Source of the DNA: an uncultured Pelagibacteraceae bacterium
GTDB lineage: Bacteria > Pseudomonadota > Alphaproteobacteria > Pelagibacterales > Pelagibacteraceae
Length of the DNA stretch: 51,969 nucleotides
Direction of reading: 5' to 3'
Assembly: GCA_902546795.1 (NCBI GenBank)
Contig: CACCLK010000004.1
Location: 1 to 51,969 of the forward strand
This document shows positions 1-51,969 of this stretch, piece by piece; positions within the stretch are counted from its first letter, which is position 1; each line of letters opens with the position of its first letter. Below the pieces are notes generated by a model. The model searched no databases. It was not told the origin of the DNA and saw only the letters and a program-made list of their open reading frames with translations. The translations under genes and the position numbers were made by a program.

Positions 1-1
1 A

Positions 2-577
2 AAAGGTCCTTACTGGGATGAAGGTATGAAGCTTGGTTATCAAGATGCTGGATCATGGACTTTATTTAAGTCTACTCCAGTTGACAGAAGAAAAGCTGCA
101 TGGTTATACGCTCAGTTCGTAGTATCAAAAACTGTTGATCTTAAGAAAAGTGATGTTGGTTTAACTATCATTAGAGATAGTACAATTAACCACAAGCACT
201 TTACTCAAAGAGCTCCAAAACTTGGCGGACTTGTAGAATTCTACAGATCTAAAAACAGAGTATTGTGGTCACCAACAGGTATCAATGTTCCGGACTATCC
301 GAAACTTGCACAAATCTGGTGGCAACAAATTGGAGATGTAAACTCAGGTGCGTTTACTCCACAACAAGCTATGGATCGTCTTGCAGAAGAGATGAACTTA
401 GTTATGTCTCGTATGGAAGCTGCTGATAAAGCAAATAATACATACGGCGGATGTGGTCCAAGATTAGCTAAGCCGAAAGGCGCTGATTATTGGTTGAAAC
501 AACCAGGATCACCAAAAGCTAAGCGTAATGAGAAGCCTAAAGGTAAAACAGTTGCTTTCGAAAAAGCTTGGAGATAA
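2..577 (+). CDS. glpV: Glycerol-type ABC transporter substrate-binding protein (C-terminal part)
   Basis: The reading frame is open to the left edge, so only the last ~191 residues of a periplasmic solute-binding protein are present. They contain family-like segments such as SPTGINVPDYPKLAQIWWQQ, and the tail is rich in Lys/Pro. Identification rests mainly on context: the next five genes are glpS-glpT-glpP-glpQ plus DUF2160, the layout of the rhizobial glycerol importer GlpSTPQV. The protein should capture glycerol, or a close polyol, in the periplasm and deliver it to GlpPQ. An intrinsic terminator lies between this gene and glpS. The signal peptide and N-terminal lobe are outside the window. 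Confidence 0.8.
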   Translation, partial: KGPYWDEGMKLGYQDAGSWTLFKSTPVDRRKAAWLYAQFVVSKTVDLKKSDVGLTIIRDSTINHKHFTQRAPKLGGLVEFYRSKNRVLWSPTGINVPDYPKLAQIWWQQIGDVNSGAFTPQQAMDRLAEEMNLVMSRMEAADKANNTYGGCGPRLAKPKGADYWLKQPGSPKAKRNEKPKGKTVAFEKAWR

Positions 578-597
578 TTTAGGTTAATTCTAAATTT

Positions 598-626
598 AAA
601 GGGGGCTTAACAGCCCCCTTTTTTTA
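598..626 (+). terminator. Intrinsic terminator between glpV and glpS
   Basis: The stem AAAGGGGGCT (598-607) pairs perfectly with AGCCCCCTTT (612-621) across a TAAC loop and runs into a T tract. It lies 20 bases after the glpV stop and about 20 bases before glpS. It is expected to end most transcripts after the binding-protein gene, with partial read-through into the ATPase and permease genes. Confidence 0.9.
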
Positions 627-644
627 AAACGGAATTCAAAAAAT

Positions 645-1709
645 ATGAGCCTAGAATTAAAAAACGTAGAAAAAAAAATAGGATTAGATACTCATATTTA
701 TTCAACAAATCTAAAATTAGAAAAAAATACAATTAATATTCTTTTAGGTCCTACACTATCTGGCAAAACAACTCTTATGCAAATTATGGCTGGCCTAGAT
801 AAACCAACATCAGGTGAGATTTGGTTTAACAACGAGAATGTGACAGGTATGAAAGTTCAAAAAAGAAATGTCTCAATGGTTTACCAGCAATTTATCAATT
901 ACCCTAATTTCACAGTTTATGACAATATTGCATCTCCATTAAAAATTACTGGAGTAAGTTCAGATGAAACAAAACAAAGAGTTGGGAAAGTTGCAGAATT
1001 ATTAAAACTCTCTGGAATGTTGAATAAAAAACCAAATGAGCTTTCTGGAGGACAACAACAAAGAACTGCTTTAGCAAGAGCACTAGTAAAAGACTCAGAC
1101 TTAATTCTTTTAGATGAACCACTTGCTAACTTAGATTTTAAATTAAGAGAAGAATTAAGAGAAGAATTACCAAAATTATTTGAAAATAGAGACTGTATTG
1201 TAGTTTACGCAACCACAGAACCCTCAGAAGCTTTACTCTTAGGTGGTAATACTGCAACGTTACAGGAAGGTAAGATTATTCAATATGGAAAAACTTTAGA
1301 TACTTATAATAAACCTAACTCTCTAGTTTCAGCTCAGGTCTTTAGTGATCCACCAATGAATATAGCTAAAATAAAAAAATTAGGAGACCAGTGTTCATTT
1401 TTACAGAATGACATTCAATGGAAGACTAAATTAAATATCAAAGATGGTGAATATAAAGTAGGTATTAGACCTCACAATATTACCACGTATAAAGAGGGCA
1501 ACAATACACTTGAAATAAAAGGTAAAGTTTTAATCTCTGAAATCAGTGGCTCTGAGAGCTTAATCCACTTTACAAACGGAAATTTGAATTGGGTTTCTTT
1601 ATCTAACGGAGTTTTTCAAAAAAATGTTGGCGATGTAATGAATTTATACATGAATACAGATGAGTTTATTTATTTTGATCAAAATGAAAGGTTAGTATCT
1701 AATGGCTAA
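645..1709 (+). CDS. glpS: Glycerol ABC transporter ATP-binding protein GlpS
   Basis: A 354-residue importer ATPase with the CUT1-like layout: nucleotide-binding domain (about 1-230), then a C-terminal regulatory (TOBE-type) region. Visible motifs are Walker A GPTLSGKTT (35-43), Q-loop YQQF (80-83), signature LSGGQ (133-137) and Walker B LILLDEP. The switch-histidine position is Thr191 (YATTEP where family members read YVTHD), so its own ATP site lacks the usual catalytic histidine. Its stop overlaps the glpT start by 8 bases. It should pair with GlpT as a heterodimer at the inner membrane, energising GlpP-GlpQ. Confidence 0.9.
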   Translation: MSLELKNVEKKIGLDTHIYSTNLKLEKNTINILLGPTLSGKTTLMQIMAGLDKPTSGEIWFNNENVTGMKVQKRNVSMVYQQFINYPNFTVYDNIASPLKITGVSSDETKQRVGKVAELLKLSGMLNKKPNELSGGQQQRTALARALVKDSDLILLDEPLANLDFKLREELREELPKLFENRDCIVVYATTEPSEALLLGGNTATLQEGKIIQYGKTLDTYNKPNSLVSAQVFSDPPMNIAKIKKLGDQCSFLQNDIQWKTKLNIKDGEYKVGIRPHNITTYKEGNNTLEIKGKVLISEISGSESLIHFTNGNLNWVSLSNGVFQKNVGDVMNLYMNTDEFIYFDQNERLVSNG

Positions 1710-2766
1710 AGTAACATTAAAAGGTTTAAGCCATAGTTATTTAAAAACTCAGTCCTCAGATGCTGACTGGGCAATCAGAGGAGTAGACATTGATTGGAAT
1801 GATGGGGGTGCTTATGCTTTATTAGGCCCGTCAGGTTGCGGAAAGACAACATTGTTGAATATTATTTCTGGACTAATCACACCAACAAAAGGCGATATAT
1901 TATTTGATGATAAAGTTATTTCAGGGTTGAGTCCTGTGGAAAGAAATATCGCACAGATTTTTCAATTCCCAGTTATTTATGACACGATGACAGTTTATGA
2001 TAATTTAGCTTTTCCTTTAAGAAATAGAAAAATTCCAGAGGAAGAAATCAAAGTAAAAGTTCATGAGATAGCAGAGATGTTGGAATTATCTTCAACATTA
2101 AACAACAGAGCTTCTGGTCTAACAGCAGACGGTAAACAAAAAATTTCACTAGGGCGCGGATTGGTAAGATCAGATGTAAATGCTATTATGTTTGATGAAC
2201 CATTAACAGTAATCGATCCACATTTGAAATGGATTTTAAGATCTAAACTTAAAGAACTTCATCAAAAGATTAATAGAACAATGATTTATGTAACACACGA
2301 TCAAACAGAGGCTTTAACATTTGCTGATCAAGTAGTTGTAATGCATGAAGGTCAAATTGTTCAAACAGGAACGCCAGTAGATTTGTTTGAAAAACCAAAG
2401 CATACATTTGTAGGATATTTTATTGGTTCACCAGGTATGAATGTTTTGCCTTGTCAAATTAAAGGAAAGGATGTGATCGTTAATGGAAAAAAAGTAGAAA
2501 CTCATCAACAAATCAAAAAAAGCAAATTTAACAAGACAGAAGTTGGTGTGAGACCTGAATTTATATCTTTTAGTAATGACGGAATTCCAGTTAAAGTTTT
2601 ATCAGTAAGTAATACTGGAAGGCACAAAATTGTAGATACTGAAAGTGAAACGGGAAAAATTAAAATTATTGCAAAATCTAATGAAGATATTCCGTCAGGA
2701 TCTGCATTTTTAAAATTTAAAAAAGAATATACTTATACATATGGAGATAGTTGGATAATTGAATGA
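1702..2766 (+). CDS. glpT: Glycerol ABC transporter ATP-binding protein GlpT
   Basis: A second 354-residue ATPase of the same importer. Walker A is GPSGCGKTT (42-50), Walker B ends in DEP (165-167) and the switch histidine is His199 in YVTHD. The ABC signature is degenerate: LTADGKQ (140-146) replaces LSGGQ. It is complementary to GlpS, which keeps the signature but lost the histidine. A C-terminal TOBE-type region follows residue ~235. The gene overlaps glpS and glpP. Not to be confused with the unrelated glycerol-3-phosphate antiporter also called GlpT. Confidence 0.9.
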   Translation: MAKVTLKGLSHSYLKTQSSDADWAIRGVDIDWNDGGAYALLGPSGCGKTTLLNIISGLITPTKGDILFDDKVISGLSPVERNIAQIFQFPVIYDTMTVYDNLAFPLRNRKIPEEEIKVKVHEIAEMLELSSTLNNRASGLTADGKQKISLGRGLVRSDVNAIMFDEPLTVIDPHLKWILRSKLKELHQKINRTMIYVTHDQTEALTFADQVVVMHEGQIVQTGTPVDLFEKPKHTFVGYFIGSPGMNVLPCQIKGKDVIVNGKKVETHQQIKKSKFNKTEVGVRPEFISFSNDGIPVKVLSVSNTGRHKIVDTESETGKIKIIAKSNEDIPSGSAFLKFKKEYTYTYGDSWIIE

Positions 2767-3629
2767 ATAAAACAGTAAATCAAAAAGCATGGTTTTTTGT
2801 AATACCAGTATTTGTGCTGGTAGCTTTCAATGCCATTATTCCATTAATGACAGTAGTAAACTATGCTTTCCAGGAAACTTTCGGAAATAATGTTTTTATG
2901 TGGGAAGGCACAAGATGGTTTAAACAAATCATGTTATCCGAAAGATTTCACGCATCACTTGGTAGACAATTTTTATTTACGTTTATAATTTTATTTATTC
3001 AAATTCCATTAGGAATAGCTATTGCACTTACTATGCCAAAAGAGGGAATAGGAGTACCTGTTTGTTTAGTTTTAATGTCCATGCCGCTTTTAATTCCATG
3101 GAACGTTGTTGGAGCTATGTGGAATATTTTTGCGTTACCAGATATTGGTTTCTTAGGTCATTCACTTAATGCTTTAGGATTTGATTATAACTTTACTCAA
3201 CAAATTGGTGATGCTTGGTTCACAACTATACTTATGGATGTATGGCATTGGACATCGTTAGTAGTTTTATTGTCTTATGCAGGATTAAGATCTATTCAAC
3301 CTGCTTACTATCAAGCAGCAGAAATTGATGGGGCTAGTCGTTGGGCAATTTTCACGAAAATTGAATTGCCTAAAATGAAAAAAGTATTAACGATTGCAAT
3401 ACTTTTGAGGTTTATGGACAGTTTCATGATTTATACAGAGCCATTTGTTTTAACTGGAGGCGGTCCAGGCAATGCTACTGCATTTTTATCTATAGACTTG
3501 GTTAAAATGGCATTAGGACAGTTTGATTTAGGACCAGCTGCAGCAATGTCATTAATATATTTCTTTATAGTACTTTTGGTCTGCTGGGTATTTTACACAT
3601 TAATGATGAGAAATGAGGAGAAATCATGA
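2763..3629 (+). CDS. glpP: Glycerol ABC transporter permease GlpP
   Basis: A 288-residue inner-membrane permease with about six hydrophobic segments, the first at ~10-30. The cytoplasmic EAA loop reads YYQAAEIDGASRWAIFTKIE, and the conserved FVLTGGGPGNAT segment near the C-terminus is typical of CUT1 (MalF/UgpA-type) permeases. The start overlaps the glpT stop (ATGA) and the stop overlaps glpQ, indicating translational coupling. It should form the translocation pore with GlpQ. Confidence 0.92.
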   Translation: MNKTVNQKAWFFVIPVFVLVAFNAIIPLMTVVNYAFQETFGNNVFMWEGTRWFKQIMLSERFHASLGRQFLFTFIILFIQIPLGIAIALTMPKEGIGVPVCLVLMSMPLLIPWNVVGAMWNIFALPDIGFLGHSLNALGFDYNFTQQIGDAWFTTILMDVWHWTSLVVLLSYAGLRSIQPAYYQAAEIDGASRWAIFTKIELPKMKKVLTIAILLRFMDSFMIYTEPFVLTGGGPGNATAFLSIDLVKMALGQFDLGPAAAMSLIYFFIVLLVCWVFYTLMMRNEEKS

Positions 3630-4426
3630 AGAAAGCTAAGTGGTTAGTTCCTACAATTTATATTATTTTCTTGATGCTTCCAATTTATTGGTTGCTTAAC
3701 ATGTCTTTTAAAACAACAACTGAGATTATAAACACTTACACATTGTGGCCTCAAGAATTTACATTAGATAATTATAAGAAAATTTTTACCGACAGTACTT
3801 GGTATACTGGGTATCTTAATTCTATTTACTACGTAGTGATGAACACCGTGATTTCAGTGGCAGCTGCGCTACCTGCAGCTTACGCTTTTTCTAGATATAA
3901 ATTTTTAGGGGATAAACATTTATTTTTCTGGCTATTAACTAACAGAATGGCCCCACCAGCAGTATTTGCCTTGCCATTTTTTCAATTTTATTCATCAGTA
4001 AACTTGTTTGATACTCATGTGGCTGTAGCTTTATCACATTGTTTGTTTAATATTCCTCTAGCAGTTTGGATTTTAGAGGGATTTATGTCTTCTGTGCCAA
4101 AAGAACTAGACGAAACAGCTTATGTTGATGGTTATTCGTTTTGGAGATTTTTCTTCAAGATATTTATTCCAACAATCACTGCAGGTATAGGTATTACAAT
4201 GTTTTTCTGTTTCATGTTTTCTTGGGTTGAATTATTATTAGCAAAAACATTAACTGCAGTGGCAGCAAAACCGATCGCTGCGACAATGACAAGAACAGCC
4301 AGTACATCAGGATATGAATTAGGACTACTTGCTGCTGCAGGAAGTTTAACAATTATTCCTGGTGCTATCGTAATTTATTTCGTTAGAAACTATATAGCTA
4401 AAGGATTTGCATTAGGAAGAGTATGA
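3626..4426 (+). CDS. glpQ: Glycerol ABC transporter permease GlpQ
   Basis: A 266-residue second permease, MalG/UgpE-like, with six predicted membrane segments. The EAA loop is ELDETAYVDGYSFWRFFFKI, which should dock on the GlpS/GlpT ATPases. It begins in a 4-base overlap with glpP and its stop overlaps the DUF2160 start. Shares the operon and the transport role with GlpP. Confidence 0.92.
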   Translation: MKKAKWLVPTIYIIFLMLPIYWLLNMSFKTTTEIINTYTLWPQEFTLDNYKKIFTDSTWYTGYLNSIYYVVMNTVISVAAALPAAYAFSRYKFLGDKHLFFWLLTNRMAPPAVFALPFFQFYSSVNLFDTHVAVALSHCLFNIPLAVWILEGFMSSVPKELDETAYVDGYSFWRFFFKIFIPTITAGIGITMFFCFMFSWVELLLAKTLTAVAAKPIAATMTRTASTSGYELGLLAAAGSLTIIPGAIVIYFVRNYIAKGFALGRV

Positions 4427-4782
4427 TGATGTTTAACGTTTTAAACGCTGCAACATGGGGTGACATGGCTAAAGAAAAAGAAAAAAGCTTTTTCGACTTC
4501 GAATTTATAACTTGGATGGCCTGGACATGGCAAACAGCCTCTTTCTTCATATTTATTGCTTTATGTTTAACTGCGATGGTTATTTGGGAAAAAAAATCAC
4601 CAGGAGGCAGTCCAAGAAAGGGGATTTTAGGATTAGACACAACTAGAGGAGATAGATTATTTATTTCATTATTAGGCAGTGCGTTCATTCATTTATTTTG
4701 GTTAGCTCTAGTTGGAAGTGTATTGTGGATTGCAACAATAATTTGCATTGGCTATGCAGTTGTTGTATTTAGATATGTCTAA
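4423..4782 (+). CDS. DUF2160 small membrane protein of the glycerol operon
   Basis: A 119-residue protein with two to three hydrophobic segments (about 35-55, 75-95 and 97-117) and the family-like stretch KKSPGGSPRKGILGLDTTRG between them. DUF2160 proteins regularly sit at the end of GlpSTPQ-type operons, so a role as accessory membrane subunit is inferred; its biochemical role is not known to me. Two further in-frame ATG codons directly follow the first, so the exact start is uncertain by a few residues. It overlaps the glpQ stop by 4 bases. Confidence 0.85.
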   Translation: MMMFNVLNAATWGDMAKEKEKSFFDFEFITWMAWTWQTASFFIFIALCLTAMVIWEKKSPGGSPRKGILGLDTTRGDRLFISLLGSAFIHLFWLALVGSVLWIATIICIGYAVVVFRYV

Positions 4783-4806
4783 ATATTACTCATTAAAGGA
4801 GATTAA

Positions 4807-5811
4807 ATGGTTAAAGTTGGTATTAATGGTTTTGGTAGAATAGGTAGATTAATTTTAAGAGCTATTTTAGAAAATTATAAAAATAAAATTCAAGTTGCTG
4901 CAATTAATGATTTAGGATCAATAGAAACTAACGCGCACTTAATTAAGTACGATAGTACTCATGGTATCATTAATGAAGATATTCAGACTTCAAAAGTCGG
5001 TTTTAAAATCGGTGATCAAGAAATAAAAGTTTTTGCAGAGAAGGATCCGGCTAACATTCCCTGGGGGAAAGTAGGAGCTGATGTAGTTTTAGAATGTACT
5101 GGTATATTTTTAGATAAATCTTCAGCAGAAAAACATATTAAAAGTGGAGCTAAAAAAGTAATAATCTCAGCTCCAGGAAAAGAAGTAGATTTTACAATTG
5201 TTCAAGGTGTTAATAGCAAAGAGTTAAAAAAAGAACATAATATTATTTCAAATGGGTCTTGCACAACAAACTGTTTAGCTCCTGTTGCTATGGTTTTAGA
5301 AAAAAACTTCGGGATAAGTTATGGTTATATGACTACTATTCATAGCTACACTGGTGATCAAAAACTTCTAGATACATTGCACAAAGACTTAAGAAGAGCT
5401 AGATCTACTGAGGGCGCAATGATACCCACCTCAACAGGTGCAGCCAAAGCAATGAGTTTAGTTTTACCAAGTTTAAAAGGTAAATTAGATGGAACAGCAA
5501 TTAGGGTTCCTACACCTAATGTTTCTCTTATTGATTTAACCTTAGTTACTGAAAAAGAAGTGACCGCAGAGAGCATTAATAATGCTATGTCAAAAGCTGC
5601 TGATGGTGAGCTTAAAGGTATATTAGGTGTTAATAATAAACCACTAGTCTCTAAAGATTTTAACCATAACGCACACAGCTCAATTTTTGATTTAACCCAA
5701 ACACAAGTGATTAAAGGTAAATTTAGCCGAGTATTATCATGGTATGATAATGAATGGGGCTTTTCTAATAGAATGTGCGATACAACTATTCAAATAGCAA
5801 ATCTGATTTAA
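4807..5811 (+). CDS. gap: Glyceraldehyde-3-phosphate dehydrogenase
   Basis: A full-length 334-residue type I GAPDH of central glycolysis/gluconeogenesis. The Rossmann motif GINGFGRIGR opens the protein; the catalytic Cys152 lies in SNGSCTTNC and the general-base His179 in TIHSYTGDQ. The S-loop (YTGDQKLLD, then LRRAR) resembles the chloroplast/cyanobacterial GapA-Gap2 type, some of which also use NADP; Asp35 after the second strand argues for NAD, so cofactor use cannot be settled here. A good ribosome site AAAGGAG sits at 4795-4801. The gene is convergent with the pyk transcript. Confidence 0.97.
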   Translation: MVKVGINGFGRIGRLILRAILENYKNKIQVAAINDLGSIETNAHLIKYDSTHGIINEDIQTSKVGFKIGDQEIKVFAEKDPANIPWGKVGADVVLECTGIFLDKSSAEKHIKSGAKKVIISAPGKEVDFTIVQGVNSKELKKEHNIISNGSCTTNCLAPVAMVLEKNFGISYGYMTTIHSYTGDQKLLDTLHKDLRRARSTEGAMIPTSTGAAKAMSLVLPSLKGKLDGTAIRVPTPNVSLIDLTLVTEKEVTAESINNAMSKAADGELKGILGVNNKPLVSKDFNHNAHSSIFDLTQTQVIKGKFSRVLSWYDNEWGFSNRMCDTTIQIANLI

Positions 5812-5978
5812 TTATTTTCGGCTTCCTCAATTAGTTTTAGAGTATTTGAAGGGATATCACTATTATCAATTTTAATTTTCTTTGGTTTCTCAAAAATTAT
5901 GTTGTTTGCATTCTTTTCAAGTTTATCTAAATCATTCATTGCTGACAAAATTTCTTGAATAGAATATTTTTCACTCAT
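5808..5978 (-). CDS. Small hypothetical protein downstream of pyk (56 aa)
   Basis: Reading the minus strand from the ATG at 5978 gives 56 codons: it starts MSEKYSIQEILSAMNDLDKL and ends LKLIEEAENN. The start codon shares one base with the pyk stop, a coupling arrangement that favours a real gene, and it fills the whole space between pyk and gap, overlapping the gap stop by 4 bases. Composition is charged, with probable helices at both ends and a Lys-rich middle (EKPKKIKID). No family is recognised. A cytosolic partner protein is possible, but nothing here shows it. Confidence 0.7.
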   Translation of the reverse strand: MSEKYSIQEILSAMNDLDKLEKNANNIIFEKPKKIKIDNSDIPSNTLKLIEEAENN

Positions 5979-7390
5979 TAAGTTCCAACTTTATACAGCC
6001 TTATCATATTAGTCATGCCAGCTTTACCAAAAGGTAGGCCTGCAGTTATCACAACAAAATCACTCTTTTTAATTGTGTTATCTTTTTTTATTATCTCCCT
6101 AGATATATTCATCATATCTTTCCAGCCATTTGCATCACGACTATTTAACGATTGAACTCCCCACAGTAATGACATTTGCCTACTAACGTTAATATTTGGT
6201 GATATGGTAATTATTTTTACTCTAGGTCGCATCGCTGAAACTATTTTGGCTGTTTTTCCAGAATTAGAAAAAGCTATGATCGCCTTCACTGAAGGATTGT
6301 AAGCTAAATCTTTTACAGAAAGTACGATGGATTTAACGGGATCTTTTTTTGCGTCAATTTTATTTTTAAAATCTTCAATGTGTTCTTTTTTATATTTTTC
6401 AGTAGATATGATTGTTTTAGTCATTGTTTTAACTGCTTGAAGTGGATATCTTCCAACGGCGCTTTCTGCAGATAGCATAACGGTATCCGCACCCTGAAAA
6501 ATTGCAGTTGCTATATCATTTATCTCAGCTCTCGTTGCTGTGTAATTTTCAATCATACTTTCAAGCATCTGAGTAGCTACAATAACTGATTTTGATAATT
6601 GGTTACATTTTTTTATTAAACCAAGTTGTATTTTTGGAACTTCGCTATGCCCAACATCAATTGCTAAATCTCCTCGGGCTATCATAACAGCATCAGTGGC
6701 CTTTATAATTTCGTCAATATTTTTTAATGCCTGCTTATTTTCAATTTTTGAAATAATACCTACATCTTTAGAAATTAGTTTTCTAGTTTGATTTATCATT
6801 TTTGCATTTTGTAAATAAGATAAAGCTATCCAATTGCAGCCAATTTTTTTTGCAATTTTAATATCTTTTTTATCCTTAGAGGTTAAATTATTAACTGGTA
6901 AACTAATATTTGAAATATGAATGCTTTTATTACTTGATAAAGTGCAATTCTGACTAAGACATCTAGTAATTATTGATTTGTTGGATTTTTTAATTACTTT
7001 AAAAGCATACTTTCCATCATCAATTAAAATAATATTGTTCTTTTTTACTTTCCTCATTATAAATGAATAGGGAAGTCCCACCCTAGTCGAGTCACCCTCT
7101 TTTTTGCTTAAATCAAATTTAAATTTTTGATTTTTTTTAATATCGACTTGATTTTTTTTTATTTTTCCTATTCTTAATTTAATTCCTTGCAAATCTGCTA
7201 TTAAAGATATTCTTTTTTTTGTTTTGTTTTCTAAGTATCTTATTTTTTTTACAATGCTTATTATATTCCTAGTATCATGGCTAAAATTTATCCTGAAAGC
7301 ATCTACGCCTAGCTCAATAATTTTTTTTAGTTGGGACGTAGAAGATATCGCTGGACCTAAAGTTGCGATAATTTTAGCTTTTTTATCCAT
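5978..7390 (-). CDS. pyk: Pyruvate kinase
   Basis: A 470-residue pyruvate kinase converting phosphoenolpyruvate and ADP to pyruvate and ATP. The N-terminus KIIATLGPA, the RINFSHD phosphate/metal segment, the active-site KIENKQAL and MIARGDLAID segments, QMLESM and the ATRAE helix are all recognisable. The C-terminal domain is present, so it is not truncated. It is transcribed towards gap, with the small 56-codon gene coupled behind it. The basic, Asn/Lys-rich composition matches an AT-rich genome. Confidence 0.96.
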   Translation of the reverse strand: MDKKAKIIATLGPAISSTSQLKKIIELGVDAFRINFSHDTRNIISIVKKIRYLENKTKKRISLIADLQGIKLRIGKIKKNQVDIKKNQKFKFDLSKKEGDSTRVGLPYSFIMRKVKKNNIILIDDGKYAFKVIKKSNKSIITRCLSQNCTLSSNKSIHISNISLPVNNLTSKDKKDIKIAKKIGCNWIALSYLQNAKMINQTRKLISKDVGIISKIENKQALKNIDEIIKATDAVMIARGDLAIDVGHSEVPKIQLGLIKKCNQLSKSVIVATQMLESMIENYTATRAEINDIATAIFQGADTVMLSAESAVGRYPLQAVKTMTKTIISTEKYKKEHIEDFKNKIDAKKDPVKSIVLSVKDLAYNPSVKAIIAFSNSGKTAKIVSAMRPRVKIITISPNINVSRQMSLLWGVQSLNSRDANGWKDMMNISREIIKKDNTIKKSDFVVITAGLPFGKAGMTNMIRLYKVGT

Positions 7391-7443
7391 TATTTTTAAA
7401 AGATATGTTATACTAGCATGATTATAGGCTATGTAAAATAATC

Positions 7444-7860
7444 ATGTTCCAGAAATTTCATAAAATAGAAGTAAGAACTGAAGGTCAAAATCTTTATAAT
7501 TTTACATTAAATGTCCAAAATTGGGTTAAAAAAGAAAAGTTTAATACCGGCATTTTGAATATAAATATTTTGCATACAAGTGCATCACTAATGCTGCAAG
7601 AAAATGCTGATCCAGATGTGATGAAAGACATGAAGAATTTTTTTAATAAACTTGTTCCAATGGATGGAAGCTATATACACAGTACAGAGGGAAAGGATGA
7701 TATGCCTGCCCATATTAAATCTGCACTTACAAACTCAAATTTGTCTATACCAATTCAAAATAAAAATTTAGTTCTTGGAATGTGGCAGGGTATATATTTA
7801 TTCGAACACAGATTAGAAAATCATACAAGACTAATTAATCTTCATTATATTGGCGATTGA
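7444..7860 (+). CDS. yjbQ: YjbQ/UPF0047 family protein
   Basis: A 138-residue single-domain protein of the widespread YjbQ family. Signature segments are the LHTSASLMLQENADPDV strand-helix, the DMPAHIKSAL segment and the C-terminal GMWQGIYLFEHR with conserved His. E. coli YjbQ has been reported to have weak thiamine-phosphate-synthase activity, but the physiological role is unsettled. That is of some interest because SAR11 bacteria are known to need external thiamine precursors. It is divergent from pyk across 53 bases and convergent with the Anbu gene. Confidence 0.9.
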   Translation: MFQKFHKIEVRTEGQNLYNFTLNVQNWVKKEKFNTGILNINILHTSASLMLQENADPDVMKDMKNFFNKLVPMDGSYIHSTEGKDDMPAHIKSALTNSNLSIPIQNKNLVLGMWQGIYLFEHRLENHTRLINLHYIGD

Positions 7861-7866
7861 ATAAAA

Positions 7867-8589
7867 CTACTCCCAATCAAATTTTGGGAAAGTATCAAAC
7901 ACTTGTAAGACTTTATCAGACCACTTATCGCACACTTTTGAATAGTCTTCATCGCTAGTATTTAAACACTTTAGATAAGAAATTTTTTTTTGGTCTTTTT
8001 TATATACTGCTATATCAATAGGTGGACCAACTGTTAAGTCACTTTTCAAAGTGGAGTCCATTGAAATTAGAGCACATCTTGATGCGTCTCCAATAGATAC
8101 ACTTGGAGTGATAACTCTATCAAGTATAGGTTTTCCGTATTTAACCTCACCAATCACTAAATATGGTTTGCTGTCAGCTGGGCGAATATAATTTCCTTGT
8201 GGGTATACCATGTAAAGTTCTAATTCTTGACCACGTATTTGACCTCCAATTATAAATGTTGATCCTAAAACCAAACTGTCTGTATTGACGCCATCAGGTG
8301 AAGAATGTTTTATGTTAAGTTTCCCAACATAGGATGCTATCTGCTCAAAGTCTTTGCATGTATTTAAATTTAGTGCCGCATTTTTATCTTTTATATCTTT
8401 CTCTATTGATTTAAATACAGCCTGCGAAGTTCCTAAATTACCTGAGGTTACTATTATAATTGTTCTATCACCAACATCATATGTTAGCATTTTTGTATAA
8501 ATATTTACGTTGTCTAATCCAGCATTGGTTCTTGAGTCTGATACTAAAACAACACCCTGATTTGTTTTGATGCCAATACAATATGTCAT
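7867..8589 (-). CDS. Anbu-type proteasome-like peptidase
   Basis: A 240-residue Ntn-hydrolase of the ancestral beta-subunit (Anbu) family, related to HslV and the 20S proteasome. After removal of Met1 the N-terminus would be Thr-Tyr-Cys, supplying the nucleophilic Thr. Asp18 and Arg20 (SDSRTNAG) and Lys33 (YTKM) fit the catalytic set. Family-typical stretches include TSGNLGTSQAVF and the C-terminal half with SMDSTLKSDLTVGPPID. Anbu proteins form large ring assemblies; their substrate is not firmly established. Its usual partner, a circularly permuted ATP-grasp protein, is encoded divergently next door. Confidence 0.92.
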   Translation of the reverse strand: MTYCIGIKTNQGVVLVSDSRTNAGLDNVNIYTKMLTYDVGDRTIIIVTSGNLGTSQAVFKSIEKDIKDKNAALNLNTCKDFEQIASYVGKLNIKHSSPDGVNTDSLVLGSTFIIGGQIRGQELELYMVYPQGNYIRPADSKPYLVIGEVKYGKPILDRVITPSVSIGDASRCALISMDSTLKSDLTVGPPIDIAVYKKDQKKISYLKCLNTSDEDYSKVCDKWSDKVLQVFDTFPKFDWE

Positions 8590-8695
8590 GGTGATTTTTT
8601 AGTTAAAAATGAATAGTTTTTCAATTCTTTATTGACATAGCTAATATCTAATTTGTGCAATTGATAATTAACTGAAATACTTAAAAACTGTATAT

Positions 8696-10138
8696 ATGGT
8701 GAATTTGTGGAAAAAATACGACTCTAAAAAAACTTATGACGAGTACTTAAACTCTGACCATAAGTTGCGTAGGCAAGCTGTTATTATCTCTCACATTTTA
8801 GAGAGACATGGCATCAAGAAGTTAAATGAAATTGAAAAGAACTGCGCAAGTACAATAAATGCTAGGGGAATTAATTTTCGAGTTTATTCATCAGGAAAAA
8901 AACTCCAAGAAAAAAAGTGGCCTTTAGATATTATTCCTAGAATTATTCTAAAAAAAGATTGGGCTAAGGTTTCAAAAGGACTACTTCAAAGGGTAAAAGC
9001 TCTTAACCTTTTTATAGACGATGTTTACAACGACAGAAAAATTTTTAAAGACAATATTATTCCTGAAGATTTAGTTTTTAATTCTCCATTTTATTTAAGA
9101 GAGTGCTATGGTTTTTCACCAAAATATAAAGCTTGGTCCAACATTTCAGGAATTGATTTAATAAGAAATATCAATGGTGAGTTCATGGTTCTAGAAGATA
9201 ACTTACGTGTTCCATCAGGAGTTTCTTACATGCTTGAAAATCGAATGGTAATGCGAGATGTCTTTCCTGAATTATTTACAAAATACAAAGTTTCTTCAGT
9301 TCATCAATATCCAAACAAATTATATCACTGTATGCTTGAATGCGTCCCTCGAAAAACAAGAAACCCACACATGTGTGTGTTAACTCCAGGAAGATATAAC
9401 TCAGCTTATTTCGAACATAGATTTTTAGCTGAACAAATGGGTATCGCGCTTGTAGAGGGGAAAGATTTATTCGTTGAAAAAGATTTTGTTTATATGAAAA
9501 CTGTAACAGGCCCTATGAAAGTTGATTGTATTTATAGAAGAATAGACGACAACTTCTTAGATCCAAAAGTTTTTTATAAACATTCTTTGCTTGGAGTACC
9601 TGGTTTATTTAAATGTTGGCGTAAAGGTAATGTTGGTATTGTAAATGCACCTGGGACAGGAATAGCAGATGATAAAGCTATCTATTCTTACGTTGATAAG
9701 ATGATTAAGTTTTATTTAAACGAAGAACCAAAACTAAAACAAGTAAAAACATTTTTATGTAGAAAAAAAATCCATAAAGATCATGTTATCGAAAATATCT
9801 CTAAATTAGTTGTAAAACCTACCAATGGATCAGGTGGTAATGGAATATTAATTGGTCCTAAAGCTTCAAAAGAAGAAAGAGAAAATATGATAGATAAAAT
9901 TAAAGCTAAACCTTGCGATTATATTGCACAACCATTAGAAATTTTATCTACTAATCCAACAATTTCTGAAGAGGGAATTGAACCTAGACATTTAGATTTA
10001 AGACCATTTGTATTAACTGGTAAAAAATCTTGGGTAACAACAGGCGGGCTAACCAGAGTTGCTTTGAAAAAAGGAAGCACAATCGTTAATAGTTCTCAAG
10101 GCGGTGGCTCTAAAGATACTTTAGTTATTGAAAGATAA
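8696..10138 (+). CDS. Circularly permuted ATP-grasp protein (DUF404/DUF407 type)
   Basis: A 480-residue protein of the COG2308-type circularly permuted ATP-grasp family. Recognisable segments are GINFRVYSSGKKLQEKKWPL, LEDNLRVPSGVSYMLENR, VVKPTNGSGGNGILIGP (nucleotide-binding glycine-rich loop) and the C-terminal HLDLRPFVLTG. Members are predicted carboxylate-amine ligases, and neighbourhoods elsewhere link them with an alpha-E protein, a transglutaminase-like protein and Anbu. Here only Anbu is adjacent, divergent across 106 bases. The downstream neighbour is znuA on the other strand, so no alpha-E gene follows. Confidence 0.92.
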   Translation: MVNLWKKYDSKKTYDEYLNSDHKLRRQAVIISHILERHGIKKLNEIEKNCASTINARGINFRVYSSGKKLQEKKWPLDIIPRIILKKDWAKVSKGLLQRVKALNLFIDDVYNDRKIFKDNIIPEDLVFNSPFYLRECYGFSPKYKAWSNISGIDLIRNINGEFMVLEDNLRVPSGVSYMLENRMVMRDVFPELFTKYKVSSVHQYPNKLYHCMLECVPRKTRNPHMCVLTPGRYNSAYFEHRFLAEQMGIALVEGKDLFVEKDFVYMKTVTGPMKVDCIYRRIDDNFLDPKVFYKHSLLGVPGLFKCWRKGNVGIVNAPGTGIADDKAIYSYVDKMIKFYLNEEPKLKQVKTFLCRKKIHKDHVIENISKLVVKPTNGSGGNGILIGPKASKEERENMIDKIKAKPCDYIAQPLEILSTNPTISEEGIEPRHLDLRPFVLTGKKSWVTTGGLTRVALKKGSTIVNSSQGGGSKDTLVIER

Positions 10139-10143
10139 ATTTC

Positions 10144-11190
10144 CTAACATCCTTTAAATGAAGCGTACATACTCTGTAAAAGTTCAGAGTACATGCCTTT
10201 ACCTTTATCTAAAGTCGCACCAAGAGGATCTAGAACACCAGTTTTAATTTTAGTGTCTTTCGCTATTGATTTTATAATTGCCGGATTGAATTGAGGTTCT
10301 GAAAAAAGACAATTTACTTTTTCATGCTCTATAACCTCTCTAATTTCAGATAATTGTTCAGCCCCAGGCAAAACATCTGGATTTACTGTTAAAGCTCCAA
10401 GAACTTTAATACCAAATCTATTTTCAAAATATTGGTAAGCATCATGGAAAACTACAAATCTAAGATTTCCTTTTAGATCTCTTTTAATATTTTTTGTTAA
10501 ATTATCTAATTCAGACTGAGCTTTTTTAGAATTAGCTTTATACTTAGAGCTGTTATCTGGATCTAATTTAACTAATTGTTTTTCGATTTCTTTTACAATT
10601 ACTTTAGCATTCATTGGATCTAACCAAACATGTGGATCGTGTTCACCGTGAGCATGTCCCTCATGCCCGTGATCATCATGTTTAGCTTTTTTATGACCAT
10701 GATCATCGTGTTTCTTTTCTTTATGACCGTGTCCATGATCATCATGTTTTTTCTCTTTATGTCCATGCCCATGATCGTCATGTTTCTTTTCTTTATGACC
10801 GTGTCCATGATCATCATGACCTTCAAATATATTTTTTTCTCTAAACTTAAGTTTTTTAACTCCACTTAAGTCCATTATTTCTACATTAACAGCCTTTTTA
10901 GCAATTGTATTTAATGGTTTTTCTAGGAATGCCTCTAAATCTTCACCAACCCAAATAATTAAGTCAGCTTTTTCAATCATTTTTGCATGTGAAGGTTTTA
11001 GGCTAAATCCATGTGGTGAATTATAGCCGTCAACAATTACATCAGGTTTGCCTACACCATCCATTACGTAACTAGCTAAAGAATGAATAGGTTTTATTGA
11101 TGTGACTACGTTTACATCCGCGTTCACAGAGGACTTAAGCCCAAAGATTAAAAAGATAGTTATTGTAAGCTTTGAAATTTTGTTTAACAT
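10144..11190 (-). CDS. znuA: Zinc ABC transporter substrate-binding protein ZnuA
   Basis: A periplasmic zinc-binding protein of the cluster A-I family. I place the start at the ATG at 11190 (MLNKISKLTITIFLIFGLKS, a good signal peptide). An upstream ATG at 11211 lies inside the Zur operator and adds only non-signal residues. This gives 348 residues. Metal ligands are the His in SIKPIHSLA, the His in DPHVWLDP, the His in VFHDAYQYF and an acidic residue in LFSEPQF. Between the first two ligands lies a long His/Asp/Lys tandem-repeat loop (residues ~125-184). It is divergent from znuC. Confidence 0.95.
   Translation of the reverse strand: MLNKISKLTITIFLIFGLKSSVNADVNVVTSIKPIHSLASYVMDGVGKPDVIVDGYNSPHGFSLKPSHAKMIEKADLIIWVGEDLEAFLEKPLNTIAKKAVNVEIMDLSGVKKLKFREKNIFEGHDDHGHGHKEKKHDDHGHGHKEKKHDDHGHGHKEKKHDDHGHKKAKHDDHGHEGHAHGEHDPHVWLDPMNAKVIVKEIEKQLVKLDPDNSSKYKANSKKAQSELDNLTKNIKRDLKGNLRFVVFHDAYQYFENRFGIKVLGALTVNPDVLPGAEQLSEIREVIEHEKVNCLFSEPQFNPAIIKSIAKDTKIKTGVLDPLGATLDKGKGMYSELLQSMYASFKGC
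10639..10818 (-). repeat. In-frame tandem repeat encoding the ZnuA histidine-rich loop
   Basis: Three near-identical 36-base units encode HDDHGHGHKEKK. A shortened 30-base unit (HDDHGHKKAK) and a diverged tail (HDDHGHEGHAHGEHD) follow. Every unit keeps the frame. Such loops in ZnuA proteins bind extra zinc and may act as a scavenging or sensing arm. The near identity of the units at DNA level indicates recent expansion and potential length variation between strains. Confidence 0.95.
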
Positions 11191-11196
11191 AAGATT

Positions 11197-11227
11197 GTTA
11201 TAATGTAACATTTGTTATAATATAACA
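11197..11227. promoter_or_regulatory. Double Zur-type operator between znuA and znuCB-zur
   Basis: Two adjacent palindromes are present: TTGTTATAATGTAACAT (centred ~11203, one mismatch) and the perfect TGTTATAATATAACA (11213-11227). Both match the known proteobacterial Zur box core GTTATANTATAAC. They occupy the space between the corrected znuA start (11190) and znuC (11251), so both divergent transcripts should be repressed by Zn-loaded Zur, encoded at the end of the right arm. Confidence 0.88.
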
Positions 11228-11250
11228 TTTTAACCGTCAAGGTTTAATTT

Positions 11251-12003
11251 ATGAAAAATGAAAATAAAAAGACTCTCCTTCAAGTTGAAAAAGCTGGTCT
11301 TTCTGTAAACTCTAAAATATTAGTAGAGGGAGTTTCTTTTGAAGTCCGAGAAGGGGAGATCGTCACTTTAATTGGTCCAAACGGATCAGGAAAATCTACA
11401 ACAGCAAAAATAGCGTTAGGAATTCACAAAAATATAATGGGTAATGTAAAAAAATTTACTAATAAGGTCGGTTATGTACCTCAAAAAATATCAATCGATT
11501 GGACTTTACCAATAAGAGTAATTGATTTCATGTTTTTGACCAAAGATTTAAACAACGAGCAAATTAGTGATGCCTTAAATTTAACTGGTGTTGAACATTT
11601 AAAGCAGAAGAGTTTAAGTAACCTCTCAGGCGGCGAGTTTCAAAGAGTTTTAATTGCAAGAGCTATTGCAAAGAAACCTGAGCTCTTAGTTTTAGATGAA
11701 CCTGTTCAGGGCGTAGACTTTAAAGGAGAAGTAGCTATTTATGAATTGATCAAGAAAATTTCAGAAGATCTCAGTTGTGGAATACTTTTAATTTCCCACG
11801 ATTTACATATGGTAATGTCAGCTACTGATCATGTAATCTGTCTAAATGGACACGTGTGTTGTTCTGGCAAACCACACATTGTTGCTCAAGACGAAAAGTA
11901 TAAAGAATTATTTGGAGACCGTGCATCAAAGGTCCTTACTTTATATGAGCATAAACACGATCATACTCATTCTCAAGATGGAACAATAAACCGAAAGCAA
12001 TAA
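11251..12003 (+). CDS. znuC: Zinc ABC transporter ATP-binding protein ZnuC
   Basis: A 250-residue ATPase with Walker A GPNGSGKST, Q-loop VPQKISID, signature LSGGEFQR, Walker B LLVLDEPVQGVD and the switch His in ISHDLHMV. The VGYVPQK and CLNGHVCCSG segments are typical of metal (ZnuC/MntB-type) ATPases. The C-terminus has a His-rich stretch (YEHKHDHTHSQDG) that could touch zinc. It is followed two bases later by znuB and lies just right of the Zur operator. Confidence 0.95.
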   Translation: MKNENKKTLLQVEKAGLSVNSKILVEGVSFEVREGEIVTLIGPNGSGKSTTAKIALGIHKNIMGNVKKFTNKVGYVPQKISIDWTLPIRVIDFMFLTKDLNNEQISDALNLTGVEHLKQKSLSNLSGGEFQRVLIARAIAKKPELLVLDEPVQGVDFKGEVAIYELIKKISEDLSCGILLISHDLHMVMSATDHVICLNGHVCCSGKPHIVAQDEKYKELFGDRASKVLTLYEHKHDHTHSQDGTINRKQ

Positions 12004-12005
12004 TC

Positions 12006-12809
12006 ATGTTTGATGATTTTTTTATAAGAGCTTTATTTGCAGGAATTGGCATCGCTTTGATAACAGGACCTTTTGGTTGTTTCATTATTTGGCGAAGATT
12101 TTCTTTCTTTGCAGGAACTTTAGCTCACTCAGCTTTGTTAGGTGTAACTATGGCAGTTTTTTTCGATATTAATATCGCCTTTGCAGTTTTTTTAATATCT
12201 GCAGCACTGGCAATCATTCTTCTAAAATTACAAAAAAAAACAAAATTACCAAACGATGCTTTACTTGGCTTACTCGCGCACGCCTCATTGGGAGTAGGTT
12301 TTGTTATTTTAGGTTTTTTAACATCAATCAGATTTGATGTAATGGGATTATTATTCGGAGATATACTTGCTGTTAATGAAATTGATTTAATGTTTATTTG
12401 GATAGGAGGTGCATTAATCCTTTTTGTACTAAAATTAATTTGGAAGCCATTATTCGCATCAACAGTAAATTACGATTTAGCTGAAGCAGAGGGCATGAAA
12501 CCAGATAAGATAAATGCAATATTTACAATTTTAATGGCTGCAATAATTGCAATTTCTATAAAAATTGTGGGACTACTATTAATAACTGGAATGTTAATTA
12601 TACCTGCAGCAATGGCCAGGAACATTTCAAACAATCCTCAACAAATGGTTGTCCTATCAATAGTTGGCGGACTTTTATCAGTAATGATAGGATTGTTTTC
12701 ATCGTTAGAATTTAATACTCCATCTGGACCTTCAATCATAACTGCAGCTTTAATACTTTTTTGTTTTTCACTTATTAAGTTTAAAAAATATTCCGAATTG
12801 AAAAAATAA
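12006..12809 (+). CDS. znuB: Zinc ABC transporter permease ZnuB
   Basis: A 267-residue ABC-3 family permease with about eight hydrophobic segments. The N-terminal FIIWRRFSFFAGTLAHSALL segment and the later LLLITGMLIIPAAMARN segment are diagnostic of ZnuB/MntC-type metal permeases. It should form the homodimeric zinc channel of the inner membrane, energised by ZnuC. Its short spacing to znuC and zur indicates a single Zur-repressed transcript. Confidence 0.95.
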   Translation: MFDDFFIRALFAGIGIALITGPFGCFIIWRRFSFFAGTLAHSALLGVTMAVFFDINIAFAVFLISAALAIILLKLQKKTKLPNDALLGLLAHASLGVGFVILGFLTSIRFDVMGLLFGDILAVNEIDLMFIWIGGALILFVLKLIWKPLFASTVNYDLAEAEGMKPDKINAIFTILMAAIIAISIKIVGLLLITGMLIIPAAMARNISNNPQQMVVLSIVGGLLSVMIGLFSSLEFNTPSGPSIITAALILFCFSLIKFKKYSELKK

Positions 12810-12831
12810 TGTTTAATTGGTAAATTATATT

Positions 12832-13230
12832 ATGGCACAAGCACAAACACTTTCTAGAAATCAACAAATCGTTTTAGATATTATTGAAAAAGCAAAGGGT
12901 CCTTTAAAAGCTTACTCTATTTTATTCAACGTACAAAAAAAAGGAATAAATGCTCCACAACAAATTTATAGAGCTTTAGATAAGTTAATTGAAATGGGTA
13001 AAATTCATAAAATTGAGAGTAAAAATGCTTTTGTTGCATGTAGAAGTTCAGATTGTGAAATTTCAAAAGCTACTGCGTTTTCAATTTGTGAAAGTTGTGA
13101 AATGGTTGATGAGATAAGCGATGCTAAGCTTTCAAGATATTTGTCTGGTTTTAACGCTAAAAAAGGAATGAAATTTAAAAGATTTAACCTAGAATTTTTT
13201 GGTATCTGTAAAAAGTGTAAAAAAAGTTAA
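12832..13230 (+). CDS. zur: Zinc uptake regulator, Fur family (Zur)
   Basis: A 132-residue Fur-family repressor. The ATG at 12832 (MAQAQTLSRNQQ) is chosen over a TTG at 12817. Residues ~8-70 form the winged helix (LKAYSILFNV, INAPQQIYRALDKLIEMGKI). The second half carries structural-zinc cysteines ICESC and ICKKC, plus CRSSDC where Fur would have its His-rich regulatory site, as in the Zur branch. Being cotranscribed with znuCB and lying behind two Zur boxes implies autoregulation. Iron-responsive Fur itself is not encoded here. Confidence 0.92.
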   Translation: MAQAQTLSRNQQIVLDIIEKAKGPLKAYSILFNVQKKGINAPQQIYRALDKLIEMGKIHKIESKNAFVACRSSDCEISKATAFSICESCEMVDEISDAKLSRYLSGFNAKKGMKFKRFNLEFFGICKKCKKS

Positions 13231-13275
13231 TCATCAATTCGTAATCAATATTTCTGCGACAATACTGTCTTTCCA

Positions 13276-13296
13276 TTAGATTTTTATTTAATCTAA
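13276..13296. promoter_or_regulatory. Small inverted repeat upstream of proX1
   Basis: TTAGATT (13276-13282) and AATCTAA (13290-13296) are perfect arms around a 7-base spacer, about 25 bases before the proX1 start. It could be an operator or a weak leader hairpin. Chance occurrence in this AT-rich DNA cannot be excluded. Confidence 0.3.
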
Positions 13297-13320
13297 AATA
13301 ATCATAACAAAAGGATAAAT

Positions 13321-14262
13321 ATGAAATTATTAAAAATACTTACAACTATATTTTTTATTTCATTAATAAATTTTTCGTTAAATGCAAAAGAAATAAAAAT
13401 GGGTAAAGCTGATTGGGATACAGGTTATTTCCAAGCAGAGGTTTATAAAAAAGCACTAGAAAAAATGGGTTATAAAGTTACTGGCCCAACTGTTATGAAG
13501 CCACAGGTTTTCTACGTTGCAGCAGCAGCAGGGGATATGGATCTTTGGGTTAATGGTTGGTTTGGAAACCACGACTCTTATGTTAAAGAGGCTATGGGTA
13601 AAGTTAAGCCTGTAGGTTATGTTGCTAAAAGCGGCGGCTTACAAGGTTACCTAATAGACAAAAAAACAGCGGATAAATTTAACATCAAATCTGTTATGGA
13701 CATTAAAAATCACGCTAAAGAGTTTGATTCAAATGGTGATGGGAAAGCAGATATGGTTGCCTGTCATCCGGGATGGGGTTGTGAAAAAATTATATCCAGG
13801 CATTTTGAGGAACTAGGTCTGGGTGAATTTATTAATCCAATAAAAGCAGATTACTCAGCGGCTATGGCGGATATAATTTCAAGATACAAAAACGGCAAAT
13901 CAGTATTGTTTTATACTTGGACTCCAAATTGGACAGTCGGCACTTTAAAATTAGGTGAGGATGTAGTTTGGATCGAAGCTCCTTTTAGTGAAACAAAGGT
14001 GGTTAGCGTACCAAATGCAACAAAATCAAAACTTAATATGGGATTTGGTGTAAACGACATTAGACCAGCTGCAAATGTTGATTTTTTGAAAGCCAATCCA
14101 AAAGTTGAAAAGTTTTTAAAAAAAGCATCTATACCTTTAGCAGATATTGCTGCTCAGAACTTGAAAATGAATAAAGGTGAGAAAAGTGAAAAGGCTATAA
14201 AAAAACATGCAGAAGAATGGATTAAAGCCAACGAGAGCACTTTTAATAGTTGGATAAATTAA
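13321..14262 (+). CDS. proX: Quaternary-amine (glycine betaine/proline-type) binding protein, copy 1
   Basis: A 313-residue OpuAC/ProX-family periplasmic protein with a 22-residue signal peptide ending near SLNA. Aromatic residues suited to a trimethylammonium cage appear in ADWDTGYF, WVNGWFG and YTWTPNWTVG. A DSNGDGKAD stretch resembles a calcium-binding loop. Likely ligands are glycine betaine, proline betaine, DMSP or TMAO; the exact one cannot be read from sequence. A strongly similar second copy follows after a hairpin, and a permease gene after that, but no ATPase gene. Confidence 0.92.
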   Translation: MKLLKILTTIFFISLINFSLNAKEIKMGKADWDTGYFQAEVYKKALEKMGYKVTGPTVMKPQVFYVAAAAGDMDLWVNGWFGNHDSYVKEAMGKVKPVGYVAKSGGLQGYLIDKKTADKFNIKSVMDIKNHAKEFDSNGDGKADMVACHPGWGCEKIISRHFEELGLGEFINPIKADYSAAMADIISRYKNGKSVLFYTWTPNWTVGTLKLGEDVVWIEAPFSETKVVSVPNATKSKLNMGFGVNDIRPAANVDFLKANPKVEKFLKKASIPLADIAAQNLKMNKGEKSEKAIKKHAEEWIKANESTFNSWIN

Positions 14263-14283
14263 GAAAAAAATTAGCAAATAAGA

Positions 14284-14311
14284 ATATATGCGCACCTAAG
14301 TGCGCATATAT
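14284..14311. repeat. Perfect 12-bp hairpin between the two proX copies
   Basis: ATATATGCGCAC (14284-14295) pairs with GTGCGCATATAT (14300-14311) around a CTAA loop, 21 bases after the proX1 stop. No clean T tract follows directly, so it may be a processing or stability hairpin protecting the upstream mRNA, or a weak terminator. Confidence 0.8.
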
Positions 14312-14351
14312 GACATAACTCACTTTTTAGTTGTATTACGGTTACATTAAA

Positions 14352-14392
14352 CTCCTATACATGTTACATTTTTTTTAAATTTAGGAGGGAAG
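14352..14392 (+). promoter_or_regulatory. Strong ribosome site of proX2 with a possible anti-SD partner
   Basis: TAGGAGGGA (14382-14390), directly before the ATG at 14393, is the strongest Shine-Dalgarno sequence seen in this window. CTCCTA at 14352-14357 is its exact complement over six bases, with a 24-base loop between. A fold masking the ribosome site is therefore possible. The stem is short, so this is tentative. Confidence 0.4.
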
Positions 14393-15337
14393 ATGAAATA
14401 TTTAAAACATTTAGTAGTATCATTGGTCGCAGCAATTACCATTAGTAGTGGGGCTATTGCTAATGAAATCAAAATGGGTAAAGCAGACTGGGATACGGGT
14501 TATTTCCAGGCTGAGATCTATAAAGCAGCTTTAGAGAAGATGGGTTACAAAGTTTCTGGCCCAACTGTAATGAAACCACAAGTTTTTTATGTTGCAGCAA
14601 CTGCTGGAGATGTTGACCTTTGGGTTAACGGCTGGTTTGGAACTCATGACGGGTATATCGCAGAGTCTAAAGGTAAAGTAAAACCAGTTGGCTATGTAAT
14701 GAAGGGTGGAGGAGCCCAAGGCTATTTAATTGATAAAAAATCGGCAGATAAATTTGGTATCAAGAGCGTAATGGATATCAAAAAACACGCAAAAGAGTTT
14801 GACTCTAATGGTGATGGAAAAGCAGACATGGTTGCTTGCCCTCCAGGCTGGGGTTGTGAGAAAGTAATCTCAAAACATTTCGAAGAGCTTGGATTAGGTG
14901 ATTTTATCAATCCAGTAAAAGCAGACTACTCAGCTTCAATGGCAGATGCAGTGTCTAAATACAAAAATGGAAAATCAATTCTATTTTATACATGGACACC
15001 AAATTGGACTGTTGGCGCTTTAAAACTTGGTAAAGACGTAGTTTGGATTGAAGTACCTTACAGCGCAACTAAAGCAACTAAAATTGCAAACGCGACTAAA
15101 TCTAAAATAAATTTAGGTTTTGGTGCTGATGATATTAGACCAGCAGCGAATGTTAATTTTCTTAAGGCAAATCCAAAAGTAGAAAAAATGCTAAAAAAAG
15201 CTTCAATTCCTCTTGGAGATATTGCTGCTCAGAACTTGAAAATGAACAAGGGTGAGAAAAGCGAAAAGGCTATTAAGAAACACGCAGCTGAATGGATAAA
15301 AGCTAATCAAAGCACTTTTGATAGTTGGATTAAGTAA
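14393..15337 (+). CDS. proX: Quaternary-amine (glycine betaine/proline-type) binding protein, copy 2
   Basis: A 314-residue paralogue of the preceding gene; by eye roughly four residues in five are identical in the mature part, with unrelated signal peptides (here ending SGAIA). The same aromatic cage motifs and the DSNGDGKAD loop are kept. Differences such as AAAAGDMD/ATAGDVD and ACHPGWG/ACPPGWG could tune ligand preference. It has its own very strong ribosome site. The permease gene follows 18 bases later. Tandem duplication is the simplest origin. Confidence 0.92.
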   Translation: MKYLKHLVVSLVAAITISSGAIANEIKMGKADWDTGYFQAEIYKAALEKMGYKVSGPTVMKPQVFYVAATAGDVDLWVNGWFGTHDGYIAESKGKVKPVGYVMKGGGAQGYLIDKKSADKFGIKSVMDIKKHAKEFDSNGDGKADMVACPPGWGCEKVISKHFEELGLGDFINPVKADYSASMADAVSKYKNGKSILFYTWTPNWTVGALKLGKDVVWIEVPYSATKATKIANATKSKINLGFGADDIRPAANVNFLKANPKVEKMLKKASIPLGDIAAQNLKMNKGEKSEKAIKKHAAEWIKANQSTFDSWIK

Positions 15338-15355
15338 GGATCAAGGTTAATTTTA

Positions 15356-16207
15356 ATGAGTTTAAAATTAGCCCCATCAGATTATGAGATTTATATTCCA
15401 CTAGGTGAGTGGATAGAGAGTAACATTAAAGGGTGGCTTTTTGAACAAAGGCCACTTTTTAAAAAAATCTCAGCCCCAATAGACACTGTTTTAAATAGTT
15501 TAGATAGTCTTTTTAATTTTATTCCATTTCCAATTATTCTTTTAATATTTGTTTTTTTTGCTTACAGAACTAATGGAATTAAATTTGCATTTTTTTCATT
15601 TTTGAGCTTGCTTTTTATTGACCTGGTTGATCTTTGGTCAGAAAGTATGACCACACTCGCGATGATTTTTACAGCTGTTTTATTTTGCATGTTAATAGGT
15701 ATCCCACTAGGTATAATTGCATCGAGAAGCAACACTTTTGAAATGATACTGCGCCCAATTCTGGATATTATGCAAACTATTCCAAGCTTTGTTTATTTAA
15801 TTCCTGTGGTAATGCTTTTTGGAGTTGGATTAACCCCAGGTGTCGTAGCAACAATTATATTTGCATTACCTCCAATTATTCGTTTAACAAATTTGGGAAT
15901 AAGACAAGTTGGCAAGGGATTTAAAGAGGCCGGTTCAAGCTTGGGGTTATCTAAATTCTTAATTCTTGTAAAAATTGAGATACCATTATCACTCAAAACT
16001 ATTATGGCGGGTGTGAATCAAACATTGATGTTAGCTTTATCAATGGTTGTAATAGCCGCTTTAATTGGTGCAGGTGGATTAGGTTTGACTGTGTACATTG
16101 CATTAGGAAGATTAGATGTAGGATCTGCAGTTATAGGTGGGACAGGAATTGTAATCTTGGCAATTATTTTAGATAGAATTACTCAAAAAATAATTAAAGT
16201 TAGATAA
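15356..16207 (+). CDS. proW: Quaternary-amine ABC transporter permease (ProW/OpuAB type)
   Basis: A 283-residue permease. The N-terminus (GEWIESNIKGWLFEQRPLF) is a cytoplasmic/amphipathic extension typical of ProW. Five to six membrane segments follow, then the EAA-type loop QVGKGFKEAGSSLGLSKFLI and the conserved ALSMVVIAALIGAGGLG. It should carry betaine-type osmolytes or carbon substrates delivered by the two upstream binding proteins. The partner ATPase (ProV) is not encoded beside it: the next gene is on the opposite strand and overlaps the end by 8 bases. Confidence 0.92.
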   Translation: MSLKLAPSDYEIYIPLGEWIESNIKGWLFEQRPLFKKISAPIDTVLNSLDSLFNFIPFPIILLIFVFFAYRTNGIKFAFFSFLSLLFIDLVDLWSESMTTLAMIFTAVLFCMLIGIPLGIIASRSNTFEMILRPILDIMQTIPSFVYLIPVVMLFGVGLTPGVVATIIFALPPIIRLTNLGIRQVGKGFKEAGSSLGLSKFLILVKIEIPLSLKTIMAGVNQTLMLALSMVVIAALIGAGGLGLTVYIALGRLDVGSAVIGGTGIVILAIILDRITQKIIKVR

Positions 16208-16382
16208 CCATACCTAAATTAAAGAGAATAATAAAAATTAGACCTAATACAACAATCCAAATCACAAACTGAGACAAAATTTTTACGAAAGAACCTTTGT
16301 CTATTCCTTTCCACGGCATAAACAAATATGCCACTAAAGTAGACAATATTAAAAATAATAGTAAATTAGTAAATGTAATCAT
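16200..16382 (-). CDS. Small membrane protein (60 aa), function unknown
   Basis: A 60-residue ORF with two clear hydrophobic helices (about 4-22 and 38-58) joined by a short polar link containing MPWKGIDKGSFVK. The gene is convergent with proW and overlaps its last 8 bases. No family function is recognised. The helix-loop-helix design and the absence of a competing frame make it a credible gene; its promoter would lie in the 58 bases before the BASS gene's 3' end. Confidence 0.55.
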   Translation of the reverse strand: MITFTNLLLFLILSTLVAYLFMPWKGIDKGSFVKILSQFVIWIVVLGLIFIILFNLGMVI

Positions 16383-16440
16383 TTTTTATATTGGAATGTA
16401 CGATATTAAATATTAATAATAAACACTATTTTAAGATAAT

Positions 16441-17286
16441 TTATTTAATTTTTCTAACTATTAGAACAAAAATAATAGAGGTGCAAAACATAATTAACGC
16501 GTAGGCAGCTGTGGGTACCATAAATACAATATCATCAAATAATTGTGTAGTAACAAACACTGCTAAAGTTCCGTTTTGTAAACCGCACTCTAATGAGATA
16601 CATTTTCTTTGTGCAATACCTGATGTAAAAAATTTTGCAACGTAATATCCTACAAAAATCATCGTCATATTTAAGATAAAAGCTATTAAACCCGCTTTTG
16701 TAATAAAAGAAATAATCTTGTCCCATTCCTCTACCCAAATTGCAATAAATACGACTAAAAATAAAATTACTGATAGTCTTTGAATTATTAGAGTTTTGGA
16801 AACAATAAAATCTGTCATTAAAGTTCTCACAATCATTCCAAAAATAACAGGAACAGTTACCACAAAGAACATTTTTATTGCTATATTAAGCATTGATATA
16901 TCTTTTGAGGTTTCAATTCCTAAAAATTCAGCAGAATTAAATACTATCAATGGAACTATAAAAATACTTAGTAAACTTACAACTGCCGTTAAACATACTG
17001 ATAGAGCAACGTCTCCATCTGCAAACTTTGTAAGAATATTTGAGGTTACTCCTCCTGGAGCTGCAGCTATTACCATCACTCCCAAAGCAATTTCTGGCGG
17101 AAGTGACAAAACATTAATTAATATAAAAGCAATTATTGGGAGTAAAATAACCTGACATATAAAACCAACAAAAAAATCTCTAGGATTTTTTACAACTCTT
17201 GTGAAATCTCCAACCGTTAAGCCCAGGCCTAAACCAAACATTATTATTGCAAGACATAAGGGGGCTATTTTCGTTACGATTTCCAT
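16441..17286 (-). CDS. BASS family (bile acid:sodium symporter-like) transporter
   Basis: A 281-residue inner-membrane protein with about nine to ten hydrophobic segments. Family marks are FGLGLGLTVGDF near the N-terminus, VIAAAPGGVTSNILTKFADG in the core and SLECGLQNGTLAVFV near the C-terminus (SBF signature region). The ATG at 17286 is preferred over a GTG two codons upstream. Bacterial BASS proteins move organic anions such as pyruvate, pantoate or other 2-oxo acids with sodium. No adjacent gene fixes the substrate. Confidence 0.9.
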   Translation of the reverse strand: MEIVTKIAPLCLAIIMFGLGLGLTVGDFTRVVKNPRDFFVGFICQVILLPIIAFILINVLSLPPEIALGVMVIAAAPGGVTSNILTKFADGDVALSVCLTAVVSLLSIFIVPLIVFNSAEFLGIETSKDISMLNIAIKMFFVVTVPVIFGMIVRTLMTDFIVSKTLIIQRLSVILFLVVFIAIWVEEWDKIISFITKAGLIAFILNMTMIFVGYYVAKFFTSGIAQRKCISLECGLQNGTLAVFVTTQLFDDIVFMVPTAAYALIMFCTSIIFVLIVRKIK

Positions 17287-17383
17287 AATCACTTAAATCA
17301 CAAAGATAAATTGGTTTCAAATAAAACCCAAAATGGTTCAATCATAGGTTGTTTTTTTTATGCTAAGGCTTAATACTACTCCT

Positions 17384-17527
17384 ATGAGAATAACTACTTC
17401 AAAAGTAAAAAATGCTAAGCAATTAAATTATTCTAGGCAACAAACATCTTTTCTTAAAATAAAGAAATCAATTAAAACAGACTTATATTATTTATTTAAG
17501 CAAAAAAAAGAGGCTGATAAATACTAA
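17384..17527 (+). CDS. Possible small basic protein (47 aa)
   Basis: An ATG at 17384 opens 47 codons, starting MRITTSKVKNAKQLNYSRQQ and ending FKQKKEADKY, strongly basic. It fits exactly between the BASS gene start region and the 3' end of the DUF1907 gene, which makes it plausible. It has no good ribosome site and no recognised family. Lys-rich ORFs also arise easily in AT-rich DNA, so this is a tentative call. Confidence 0.4.
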   Translation: MRITTSKVKNAKQLNYSRQQTSFLKIKKSIKTDLYYLFKQKKEADKY

Positions 17528-17530
17528 ATT

Positions 17531-18499
17531 TTAAAGAGAATTTTTTAACTCCTTATAAATATTGTTCACTCTACAAACTTCATGCGCTAAATTAAAATAG
17601 CATTCGTATTCTATTTCATCTGGCGTTACGTCAAAATGATAATGACCTGCCTCACTCTTGTTATTATATGAGTGAAAATGCGTATGCTCGCCGGAGTCTC
17701 TTAAGTTAAGGTTGCCGCCTGTTGGATCTCCTGTCCAAAGAACTGAATAACACTGTAAGTTTGGACCTACAGGTTCATAAAATTGTAAAAAATCTTTTGT
17801 GCATTTCATTAATTTAGGATCATAATATTCATGTTTAATATCATCATAATCAGGTTGAACATGAGATTTAACACCACCTTTTAGGATTCTAAAAACTCCT
17901 CCCATAGCAATGTGATCATTTTTCTTTAAAGTAATATTTTCTATTAATGAGTTACGTATTGCTTGTGGTAATGACCCTTGATTCCCAATTCTTTTTTTTA
18001 AAAGAATCTTAATTACTTTTCCTATTTTTCCCTCTGAAAAAAAAATATTACCTAATCCCCCATGTTTTCTTGCTGTATATTTTTTGGTTATACACTCTTT
18101 ATTTTTTCCAACTTGGGCAATTATAGACCTAGACTCATTAGTAATTAAATTTTCGTTAATGACTAGTTCACCACAGTGGCCCCCCAAACAAGACATTGCA
18201 CCCGACCCAGCACCAAGAGCATAAGAATTTTCTGATCCAATTTTTTTTGAAATTTCCTCGTAATCAAACTCAGTGCCTATATACTTCTTATCGTGCATAT
18301 AGGGTTCTCCACCAACATCAATTATACGTTCATTTCCTGATATTCCTTCAGACGGACAATCCCATTTTTTTAAATTCGGACAATCAATTATTTCAACTTT
18401 AGTATCTTGGTAATTTGATCTTAGTCCCTTTTCTAAGGCTTTAGCGACAATCTGCAAGGAGGGATTATTAAATTTAGCTCTTTCAATTTTGAGGTTCAT
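17531..18499 (-). CDS. DUF1907 (C11orf54/PTD012-like) hydrolase
   Basis: A 322-residue protein matching the vertebrate C11orf54 family over its length. The N-terminus NPSLQIVAKALEKGL, VGGEPYM and ALGAGSGAMSCLG correspond to family blocks. The zinc site is EHTHFHSYNNKSEAGHYHFD, supplying His272, His274 and His288. The human member is a zinc protein with promiscuous ester-hydrolase activity; the natural substrate is unclear to me. Only 17 bases separate its start from the divergent hydratase gene. Its placement next to sugar-acid enzymes suggests an ester or lactone substrate, which is inference. Confidence 0.88.
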   Translation of the reverse strand: MNLKIERAKFNNPSLQIVAKALEKGLRSNYQDTKVEIIDCPNLKKWDCPSEGISGNERIIDVGGEPYMHDKKYIGTEFDYEEISKKIGSENSYALGAGSGAMSCLGGHCGELVINENLITNESRSIIAQVGKNKECITKKYTARKHGGLGNIFFSEGKIGKVIKILLKKRIGNQGSLPQAIRNSLIENITLKKNDHIAMGGVFRILKGGVKSHVQPDYDDIKHEYYDPKLMKCTKDFLQFYEPVGPNLQCYSVLWTGDPTGGNLNLRDSGEHTHFHSYNNKSEAGHYHFDVTPDEIEYECYFNLAHEVCRVNNIYKELKNSL

Positions 18500-18516
18500 A
18501 TGGTTATTTATAGATT

Positions 18517-19287
18517 ATGAGCACTTTAGCAGAAAAATTAGTAGATGCATGGAAAAAAAGAGACCTAATTAAAATTAATTCTGAAGAACTACCAAAAAGC
18601 AGGGAAGAGTCCCACAACATACAAAAACAATTCCATGACGTTTTAAAGAAAAAAACAGTTGGTTGGAAAATAGGACTTGTCTCAAAGAATTTACAAGAAG
18701 GAGCCAAAGTCAATGGTCCGATGATAGGTAAAATTATAGATGAAACAGTTCTAATGAACCCACTTAAAGTAGATTATAAAAAAATTCCAGATTGTATTCT
18801 TGAATGTGAATTTTGTTTAAAGTTTTTAGAAGATACACAAATGGTTCCTGGAGCAGAGAATAAAAAAGGAAACTACGAGGCCTACATAGCTCTTGAACTA
18901 GTATCAACAAGAGTGCACTCGGACTCTAAAAAAGATTTAGATCCGATCACAATGATGAATTTAAATATTGCAGACAATGGGGGTGCCGGCGCTATAGTAG
19001 TTGGTGACAAAATACAAAATCTTGATAAAATTAATCTAGACTCAATTCCAGTTGAAATTAATTTAAATGGTAAAGTAACGGAGCCATATTTTAAAGGCGA
19101 GAAAAGAGCAGGACCGATAGAAGCAATTAAATGCATAATTAATGAATTTAAGGATAATCCCGTGACTTTTAAGAAGGGAGACTGGTTTATGACTGGTTCC
19201 GTCATACAGCCCTTTAAAGTAAATAAAGGTGATAAGCTTAAAGTAGATTTTAAATCTTTAGGAAAAATAGATATCGATTTTATTTAA
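18517..19287 (+). CDS. 2-keto-4-pentenoate hydratase/FAH-family enzyme
   Basis: A 256-residue protein of the MhpD-like branch of the fumarylacetoacetase superfamily. The N-terminal SREESHNIQKQFHDVL and the VGWKIGL segment are typical, acidic metal-ligand candidates lie in ILECEFCLKFLED, and GDWFMTGSV closes the barrel. Members hydrate or dehydrate 2-keto acids. It has no upstream ribosome site and may be translated from a near-leaderless mRNA. The SDR gene starts on its last base, so the two are coupled. Confidence 0.88.
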   Translation: MSTLAEKLVDAWKKRDLIKINSEELPKSREESHNIQKQFHDVLKKKTVGWKIGLVSKNLQEGAKVNGPMIGKIIDETVLMNPLKVDYKKIPDCILECEFCLKFLEDTQMVPGAENKKGNYEAYIALELVSTRVHSDSKKDLDPITMMNLNIADNGGAGAIVVGDKIQNLDKINLDSIPVEINLNGKVTEPYFKGEKRAGPIEAIKCIINEFKDNPVTFKKGDWFMTGSVIQPFKVNKGDKLKVDFKSLGKIDIDFI

Positions 19288-20033
19288 TGAAGGTTGCTGT
19301 TGTAACAGGATCAAGCAAGGGTATAGGTTCTATTATTGCTAAAGATTTAAATAAAAGAAAAATAAAAGTTGTATTAGTTGCTAGATCTAAAAAACTTCTT
19401 AAAAAAATTCAACAAAACTTAACATACCCCAAAATATCACAAATTATAGCAAAAGATCTTAGGTCTTTGTCTGCGTGTAATTTTGTTGGAAAAAAAGTAA
19501 AAAAAATTAATTATTTAATAAATGTTGCTGGAGCAACAAAAGGAGGTCATTTTCTTAAGCTAGATGATAAAACATGGAACGATGGCTTTGATCTTAAATT
19601 TAAATCTGCTCTAAGATTAAGTAAAATTTTTTGGCCAATATTAAAAAAAAATAATGGAAAGATAATTAATATTGGTGGAGGTGCCGGTTCATGGGAGCCA
19701 CCTTCTCGAACGTTTATGATTGGTGGCGCAGTAAATGCTTCGTTGAATCACTTAACAAAAACTTTATCGGAACAAGGAAAACTCGATAAAGTTTCAGTTT
19801 CTATAATTAATCCTGGTATGACTTTGACTGGAAGGCTCAAAGCTCTTTTAAAATCTGACGCAAAAGTTCTTAAAAAAAACATAAACCAAATTCTAAAACT
19901 AAGATCCAAGGCTGCAGGGATTAAAAGACCTACAACACCTGAGGAAGTTTCAAAATTAGTTGTAAAACTTTTAAAAGATAAAAGATCTAATGGAAAAATT
20001 ATTAAAATTAATGGAGGAAAGGTCAAATATTAA
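19287..20033 (+). CDS. Atypical short-chain dehydrogenase/reductase-like protein
   Basis: A 248-residue Rossmann protein. The cofactor motif TGSSKGIG (7-14), the NVAG turn (79-82) and the overall length fit classical SDRs. The catalytic Ser-Tyr-Lys set is not visible: where YxxxK is expected the sequence reads RTFMIGGAVNASLNHLTK, giving Phe143 for Tyr and Gly for Lys, and the Ser region reads NIGGGAG. It is either a noncanonical reductase or a non-catalytic binder. It shares an operon with the hydratase before it and the PQQ-type dehydrogenase after it. Confidence 0.85.
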   Translation: MKVAVVTGSSKGIGSIIAKDLNKRKIKVVLVARSKKLLKKIQQNLTYPKISQIIAKDLRSLSACNFVGKKVKKINYLINVAGATKGGHFLKLDDKTWNDGFDLKFKSALRLSKIFWPILKKNNGKIINIGGGAGSWEPPSRTFMIGGAVNASLNHLTKTLSEQGKLDKVSVSIINPGMTLTGRLKALLKSDAKVLKKNINQILKLRSKAAGIKRPTTPEEVSKLVVKLLKDKRSNGKIIKINGGKVKY

Positions 20034-20038
20034 AATAT

Positions 20039-21097
20039 ATGAAATTTTGTTATTTATTTTTTTTTATATTTTTTTTTACAAAAGTCTCTGCTGAACTTAA
20101 GTTAACACCGATATTAGAGGATCTTAATAAACCATGGTCTATTACGTCAAAAAGTAACTCCGAACATTTAATAACAGAAAAATCAGGTAATATTATTTTT
20201 TTTAATAAAAAAACAAATCTAATTAAAAAGATTTCACACAATTTGAAAGTTCTAGAACATGGCCAAGGAGGGCTTTTAGATATTTTATTCAAAGATCAAA
20301 AAGTTTATGTATCTTATTCTGAAGATAGGGGAGAAGGTAAGTCGAGCACTTCAGTAGCAGTTGCGAATTTCAATTTAGATTTTTTGAAGTTTAAAAATAT
20401 ATTTCAAGCTGAGCCACCCATAGATAGCGGTTATCATTTTGGTTCACGTTTGGTCATAAAGAAAGATAAACTTTACGTTTCGGCAGGTGAAAGAGGCGGA
20501 GGCATCATAGCCCAAGATCCAAAAAAACATCCTGGTAGCATAATTAGAATAAATTTAGATGGAAGCATCCCAAAAGATAATCCTAAATTTTTAGATAAAC
20601 AAGAATGGTTACCCGAAATTTATCAAATTGGAATAAGAAATGTTCAGGGTATGGCCTTGTCTCCTTACGATGGAGAAATTTATATGACAAACCATGGTGC
20701 AAGAGGTGGAGATTGGTTTGGTCTTTTATTTAAAGGCGGAAATTATGGTTGGGACAAGCTTTATTGGGGTGGAACTAAATATTCAGGATTACCAGGCGGA
20801 CCTAAATGGCTTCCTGGTTATGATAAACCAATCAGATATTATGTTCCATCAATAGCTACTTCTGCCATGCTCATTTATAAAGGCTCAGAATTTGAAGAGT
20901 GGAATGGTAAAGCGTTGATATCCGCATTAAAAGACAAATCAATCAGATTAGTCTCTTTTAAAAAAAATAAGTTCATTAAAGAGGAAATAATTTTTAAAGA
21001 TAAAGTCGGTCGAATTAGAGATATAAAACTAGATGAAGAGGGAAGAGTGCTAATTTTGACTGATGGAGGTGGTCTTTGGCGTTTAAGCAAAAGCTAA
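20039..21097 (+). CDS. PQQ-type soluble aldose sugar dehydrogenase (glucose/sorbosone DH family)
   Basis: A 352-residue secreted beta-propeller. The signal peptide MKFCYLFFFIFFFTKVSA is followed by family marks KPWSIT, EHGQGGLLDILF (candidate catalytic His74), GIRNVQGMALSP and NHGARGGDWF. YliI-type homologues oxidise aldoses to lactones with PQQ in the periplasm and pass electrons to the respiratory chain. No PQQ synthesis gene is in the window. It would feed aldonic acids towards the adjacent sugar-acid genes. It ends 3 bases from the convergent MocA-type gene. Confidence 0.9.
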   Translation: MKFCYLFFFIFFFTKVSAELKLTPILEDLNKPWSITSKSNSEHLITEKSGNIIFFNKKTNLIKKISHNLKVLEHGQGGLLDILFKDQKVYVSYSEDRGEGKSSTSVAVANFNLDFLKFKNIFQAEPPIDSGYHFGSRLVIKKDKLYVSAGERGGGIIAQDPKKHPGSIIRINLDGSIPKDNPKFLDKQEWLPEIYQIGIRNVQGMALSPYDGEIYMTNHGARGGDWFGLLFKGGNYGWDKLYWGGTKYSGLPGGPKWLPGYDKPIRYYVPSIATSAMLIYKGSEFEEWNGKALISALKDKSIRLVSFKKNKFIKEEIIFKDKVGRIRDIKLDEEGRVLILTDGGGLWRLSKS

Positions 21098-21099
21098 AT

Positions 21100-22140
21100 T
21101 TAATTCAACTTTATCTTTTTTCCTGATTTTGAACTTTTTAATATTGCTGCAAAGATTTTTAAAGATTGCAAACCATCTTCACCTGTAACCTTAGGCTTAG
21201 CTTTTCCATTTACAACATCACATAGGTGATTTATTTGATTAATTAAAGTATATCTGCTTAGCCTTATATTCATATCTTTATGGTAGATCGGTTTCCACCA
21301 ACTACGTTCGCCTTTGTTATACCAATTCTTTAAGTTAGGAAATTGAATCGAACCTTTTGTGCCCCCAATATAATAAGCTGATTGATTGGTAATAGGATAT
21401 GCTGGATTTTCTCCGGCAGTTAGCTCATAACTCCATGGAGCAACAATTGTATCAGAAACACTTAATGTGCAAAGAGCCCCTGATCTAAATGAAAAATTTA
21501 CAATAGCGGTATCCTCTACTTTATATTTTCTTATTTTGTTTGAAGAAGATGCTTGAACATAATCAACGGGACCTAAAAGGTAACAAATTAAATCGATATC
21601 ATGAACTAAATTAATCCCCAAAGGTCCTCCGCCTTTTTTAATTCTCCATTTTTCGTTAAACCACTGCTTATTTTTGTATAACCAACACATAACATTACCA
21701 GCAACGATTTTTCCAATTTTTCCTGTTTGGATCTTTTTTTTTACGTTTGAAACTATAGAATTATGTCTTCTGTGATATCCGATTAGAAGATGGGTTTTAT
21801 TTTTTTTTGAACTATTAATAATTTTTTGGGCTTTTTTTATATTGCTTGATATTGGTTTTTCTAACAAAACAGGTATCTTAGCGTTTAAAAAACTAATCGT
21901 ATGTTTTTCATGAAACTGGTTTGGTGTAGCAACAATCACAGCATCAGGTTTATTATTTTTTATGAGATCATTTGATGTTTTGTAAAATGGGACTCTTAAT
22001 TTTTTGGCAATTAATTTTGATTTATGATTAATATCGACGATAGAGTGTAATTTTGCCTTTTTACTTATGCTTATCGCTTTTAGATGTTGACTACCCATCA
22101 AGCCAATACCAACAACTGAAATTTTAATTTTTTTTTTCAT
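21100..22140 (-). CDS. Gfo/Idh/MocA family NAD(P)-dependent oxidoreductase
   Basis: A 346-residue oxidoreductase. The Rossmann start VVGIGLMGSQHLKAI and the family EKP motif (VLLEKPISSN), which holds the catalytic Lys, are clear. The second domain contains GGGPLGINLVHDIDLICYLL with the His-Asp pair common in sugar-acting members. It probably oxidises or reduces a cyclic polyol or sugar-acid intermediate. It is last in the six-gene minus-strand operon and overlaps the CitE-like gene by 4 bases. Confidence 0.9.
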   Translation of the reverse strand: MKKKIKISVVGIGLMGSQHLKAISISKKAKLHSIVDINHKSKLIAKKLRVPFYKTSNDLIKNNKPDAVIVATPNQFHEKHTISFLNAKIPVLLEKPISSNIKKAQKIINSSKKNKTHLLIGYHRRHNSIVSNVKKKIQTGKIGKIVAGNVMCWLYKNKQWFNEKWRIKKGGGPLGINLVHDIDLICYLLGPVDYVQASSSNKIRKYKVEDTAIVNFSFRSGALCTLSVSDTIVAPWSYELTAGENPAYPITNQSAYYIGGTKGSIQFPNLKNWYNKGERSWWKPIYHKDMNIRLSRYTLINQINHLCDVVNGKAKPKVTGEDGLQSLKIFAAILKSSKSGKKIKLN

Positions 22141-22790
22141 GAAAAAATATTATTTGATATATCAATTTGATTAGGATGAATACAGGCTTTTCCACCGAAA
22201 CCTAAGTCTTTTGCCAATAAGCATGAATTTTTAAAACCTTCTTCATCTTTAAAATCCAAAAAGGAAGTGTCAATCGGTCTTAAAATTTTTTTTGATTTTT
22301 GTACTATATTTTTTCTAAATTCTAATATTTCTTTTTCATCACCAGAAATTTTAAGATTGATAGATTTAGCTAAATCATGAGACCCAAAGGAAATAATTCT
22401 TACTCTTTTTTTAAACGAGCATATTTCTTCTAGATTTGCCAAGCCTTTTATACTTTCTAATATTGGAATGATATCAGTTTGTACACTTTCATTTTTTTTT
22501 AAAGTATCGTCAATGTCTTCTAATTGTTTCTTTGTTTCAGTGAACGGTAAAAAAATTCCGAAAAATTTTTCAGATGTAACAAATTTTAAATCCGTATTAT
22601 TATCTATTCTTATATAAGTCTTTTCTTTATTTACATTACATGACTTTATAATTTCCTTTGCTTCATCTTTTTTTTCTTTCGGAACTGTTGACTCTAGATC
22701 AATTACCACAATATCTGCACTTAAAGTGTATGCTTTTTTGATTTTTTTTTCTTCATGACCTGGAACAAATAAAACAGACCTATACTTCAT
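22137..22790 (-). CDS. CitE/HpcH-HpaI family aldolase/lyase (short form)
   Basis: A 217-residue protein starting KYRSVLFVPGHEEKKIKKA, followed by DIVVIDLESTVP, both typical of the CitE-like branch. FGSHDLAKSI and GGKACIHPNQIDI are the matching C-terminal blocks. It is noticeably shorter than full CitE (~290 residues). The family cleaves or forms C-C bonds of 2-keto or 3-hydroxy acyl substrates with a divalent metal. Here it could split a keto-deoxy sugar acid to pyruvate or glyoxylate-level products (inference from neighbours). It overlaps both flanking genes by 4 bases. Confidence 0.86.
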   Translation of the reverse strand: MKYRSVLFVPGHEEKKIKKAYTLSADIVVIDLESTVPKEKKDEAKEIIKSCNVNKEKTYIRIDNNTDLKFVTSEKFFGIFLPFTETKKQLEDIDDTLKKNESVQTDIIPILESIKGLANLEEICSFKKRVRIISFGSHDLAKSINLKISGDEKEILEFRKNIVQKSKKILRPIDTSFLDFKDEEGFKNSCLLAKDLGFGGKACIHPNQIDISNNIFS

Positions 22791-23887
22791 ACTTTAAATT
22801 TATCAATCAATATCGGATTGAAATCTACACCTAAGCCGGGTCCGTCAGGTAGTTGATAGTTTCCATTTTTGGTAGTTTTAAAGTTTGGATAGAATTCTTC
22901 AGCTAGATCAAGCCAAAATCTTTCTATGAAAACTTCCATTTTAGTTTTAGAGGCAATGTGAAGAGATGCAAGGAAACCAGGTCCAAAATATGCTGTGTGA
23001 GGCATTACAGGTATTTTTTTTTCTTCAGAAATTTTTATTATTTTCATCATTTCAGATATACCACCAACTTTTATAACTGATGGTTGTGTGAAATTTACTG
23101 CTTTAGCCTCTATCATTTTTTCAAACTCCCAGTGCGTGCATGCGTTCTCTCCTGCAGCTAAAGGAATTCCTAATTCGTTATTAATTTTTGCTAATTTTTT
23201 AAAGTCTTCAGGTGGAAAAATTGGTTCTTCAACCCAAAATAAATTCATTTTTTTTAAAAAATTTTTTTTTTCAAGAACTTCTTCATATGTCCAAGCACAG
23301 TTAACATCAGTCATTAAAGGCACTTCTGTTCCTAAATATTTTCTTGCAACTTCTATAGTGTCATCCATAATTTCGTGAAGCTTTACAATTTTAAAACCTC
23401 TATCTAGAGACTCTTTACATTTTTTTTCTACCAAATTTTTATCTGAGTATCTGAATAAACTTGCGTATGCTTTAAATTCTTTTTTCTGACCACCATCTAT
23501 TAGTTTATAAATTGGCAGATCTTTCTCTTTCCCAAGAGCGTCCCATATTGCAATTTCCACTCCAGAGAGAGCATAAATTGTAATTCCATAGCGTCCAAAA
23601 ATATGAAGTGTTTTTTGAATTTCAAAAACCAGTTTATTAATATCATCGACTGAGTTAATCTCTTTTCCTACAATTGATGGAGCTACCATCTCTTCGATAG
23701 CAGTTTTTACAGATTTCCAAGAGACATAGCCAAAAGACTCACCCCAACCAATTATTCCATTATCAGTTTCTACTCTAACTAAAACAAACTCCAATTTTTG
23801 CCAATCCTGACCATGAAATTTTACTTTTTTTGCACCATGTTCAAAAGGAACGTGAATACAAATCGGGGTTACTTGTTTAATTTTCAT
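22787..23887 (-). CDS. Enolase-superfamily (mandelate racemase/muconate lactonizing-type) enzyme
   Basis: A 366-residue protein with the capping domain (1-125) and TIM-barrel. Metal ligands are Asp194 (TDVNCAWT), Glu220 (WVEEP) and Glu247 (AGENACTH). The second-strand motif is KLH (169-171) and His297 (MPHTAYFGPG) is the dyad histidine. The dyad aspartate is Ser270 in QPSVIKVGG, where the family commonly has QPD. Members dehydrate, epimerise or cycloisomerise sugar acids. Beside a uronate dehydrogenase, a sugar-acid or lactone substrate is likely, but the altered residues leave the reaction open. Confidence 0.9.
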   Translation of the reverse strand: MKIKQVTPICIHVPFEHGAKKVKFHGQDWQKLEFVLVRVETDNGIIGWGESFGYVSWKSVKTAIEEMVAPSIVGKEINSVDDINKLVFEIQKTLHIFGRYGITIYALSGVEIAIWDALGKEKDLPIYKLIDGGQKKEFKAYASLFRYSDKNLVEKKCKESLDRGFKIVKLHEIMDDTIEVARKYLGTEVPLMTDVNCAWTYEEVLEKKNFLKKMNLFWVEEPIFPPEDFKKLAKINNELGIPLAAGENACTHWEFEKMIEAKAVNFTQPSVIKVGGISEMMKIIKISEEKKIPVMPHTAYFGPGFLASLHIASKTKMEVFIERFWLDLAEEFYPNFKTTKNGNYQLPDGPGLGVDFNPILIDKFKV

Positions 23888-23892
23888 TTTGA

Positions 23893-24741
23893 TTAATTAT
23901 TTTTCAATATATTAGATAACTTCCCTTTCAGGCCATCAGTCGTAAATACCCCGCCATGAAGTCTTAAAGCAATTTTATCTTTAAACTCATTTTTGGTTAA
24001 CTTATCTTTAGCATATTTTTCAGCATTATCTTTCGGTTTATAACCAAGCCTGTAAGCCTCTCTATTATTCCACCAAGCCCTTTTGTTTTTTGAAATACCG
24101 TAAACACTTGAACAGTATAATTTTTTACTTTTTAAACCTACATTTACTAAATGAATTAAATCTCTAAAACTGATCCAGGTAGATAGAAATCTCATATCTG
24201 TTGGTTTTGGAAGCGCTGAACCTATTCTAATACTTAGAATCTTAATATTGTATTTATCTGAATATAATTTAGATAGAGACTCACCAAAACATTTACTCAC
24301 AGCATAGTGAGAGTCAGGTCTGAAACTTGATCTATCATCTAATTTTTTTCGCCTATCATGATAACCCATTATATGTGCTGAACTTGCAAATATAATTCTT
24401 TTCACCTTATTTATTCTACAAGCCTCAAAAACATTATAGGTACCGACAATATTGTGATCTATAATATTTTTAAAAACATCCTCATGAGGTTTGTGACGGG
24501 GTATTCCTCCAAAATGGACTACGGCATCCATACCTTTAGTTATTTTAAGTACTTTATTAATTTTTCTTAAATCAATTTTTTTTATTTTTTTACTCAAAGG
24601 TATTCCCAATGCTTTGGCTGCTGGACTTGGACTAGATTTAATATCGCAGGAAAAAACTTTGTACTTGAGTTTTGTTAAACCATGACTAACTACACTCCCA
24701 CATAATCCTGCTGCTCCGGTTACTAAAATTTTTTTTATCAT
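23893..24741 (-). CDS. udh: Uronate dehydrogenase-like extended SDR
   Basis: A 282-residue NAD-dependent enzyme. The glycine motif TGAAGLCG, Ser121 in IIFASSAH, and Tyr146/Lys150 in HYAVSKCFGE form an intact SDR active site. Segments VRIGS-like (SIRIGSALPKPT), LSTWISFRDL, RAWWNNR and LGYKPKDNAE follow bacterial uronate dehydrogenase (Udh) block by block. Udh oxidises galacturonate/glucuronate to the aldarolactone. It is placed between TRAP permease genes and an enolase-superfamily gene, which fits an oxidative uronate pathway. The exact sugar remains to be tested. Confidence 0.85.
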   Translation of the reverse strand: MIKKILVTGAAGLCGSVVSHGLTKLKYKVFSCDIKSSPSPAAKALGIPLSKKIKKIDLRKINKVLKITKGMDAVVHFGGIPRHKPHEDVFKNIIDHNIVGTYNVFEACRINKVKRIIFASSAHIMGYHDRRKKLDDRSSFRPDSHYAVSKCFGESLSKLYSDKYNIKILSIRIGSALPKPTDMRFLSTWISFRDLIHLVNVGLKSKKLYCSSVYGISKNKRAWWNNREAYRLGYKPKDNAEKYAKDKLTKNEFKDKIALRLHGGVFTTDGLKGKLSNILKNN

Positions 24742-24743
24742 AA

Positions 24744-26009
24744 TTAGTTATAAAATAGAGTGATTATTTCTGGAAATAAAACTGCCATAAACAATACAAA
24801 GATCATTATTCCACAAAATGGCCAAATGGTCCAAAAAACTCTAGAAATCGTTGTGTTAGCAATTGCGCATGAAATATAAGTTAAAATACCAACAGGCGGA
24901 GTAACTGATCCAATTACGATTGCCATTACTAATAAAACTCCAAAATAAACTAAATCTATTCCCAATCCATTAACTACTGGTAACATTACTGGAGATAAAA
25001 TAATTAAAACTGGTATTCCTTCGACAAATAATCCGAGTATCAAAACAAATATTAAAATAAGAGACAGTATTATTGTAGGATTATCACTAAAAGAAGTTAA
25101 GAAATTTAGAGCTATTTCACCAAAACCTTCCCAAGCCAAAGCCCAAGCAAATGCGCTCGCTGCTGCAATTACAAAAAGTGCTATTGATGTTGTTATTGAC
25201 GCCTTCACAAGAATTCCACCTAAATCAGAAAATTTAATAGTTTTATTAATGAACACTCCAACAATTATCGCATAAAAGACGGCTACAACACCAGCCTCAG
25301 TCGCTGTAAAAATTCCACCGAAAATTCCTCCTAAGATTATTACTGGCATCATTAAAGCTATCAAAGAATCAAGAAACGATTTTATTAAATTTTTTAATGA
25401 GCTTCTTTGTTCAGAAGGATAACCTCTTTTTTTGGCATAGAAATAAGTTACTATCATTAAAGATAAACCAATTAAGATGCCAGGTATTATCCCGCCTAAA
25501 AAAAGTTTTGCAATCGAGACATTTGCAATTGACCCATAGATCACAAATAAAATGCTTGGTGGAATAATTGGTCCGATAGCACTAGAACTAGCACTAACAG
25601 CAACGGCAAAATCAGAGTCAATTCCGCTTTTTTTCATTGCAGGAATCAACATCGACCCAAGAGCAGATGCGTCTGCAGTAGCAGAACCTGAAATACCTGA
25701 AAAAAACATGCTCGATACTATTGAAACATGAGCTAACCCACCTTTAATATGGCCGACTAAAGCTTTTGAAAATGAAACAATTTTATCTGTTATACCGCTT
25801 TCGTTCATTATTTCGCCTGCCGCTATGAAAAAAGGAATCGCTAATAACGTAAAAGAGTCTACGCCTGAGTACATTCTAGTTACAATAGCGCTTAAAGGTA
25901 AATCACCATAAAAACATAGCGCTATCATTGAAGATAAGCCAATTGAAAATGCAACTGGCAAATTAAGAAATAATAAAATAAAAAAGAAAGCAAATAAAAT
26001 AGCTAGCAT
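24744..26009 (-). CDS. dctM: TRAP transporter large permease (DctM)
   Basis: A 421-residue membrane protein with about twelve hydrophobic segments. It starts MLAILFAFFFILLFLNLPVA and has the family blocks IPFFIAAGEIMNESGI, FSGISGSATADASALGSMLI and GSVTPPVGILTY. It uses an ion gradient to import a carboxylate presented by the DctP protein. One base overlaps dctQ and two bases separate it from the udh-like gene, tying the transporter to the sugar-acid enzymes. Confidence 0.95.
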   Translation of the reverse strand: MLAILFAFFFILLFLNLPVAFSIGLSSMIALCFYGDLPLSAIVTRMYSGVDSFTLLAIPFFIAAGEIMNESGITDKIVSFSKALVGHIKGGLAHVSIVSSMFFSGISGSATADASALGSMLIPAMKKSGIDSDFAVAVSASSSAIGPIIPPSILFVIYGSIANVSIAKLFLGGIIPGILIGLSLMIVTYFYAKKRGYPSEQRSSLKNLIKSFLDSLIALMMPVIILGGIFGGIFTATEAGVVAVFYAIIVGVFINKTIKFSDLGGILVKASITTSIALFVIAAASAFAWALAWEGFGEIALNFLTSFSDNPTIILSLILIFVLILGLFVEGIPVLIILSPVMLPVVNGLGIDLVYFGVLLVMAIVIGSVTPPVGILTYISCAIANTTISRVFWTIWPFCGIMIFVLFMAVLFPEIITLFYN

Positions 26010-26521
26010 TAATTTTTTACCTCATGAAATATTTTTTTTAACGAGATCCAGACCATCGCAATCATGGAAAAAGGAATTGATAAATAAACAAATGTAAGTC
26101 TTATCTCAAGCGCGGGAGAACGTTGCGTAAAATTGTCAATTACTAAAGGAATAGATCCAATAAAAATCAACAAGCAAAAAATAATTATTAGAAAATTGGT
26201 AAAAATATAAATTAATTTTTTCTTTTTCTCACTTAATTGACTAGTTATAATATCTACACCAATATGTAATCCCTTATGGAGAGTTATTGAGGCGCCTAAA
26301 AAAATAACCCAAATAAAAAAAAATATCGTGAGTTCTCCGGCCCAAGGCAAGGCTGAGTTCAAAATATATCTAAAAATAACCTGTGTAAAAGTAATAAGTA
26401 TCATTAGGAGAAACAAAATAGAAATTAAAGGTTTAAATACTAAGTTAACGATATCTTTATCTTTAACTTTTCCATTTTCTGTCTGAGAATTTTGAATAAA
26501 CTTTTTAATTGTAATTAGCAT
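26009..26521 (-). CDS. dctQ: TRAP transporter small permease (DctQ)
   Basis: A 170-residue membrane protein with four hydrophobic helices and the family core FRYILNSALPWAGELTIFFF followed by LGASITLHKGLHIGVD. It bridges DctP and DctM. As the first gene of the minus-strand operon it sits divergent from the M24-fold gene across 54 bases, which must hold both promoters. Confidence 0.93.
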   Translation of the reverse strand: MLITIKKFIQNSQTENGKVKDKDIVNLVFKPLISILFLLMILITFTQVIFRYILNSALPWAGELTIFFFIWVIFLGASITLHKGLHIGVDIITSQLSEKKKKLIYIFTNFLIIIFCLLIFIGSIPLVIDNFTQRSPALEIRLTFVYLSIPFSMIAMVWISLKKIFHEVKN

Positions 26522-26575
26522 AATACCTATAATATAATTAGCTTTAATATAAAAAAAAAACTAGAATATCATACA

Positions 26576-27733
26576 ATGAATATTATAGATGAAAAAGAAT
26601 TAAAACAAAGACTAGAAACACTTAGAAAGAATATAAAAAAAAGAAATTTAAACGGGATAATTGTATATTCAGATGAATATAGATCGGGTTATTGCACATA
26701 TTTCACAGGTTACAAACCCATTAACGTAATAGAAGAGTCTCCACAAACTTTATTTCTAATGGAAAACGAGGACCCTTTTCTGGTAATTGGTAGATTAAAT
26801 TATTATTCAGCAAAGGAGACAGTTTGGATAAAAAATATTTTACAACATCATAAATTTGAGAATGAAATATGCCAGTCTCTTAAAAGATATAACAAGAAAG
26901 GACTTAAAATCGGTATTGCTGGAGAACATTTAATGCCATTTTACTTAAGAGACATTTTAACTCGCGCAATGCCTGATGTTGAATTTCCAATTGTTACAGA
27001 AATTTTAGATGACATGAGAAAAATTAAAAGTACTAAAGAAATTGAACTTATGGAAAAAGCTGCAGAGATTAATGACAAAGTTTTAACTGAGTTGAAAAAA
27101 ATAATTAAAGTAGGAATGACAGAACAACAAGTCGTTGCACACGCTGATTTCTTAGGGAGACAACTGGGTGCTGATTTAGGCTCAGCCACAGTAGTAATGT
27201 CAGGAAAAAATACAAAATTCCCGGCATGGAGAGCCACAGAAAAAAAATTAGAAAAAGGAGAATTGTTAATGGTTGATTTCAACCCAACAATCGGACACTA
27301 TTGCAATGACGGAGGCTTGACCTTCCTACTTCCTGGTGCCTCAAAATACAAAACAAATGCTTTAATTAATTCACATAAAATTCTTAAAGAAACAATAAAG
27401 TCGATCAAGTCTCAAACTAAAGCAACATCAGTGCATGATAAATTTTATGAAATGTTAAAACCATTAGAGCTTGAACCAAAATTTTCCCCTTATGTTACCG
27501 GGACAAGAGGCACTGGCCACGGTGTTGGTTTAGATGTCGTCGAAAGTCCGGATTTAAATAAGCACAGTGATTTTGTTTTTTATCCAAGAATGACTTTGGC
27601 TGTTAAACTAGATTTACATGAATTAGAAGGTGAGGGATTGAGAGTTGAACAAGTTGTTGAAATAACAGAGACGGGAGCAAGACCACTTAATAAGCTGGCG
27701 TCGAAAGTTACAGACGATTGGGCGATTTTATAA
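26576..27733 (+). CDS. M24-family (creatinase/aminopeptidase P fold) hydrolase
   Basis: A 385-residue protein with the N-terminal creatinase-like domain (about 1-145) and the pita-bread catalytic domain. Metal-ligand positions are Asp234 (MVDFNP), Asp245 (YCNDGG), His315 (GTGHGVGLD) and Glu358 (LRVEQVV). The remaining Glu, normally in a VEPG motif, appears as Lys344 in LAVKLDLHE. It may therefore be a mononuclear or metal-free C-N hydrolase rather than a true Xaa-Pro peptidase. It lies between the dctQM operon and dctP. Confidence 0.88.
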   Translation: MNIIDEKELKQRLETLRKNIKKRNLNGIIVYSDEYRSGYCTYFTGYKPINVIEESPQTLFLMENEDPFLVIGRLNYYSAKETVWIKNILQHHKFENEICQSLKRYNKKGLKIGIAGEHLMPFYLRDILTRAMPDVEFPIVTEILDDMRKIKSTKEIELMEKAAEINDKVLTELKKIIKVGMTEQQVVAHADFLGRQLGADLGSATVVMSGKNTKFPAWRATEKKLEKGELLMVDFNPTIGHYCNDGGLTFLLPGASKYKTNALINSHKILKETIKSIKSQTKATSVHDKFYEMLKPLELEPKFSPYVTGTRGTGHGVGLDVVESPDLNKHSDFVFYPRMTLAVKLDLHELEGEGLRVEQVVEITETGARPLNKLASKVTDDWAIL

Positions 27734-27765
27734 CACTTATTAGTTGTATCTTCAAAAAAAATACA

Positions 27766-27794
27766 TTCCCACTCAGTAACGGTTCAGATATACT
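27766..27794 (+). promoter_or_regulatory. Candidate promoter of dctP
   Basis: TATACT at 27789-27794 is a good -10 element. Seventeen bases upstream, TTCCCA (27766-27771) matches the -35 consensus at four of six positions. The ribosome site GAGGAGGAG follows at about 27809. This would give dctP its own transcript, separate from the M24 gene. Confidence 0.4.
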
Positions 27795-27819
27795 TTATTT
27801 ATAAAACGAGGAGGAGACT

Positions 27820-28791
27820 ATGAAAAAAATGATAACGTACGTTGTTTCGTTTCTTTTAACATTAGGTCTTTTTAACTTTTCCTACGCTGAAACAACAATA
27901 AGAATTGCTTCAGTTTCAGGTCCAAGTCACCACCACAATGTTGCTTTAAATTGGTTCGCCGATAAAGTGAACAAGCAAAATATTGGTGTAACTTTTAAAG
28001 TGATGGCTGGCGGACAGCTTGGAAAAAGTGAAAGAGCTTACATAGAAGGAATGCAACAAGGCTCAATTCAAATGGCTCAAGTATCAACTGGACCAATGGC
28101 AGGTTTCGTTGGTGAGTTTGATATCTTTAGTTTGCCATACATGTTCAGAGACACTAAACACTTTAAAAAAGTTCTAGGTGGTCCAATCGGAGATAAATTT
28201 TTAGCAATGCTTGACGCTAAAGGTATGCACGGTTTGGCTTGGTTTGATAACGGATATAGAAATATGTTCAACGGAAAGAAACCAATCAATGAGCCGTCTG
28301 ATATGGCAGGTTTAAAAATAAGAGTAATGAAAAGCCCATTAATGGTTAACACTGTTAACGCAATGGGTGGAAGCGCTACTCCTATGGCTTACGGTGAACT
28401 TTACTCTGCTCTAAAACAAGGTGTTCTAGATGGCGGAGAAAATGCTGCGGGTAATGTTTTAAACGACAAATTTTTTGAAGTTTCAAAATATTACAGCATC
28501 ACTCAACACTTTAGACCTCCAGGAGTTGTTGTAATGTCCAAAAAAACTTGGAACTCACTAAGCGGTGATCAACAAAAAGCTATTACAAAAGCTGCTGCTC
28601 AACTTCAAAAGTATGAGATAGATCTAACAACGAAAGTAGTTAAAAAAGCTATGAAAGATCTTAAAGGAAAAGGAATGAAAATTAATAAAGCAAACGTTCC
28701 TGCCTTTGCGGCTGCTGTGAAACCAGTTTATAAGAGTTATAGTGATAAATATGGTTCTGGCATGATTGACGCTATTTTAAATACTAAATAA
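27820..28791 (+). CDS. dctP: TRAP transporter substrate-binding protein (DctP)
   Basis: A 323-residue periplasmic protein with signal peptide ending FSYA. Family marks are FKVMAGGQLGKSERAYIEGM, DIFSLPYMFRD, LAWFDNGYRNMF and the carboxylate-binding region LKIRVMKSPLM with Arg. The late segment LKQGVLDGGENAAGNVLNDK completes the DctP signature. It binds an organic or sugar acid for DctQM encoded on the opposite strand to the left. It has a strong ribosome site and a closing hairpin, consistent with high expression. Confidence 0.94.
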   Translation: MKKMITYVVSFLLTLGLFNFSYAETTIRIASVSGPSHHHNVALNWFADKVNKQNIGVTFKVMAGGQLGKSERAYIEGMQQGSIQMAQVSTGPMAGFVGEFDIFSLPYMFRDTKHFKKVLGGPIGDKFLAMLDAKGMHGLAWFDNGYRNMFNGKKPINEPSDMAGLKIRVMKSPLMVNTVNAMGGSATPMAYGELYSALKQGVLDGGENAAGNVLNDKFFEVSKYYSITQHFRPPGVVVMSKKTWNSLSGDQQKAITKAAAQLQKYEIDLTTKVVKKAMKDLKGKGMKINKANVPAFAAAVKPVYKSYSDKYGSGMIDAILNTK

Positions 28792-28806
28792 GATAATTTT
28801 AAAATT

Positions 28807-28832
28807 ATACCCCCTTTTTTAAAAGGGGGTAT
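28807..28832. terminator. Hairpin terminator shared by convergent dctP and crotonase genes
   Basis: ATACCCCCTTTT (28807-28818) pairs perfectly with AAAAGGGGGTAT (28821-28832) with a two-base TT turn. It fills the space between the two convergent stop codons, so it can serve both transcripts. A second perfect palindrome, ATAATTTTAAAATTAT (28793-28808), abuts it on the left. Confidence 0.85.
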
Positions 28833-28835
28833 ACT

Positions 28836-29606
28836 CTATCTAAACTTTTTAAAATTAGGTTTTCTTTTTTCTAAAAAAGCTTTAGCTCCCTCATTTTGCT
28901 CTCCTGTTTTAAAATAATCAGGTGCAATTTCGTCGACCATACTTTTTTGAGTAATTTTTAAAATTTCTTCAAACTGTTTTCTAAAACTTGCTTTGAGAAT
29001 TTTGAGACAAGTAGGGGCTGCTTTTAATATTTCATCTCCATATTTTTTTACTTCTTCATCCAATTTATCCTTGGTAACTACAGAATTTACCAAACCCCAA
29101 TTCATCATCTCTTTTGCACTATATCTTTTACAAGTCATCCACATTTCTCTTGCTCGTTTGTGTCCTAAAATATTTGCTGAATGGGCGACAATCGCGCCTC
29201 CCGCTGGAGAGCCCACTCGTGGGCCGTTTTGTCCAAAAATTGAATTTTCACTTGCTATTGTTAGATCACAAAAATAAGCCATATGATTTCCTCCACCTAT
29301 TGCATATCCGTTTACTTTCGCAATGATTGGTTTGCTACATTTGGTTAAATGAATGTGAAATTCATATTCATGATTTTGGAATTCTTCTGAGCTTTCCCAA
29401 TTCATATCACCGCCAGAACAAAAAGCTCTATCACCTGCACCAGATAAAACAATTACTCCAACCTCTTTATCATTTTCTGCTTTATCAAGAGCTATTTTTA
29501 ATTCTTGTAATGTTTCAGGCGTAAAAGCGTTTAAAACTTTTGGTCTATTTATTGTGATATTGGCATAGTCCCCTTTAACCTCATAAAGTATATCTTTAAA
29601 TTGCAT
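28836..29606 (-). CDS. Crotonase-superfamily enzyme, MenB/BadI-like
   Basis: A 256-residue enoyl-CoA hydratase/isomerase fold. Oxyanion-hole segments are RAFCSGGDMN and GYAIGGGNHM. The stretch GHKRAREMWMTCKRYSAKEM with LVNSVV after it resembles the MenB (naphthoate synthase) and BadI (2-ketocyclohexanecarboxyl-CoA hydrolase) branch more than simple hydratases. A C-C bond-forming or ring-opening step on an acyl-CoA is therefore possible. It overlaps the upstream acyl-CoA synthetase gene by 11 bases and is last in the livF-livH operon. Confidence 0.88.
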   Translation of the reverse strand: MQFKDILYEVKGDYANITINRPKVLNAFTPETLQELKIALDKAENDKEVGVIVLSGAGDRAFCSGGDMNWESSEEFQNHEYEFHIHLTKCSKPIIAKVNGYAIGGGNHMAYFCDLTIASENSIFGQNGPRVGSPAGGAIVAHSANILGHKRAREMWMTCKRYSAKEMMNWGLVNSVVTKDKLDEEVKKYGDEILKAAPTCLKILKASFRKQFEEILKITQKSMVDEIAPDYFKTGEQNEGAKAFLEKRKPNFKKFR

Positions 29607-31512
29607 ATTCTTTTATCTCCTCGACAGACTCTGGGTTCAATAAAGTTGAGATGTCACCAGGATCCTCATTTATTAAACAAGATTTAATTACTCTTCTCAT
29701 TATTTTTAAATTTCTTGTCTTAGGCAAATCTTTTAAAAAGATTATCCTATCAGGTTTAAATGATTTTCCTAAATCTTTAGTAATTAAATCAATAAAGACA
29801 CTTTCTTTAAGGTTTTTTTCACTTTCTAATGGCACAATTGAGAGAATGATTTTAGACCCTTTGCTTTCATCTGGTATTCCTACTGCAGCAACCTCTTTTG
29901 CTTTTCCACTTTTCACAACTACGCTCTCTATCTCTGAAGGACCGATTCTTTTTCCAGAAACTTTAATGGTGTCATCAGATCTCCCGTGTAAATACCAATG
30001 ACCATCTTTATCTTTACTTGCAAGATCGCCATGCACCCATAGTCCATTAATTACTTCCCAATAATTTTCTATATATCTTTTATCATCTTCCCAAAGACTT
30101 TTAGTTAATCCTATTGAAGATTTTCTCATAACTAATTCACCTAATTGATCTTCAGATACTTTTACACCTTTAGAGTCTACTATATCAGCACTCATACCTG
30201 GTATTGGAGCATTAAAGGATCCAACTTTAAAAGGCCTATGCAAGCAACAGTGTAAAATTGATCCAGAAACTTCGGTTCCTCCAGCCGAATTCATGATCGG
30301 CACTTTAGATTTACCAATAAATTCAAATAACCATTTCCAAGGTTTTTCTGTCCAAGGTTCTCCACCGGTGCATACAATTCTTAGTGAACTTAAATCTAAA
30401 TTTTCAAAAAGTTTTTTGTCTTTGATCATTTGATTTCTTATCAACGCAGGAGATAATTCTGTCCATGAAACTTTATATTTTGCAATAAGTTTCCAAAATC
30501 TAATTTCATCAGGAAAGTCAGGAACTCCTTCAGCAATAACCATTTGCGCCCCATGCGAAGAGGCTATTGTTGCAGATTTTGATCCAACCATCCAACCCAT
30601 GTCTGCCATACATAAATGGACATCAGTTTGTTTGAAATCAGCAAGTATGCCTTCATCAAAAGCCATTTTAGTTACTAAACCAATATGAGTGTAAACACAT
30701 CCTTTAGGTTTTCCAGTAGTTCCAGACGTAAAGTGAATTATAGCAGGGTCTTCTGCTTCCATCTCCTCTGTCTTTAGATTTGCAGAAACATTTTCAAAAT
30801 TTTCCCAATTAAATATTTTTTTTCCCTTATCTTTTCCTAAAAGAAAAATTTTCTCTAAAGATTTTACTCCTTGTAATTCATCTTTAATTAAATCGAACAT
30901 TCTTATTTCTTTTGCTTTACGGAAGGTTTTGTCTACTGTAAAAATTCCTTTAGCTTTCGCAATATTCAATCTTTCGATTACAGCTTTTGAGCCATAACCT
31001 GAAAAAAGTGGAAGCACAATACATCCAATCTTTAAGATAGCGAAATATGCAATATAAGTTTCAATAAATTGAGGCATGTAAAGTGCAATCACATCACCTT
31101 TTTTAAATCCATTAACTTTTAAAGTATTGCCAACTTTTGATATTTGTTTATCAAAATCCTCATATGTGATTGAACTTTGTTTACCATCCTCTCTCTCAGC
31201 AAAAATGAATGTTTTTTTGAAAAAATCTTTATCTTTATGACGATCTATACAATTTAGAACTATATTAGTTTTACCACCAACACACCACTTGGTCCATGGA
31301 ATACCTTTACTGTCATCCATAATTTTCTTGTAAGATTTAAAAAACTTTAAATTCGAAAATTTAATAACATTTTCCCATAGCCATTCAGGATTAGATGAGC
31401 TTTTTTTTTCAAGCTCATCGTAATCTTTTATCTTACAGAAACCTAAGAATTTTGTAAGTTTTGAATTTCTAATTAGATCTTTTGATGGCTGCCATATAAT
31501 TTCTTTAGACAC
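29596..31512 (-). CDS. Acyl-CoA synthetase (AMP-forming, acetyl-CoA synthetase-like)
   Basis: A 638-residue ANL-superfamily ligase. The P-loop is HFTSGTTGKPKG (260-271), later blocks are YLHGRSDDTIKVSGKRIGPS (hinge region) and KTRNLKIMRR, in which Lys603 is the adenylation lysine. The N-terminal WPQ-like part (EWLWENVIKFSNLKFF) matches the acetyl/acetoacetyl-CoA synthetase branch. It activates a carboxylic acid to its CoA thioester. The operon suggests that the acid is imported by the neighbouring liv-type transporter. Confidence 0.92.
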   Translation of the reverse strand: MSKEIIWQPSKDLIRNSKLTKFLGFCKIKDYDELEKKSSSNPEWLWENVIKFSNLKFFKSYKKIMDDSKGIPWTKWCVGGKTNIVLNCIDRHKDKDFFKKTFIFAEREDGKQSSITYEDFDKQISKVGNTLKVNGFKKGDVIALYMPQFIETYIAYFAILKIGCIVLPLFSGYGSKAVIERLNIAKAKGIFTVDKTFRKAKEIRMFDLIKDELQGVKSLEKIFLLGKDKGKKIFNWENFENVSANLKTEEMEAEDPAIIHFTSGTTGKPKGCVYTHIGLVTKMAFDEGILADFKQTDVHLCMADMGWMVGSKSATIASSHGAQMVIAEGVPDFPDEIRFWKLIAKYKVSWTELSPALIRNQMIKDKKLFENLDLSSLRIVCTGGEPWTEKPWKWLFEFIGKSKVPIMNSAGGTEVSGSILHCCLHRPFKVGSFNAPIPGMSADIVDSKGVKVSEDQLGELVMRKSSIGLTKSLWEDDKRYIENYWEVINGLWVHGDLASKDKDGHWYLHGRSDDTIKVSGKRIGPSEIESVVVKSGKAKEVAAVGIPDESKGSKIILSIVPLESEKNLKESVFIDLITKDLGKSFKPDRIIFLKDLPKTRNLKIMRRVIKSCLINEDPGDISTLLNPESVEEIKEYAI

Positions 31513-31516
31513 TGAT

Positions 31517-32461
31517 CTAAACGTAAGTTCCTTCTTTTATCTTAATGATATTATACATAAGATCATTGAGTGGTGTCTTAATCCCATGTTTTTTTCCAAT
31601 CTTAGAGACTGCGCCACTGATAAAATCTATTTCGGTTTTTCTATTTTTTAAAACATCAAAAGCCATAGATGATTTATTTGTTTGTCTAGAGTCGACAATT
31701 CTATTAAACATTTCTAGACAATCTTTTTCACTAACGTCCACACCATCTGCTTTTGCAACCTCTCTTGTCTCTAAGATTATATCTTTACCTAATTTTCTCG
31801 ACATTTCTTGATTTTTATTTGAAATATACAAATCAGTATGATGTAAATCAAAAATTGCTGAAAGTGGCCCAATTGCAGTAAGCGCAAACAATTTCATCCA
31901 TTTTCTTTTTTTGATATTCTCTTCAGCGATGGTCTCAAGTCCGTGAGCAGTTAAAGTCTCAGCAAGATTTTTAACTCTTTCGCTATGACCTCCTTCATAT
32001 TCACCGATCCAAGATGGTAAACTAGCATGATTTTGAATAATTCCTGGCCCCTGAATACTCGAGGCCTGGGTTGTAGATCCGCCTAAAACTTTTTCTTTAC
32101 CTGCTATTTTTTGCATAATTTCTTCGTGACCTATTCCATTTTGAAAAGACATGAGCAATGTGTTGTCACCTATTATATTTTTTGAGTTAGTTAAAGCTTG
32201 TTCCAAGGCGGTTGCTTTACACATTATAATTATTGCATCAACTGGTTTTAATGTTTTTGGTTCCGTAGTTGCTTTTATTTTAATAATTCGATCTCCTCCA
32301 TGTCCCATCATTTTTAAACCTTTGTTATTAATTTCATTTACATGTTCCTTCCAAACATCGATGAGGACGACGTCTAAGCCTTTTTCAGCAAGCAAGCCCC
32401 CAAATAAACATCCCATTGCGCCTGCTCCTAGCACTGCCACTTTTGTATCTTTTTTTATCAT
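31517..32461 (-). CDS. Ketopantoate reductase (PanE/ApbA)-family protein
   Basis: A 314-residue NADP-type reductase. The start VLGAGAMGCLFGGLLAEKG is the Rossmann motif, and FQNGIGHEE plus the Lys in KWMKLFAL match family active-site blocks. C-terminal SSMAFDVLKNRKTEIDFISG includes the conserved Glu. The Asn-Pro of the NPLTA motif reads GPLSA, so substrate contacts differ from true PanE. It is coupled to livH by a one-base overlap. It probably reduces a 2-oxo acid other than ketopantoate; pantoate formation cannot be excluded. Confidence 0.86.
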   Translation of the reverse strand: MIKKDTKVAVLGAGAMGCLFGGLLAEKGLDVVLIDVWKEHVNEINNKGLKMMGHGGDRIIKIKATTEPKTLKPVDAIIIMCKATALEQALTNSKNIIGDNTLLMSFQNGIGHEEIMQKIAGKEKVLGGSTTQASSIQGPGIIQNHASLPSWIGEYEGGHSERVKNLAETLTAHGLETIAEENIKKRKWMKLFALTAIGPLSAIFDLHHTDLYISNKNQEMSRKLGKDIILETREVAKADGVDVSEKDCLEMFNRIVDSRQTNKSSMAFDVLKNRKTEIDFISGAVSKIGKKHGIKTPLNDLMYNIIKIKEGTYV

Positions 32462-33498
32462 TATGCTTTCATTTTGACTGCTACACCAAAGAAACCTGTA
32501 GGCTTAATTAACAAAACCACTACCATTAGTAAAAAGGCATAAGCGTCTTTGTGACTTCCTGAAATGAAGAATGAACAAGCAGTCTCAAATAATCCTACTG
32601 TGAAACCACCTACTATCGCTCCTGGTAGACTTCCAAACCCACCAACAACAGCTGAAGCAAATGCTTTCAAAAGAATAATATATCCCATGTAAACTACAAC
32701 TTGATATGTTGGTCCAACTAATGTGCCCGCTATCCCAGCAAGCGCACAAGCAATACCAAATATTATTGAAATATAAAGAGGTACATTAATTCCAACCAAA
32801 TTCGATATATCTTTTGAAAATGCAACAGCCCTTACACCCAATCCCATTTTTGTTTTATTAAGAAAAAAATAAAGCAAACCTGCTACAACAAAACCAGTTA
32901 CTAACATCCACAAATAGGTCATCGGCAAAGTAATACCAGCGATATTTATTGGCAATCCTAAATCTGCATGAAATGGGTGTGCAGTCGGATTCCAAATTAG
33001 ATAAGCTATATTTTGTAGTATTACTGACAAACCAAATCCGCATATAATAATACCCATTCCTGCAACTGTATATCCGCCACCTTTTTTTGTAAGTGGACGT
33101 AAAAATATTCTCTCGATGAGAACACCAAACAATCCCATTAGAACAAAGGCAAAAAATAATCCTATTACGTATCCAACAACGCCGTAAGCTTCAGGAAATA
33201 TCGCATAAATTAACTCACCATCTACAAGAAAATTATAAACTGTAAGTCCGGTGAAAGCTCCTATCATAAAAAATTCACCGTGCGAAAAGTTTACAACATC
33301 TAAGCCTGTATAAATTAATGATATACCTACAGCCACAAGACCATAAATTATACCTACCGTAACCCCAATCACCAATACACCTTTAAGAGACTCGATGTTC
33401 ATGTCGGGGCTCATACTTATGTAACCTAAAAATATTGCAGTAAAAATGAGCATCAGTATGTTTTCTGATTTTCTTGTGAATTTGAAATTCTTAAACAT
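32461..33498 (-). CDS. livH: Branched-chain-type ABC transporter permease LivH
   Basis: A 345-residue HAAT-family permease with about eight or more hydrophobic helices and the marks VNFSHGEFFMIGAF and AVVGGFGSLPGAIVGGF. I start it at the ATG at 33498, which follows a GGAGG ribosome site and overlaps the livF stop by 8 bases. A GTG seven codons earlier is less likely. It should pair with LivM encoded in the divergent operon. Substrates of this family include branched-chain amino acids, amides, urea and aromatic or aliphatic acids. Confidence 0.92.
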   Translation of the reverse strand: MFKNFKFTRKSENILMLIFTAIFLGYISMSPDMNIESLKGVLVIGVTVGIIYGLVAVGISLIYTGLDVVNFSHGEFFMIGAFTGLTVYNFLVDGELIYAIFPEAYGVVGYVIGLFFAFVLMGLFGVLIERIFLRPLTKKGGGYTVAGMGIIICGFGLSVILQNIAYLIWNPTAHPFHADLGLPINIAGITLPMTYLWMLVTGFVVAGLLYFFLNKTKMGLGVRAVAFSKDISNLVGINVPLYISIIFGIACALAGIAGTLVGPTYQVVVYMGYIILLKAFASAVVGGFGSLPGAIVGGFTVGLFETACSFFISGSHKDAYAFLLMVVVLLIKPTGFFGVAVKMKA

Positions 33499-34216
33499 TT
33501 GCAGTAGTTCCTCCACCACCTAAATAAGAGTCTTTTACAGACTCATCGTACATTAATTTTTTAGACTCTCCCTCTACTTTTATAACCCCGTCTTTAATAA
33601 CGTAACCGTAATCAGCCAACAATAAAGCCATTCGCACGTTCTGCTCCACAACTAAAACTGTTAAACCGTCTTTTCTTATCCTGTTTATGTTTTTGAAAAT
33701 ATCTAGAACTATTTGAGGCGCTAATGCTGCACTAGGCTCATCAAGCATTATCATTTTTGGATCTGACATTAAACCTCTGCCTATACATAACATTTGTAGC
33801 TCACCCCCGGACAAGGTTGCTGCTAATTGATTTTTTCTCTCGTTCAATCTAGGGAAATAATTAAAAACCTTTTCTAAATTATTATTTAGTTTTTGTTTTG
33901 AATTTAAAACGAAACCACCTAACCTTAGATTTTCAATAACTGACATTGCTGGAAAAACGTCTTTACCTTGAGTTACTTGCACTAAGCCTCTTTCTACAAT
34001 TTTATGAGGAGGGTTATTATGTATTTCTTGACCATCAAAATTTATACTACCACTCCATGCCCTTATAAGACCTGAACAAGCTTTTAGTATAGTTGATTTA
34101 CCAGTTCCATTTCCTCCTAATAATGCAACTATTGATTGTGTATCAACTTTCATATTTGCACCATTTAAGATTTGTACTGTGCCGTATCCTGAAACTAGTC
34201 CGTTTATTTTAAGCAT
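33491..34216 (-). CDS. livF: Branched-chain-type ABC transporter ATPase LivF
   Basis: A 241-residue ATPase. Walker A is GGNGTGKST (the first Pro of the usual GPNG/GRNG is Gly here), the signature is LSGGELQM, Walker B is KMIMLDEPSAAL and the switch region VVEQNVRMAL carries Gln-Asn typical of LivF in place of His-Asp. GLVQVTQGKDVFPAMSV is a family block. It leads the left divergent operon, sharing a 112-base control region with livK. Confidence 0.93.
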   Translation of the reverse strand: MLKINGLVSGYGTVQILNGANMKVDTQSIVALLGGNGTGKSTILKACSGLIRAWSGSINFDGQEIHNNPPHKIVERGLVQVTQGKDVFPAMSVIENLRLGGFVLNSKQKLNNNLEKVFNYFPRLNERKNQLAATLSGGELQMLCIGRGLMSDPKMIMLDEPSAALAPQIVLDIFKNINRIRKDGLTVLVVEQNVRMALLLADYGYVIKDGVIKVEGESKKLMYDESVKDSYLGGGGTTANV

Positions 34217-34240
34217 ATAATACTTGATTTAAAATTCTAT

Positions 34241-34283
34241 ATTTAATTAAATACATTTAATTAAATTTGTTCTTTGACGTCAA
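34241..34283. promoter_or_regulatory. Paired palindromes in the livF/livK divergent control region
   Basis: ATTTAATTAAAT occurs twice as perfect palindromes (34241-34252 and 34255-34266), spaced 14 bases centre to centre. The palindrome TTGACGTCAA follows at 34274-34283. The layout suggests a dimeric repressor or activator controlling both operons. The first two are AT-only and could partly reflect base composition. Confidence 0.45.
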
Positions 34284-34328
34284 TAAAAAACGCCGAAGAA
34301 TGTCAAAATAAAAAAGAAAGAGGGGAAT

Positions 34329-35525
34329 ATGAAAAAATTAAAAATTATTTTTTCAACATTAGTATTCACCGTAGGTTTAGCAATCGCGTCAATAGCACAA
34401 GCTAATGACATCAAAATTGGTGTTTCATTTAGAATGTTATCTGATGTAGGCTACAAACACGGTGAGTTAATAACTGATACTGTGGAGATGTGGAATGCAG
34501 AAGGCGGTATCAATGGTAGAAAAATAGATTTAATTCTTTATAACGATGAGTGTAAATCTGAAAAGGGTGTAGCAAATGCTACAAAACTTGCCTACCAAGA
34601 TAAAGTTCACGTCATAATCGGATCAAGCTGTAGTTCTGTAACATTACCAATGGTTCCAGTGATTACAAAAGCTAAAGTTCCGCAAATTATACCTCACTCA
34701 ACAAGTTCTAAAATCACGATGACTGGAAGTGAATATATTTTCAGAGTGCCTGTATCATCTAGATTCTATAAACTTGTACAAGGTAAATTTACTGCTGAGC
34801 AGCAAGGAAAAAAGATAGCGTATATCTATGTTCCGGATCAAGCCAGCATGGTATTTGCCAAAGAGATGATTCAATATATGAAAGACGAGTATGGAGTTGA
34901 ACCAACTTATGCAGTTCAAGCCGGTGAAAAAGAAACTGACTTTAGATCTTACTTAATGAAAGCTAAAGCTACTAATCCAGATGTAATAGTTTTATCTGGT
35001 CTAGTTGACGAAACAGTTCGTATGCTTGTTCAATCATATGAAGTTGGAATACCAAAAAGCGTGCACAGAGTAGCAAACTCAGTAGCTTCGAAAGTAGAAG
35101 TTCCAACAAACGCAGGTAAAGCTGCAGTTGGAGTTGTTTACTCAGCTGCTTTCGCTGCTTCAGACACAAGACCAATCGCTAAAAAATTTGTGAAGAAGAT
35201 CAAAAGTACTTACGGTGTAACACCAGGTCACGACTTCTCACAAATGCAAGATCTTTTAGATATGCTTAAACCAGCATTGACAAAAGCTTCTGCTAAATTC
35301 ACAGGTGATCTAGCGGCTGACAGAAATGCCGTCAGAGATGCTATCGCTGGGATAACTAATTTTACTGGATTAGCTTCAGGACCAATTAGTTTTTGTGCGA
35401 ATGGTTCACCAGAGTGTAGAGATGGTAACAAAACACCAGTTATGATCAAATACTCAAGAGGTGGAAAAAACTGGAAAACAGCAGTTGCTGGTACGGTTAC
35501 ATTTAACCCTAGTGACGGTCTATAA
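34329..35525 (+). CDS. livK: Branched-chain-type (HAAT) substrate-binding protein LivK
   Basis: A 398-residue periplasmic protein with signal peptide ending IAQA. The type I fold is indicated by NDIKIGVSFRMLSDVGYKHG, ILYNDECKSEKGVANATKLA and IIGSSCSSVTLPMVPV. The C-terminal part holds four cysteines, of which SFCANGSPECRDG may form a disulfide. The ligand is not readable from sequence; the co-arranged CoA ligase points to a carboxylate rather than an amino acid. A terminator separates it from livM, favouring abundant binding protein. Confidence 0.93.
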   Translation: MKKLKIIFSTLVFTVGLAIASIAQANDIKIGVSFRMLSDVGYKHGELITDTVEMWNAEGGINGRKIDLILYNDECKSEKGVANATKLAYQDKVHVIIGSSCSSVTLPMVPVITKAKVPQIIPHSTSSKITMTGSEYIFRVPVSSRFYKLVQGKFTAEQQGKKIAYIYVPDQASMVFAKEMIQYMKDEYGVEPTYAVQAGEKETDFRSYLMKAKATNPDVIVLSGLVDETVRMLVQSYEVGIPKSVHRVANSVASKVEVPTNAGKAAVGVVYSAAFAASDTRPIAKKFVKKIKSTYGVTPGHDFSQMQDLLDMLKPALTKASAKFTGDLAADRNAVRDAIAGITNFTGLASGPISFCANGSPECRDGNKTPVMIKYSRGGKNWKTAVAGTVTFNPSDGL

Positions 35526-35538
35526 TTTCTAAAAATTT

Positions 35539-35570
35539 ATGAGCGGTGTGTTAAACACCGCTCATTTTTA
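35539..35570 (+). terminator. Intrinsic terminator between livK and livM
   Basis: ATGAGCGGTGT (35539-35549) pairs perfectly with ACACCGCTCAT (35555-35565) around a GTTAA loop and is followed by TTTTT. It lies 13 bases after the livK stop and 36 bases before livM. Partial read-through would set binding protein above permease. Confidence 0.92.
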
Positions 35571-35605
35571 ACCTTAAGGCAAATTATAAATAATAGAGCA
35601 AGAAA

Positions 35606-36595
35606 ATGGAAAAATTTAAAAAAGTAATAAGCCAGTACCCTTTTCTTGGATTTATTATTGCTTATTTAATACTTTTAACCATACCCACGATTTTTTTTAC
35701 TGACTTGTATCAATCACATCTATCAAGTTTAATATTTATAAATATTATCGTTGCGGCTGGATTAAATATTGTTAAAGGATACTGCGGTCAGGTGACCGTT
35801 GGACACGTCGGTTTATATGCTGTTGGCTCTTATACGGCTGGATGTATGTTTATGTATCTAGGTTCTGATTTATGGATGACACTTCCAGCGGCAATAATAA
35901 TAACAGGTTTATTTGGAATAGCCTTTGGAATACCATCATTTAGATTAGAAGGTCCGTATTTAGCTCTAGCCACATTAGGCGGAGGAGAAGCGATAAGATT
36001 ATTCATTGAGAATGGAGCTTTCTTTAATTCAACTTATGGTATCTCAAGTATTTCTCAACCTGTAATTTTTGGTGTTCCATTTGATACACCAGATAAATAT
36101 TATTATATATCAATGCCGGTGATGTTAATTGCAGTATATTTTTCATACAGTATTTTAAAATCATCAATTGGCAGAGCTTTTATGTCGGTAAGAGAAGATC
36201 CGATATCAGCGGCTGCATCAGGTATTGATATTAAAAAATATAAAATTTTGGCATTTATTTTAAGCGCTATGTTTGCAGGAGCGGCGGGTGCAGTTTATGC
36301 ACACTTACCTCCAGGATATATTCATCCAAATAACTATACAGTTATAGAAATGGTCACGTTTTTAGCGATGGTTGTTTTTGGAGGTCTTGGACATATTTGG
36401 GGTGGTATAATAGGAGCAATAATAATTACCATCGTCTACGACTTAACGCGGCCTCTTTATGAATACCAATTATTTATATTTGGTTTAACAATAGTTTTAA
36501 CAATCTTATTTATGCCAAAAGGATTAGGCGGTTTTATAGATAAAATTTTTATTGACAGAAGATTCAAGAAAAAAAAAGTTGAGGAAAGTAAATAA
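35606..36595 (+). CDS. livM: Branched-chain-type ABC transporter permease LivM
   Basis: A 329-residue permease with about nine to ten hydrophobic segments. Diagnostic blocks are GLNIVKGYCGQVTVGHVGLY, GPYLALATLGGGEAIR, IGRAFMSVREDPISAAASGI and MVVFGGLGHIWGGIIGAI. It forms the heteromeric channel with LivH from the divergent operon. Its last base is the first base of livG. Confidence 0.94.
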   Translation: MEKFKKVISQYPFLGFIIAYLILLTIPTIFFTDLYQSHLSSLIFINIIVAAGLNIVKGYCGQVTVGHVGLYAVGSYTAGCMFMYLGSDLWMTLPAAIIITGLFGIAFGIPSFRLEGPYLALATLGGGEAIRLFIENGAFFNSTYGISSISQPVIFGVPFDTPDKYYYISMPVMLIAVYFSYSILKSSIGRAFMSVREDPISAAASGIDIKKYKILAFILSAMFAGAAGAVYAHLPPGYIHPNNYTVIEMVTFLAMVVFGGLGHIWGGIIGAIIITIVYDLTRPLYEYQLFIFGLTIVLTILFMPKGLGGFIDKIFIDRRFKKKKVEESK

Positions 36596-37392
36596 TGTTA
36601 CTCAAAACTAAAAATTTAATGAAAGCCTTCGGAGGATTGAAAGCAATTAATAAAGTTGATTTTGAGTTACCAGCTGGAGAAATCAGAGGAATAATCGGTC
36701 CGAATGGTTCAGGAAAAAGTACTTTTTTCAATTTAGTATCTGGGGTTTATGATCCAGATCCAGGTAGTTACATTGAGTTTGATGGTCACGACATTACTAA
36801 TGAACCACCGCATAAAATTGGTGCATTAGGTCTTTCAAGAACATTCCAGCTACTAAGGCTCTACCAAGATATGTCTGTAATAAATAATGTTATGTCAGGG
36901 TATCACACAAGGGTTAAGTACAAGTTTTTTGATGCTGTAATAGGTAGAAAAAAAATTTGGGATCAGGAAAGAGAAATTAAAGAGGAGATGATGGAGCTTC
37001 TTTCATTTGTTGGACTTGCAGACTATGCTGAACTTAATGCAAGTGAATTATCTGGTGGTCAAAGACGTTTATTAGTTTTAGCAAGAGCCATAGCCATGAA
37101 GCCAAAATTATTAATGTTGGATGAGCCAGCAGCAGGACTGTCTCCAGTTAACGTTGATAATCTTATGAAGATAATTATGCAATTAAAAGATAAGTATGGT
37201 TTAACTCTCATTATTATAGAGCATATTCTTAAAGTAGTAATGGATACTTGTAATACCGTCACAGTTCTTGATCATGGGCAGAAAATTGCTGAAGGCACTC
37301 CTAATCAAGTTAAAGATGATAACGCAGTAATAGAGGCTTATTTAGGCAAAAAAATGAATGACGACGAGATGAGAAAAGCACTTGCAGTTTGA
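36595..37392 (+). CDS. livG: Branched-chain-type ABC transporter ATPase LivG
   Basis: A 265-residue ATPase with Walker A GPNGSGKST, the LivG block LGLSRTFQLLRLYQDMSV, signature LSGGQRRLL, Walker B LLMLDEPAAGLSPVN and switch His in IIIEHILKVVMD. The C-terminal AEGTPNQVKDDNAVIEAYLG is the family tail. It works with LivF as a heterodimer below LivH/LivM. It is coupled to livM by a one-base overlap. Confidence 0.94.
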   Translation: MLLKTKNLMKAFGGLKAINKVDFELPAGEIRGIIGPNGSGKSTFFNLVSGVYDPDPGSYIEFDGHDITNEPPHKIGALGLSRTFQLLRLYQDMSVINNVMSGYHTRVKYKFFDAVIGRKKIWDQEREIKEEMMELLSFVGLADYAELNASELSGGQRRLLVLARAIAMKPKLLMLDEPAAGLSPVNVDNLMKIIMQLKDKYGLTLIIIEHILKVVMDTCNTVTVLDHGQKIAEGTPNQVKDDNAVIEAYLGKKMNDDEMRKALAV

Positions 37393-37425
37393 TCTAAAAT
37401 TAGTAAGATTTATTAAGAATCTATA

Positions 37426-38409
37426 ATGAATCAAAATATTAAAAAAGAATTTGAGAAAAACGGCTTTGTTAGAGTCAAAAACCTTTTAGATTATAAATTG
37501 GATTTAGAACCAATTTTAAACGATATGTCTTTTATCATGAACAGGTTGGTTCATAGATTTGTCAAACAAAAAAATAAGAAAAGAGTATTAGGTTATAATT
37601 TTAAAAAAAAATATTCTTACTTAGTTAAATTAGGTATTCCAGAACTCGACCAGTACTTTAATATAAGACTACCACAAAAAAATATTTCAGTGAACAGTGA
37701 TTTTTTTGCAAGCCAATCAATTTTTAATTTAATTAAAAATAAAAAAATTATCAATACCATTAGTAAAATTCTTGGAAATGAAATTAGCTCAAACCCTTGT
37801 CAAAACTCCAGAATAAAACAACCTGAAAAAAGAGTATCAAAAAAAAATTTAAATGACGGGTTAGTTGGTAGAACACCTTGGCATCAGGACGCCGGGGTAA
37901 TGAATAAAAAGGGTCAAAAGGGCACCAGCCTTGTAACTTGTTGGATTCCATTTACTAAAACAAGAATTAAAAATGGTAGCATGTTAGCTGTGAAGAACAG
38001 TCACAAATTTGGCTTGGTTAACCATCATTTAGGCAGTAAAGGTCAAGTTGAAATTAAAGGCAAAGAAACAATCGAACAATTAAAAACTGTCGCATTAGAA
38101 GCTAATGTTGGAGATATTATTCTATTAAACAAATATTTAATTCATTGTTCACTTCCTAATAAATCAAATGATTTTAGAGTAAGTATGGATTTAAGATATA
38201 ATAAGTCTGGCCAACCTTCAGGCAGAGAACCACTACCTTGCTTTGCTGTGAAAAGTAAAAACAAGAAAAATATTAAAGTAAACAATTACAAACAATGGAT
38301 CGCTTTATGGGAAAAAGCTAAAAACAAATGTATACCTAGAAAATGGTCTTATAAATATCCTCTTCCAACATTTAAAAACTCCTTAAAAGACTTAAAAAAT
38401 ATAATTTAA
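37426..38409 (+). CDS. Phytanoyl-CoA dioxygenase (PhyH)-family Fe(II)/2OG oxygenase
   Basis: A 327-residue double-stranded beta-helix oxygenase. The facial triad is His153 and Asp155 (PWHQDAG) plus His240 (LIHCS), and Arg251 (FRVSMDLRY) would hold 2-oxoglutarate. TSLVTCWIPFTKTRIKNGSM and LEANVGDIILLNKYLIH are family blocks. PhyH proteins hydroxylate small acids, acyl-CoAs or halogenated compounds. It follows livG by 33 bases and overlaps the DMT transporter gene by one base, so it is part of the right liv operon and may act on the imported compound. Confidence 0.9.
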   Translation: MNQNIKKEFEKNGFVRVKNLLDYKLDLEPILNDMSFIMNRLVHRFVKQKNKKRVLGYNFKKKYSYLVKLGIPELDQYFNIRLPQKNISVNSDFFASQSIFNLIKNKKIINTISKILGNEISSNPCQNSRIKQPEKRVSKKNLNDGLVGRTPWHQDAGVMNKKGQKGTSLVTCWIPFTKTRIKNGSMLAVKNSHKFGLVNHHLGSKGQVEIKGKETIEQLKTVALEANVGDIILLNKYLIHCSLPNKSNDFRVSMDLRYNKSGQPSGREPLPCFAVKSKNKKNIKVNNYKQWIALWEKAKNKCIPRKWSYKYPLPTFKNSLKDLKNII

Positions 38410-39332
38410 TGCAATCGGTTACAAAACGGGTTTATTATTCCGACTTTGTATTTGCATTATTGGGTTATTTTTTGTTTGTTTGCCAGGACACAATCTCAAA
38501 AGAATTAGTTACTCGATATCATTCCACCCAAATAGTGTTATTTGCCTCGATAACTGCTTTAATTACGGTTGTTCTTTACACCAACCAAAAAAAAGCTTGG
38601 AGAAAAATTAAAAAGGCAAATTTCACTGTACATTTTTTTAGAACTCTAACAATGTTTTTAGCAATGAGTTCATTTATTTATTTAACCTATTTTCTACCTC
38701 TAACTACGCTTTACAGTTTAATCTTTACGGTACCGCTTTTATTGACTGTTGGTGGGGCTGTCTTTTTAAATGAAAAAGTAAGCTGGAGAAGATACCTAGC
38801 TACCATTATCGGTTTTATAGGAGCTGTTATTGCTATAGACCCTTTTGATAGTGATTTCTCAAAAATTGGTATTGTAGCAATTTTGATGCCTTTTTTTCCA
38901 GCAGCTAGCTATTTAATAGTAAGGAAATATGGCCACCAAGAAAGTTTATATTCTTTTTTAATTTACGGGAAATTATTGATGATATTATTTTCATCATTGG
39001 TTGCAGTATATTTTTATAAACCAATGCCATTAAATGATCTTATTATCAATTTGGGAGCTGGAATATTAAGAGGCATTGCAATAATTTTTGTACTCAATTC
39101 TGCAAGACATCTTCCGTCTTCAATTTTTGCTTCAGCCCAATATGTTCAAATTATCGCTGGTGGTCTTTTAGGTTATTTAATTTTTAGAGACATTCCATCA
39201 TTAAATGTTTACGTAGGAAGCTTCTTAATAATTGGTGCAGGACTCTATATTATTTTAAGAGAAGCAAAACTAGGAGTAAGTGTTGTTACATCAACTACTA
39301 GACACCCTACAATACCTATTAAAAAAGATTAA
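38409..39332 (+). CDS. DMT superfamily (EamA-type) transporter
   Basis: A 307-residue inner-membrane protein with about ten hydrophobic helices in two EamA repeats. Blocks include TLYSLIFTVPLLLTVGGAVF with LNEKVSWRRYLATIIGFIGA, typical of the end of the first repeat, and FASAQYVQIIAGGLLGYLIF in the second. It exports or imports a small metabolite. Being last in the livMG-phyH transcript, an exporter for a by-product or alternative uptake route is possible, but unproven. Confidence 0.88.
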   Translation: MQSVTKRVYYSDFVFALLGYFLFVCQDTISKELVTRYHSTQIVLFASITALITVVLYTNQKKAWRKIKKANFTVHFFRTLTMFLAMSSFIYLTYFLPLTTLYSLIFTVPLLLTVGGAVFLNEKVSWRRYLATIIGFIGAVIAIDPFDSDFSKIGIVAILMPFFPAASYLIVRKYGHQESLYSFLIYGKLLMILFSSLVAVYFYKPMPLNDLIINLGAGILRGIAIIFVLNSARHLPSSIFASAQYVQIIAGGLLGYLIFRDIPSLNVYVGSFLIIGAGLYIILREAKLGVSVVTSTTRHPTIPIKKD

Positions 39333-40141
39333 AGTTTCTTTTTAAAATTTTCTAGAATTTCTTTACTTACATTTACTGAATTTTCAGGCCCAGGAAATTT
39401 CCCCTCTAAACTATCTTTGATAAATAATTTTAAGGCTTTAACTCTTTCGACCTCAATTTCATCTTTCATCTTTTTTAAATTTGTATAAGCTTTTGCATGT
39501 CTAGGGGACTTTTCTTGCTCACCACAGATATCATTCATGAATAAATACATAACATCAGCTTTTTTTCCAGATCCAAGAGATACAGTTACAATACTTGTCC
39601 TTTTTGATATTTCTTCCATAATATTTTCAGGAATAACTTCACATTCGGCTGAAAAGGCCCCAGCGTCTTCTAAACGTTTAAATTTTTTAAATAGTTCGTA
39701 AGCTTCATCAGCAGTTTTACCTACAGCTCTTAATCCACCAATCCATGTAGATTTTCTTGGAACTAAACCTAAATGACCCATAACTGGAACATCTTCTTTT
39801 GCAAGCATAGTAACAACATCCATACTTCTAGCAGTCATAACCGCATCAGCACCATTCTCTAAAGCTTTAAAGGCTCCACGTAACACATCTTCGGCTGTCG
39901 GATAATTATGTAGTTCAAGTGCTGCTGTATAAAAAAGAGATTTAGATCCTTCCCGAACCTTCTTAACATTTGAAGCACTTCCTATTATCATGTCAAAACC
40001 AGCTTCTTCAGCTGCTTTTGCCTCTAATGAATTATTTGCAGTTACTTGTGTAAGAATTTTTTTTCCTTTAGCTTCTATAATATCACCTACTGTGACAGTT
40101 CTTTTTGCAGGATTAGCTGCCCAAGTATAGATATTTTTCAT
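39329..40141 (-). CDS. PanB-like (PEP mutase/KPHMT fold) protein lacking metal ligands
   Basis: A 270-residue protein resembling ketopantoate hydroxymethyltransferase in VPVMGHLGLVPRKS, the GGLRAVGKTADEA segment and AECEVIPENI. The PanB metal ligands are missing: the GDS segment reads IIGSASNV (52-59) and the KIEG segment reads VMTARSMD (101-108). It is therefore a diverged PanB/isocitrate-lyase-superfamily enzyme, not a dependable ketopantoate synthase. It is convergent with the DMT gene (4-base overlap). Substrate unknown. Confidence 0.8.
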   Translation of the reverse strand: MKNIYTWAANPAKRTVTVGDIIEAKGKKILTQVTANNSLEAKAAEEAGFDMIIGSASNVKKVREGSKSLFYTAALELHNYPTAEDVLRGAFKALENGADAVMTARSMDVVTMLAKEDVPVMGHLGLVPRKSTWIGGLRAVGKTADEAYELFKKFKRLEDAGAFSAECEVIPENIMEEISKRTSIVTVSLGSGKKADVMYLFMNDICGEQEKSPRHAKAYTNLKKMKDEIEVERVKALKLFIKDSLEGKFPGPENSVNVSKEILENFKKKL

Positions 40142-40158
40142 AAATAATTTTTAAAAGA

Positions 40159-40971
40159 TTAAATCTTAATTTTCTTCCTAATATAAAGTTTTCCAAATAT
40201 TTTTTTAAATTCAGGTAGTCTTTCGTCGATATTGTCGTTTGAGTTTGATCTATTTTTATAAATAGTGTTGTGGTACCTTATATTTGGGTTTATTTCGCTT
40301 GCTGGCCTTCCATTTGAATAGTAGTAAAGAGCAATAGACTTTCTGCTTATATTTTCTGGGCAATTTAGCGGATCTGGATGACCGTGAAAGCTGTAATCAT
40401 TTGTATTAAATACTACTATATTATTAAATTTTGGCGAAAGTTTTTTTACACATTTTTTCATATCTTTATCCCAAAGCTCAAGAAATCCACCCCATTCATC
40501 TTGCCAATCCTCATTCAAATAAATAAGAAGATTTAGTCGTCTATCGAGTTTCATTTGAGGATGATAATTGAAATCAGCGTGTACTTTCAAAAAACCTCCT
40601 CTTTTAATTTGGTGTAGGCCTCCACCAAAAAAATATGGATCTGGCACAAGGCTTTCTTTAATACCCGTTAATTTTTGGAGAAAACTTAAGAACTTAAATG
40701 AATTTAAAAATGATAAGAAGGATGAAATTTTTTCTGGATAATTAAATTCCACATTAGTAGCAAATTTTTTTTTATCACTTTTTGTATTGAATTCCATGGA
40801 TCCATTGTTTTTTTCAAGATCCGGAAACTCGTTTAAAATCTCCCTGAGATAATTTTCTTTAAAAAAGTTTTCTAATAAAATATGTGAGAAGGGTTCATTC
40901 GAAATGAAACGTTCTTTATTCTTATCAGCAAGAGTTGTTAAATCTTGATTTAAAATATTTTCTAATTTCAT
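40159..40971 (-). CDS. 2OG-Fe(II) oxygenase (prolyl-4-hydroxylase/Tpa1-like)
   Basis: A 270-residue protein starting at the ATG at 40971 (MKLENILNQDLTTLADKNKE). Longer forms reach into the Fur-type operator and lack homologous look. The iron triad is His131 and Asp133 (VHADFNYH) with His196 (SFHGHPDPL), and Arg210 (ISRKSIALYYY) should bind 2-oxoglutarate. Homologues hydroxylate proline in proteins or peptides or act on small molecules. It is divergent from the iron importer with Fur boxes between, suggesting iron-responsive control of an iron-dependent enzyme. Confidence 0.88.
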   Translation of the reverse strand: MKLENILNQDLTTLADKNKERFISNEPFSHILLENFFKENYLREILNEFPDLEKNNGSMEFNTKSDKKKFATNVEFNYPEKISSFLSFLNSFKFLSFLQKLTGIKESLVPDPYFFGGGLHQIKRGGFLKVHADFNYHPQMKLDRRLNLLIYLNEDWQDEWGGFLELWDKDMKKCVKKLSPKFNNIVVFNTNDYSFHGHPDPLNCPENISRKSIALYYYSNGRPASEINPNIRYHNTIYKNRSNSNDNIDERLPEFKKIFGKLYIRKKIKI

Positions 40972-41025
40972 ATGCTTATTTATGACCAATAATAGGCGGA
41001 AATAAAGGCTTAACTGCGACTTTTT

Positions 41026-41101
41026 GGTAATGATAATCATTATCAAATAGTTTGACTTTGATAATCATTTGCAATAAATAGCTAATAGTAATCATTCGCA
41101 A
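41026..41101. promoter_or_regulatory. Fur box cluster between the oxygenase gene and fbpA
   Basis: GGTAATGATAATCATTATC (41026-41044) matches the classical 19-base Fur box at 18 positions. Weaker copies follow at about 41055-41073 (core GATAATCATTTGCA) and 41083-41101 (core GTAATCATTCGCA). All lie between the divergent start codons. Iron-loaded Fur is expected to repress fbpA and probably the oxygenase. Confidence 0.88.
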
Positions 41102-41118
41102 AAACAAGGTGGAATTGT

Positions 41119-42141
41119 ATGAAAACAATGATGAAGATTTTATTGATATTTATCTTTATCTCGGCAGAAGCAATTGCAAACGAGGTAAATATTTTTAGCG
41201 CCAGACATTATGATTCAGATGTTCAGTTATACGAAAAGTTTACAGCAAAAACTGGGATTAAAGTTAATGTCGTATCAGGAAAATCAGGAGCGTTAGAAAA
41301 AAGAATAATAGAGGAAGGCTCTGAAAGCAAAGCTGATCTTTATATTACTGCTGACGCTGGAAGATTAGGAGCGTTTGAGGCTAAAGGAATGCTCCAAAGC
41401 GGTTTGATATCAAATACTATTAAATCAGCTGTACCAAAGAACTTTAGAACGTCAAAATGGGTAGGTATAGCTAAAAGAGCTAGAATAGTTTATTTCGCTC
41501 CAGAAAGAGTGAGCGGAGCCGAACTAGCTGGCTTAACTTATGAAAGTCTAGCTGATCCAAAATGGAAAGGAAGACTAGTAATAAGAGCATCAAATAATAT
41601 TTATAACCAGTCACTTGTCGCTTCGTTAGTAAAAAATAATGGTAAAGCAGCAGCAGCTCAGTGGTCTAAAGGAGTTGTTTCTAATATGGCAAGAGACCCA
41701 AAAGGAAACGATAGAGCTCAAATCCTAGCTGTAGCAGCAGGAGAAGCTGATATTGCAGTAGCAAACACTTATTATTTGGCTTTAATGCTTTCTGGTAAAA
41801 AAGGAGCTGAACAACAAGCAGCAGCAAAAAAAGTTAAACCTTTTTTTCCTAACCAGGATGGTAGAGGTACGCATATGAATATAAGCGGAGCAGGTTTAGT
41901 AAAGGGAGCACCGAATAAGGAAAATGCGATTAAACTTGTAGAGTTTCTATTAAGTGAAGAGGCTCAAAATCATATAGTCAATAACACTTTTGAGTATCCA
42001 ATGATCGCAGGTGTTTCTCCTCATCCATTAGTTGTCAACATGGGATTAGATTTTAAACAAGATCTAAAAACAAAAGTTGTTAATTACGGAAAGAGGCAAG
42101 CGGAAGCATTAGAAGTAATGACAGGTGCGGGATGGAAGTAA
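41119..42141 (+). CDS. fbpA: Iron(III) ABC transporter substrate-binding protein
   Basis: A 340-residue periplasmic ferric-binding protein of the FbpA/FutA/AfuA group with signal peptide ending EAIA. EVNIFSARHYDSDVQLYEKF and SGKSGALEKRIIEEGSESKA are family blocks. The adjacent tyrosines in ANTYYLALML fit the iron-binding pair, and DGRGTHMNISGAGLVKGAPN is the usual C-lobe segment. It sits right behind the Fur boxes and ahead of the permease and ATPase genes. Confidence 0.94.
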   Translation: MKTMMKILLIFIFISAEAIANEVNIFSARHYDSDVQLYEKFTAKTGIKVNVVSGKSGALEKRIIEEGSESKADLYITADAGRLGAFEAKGMLQSGLISNTIKSAVPKNFRTSKWVGIAKRARIVYFAPERVSGAELAGLTYESLADPKWKGRLVIRASNNIYNQSLVASLVKNNGKAAAAQWSKGVVSNMARDPKGNDRAQILAVAAGEADIAVANTYYLALMLSGKKGAEQQAAAKKVKPFFPNQDGRGTHMNISGAGLVKGAPNKENAIKLVEFLLSEEAQNHIVNNTFEYPMIAGVSPHPLVVNMGLDFKQDLKTKVVNYGKRQAEALEVMTGAGWK

Positions 42142-42143
42142 AA

Positions 42144-42190
42144 AAGGAGTTAATTAATAGGCGTTTTATAGTCTCCTCAATTTTAAAACG
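42144..42190 (+). promoter_or_regulatory. Inverted repeats after fbpA, possible attenuator
   Basis: CGTTTTA (42162-42168) can pair with TAAAACG (42184-42190). Alternatively AGGAG (42145-42149) can pair with CTCCT (42173-42177); the two stems interleave, so they would be alternative or pseudoknotted. The region lies between fbpA and the small CxxC gene and may lower downstream expression. No T tract is present. Confidence 0.3.
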
Positions 42191-42202
42191 ACAATAAAGT
42201 CT

Positions 42203-42379
42203 ATGAAAAATAAATTGAACACATTAAAAAGGGGTTGTGATACCTGCTTTGGTGATGCTAAAGAGATGCAGTCTGCTTTAAAAAATAGAAAACCTTATAA
42301 TATAAGTTTTGATGAAGCCAAAAAACTATTTTCACCTCTTAAAGATAAAATAGTTAGAAAAATTAAAAAAGATGAGTAA
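42203..42379 (+). CDS. Small CxxC protein (58 aa) inside the iron-transport operon
   Basis: The ATG at 42203 opens 58 codons: MKNKLNTLKRGCDTCFGDAK near the N-terminus and a basic tail VRKIKKDE. Its stop codon lies inside the first codons of fbpB (8-base overlap), a coupling arrangement that supports translation. The pair Cys12-Asp-Thr-Cys15 could bind a metal or be redox active. PYNISFDEAKKLFSPLKDKI looks like an amphipathic helix. No family is recognised. Placement between the iron-binding protein and permease genes suggests a cytosolic iron-linked accessory role (inference). Confidence 0.7.
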   Translation: MKNKLNTLKRGCDTCFGDAKEMQSALKNRKPYNISFDEAKKLFSPLKDKIVRKIKKDE

Positions 42380-43988
42380 ATATAATATTTGGTTTTTTAG
42401 TTCGCTTACTGTCGCCCTCATCGTAGCTTTACCTATTTTAACAGTTTTTTCTAGTTTTTTTCTTGAAACAAGTAACTATTTTAGTGTTTTAAAAAATACA
42501 TTCTTATACGATTATATTTTTAATTCTTTTACTATACTTTTCTTTGTTTTAATTATTACATTTTTCTTAGGAGTTACCGCAGCATACTTTGTCTCATTTT
42601 ATGAGTTTCCATTGTCTAATTTTTTTAGTTGGGCTTTAATTTTAGCCTTTGCAGTTCCTAGCTATATATTTGCTTTCTCTATAATTGCATTTTTTGAAAA
42701 TTATGGAACTGCATTTTCTATCTTAACTTATTTATTTGGCGAAAATAATTATAATCCGTATATACCTAAATTAGATGGAATTTTTGGCTCTGTTTTGTCC
42801 ATTTCTTTCTCTTTATTTCCCTATGTTTATGTTCTGACAAGATCATCATTTTTTTATCAATCAAATAATTATATCGAAGTAGGTCAAAACCTAGGTTTAT
42901 CAGAGAAAGAGACGTTGTTTAAAATAATTTTACCTTCAGCTAGACCCGCAATTATTGCAGGATTAGCTTTAGTAGCGATGGAAACGTTATCAGATTTTGG
43001 AACAGTCGCTTTTTTTAATGTTTCAACGCTAACAACTGGAATATATAACTCTTGGCTTTCTTTTGACGATTTAAATTCAGCCAATCAGATTTCTTTTATT
43101 TTACTTGTTTTTATTTTGGTACTTTTTTCAATAGAAATTTACTCCAGGAAAGAAGCTAAATATCATCAACCTGGTAGAGGCTTCAAACCTATTCAAAAAA
43201 TTAAACTTAATACTAAAAGATCCTTATTGGCCACTGCTTTTTGCTCTATAGTATTTTTTATTAGTTTTATATTTCCAGTATCACAAATGATTTACTGGAC
43301 ATTTAAATTTCCTAAGTATTTTCAGGATATTGATTTATTGAATATTAATTTAAACACTCTTTATTTGGTAATTCTCGCTAGTTTAATTCTGGTTTTTGTC
43401 TCGTTAGTAATAAATTATGGAAATAGAATTTCAAAAAGTAAGATTTTAAATTATTTAACTAATTTTTCAATTTCAGGATATGCCATTCCTGGAATTATAT
43501 TGGCAGTTGCTTTTATCACTTTTTTTTCTACTCTAAGTGAAGTGGTTTCTAATAATCTAAACTTTAAATTAACTAAAGATTTATTTATCGGGTCTATATT
43601 TGGATTAATATTAGCTTATTTTATAAGATTTTTTTCTTTATCATTTAATGGAATTAAATCTAGTTATGAAAAAATAAACAATTCAATTGATGAAAGCGCT
43701 TATTTACTTGGCTATACAAAAGTAAAAACCTTTTCAACTATTCACATCCCACATCTAAAAAATAATATAATCCTAATTATAGTTTTAATTTCGTTAGAAA
43801 TTATTAAGGAACTGCCGATCACCATGATTTTAAGGCCATTTAATTTTGAAACTTTTGCTACGCAAGCCTATGTATTTGCTTCACAAGATTTGCTTGAGGC
43901 AGCTGCTTTACCTTCATTATTTCTTATAGGCTGGGCTACAATCTTTATTTTATTTGCATCAAGATATATACTTTCTAATAAAAATTAA
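42372..43988 (+). CDS. fbpB: Iron(III) ABC transporter permease (fused two-domain)
   Basis: A 538-residue FbpB-type permease containing two permease halves, about twelve membrane helices in total. Two EAA loops are visible: EVGQNLGLSEKETLFKIILP in the first half and ESAYLLGYTKVKTFSTIHIP in the second. ELPITMILRPFNFETFATQA near the C-terminus is typical. It forms the whole iron channel by itself and uses the FbpC ATPase encoded 12 bases downstream. Confidence 0.94.
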   Translation: MSKYNIWFFSSLTVALIVALPILTVFSSFFLETSNYFSVLKNTFLYDYIFNSFTILFFVLIITFFLGVTAAYFVSFYEFPLSNFFSWALILAFAVPSYIFAFSIIAFFENYGTAFSILTYLFGENNYNPYIPKLDGIFGSVLSISFSLFPYVYVLTRSSFFYQSNNYIEVGQNLGLSEKETLFKIILPSARPAIIAGLALVAMETLSDFGTVAFFNVSTLTTGIYNSWLSFDDLNSANQISFILLVFILVLFSIEIYSRKEAKYHQPGRGFKPIQKIKLNTKRSLLATAFCSIVFFISFIFPVSQMIYWTFKFPKYFQDIDLLNINLNTLYLVILASLILVFVSLVINYGNRISKSKILNYLTNFSISGYAIPGIILAVAFITFFSTLSEVVSNNLNFKLTKDLFIGSIFGLILAYFIRFFSLSFNGIKSSYEKINNSIDESAYLLGYTKVKTFSTIHIPHLKNNIILIIVLISLEIIKELPITMILRPFNFETFATQAYVFASQDLLEAAALPSLFLIGWATIFILFASRYILSNKN

Positions 43989-44000
43989 TATAATCCAAAT

Positions 44001-45068
44001 ATGTCAAAAGCTTTTCTAGAGATTAGAAACGGTAATTTTTTTGCGAGTGACAAAAATAAAGTCACTAATGTGAACCTTGTTGTAGAAAATAGAGGTGAAA
44101 TAGTATCTTTACTTGGGCCATCAGGAGTTGGAAAAACAACAATTTTGAGAACTATTGCCGGTTTGCAAAAAATTCACTCTGGAGAAATTAAACTTAATGG
44201 AGAAATAATTTCATCAGATAAAATCCATATTGAGCCTGAAAAAAGAAATATTGCCTTATCTTTTCAGGACAACTCTCTTTTTCCTAATTATAAAGTAATA
44301 GACAACATCAATTTTGGAAAAAAAAGATCTAATGGCAATTCCTCTTTTAAGACGGAAGAAATTATTAAGATTCTTCATATTGAGCAAATTTTAAATAAAT
44401 ACCCTCATCAAATAAGTGCTGGCGAGGCCCAAAGAGTTTCTCTTGCAAGATCTCTTGTTTCAAAACCAAATTTATTGCTTTTAGATGAGCCATTTTCAAA
44501 TATCGATCAGAATCTAAAAGAAGAAATTCAATATTCAGTTAAAAGATTAATTAAAAAATTTAACTTAACGACAATTATAGTAACTCATGACTCCTACGAA
44601 GCTTTCTCTTTGGCTGACAAATGTGGAGTAATATTAAATCAGGAACTGAAACAATTCGATGTTCCTTATAATGTTCACCACGAACCAAACTCTATTGAGG
44701 TTGCAAAATTTTTGAATAAAGGAGTTTTCATAGACGTGAAAGTAGTCAACAGTGATTGTGCTGTTCATAGCCTTAGACACAAAGAACTTGGTGAGATTAG
44801 AGGAAAATTGTTAGGAAATTTTCCTTCAGGAGCTAATGTAAAACTCCTTTTACAACCTGAAGATTTAATACACGACGATCAAAGCAAATTGAAACTTGAA
44901 GTAGTAGATAGAAAATTTAGGGGTACAAATTTTGTTTACACATTAAAAACTGAAAAAGGAGAGCAAATTCCAGTCTTTGTTCACTCTCATCATATTCATC
45001 AACATGAGAGATCTGAAAAATTTGGAATTAAGACTCCAATTTTTATTGATCACTTAGTATGTTTTTGA
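44001..45068 (+). CDS. fbpC: Iron(III) ABC transporter ATP-binding protein
   Basis: A 355-residue ATPase: Walker A GPSGVGKTT, Q-loop SFQDNSLFPNY, Walker B LLLLDEPFSNID and switch His in VTHDSYEAF. The signature is ISAGEAQRVSLARSL rather than LSGGQ, a variant common in FbpC-type proteins. A C-terminal TOBE-like domain follows residue ~235 (LLLQPEDLIHDD) and ends with a His-rich stretch VHSHHIHQHE, which could sense metal. Last gene of the iron operon; tRNA-Arg follows 28 bases later. Confidence 0.93.
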   Translation: MSKAFLEIRNGNFFASDKNKVTNVNLVVENRGEIVSLLGPSGVGKTTILRTIAGLQKIHSGEIKLNGEIISSDKIHIEPEKRNIALSFQDNSLFPNYKVIDNINFGKKRSNGNSSFKTEEIIKILHIEQILNKYPHQISAGEAQRVSLARSLVSKPNLLLLDEPFSNIDQNLKEEIQYSVKRLIKKFNLTTIIVTHDSYEAFSLADKCGVILNQELKQFDVPYNVHHEPNSIEVAKFLNKGVFIDVKVVNSDCAVHSLRHKELGEIRGKLLGNFPSGANVKLLLQPEDLIHDDQSKLKLEVVDRKFRGTNFVYTLKTEKGEQIPVFVHSHHIHQHERSEKFGIKTPIFIDHLVCF

Positions 45069-45096
45069 TACGGATAAATGTAATTTACTTATTCTT

Positions 45097-45173
45097 GCGC
45101 CCTTAGCTCAGCTGGATAGAGCATCGGTTTTCTAAACCGAGGGTCGTAGGTTCGAATCCTTCAGGGCGCGCCA
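45097..45173 (+). tRNA. tRNA-Arg (anticodon UCU)
   Basis: The acceptor stem GCGCCCT (45097-45103) pairs with AGGGCGC (45163-45169), followed by G and encoded CCA. The D-arm TAGCTCAGCTGGATAGAGCA and T-arm with GGTTCGAATCC are canonical. The anticodon stem TCGGT/ACCGA encloses TTTCTAA, so the anticodon is TCT, reading AGA/AGG arginine codons, heavily used in this AT-rich genome. Confidence 0.97.
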
Positions 45174-45175
45174 AA

Positions 45176-45616
45176 TCAGTTGTCTAGTTCAATTAATTTT
45201 TTTTTTAATTTTTTTGGTAAATTATTAAACCAAGACTCTTCCTCTCCAGATCGAGGTAGTATCTCACCATATTCAATCATTTGAGCAGGTGGTAAATCTA
45301 CAATGTAAACCCAAATTTTATCCCTACTTAACCCAGAATTTTGAATTAAAGTATCTCTTAATTTTTTTATTAATTTATCTTTTATTTCCTCACTTCTACC
45401 AGCTCTTATTTGCCCATTAAGGAATAATTGTTTTTTTTTCACAGATTTTCCACCCATAAAGTGGTAGTTTTTTTTATTTTCAACAAAGATTACTTGTGCA
45501 AAAAAAGATTTAGCACCTGTAACTTTTTCGTGTACTGAGGTTATGCCTTTAGCAATTTTATTTTTTTTTTGTTTTGTTAAAGTAAAATTTGAATATTTAA
45601 CCGTGTAAGTAGGCAT
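45176..45616 (-). CDS. Tautomerase-superfamily protein, cis-CaaD/Cg10062-like
   Basis: A 146-residue protein of the cis-3-chloroacrylic acid dehalogenase group. After Met removal the N-terminal Pro1 is the catalytic base/acid. Numbering from Pro1, His28 (TSVHEK), Arg70 and Arg73 (IRAGR), Tyr103 (IWVYIV) and Glu114 (QMIEYG) all fall exactly at the positions of the six catalytic residues of cis-CaaD. The end EILPRSGEEESWFNNL is also shared. Cg10062 has the same six residues with other activity, so dehalogenation is not assured. It ends 3 bases from the convergent tRNA. Confidence 0.9.
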   Translation of the reverse strand: MPTYTVKYSNFTLTKQKKNKIAKGITSVHEKVTGAKSFFAQVIFVENKKNYHFMGGKSVKKKQLFLNGQIRAGRSEEIKDKLIKKLRDTLIQNSGLSRDKIWVYIVDLPPAQMIEYGEILPRSGEEESWFNNLPKKLKKKLIELDN

Positions 45617-45763
45617 AATTCATTATACTGGTTTAGCTTGAAATAAATAAGATTTATAAGGTTGTAAAAATCTTTATCTAGTGGAATTTTTAAAAACTAT
45701 CAATATATGGTAGATACATTAAGTATTGTTGAAATTGATTTTATATTGAGGATAATGAAGCAA

Positions 45764-45798
45764 TTTTGAATATTAATTCAAAATATTGTTAACAATAT
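45764..45798. promoter_or_regulatory. Two adjacent palindromes upstream of aapJ
   Basis: TTTTGAAT (45764-45771) and ATTCAAAA (45776-45783) flank ATTA. Immediately next is the perfect 16-base palindrome ATATTGTTAACAATAT (45783-45798). They end just before the ribosome site GAGAGGA (~45803). They could be a repressor operator or a leader hairpin. The remaining upstream sequence (45617-45763) shows no gene or RNA that I can recognise. Confidence 0.5.
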
Positions 45799-45819
45799 AA
45801 AAGAGAGGAAATCATAAAT

Positions 45820-46866
45820 ATGATGAAATCAATTAAAACTTTGGTTTTAGTTACATTTGCTTCTTTGCTTTTGGTCGCTTGCGGTCAAGGTGGTGGAGGT
45901 GCAGGTTCAAAAAAATCTAAAACTTTAGAAAACACAAAGAAAGCTGGTTTTGTAAAGTGTGGAGTTTCTGAAGGAGTCCCGGGATTTTCTAATGCAGATG
46001 CATCAGGAAATTGGACAGGGATAGATGTTGATGTATGTAGAGCTGTAGCAGCAGCTGTATTGGGAGATGCTGATAAAGTTAAATACACACCATTAAGTGC
46101 TAAAGAAAGATTCACTGCTTTAAATTCTGGCGAAATAGATATTTTATCTAGAAACACTACTTGGACTTTATCAAGAGACGCTGACATTGGTTTAACATTT
46201 GTTGGAGTCAATTTCTATGATGGACAAGGTTTTATGGTAAGAAAATCTTCTGGAATAAATTCTGTGAATGAATTCAAAGATGGCATAGTTGCATGTACTA
46301 ACATAGGTACAACAACTGAACTTAACATGAGAGACTTTTTTAACTCAAAAAATGTTAAATATGAGCCACTTGGATTTGAAAGCGCGGATGAAGTTGTTCA
46401 AGCTTATGACGCAGGCAGATGTGATACTTACACAACTGATAAATCTGGTCTAGCTGCACAAAGAACAAAAATGAAGGATCCTTCTGAGCATAAAGTGTTA
46501 CCAGAAACAATTTCTAAAGAACCATTAGGTCCTGTTGTAAGACAAGGCGATAATGTTTGGGAAGATATTGTAAGATGGTCTTTAAATACATTTATTGAAG
46601 CAGAAGAATATGGAGTTACTTCAAAAAACGCGTCTAGCTTAAAAGACTCAGATAATCCTGCTATTAAAAGACTAGTTGGGGCAGAGGGAGAACTTGGAGC
46701 TGCTTTTGGTCTAGATAATGAATGGAGCTTAAGAATTATTGAGCAAGTTGGAAACTATGGTGAAAGTTACAAAAAGCACCTTGGTGATACAGGAATTATG
46801 CCGAACAGAGGTCCAAATCAACTTTGGACTAAAGGCGGAATTCTATATGTTCCACCTGCACGATAA
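45820..46866 (+). CDS. aapJ: General L-amino acid ABC transporter substrate-binding protein
   Basis: A 348-residue AapJ/BztA-type binding protein (YhdW family). The N-terminus has a lipobox, LLLVAC, with Cys21 followed by GQGGGGAG, so it is probably a lipoprotein. VKCGVSEGVPGFSNADASGN and GIDVDVCRAVAAAVLGD are family blocks and DAGRCDTYTTDKSGLAAQR completes the fold. It binds a broad range of L-amino acids for AapQM. The second in-frame ATG (45823) could also be the start. A terminator follows. Confidence 0.95.
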   Translation: MMKSIKTLVLVTFASLLLVACGQGGGGAGSKKSKTLENTKKAGFVKCGVSEGVPGFSNADASGNWTGIDVDVCRAVAAAVLGDADKVKYTPLSAKERFTALNSGEIDILSRNTTWTLSRDADIGLTFVGVNFYDGQGFMVRKSSGINSVNEFKDGIVACTNIGTTTELNMRDFFNSKNVKYEPLGFESADEVVQAYDAGRCDTYTTDKSGLAAQRTKMKDPSEHKVLPETISKEPLGPVVRQGDNVWEDIVRWSLNTFIEAEEYGVTSKNASSLKDSDNPAIKRLVGAEGELGAAFGLDNEWSLRIIEQVGNYGESYKKHLGDTGIMPNRGPNQLWTKGGILYVPPAR

Positions 46867-46880
46867 TCTTTAAATAAATT

Positions 46881-46913
46881 AAAAAGGGCTGGATTTATTC
46901 AGCCCTTTTTTTT
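46881..46913 (+). terminator. Intrinsic terminator between aapJ and aapQ
   Basis: AAAAAGGGCTG (46881-46891) pairs with CAGCCCTTTTT (46900-46910) around an 8-base loop, with the T tract continuing beyond. It is 14 bases after the aapJ stop and about 20 bases before aapQ. Confidence 0.93.
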
Positions 46914-46931
46914 ATTCTCAATATATAATCT

Positions 46932-48107
46932 ATGAACTTTAAAAATATTCGTATTCAAAATAAAAAAATAAGAAACTTAATACCGCAATTCATAACGATT
47001 GCTATATTGCTCTCAACCATAATATATTTTGTCACTAATGCTCAAATTAACATGGACAACAGAGGTATAGCCTTTGGATTTGGTTTTTTAAAACAAGAAG
47101 CTTCATTTGATATTACTTTTTCACTTATAGATTATGATGGATCCTATTCTTATGCCAGAGCTTTTCTTGTAGGATTATTAAACACAATTTTAGTATCCGT
47201 AATTGGAATTTTTTTTGCTACTTTACTAGGAGTAATCATTGGTGTTTCAAGATTATCTGAAAACTATTTGATTGCAAAGGTAGCTGAATGGTATGTTGAA
47301 ATTTTTAGAAATATTCCTCTTATATTGCAAATATTTTTTTGGTATTTTGCAGCTTTGAGAGCGTTACCTCTTCCTAACGAAGCAATTAACTTTAATGATA
47401 TTTCTTTTTTGACAGTAAAAGGTTTTTATGTTCCAAAATTTATATGGACAAATTTTAATATTTTTTTAATTTCAATAATTGGTGCAATTATAGCAATTTA
47501 TTTTTTTTACAAATTTTCTAAAAAGCAAAGAGAACAATTTGGTAAACAGCTGCCGACTGCTTCGATATCACTATTAATTTTTTTAACATTTCCATTAATA
47601 TCATTTCTTTTTTTTGGAGTAACACTTTCGTTTGAGTACCCTGTTTTAAAACAACTTTCACCTACAATTTTTACTTTTGAGGGAGGACTAAATATAATTC
47701 CTGAACTATTGGCTTTGGCTTTATCTTTATCCATGTACACAGCAACTTTTATTGCAGAAAATGTAAGAGCGGGAATACTGGGAGTAAACAAAGGACAAAA
47801 GGAGGCTGCCGCCAGCATAGGATTAAATAAAAATCAAATTTTAAAGTTAGTAGTGATGCCACAGGCCTTGAGAATTATTATTCCACCTACAACAAATCAA
47901 TATCTGAATTTAACAAAAAATTCATCTTTAGCCGCAGCAATAGCTTATCCAGATATAGTTTTAGTTTTTGCAGGAACTGCTTTGATGCAAACAGGTAGGG
48001 CTATTGAGATAATATCAATTACAATGCTTACCTATTTAACTTTAAGCGTCTCAATTTCGATATTTATGAACTGGTATAATAAAAAAATGGCAATCAAGGA
48101 AAAATAA
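46932..48107 (+). CDS. aapQ: General L-amino acid ABC transporter permease AapQ
   Basis: A 391-residue permease of the AapQ/BztB type, longer than simple polar amino acid permeases. The first membrane helix is at ~18-36, GIAFGFGFLKQEASFDI is a periplasmic block, then FRNIPLILQIFFWYFA. The EAA loop is GQKEAAASIGLNKNQILKLV and QYLNLTKNSSLAAAIAYPD is highly typical. Its last base overlaps aapM. It forms a heterodimeric channel with AapM. Confidence 0.95.
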   Translation: MNFKNIRIQNKKIRNLIPQFITIAILLSTIIYFVTNAQINMDNRGIAFGFGFLKQEASFDITFSLIDYDGSYSYARAFLVGLLNTILVSVIGIFFATLLGVIIGVSRLSENYLIAKVAEWYVEIFRNIPLILQIFFWYFAALRALPLPNEAINFNDISFLTVKGFYVPKFIWTNFNIFLISIIGAIIAIYFFYKFSKKQREQFGKQLPTASISLLIFLTFPLISFLFFGVTLSFEYPVLKQLSPTIFTFEGGLNIIPELLALALSLSMYTATFIAENVRAGILGVNKGQKEAAASIGLNKNQILKLVVMPQALRIIIPPTTNQYLNLTKNSSLAAAIAYPDIVLVFAGTALMQTGRAIEIISITMLTYLTLSVSISIFMNWYNKKMAIKEK

Positions 48108-49357
48108 TGAACACTCTTAAACCTTCAAAACATAACATTAAAACTTATTTACCGGCCGGAATTATTCTTATTGCGTTTAGTTTTTTAGATGTAATTATGA
48201 ATTCTTTTTTTCAAATTGATTTAGTAGGCTTCTTTCCAGGAATAATAAGCTACTTTTTTCCATTAATAATAGGATTTATTGGTTTATATCTAATTAGGGT
48301 AGAGTTTAGTGGTGTTAGAAATTTAGATATATTGAATAAAAATATCAATTCAAATAATTTTAATGCCGTCTTAACTCTTCTCACATTATTCGTAATTTTA
48401 AAGTCAATTTCACCTTTAATTAACTGGTTTTTTCTAGAAGCAAATTTTGTTGGGAATTCCAAAGAAGATTGCACAGGTGATGGCGCCTGTTGGGTATTTA
48501 TCAAAGTTTGGTTTAGAAGATTAATTTACGGCATGTACCCAGATCCAGAACAATGGAGAATAAATACTGCTTTTTTATTACTTTTTACTTTAGTAGGAAT
48601 TACTTTCTTTGCTCCAGCAAAAATAAAAAAATACTTTATTTTATTTCTTATATTTGTTTATCCTTTTATAGGTATAAAATTAATCGGTGGTGGCGACTTT
48701 GGTCTTACTTATGTAGAGACCGCAGCTTGGGGCGGATTATCACTTACCTTTATAATTTCAGCTTTTGCAATAATTTTTTGTTTTCCTATAGGAGTTTTTT
48801 TAGCCCTAGGCCGAAGATCAAATCTACCTGCGATTAAATATATTTCTATTGGCTTTATTGAACTTTGGAGAGGGGTGCCTTTAATCACAGTTTTATTTAT
48901 GGCTTCGGTAATGTTTCCAATGTTTTTGCCTGATGGTACCTTTATTGATAAATTAATAAGAGTTCTGTTTGCAATTACTATGTTTGAGGCCGCTTATATG
49001 GCCGAAGTTGTGAGAGGAGGTCTGCAAGCTTTACCAAAAGGTCAATATGAAGCCGCGAGATCTTTAGGTATGGGTTATTGGCGGATGAATTTTTTAATTA
49101 TATTACCGCAAGCATTAAAGCTAGTGATACCTGGGATCGCAAATACGCTTCTAGCCTTAGTGAAAGACACGCCTTTGATCTTCGTTGTAGGGTTGATGGA
49201 ACTAGCTGGTATGATACGTTTAGCTAAAACTAACCCAAATTGGCTTGGAATGGCTATGGAGGGCTATGTTTTTGCAGGTTTAGTTTTCTGGATAATTTGT
49301 TATGCTATGAGTAGATATAGCCAAAATTTAGAAAAAAAATTAAGTACAGAAAGATAA
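48107..49357 (+). CDS. aapM: General L-amino acid ABC transporter permease AapM
   Basis: A 416-residue partner permease. The [20 protein letters not shown] block and [20 protein letters not shown] are AapM marks. The EAA loop is [20 protein letters not shown] and [20 protein letters not shown] follows. About eight membrane helices are apparent, including N-terminal ones beyond the core domain. It is coupled to aapQ by a one-base overlap; aapP starts 1 base after its stop. Confidence 0.95.
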
Positions 49358-49358
49358 A

Positions 49359-50090
49359 ATGAAAAAGATAATTGAACTCAAAAATGTAAACAAATGGTTT
49401 GATAAATTTCAAGCCCTGAAAGACGTTAGCCTTGAAGTAAATCAGCAGGAAAAAATAGTTATTTGTGGACCGTCCGGATCAGGAAAATCAACTTTGATAA
49501 GATGCATAAATCGTCTTGAAGAACATCAAGAAGGACAAATAATAGTTGATGGTAATGAGATATCAGAAAATACAAAAGATATAGAAAAAATTAGAGCTGA
49601 AGTAGGAATGGTGTTTCAACAATTTAATTTATTTCCGCATTTATCAATTTTAGACAACTGTACTTTAGCGCCAATTTGGGTAAAAAAAATGCCCAAGAAA
49701 AAAGCAGAAGAAATTGCAATGCAAAATCTAGAAAGAGTACAGATTGCAGATCAAGCTAAAAAATTTCCAGGTCAACTTTCAGGCGGACAGCAACAAAGAT
49801 CAGCTTTAGCTCGTGCTCTATGTATGGAACCAAAAATTATGTTATTTGATGAACCGACTTCAGCGCTTGATCCAGAAATGATTAAAGAAGTTTTAGATGC
49901 GATGGTTGATCTAGCAAAAGCTGGCATGACGATGATCGTTGTAACTCATGAGATGGGATTTGCTAAAGAAGTTGCAGACAATATGATTTTTATGGATGAA
50001 GGGAGAATTGTAGAAAAAGCAAAAACAAAAGATTTTTTTGACAACCCTAAGTCAGATAGAACTAAGTTGTTCTTAAGCCAAATTTTATAA
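49359..50090 (+). CDS. aapP: General L-amino acid ABC transporter ATPase AapP
   Basis: A 243-residue polar amino acid ATPase: Walker [11 protein letters not shown]-loop [10 protein letters not shown], signature [15 protein letters not shown], Walker [14 protein letters not shown] and switch His in [14 protein letters not shown]. All motifs are intact, consistent with a homodimer driving AapQM. The last bases overlap the convergent cysteine synthase gene by 6. Confidence 0.96.
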
Positions 50091-51080
50091 CCAGGTTGGA
50101 ATAGGTAATTTTTTACTTTTAAGAAATTCTCTATTAAAAATTTTACTAGCATATCTCTCTCCTTTGTCGCACAAAATTGTAACAATATTTTTTCCAGGAC
50201 CGAGTTCTTTGGCTAGCCTCATTGCACCGCAGATATTTATTCCAGAAGAACCACCCAAAACTATATTCTGATTTTCAATTAAATTAAAAACCACCTTCAA
50301 TGCTTCAGTATCATCTATTTGATAAGCATAGTCGATAATAGCTTTTTCAAAATTTTTAGTTATTCTACCGGTGCCAATACCTTCTGTTATCGAATTTCCT
50401 GAACTTTCAAGCTTATTTTTTTTGATATAAGAGTATAATGAAGATCCCATAGGATCAGAAAGTCCTATCTTGATATTTTTATTCTTACTTTTAAGGCCAA
50501 TAGAAACACCAGCAAGAGTACCCCCAGTCCCGACTGCACAGATAAAACCGTCTACTTTTCCAGATGTTTGTGTCCATATCTCTTCAGCAGTGGTTTGAAT
50601 GTGCGCTTCAGCATTTATAGTATTGTCAAATTGATTTGCCCAAATAACACCATTCTTATTTTCTTTTTCTAAATCCTCAGCAATTTTTTTTGAGATTTTT
50701 ATGTAATTCTTAGGATTGCTGTATGGCACTGCTTCTACTTCGACTAATTCAGCCCCAAGTTTTTTTAAAGTTTCTTTTTTTTCTATAGACTGTGTTTTGG
50801 GTATTACAATTTTGAGCTTAAAACCATACTCTTTGCAAACAACAGCTAAACCAATACCAGTATTTCCAGCTGTTCCCTCGACTACTATTCCCCCTTTTTT
50901 AATCTTTTTATTTTTTATTGCTTGATTAATTATAAATAAAGCGGCTCTATCTTTAACGGACTCCCCAGGATTATAAAACTCTGCCTTACCGTAGATATTA
51001 CAATTAGTTAATTCTGAGGGTTGTTTTAACTTTATTAATGGTGTATTTCCAATTTGGTTAATAATACTATTCGTTTCCAT
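50085..51080 (-). CDS. cysK: Cysteine synthase (PLP-dependent, CysK/CBS family)
   Basis: A 331-residue fold-type II PLP enzyme. IGNTPLIKL opens the domain, Lys43 in NPGESVKDR is the cofactor lysine, [12 protein letters not shown] is the substrate (Asn) loop and [11 protein letters not shown] holds the phosphate. It should make L-cysteine from O-acetylserine and sulfide, though related enzymes use other acceptors. No regulatory CBS domain is attached. It is divergent from the DUF6134-like gene across 12 bases. Confidence 0.9.
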
Positions 51081-51092
51081 AATTAAAAATAT

Positions 51093-51776
51093 ATGAAAAA
51101 ACTTTTACTTTCAATTATATTCTATTTTCTTGGAATTCTTCACCTTTCAGCACATGTAGGTCATTATAAAAATTTGAATTATTTAGAATACGATCTTTTT
51201 AGAAATAATAATCTAATTGGTAAACATACATACAAATTTATATATGAGGGAAATAATTTAAAAATAGAAAGTGAGGTATATTTCAAGATTAAGAAATTTA
51301 ATATAGTTCTATACAATTATTACGCAAAAAGTGAGGAAAATTATAAAGATGGAAAGTTTATCTCCTTCAAGTCAAAAACAAACCAGAATAAAAAAGAAAA
51401 ATACGTAAATATTCAGCGCGATAGCGCTAAAAATGTCCTAAAAGTTGACGGCTCTTCCTTTAAAGGCGAGACGAGCATTGATAATATCATTGGAACTTGG
51501 TGGAACCATGAAATAGTTCAGGCCAAAGCGCAAATCAGCGCTGTATCAGGAAGGATAATCAAGCAAAATGTAGAATTTATTGGCAAAGAAGATATTAAAG
51601 TTGACGAAAAAACTTATCAGACTTTACATTTTAATTTTAGCTCATCAGATAAAAAATTATCAGATGATAAAAAGCTAAACACAGACATTTGGTATGATGA
51701 TCAAACAAAAATTTGGATTAAGGCAGCATTCGACAAAAGAGGTTACTGGGAGTACAGGCTTAAAGAATTTAGATAA
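51093..51776 (+). CDS. Secreted DUF6134-like protein
   Basis: A 227-residue protein with an N-terminal signal peptide (MKKLLLSIIFYFLGILHLSA). The mature part starts with NYLEYDLFRNNNLIGKHTYK and is mostly predicted beta strand, with repeated Lys/Asp/Tyr-rich stretches, TWWNHEIVQAKAQISAVSG in the middle and DIWYDDQTKIWIKAAFDKRG at the end. The overall look is that of the DUF6134/DUF3108-like periplasmic proteins of unknown function. Only 12 bases separate it from the divergent cysteine synthase gene. Confidence 0.75.
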   Translation: MKKLLLSIIFYFLGILHLSAHVGHYKNLNYLEYDLFRNNNLIGKHTYKFIYEGNNLKIESEVYFKIKKFNIVLYNYYAKSEENYKDGKFISFKSKTNQNKKEKYVNIQRDSAKNVLKVDGSSFKGETSIDNIIGTWWNHEIVQAKAQISAVSGRIIKQNVEFIGKEDIKVDEKTYQTLHFNFSSSDKKLSDDKKLNTDIWYDDQTKIWIKAAFDKRGYWEYRLKEFR

Positions 51777-51814
51777 ATTCAATAATTTACGTCTCATTTT
51801 GGATTAAGTGTCAA

Positions 51815-51862
51815 TAGGGTTTCTATAATTTTTTTTTAAAAATTACCCTAAAAACCCTTAAA
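51815..51862. other. Imperfect inverted repeat in the right-edge intergenic region
   Basis: ATAGGGTTTCTATAATTTTT and AAAAATTACCCTAAAAACCC form an imperfect hairpin (arms AGGGTTT and AAACCCT at the base, AATTTTT/AAAAATT at the top). It may terminate the upstream gene or be part of a leader of the next one. The rest of 51777-51941 shows nothing else I recognise. Confidence 0.4.
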
Positions 51863-51941
51863 AAAAAAATAGCCCAAGATGATCTTTTTGATTGCCAAAG
51901 TCTAAAATTTAAGGTTGAATACTGACTTGTTGGGAGTTCAA

Positions 51942-51969
51942 ATGGAAGAAAATTTTAACGTTCATCTTG
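51942..51969 (+). CDS. Start of a further gene (first nine codons only)
   Basis: An ATG at 51942 opens a frame reading MEENFNVHL up to the window edge, preceded by TTGGGAGTTCAA, which contains a GGGAG ribosome-site-like element at 51932-51936. The remainder lies outside the window, so no product can be assigned, and the call as a gene is itself provisional. Confidence 0.45.

Follow-up and report, generated by a model that had tools for sequence, protein, structure and literature searches.

A cis-CaaD-subgroup tautomerase of SAR11 bacteria, carried as a single-gene cassette at a tRNA-Arg gene

The tRNA-Arg locus and its tautomerase gene

The window, a stretch of 51,969 nucleotides from an uncultured Pelagibacteraceae bacterium (SAR11), contains a short gene on the reverse strand, TAUT, inserted between a tRNA-Arg gene and an ABC transporter gene (Table 1). 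The reading frame starts with ATG and stops with TGA, and the N-terminus of the product reads MPTYTVKYSN. Counted from Pro1, the protein carries P1, H28, R70, R73, W101, Y103, E114 and L119.

Table 1. Features at the tRNA-Arg cassette site (site B) of the window
Feature	Coordinates	Strand	Basis or remark
ABC transporter ATPase, outer flank of the site	44001..45068	+	presumably FbpC
tRNA-Arg (TCT), one border of the site	45097..45173	+	CCA end 2 bp from the TAUT stop codon
TAUT, cis-CaaD-subgroup tautomerase, 146 aa	45176..45616	-	ORF, homology, Pfam, fold
Amino-acid ABC transporter substrate-binding protein, other border	45820..46866	+	presumably YhdW

The Pfam family PF14832 (Tautomerase_3) scores 50.2 bits on TAUT, with a cut-off of 25.7, and Tautomerase PF01361 also lies above its cut-off. 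Among the NCBIfam models, only tautomerases were matched, none of them reaching its cut-off. The closest named enzymes in a PDB sequence search are Cg10062 and cis-CaaD: phmmer aligns Cg10062 (3n4g) without gaps over residues 2-145 (E 1.7e-29) and native cis-CaaD (3mf8) over residues 2-135 (E 2e-25). Aligned identity is 35.6% with cis-CaaD (146 columns) and 35.2% with Cg10062 (145 columns), the two enzymes being 32.4% identical to each other.

An AlphaFold2 model, computed from the window protein and 18 relatives, has a mean pLDDT of 89 and a pTM of 0.81. The best Foldseek matches of this model are entries of Cg10062 and cis-CaaD, with a TM of ~0.9. In VIA-align, the top 14 rows are effectively tied (Z 20.1-20.8 over 142-144 residues), and all of them are cis-CaaD, Cg10062 or N1. 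The predicted fold thus fits cis-CaaD and Cg10062 alike and does not discriminate between them. Some PDB titles among the matches name covalent intermediates formed on hydration of acetylenecarboxylic acid in mutants of both enzymes.

The earlier note had placed five catalytic residues of TAUT at the positions known from cis-CaaD. All of them are confirmed, and the base Pro1 is the sixth. At an overall matching rate of 36%, simple arithmetic gives a chance of ~0.2% for all six sites to agree. Moreover, the six are invariant in 79 of 79 aquatic rows of the alignment, a set that counts the window protein and leaves out eight rows with Ala1. Given this invariance and the low chance expectation, the match reflects homology and not coincidence. 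Across the same 79 rows, 35 positions are invariant, including the six and His51; the latter position is occupied by Val in cis-CaaD and by Tyr in Cg10062. The median dN/dS is 0.235 (1988 non-independent pairs with dS of 0.1-1.5), which suggests purifying selection on the gene.

By sequence, fold and motif, TAUT belongs to the cis-CaaD subgroup of the tautomerase superfamily: it has Pro1, two fused beta-alpha-beta units in a chain of ~145 aa, the PF14832 domain and His28, Arg70, Arg73, Tyr103 and Glu114. This bears out the earlier assignment of a cis-CaaD/Cg10062-type tautomerase to SAR11.

Relationship to cis-CaaD and Cg10062

The alignment comprised 129 rows, made up of 127 loci, cis-CaaD and Cg10062; of the 131 loci available before alignment, L083, L088, L179 and L188 were dropped, with fewer than 120 aa in frame. 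All six residues are found in 105 of the 129 rows, soil Burkholderiales and Cg10062 included. The other 24 are eight Ala1 rows (remaining five residues intact), one frameshifted Paraburkholderia sequence, nine distant rows (Pro1, His28, Arg70, Arg73 and Glu114 kept, position 103 different) and six 4-OT-like rows. According to excerpts of PMC5818174, Tyr103 and Glu114 complete the cis-CaaD active site, Linker 1, devoid of Tyr103, has no cis-CaaD activity, and Cg10062 (as CgX) is an inefficient cis-CaaD whose function is unknown, although it has the same six residues, just as the earlier note had remarked. The six residues therefore mark the subgroup and not a substrate or dehalogenation, and their earlier use as a pointer to a haloacrylate enzyme is not supported in that form.

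Two loop positions, 34 and 38, distinguish TAUT from cis-CaaD. Among the six-residue rows, Ala34 is near-universal (104 of 105), the sole Thr34 being that of cis-CaaD itself. The combination of Ala34 and Phe38 is present in all 103 six-residue locus rows, the window included, whereas cis-CaaD has Thr34 and Leu38 and Cg10062 has Ala34 and Leu38. Thr34 of cis-CaaD is said to have a role in covalent catalysis, from a mutational study, and a T34A structure of the enzyme exists in the PDB, judging from the entry title. A simulation study singles out Thr34 as a key loop residue (PMC11641302, in excerpt).

Compared with Cg10062 of Corynebacterium glutamicum (3n4g, 3n4d, 7ms0-7ms9, 9nf4), TAUT has the same fold, length, six residues and Ala34 at 35% identity, but it differs by Phe38, by the loop (TGAKSFF vs. 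AHAPKYL) and by its group in the tree. With cis-CaaD of a coryneform bacterium (2flz, 3mf8, 9nff), it shares the six residues at 36% identity, a Z of ~20.5 and two motifs, the TG..F.AQV loop and QM.EYG..LP. On the contrary, positions 34 and 38 and the invariant His51 (Val in cis-CaaD) set the two apart, and cis-CaaD, unlike TAUT, is long-branched among soil homologues. N1 (7m58), a cis-CaaD family member, is as close in fold (Z 20.5 over 142 residues), but its identity is only 26-27%. Linker 1, or Ps01740 (5uif), belongs to the same superfamily and has His28, Arg70 and Glu114 like TAUT, which differs from it by the presence of Tyr103 (PMC5818174, in excerpt).

The tree was built from 52 representatives of 122 rows clustered at 80% identity, after removal of the frameshifted L162 and of the distant 4-OT-like rows L182-L185, L187 and L189. 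TAUT falls in an aquatic clade of 22 rows with a support of 100/98, composed of SAR11, Polynucleobacter and other Burkholderiaceae, and OM43. Its sister consists of two rows, one of them a Microvirga plasmid (92/80). cis-CaaD, whose branch is long (1.29), groups with 11 soil rows (96/89) outside the aquatic clade; the tree program warns that the placement of such long-branch rows is unsure. Cg10062 belongs to a separate group (98/85), and the aquatic and cis-CaaD groups are joined to its exclusion by a branch with a support of 95/81. In AU tests, with groups defined after inspection of the tree, a single clade of the aquatic rows with Cg10062 is rejected (p-AU 0.016), and one with cis-CaaD is not (p-AU 0.173). 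The comparison with both enzymes by phylogeny, suggested in the earlier note, has thus been answered: as far as these sequences indicate, the aquatic clade is probably a third branch, apart from Cg10062 but not firmly apart from cis-CaaD. To our knowledge, no member of the aquatic clade has been characterised, so that this position speaks neither for nor against the deep placement among non-dehalogenating tautomerases that the earlier note had named as a refutation.

These results bear on the possibility that TAUT is a genuine cis-3-haloacrylate dehalogenase, working efficiently on haloacrylates of natural marine origin. The complete set of six residues, the grouping with cis-CaaD that the AU test leaves standing and the loop, where TG-A-KSFFAQV is closer to TG-T-QHFLAQV of cis-CaaD than to AH-A-PKYLVQV of Cg10062, all point in this direction. 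A marine source of such substrates is also conceivable, as the alga 'At' (taken as Asparagopsis taxiformis) is called a haloacrylic acid producer in the excerpted text of a paper on macroalgal microbiomes (PMC10919026). However, Thr34 is replaced by Ala in TAUT, cis-CaaD lies with soil rows outside the aquatic clade, and Cg10062 dehalogenates inefficiently with the same six residues (PMC5818174, in excerpt), so that an efficient dehalogenase is very improbable. The earlier dehalogenase interpretation is partly supported: the subgroup and the full catalytic set stand, the substrate is conjectural, and one loop residue argues against a dehalogenase.

Some homologues depart from the common pattern. 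Eight of them (L079, L080, L165, L168, L169, L170, L173, L175) start with MATY and have Ala1, while keeping His28, Arg70, Arg73, Tyr103 and Glu114; both of their representatives in the tree lie inside the aquatic clade. Their genomes of 1.8-2.1 Mb belong to a Burkholderiaceae-like family (f73), probably Polynucleobacter. From their sequences, they appear to form a conserved subfamily that lacks the catalytic proline. In Paraburkholderia sp. PGU19 (L162, ~5001-5419), the homologue was matched in two pieces; it is frameshifted and was kept out of the tree.

Distribution and genomic sites

At E <= 0.001, and with the window's own genome counted in each set, TAUT is matched in 49 of 150 relatives, all in the window's genus, in 83 of 397 genomes of the order (3 of 13 genera), in 7 of 289 genomes of the class and in 10 of 398 of the phylum. 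The earlier note had considered an enzyme for halogenated or acetylenic three-carbon acids unexpected in an oligotrophic ocean bacterium; judged from the first two counts, the gene is not rare in SAR11. In the family of genome G711, 25 of 249 genomes have a match, some of them distant and 4-OT-like. A pattern scan of named-genome contigs returned 39 loci, mostly from uncultured Pelagibacteraceae; the others include four loci of Polynucleobacter, one of another Burkholderiaceae MAG and one of an OM43 genome. Carriage by phages or mobile elements was considered and rejected. No relative was confirmed in the viral contigs by the pattern scan, which finds close relatives only, and none was found in the phage records; the plasmid matches amount to 12 of 72,556 records, all below 60% identity, and cis-CaaD matches the same 12 records.

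In four relatives without TAUT (G014, G015, G042, G062), the site at tRNA-Arg is empty. The gap between the tRNA and the ABC gene measures ~194-207 bp in those four vs. 646 bp in the window. The difference corresponds to the length of one gene, hence to the presence or absence of a single gene at this site. The gap is longer in some further relatives, others lack a tRNA in the stretch examined, and several TAUT-positive loci of this type contain further genes between the tRNA and TAUT. TAUT is thus an accessory single-gene cassette, which is a new observation. A repeat of the tRNA 3' end that could mark an integration target was searched for in the window; within three mismatches, only the tRNA itself was found.

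The second location (site A) is an operon of MTA salvage and spermidine synthesis. MTAP and MtnA flank TAUT in 26 of the 30 loci listed from the 49 matched relatives and in 13 of the 39 named-contig loci, and in these 39 site-A loci, TAUT overlaps or abuts MtnA. These are counts of loci and not of genomes, as the same genome can appear in both sets; for instance, L034 and L104 do not differ in any of the six operon proteins compared. In L034, the genes follow each other as MTAP, TAUT, MtnA, a class II aldolase, a SpeD/SpeE fusion and a CN hydrolase, with a divergent APRT gene next to MTAP. A fused, multifunctional SpeE is described for SAR11 in the excerpts of PMC8437039.

The class II aldolase was considered as MtnB and rejected, the MtnB model scoring 67.6 vs. 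a cut-off of 137. Its best NCBIfam matches are L-fuculose-phosphate aldolase models, below their cut-offs, and a DHAP-shunt-like aldolase seems likelier than a dehydratase. The gene content of the L034 operon suggests MTA salvage of the DHAP-shunt type, by comparison with the excerpted PMC10986504, fed by spermidine synthesis.

Two variable slots are visible in this operon (L034:3544-8996 and L134:3338-8246), and their accessory genes vary between genomes. Elsewhere, they are empty or contain SGNH-like, esterase-like or aminotransferase-like genes, labelled by eye. In the genome of the window itself (L134), 2 bp lie between the ends of the MTAP and MtnA matches. All six TAUT-at-tRNA genomes checked have the operon with no TAUT inside it, two of them seen directly as site B and four matched to L052, L065, L066 and L067.

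A role of TAUT in MTA/5'-deoxynucleoside salvage, with an enolisable or aldehyde compound formed after MtnA and the class II aldolase as a possible substrate, has to be weighed against this background. It would agree with the 39 loci in which TAUT touches MtnA, with the presence of MtnA in 45 of 49 TAUT-positive relatives vs. 77 of all 150 (a comparison confounded by linkage and completeness) and with the g13 genomes that have both genes, where they share one contig in 9 of 14 cases, ~7-14 kb apart. Co-occurrence is not obligate, however. Six of the 20 TAUT-positive g13/g15 genomes tested (from 53 found) have no MtnA match, although they are 91-97% complete, and the same applies to four of the 49 TAUT-positive relatives (60-67% complete). 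The same slots carry unrelated cargo or nothing, and the operon exists without TAUT. Finally, parsimony over 14 scored rows with three states requires two context changes, the minimum possible, which fits a single move of TAUT into the operon. Since the slots are variable and since TAUT-less operons and MtnA-less TAUT genomes exist, capture by the operon is weak evidence of function. An MTA-pathway enzyme was therefore demoted as the main reading and is quite unlikely.

A third site was also observed in SAR11-type loci, in which TAUT is directly downstream of a gene resembling gamma-carbonic anhydrase (L046:4483-5441, L070, L071, L073, L074, L077). This neighbour, labelled by eye, lies just upstream of TAUT in L046 and in five of nine g13 loci. 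Apart from it and the MTA operon, no recurrent recognisable pathway partner was found in the aquatic loci.

Putative function

The cis-CaaD subgroup has been much studied for its mechanism, and the roles of its residues are known from the cis-CaaD literature. By analogy, Arg70 and Arg73 would form a clamp that, together with His28, binds the substrate carboxylate, Tyr103 and Glu114 would position or activate water, and Pro1 would serve as acid or nucleophile. Water would be added at C3 of a small activated unsaturated acid, either acetylenic (propiolate, for example) or a 3-substituted acrylate, to yield malonate semialdehyde, which the malonate/methylmalonate-semialdehyde dehydrogenase of the cell could convert to acetyl-CoA. 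TAUT is accordingly proposed, tentatively and with a confidence a little short of even, to be a Pro1-dependent hydratase that turns a small acetylenic or 3-substituted acrylic acid into malonate semialdehyde, forming its own aquatic branch and travelling as a one-gene cassette. The natural substrate may be one of these acids. The enzyme would behave more like Cg10062, a broad hydratase, than like a strictly cis-selective dehalogenase, and the cassette would be dispensable, scavenging or detoxifying a patchily available compound.

The hydratase is favoured by the invariance of the six residues, the matching fold, Ala34 as in Cg10062, the hydration intermediates of acetylenecarboxylic acid named in PDB titles, the single-gene presence and absence, and two further findings that concern malonate semialdehyde. 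In the window's genome, a semialdehyde dehydrogenase scores above the cut-off of TIGR01722 (G000:C1:8571-10004), so that malonate semialdehyde could be metabolised further. A malonate-semialdehyde dehydrogenase, mmsA, is also listed for SAR11 in the excerpts of PMC8437039.

The other finding comes from the soil branch. On plasmids of two Paraburkholderia largidicola strains (L102 and L163), a homologue of the cis-CaaD branch lies ~1.2 kb from a tautomerase_2 gene, identical in the two. The best solved match of this neighbour is the malonate semialdehyde decarboxylase (MSAD) 2aag (E 8.7e-44), which we take to be the Pseudomonas pavonaceae enzyme, and it has Pro1, Asp37, Arg73 and Arg75, presumably the catalytic residues of MSAD. 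Downstream in L102 is a 554-aa permease whose best model, below cut-off, is a metabolite/H+ symporter; a permease of the same kind adjoins the homologue on a Cupriavidus plasmid (L096). Judged from gene content, this company is what would be expected for a route from an acid to malonate semialdehyde, and the cluster is a possible haloacrylate/propiolate pathway. The cluster spans L102:4431-8157 and recurs in L163, L102 adding the symporter-like permease. The C-terminal end of the L102 homologue is divergent in the alignment, and the copy in L163 is read without interruption over 148 aa.

Against the hydratase stands the fact that this pairing belongs to the soil branch and not to the aquatic clade. 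No MSAD-type gene was found around TAUT in the window or in any SAR11 locus examined, and a search of the window's genome (~61% complete) returned only TAUT itself, below cut-off. The sole case within the aquatic clade is a Burkholderiaceae MAG (L044), where a tautomerase_2 neighbour has Pro1 and Asp37 but, by plain counting, no Arg73 or Arg75. The scarcity of recurrent partners outside the MTA operon and the eight Ala1 rows also count against it.

Alternatively, TAUT may be mainly a keto-enol tautomerase, phenylenolpyruvate-like, or a general detoxifier of electrophilic acids, with hydration as a secondary activity. The whole linker set had phenylenolpyruvate tautomerase activity in the excerpts of PMC5818174, regulators of the MarR or TetR type are encoded close to plasmid homologues, and an EmrB-like exporter gene, below its model cut-off, is nearby in L102. 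Yet the same excerpts describe a stepwise loss of this activity towards CgX and cis-CaaD, and Tyr103 and Glu114 are invariant in the 79 aquatic rows, which makes a primary tautomerase rather unlikely.

A variant of the proposed hydratase, itself improbable, is a dedicated enzyme that SAR11 and other streamlined plankton share by gene transfer, directed at a natural acetylenic or 3-substituted acrylic acid of seawater. The acid may be turned into malonate semialdehyde for carbon, or simply disarmed, and capture by the operon in one SAR11 lineage may mean that the substrate arises as a side product when sulfur or deoxynucleosides are salvaged. If true, this would be the first natural substrate for Cg10062-like enzymes, Cg10062 being structurally characterised but still of unknown function (PMC5818174, in excerpt). 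Literature searches on 3-chloroacrylic acid with SAR11 gave no match and those combining acetylenic acids and marine bacteria no useful result, and no mention of 'tautomerase' was found in the excerpts of PMC10986504, PMC8437039, PMC11698098 and PMC6302742. A conserved aquatic clade in abundant ocean bacteria, with defined empty and operon sites, is a place to seek a natural substrate, and SAR11 offers natural cassette-plus and cassette-minus genomes for comparison.

Two further observations concern transporter genes elsewhere in the window. A binding protein of the zinc ABC type, labelled by eye, is encoded at 10144-11211 (-) and contains tandem His-rich repeats (KKHDDHGHGHKE). At 13321-14262 and 14393-15337 (+), two adjacent and very similar ABC substrate-binding proteins appear to result from a tandem duplication.
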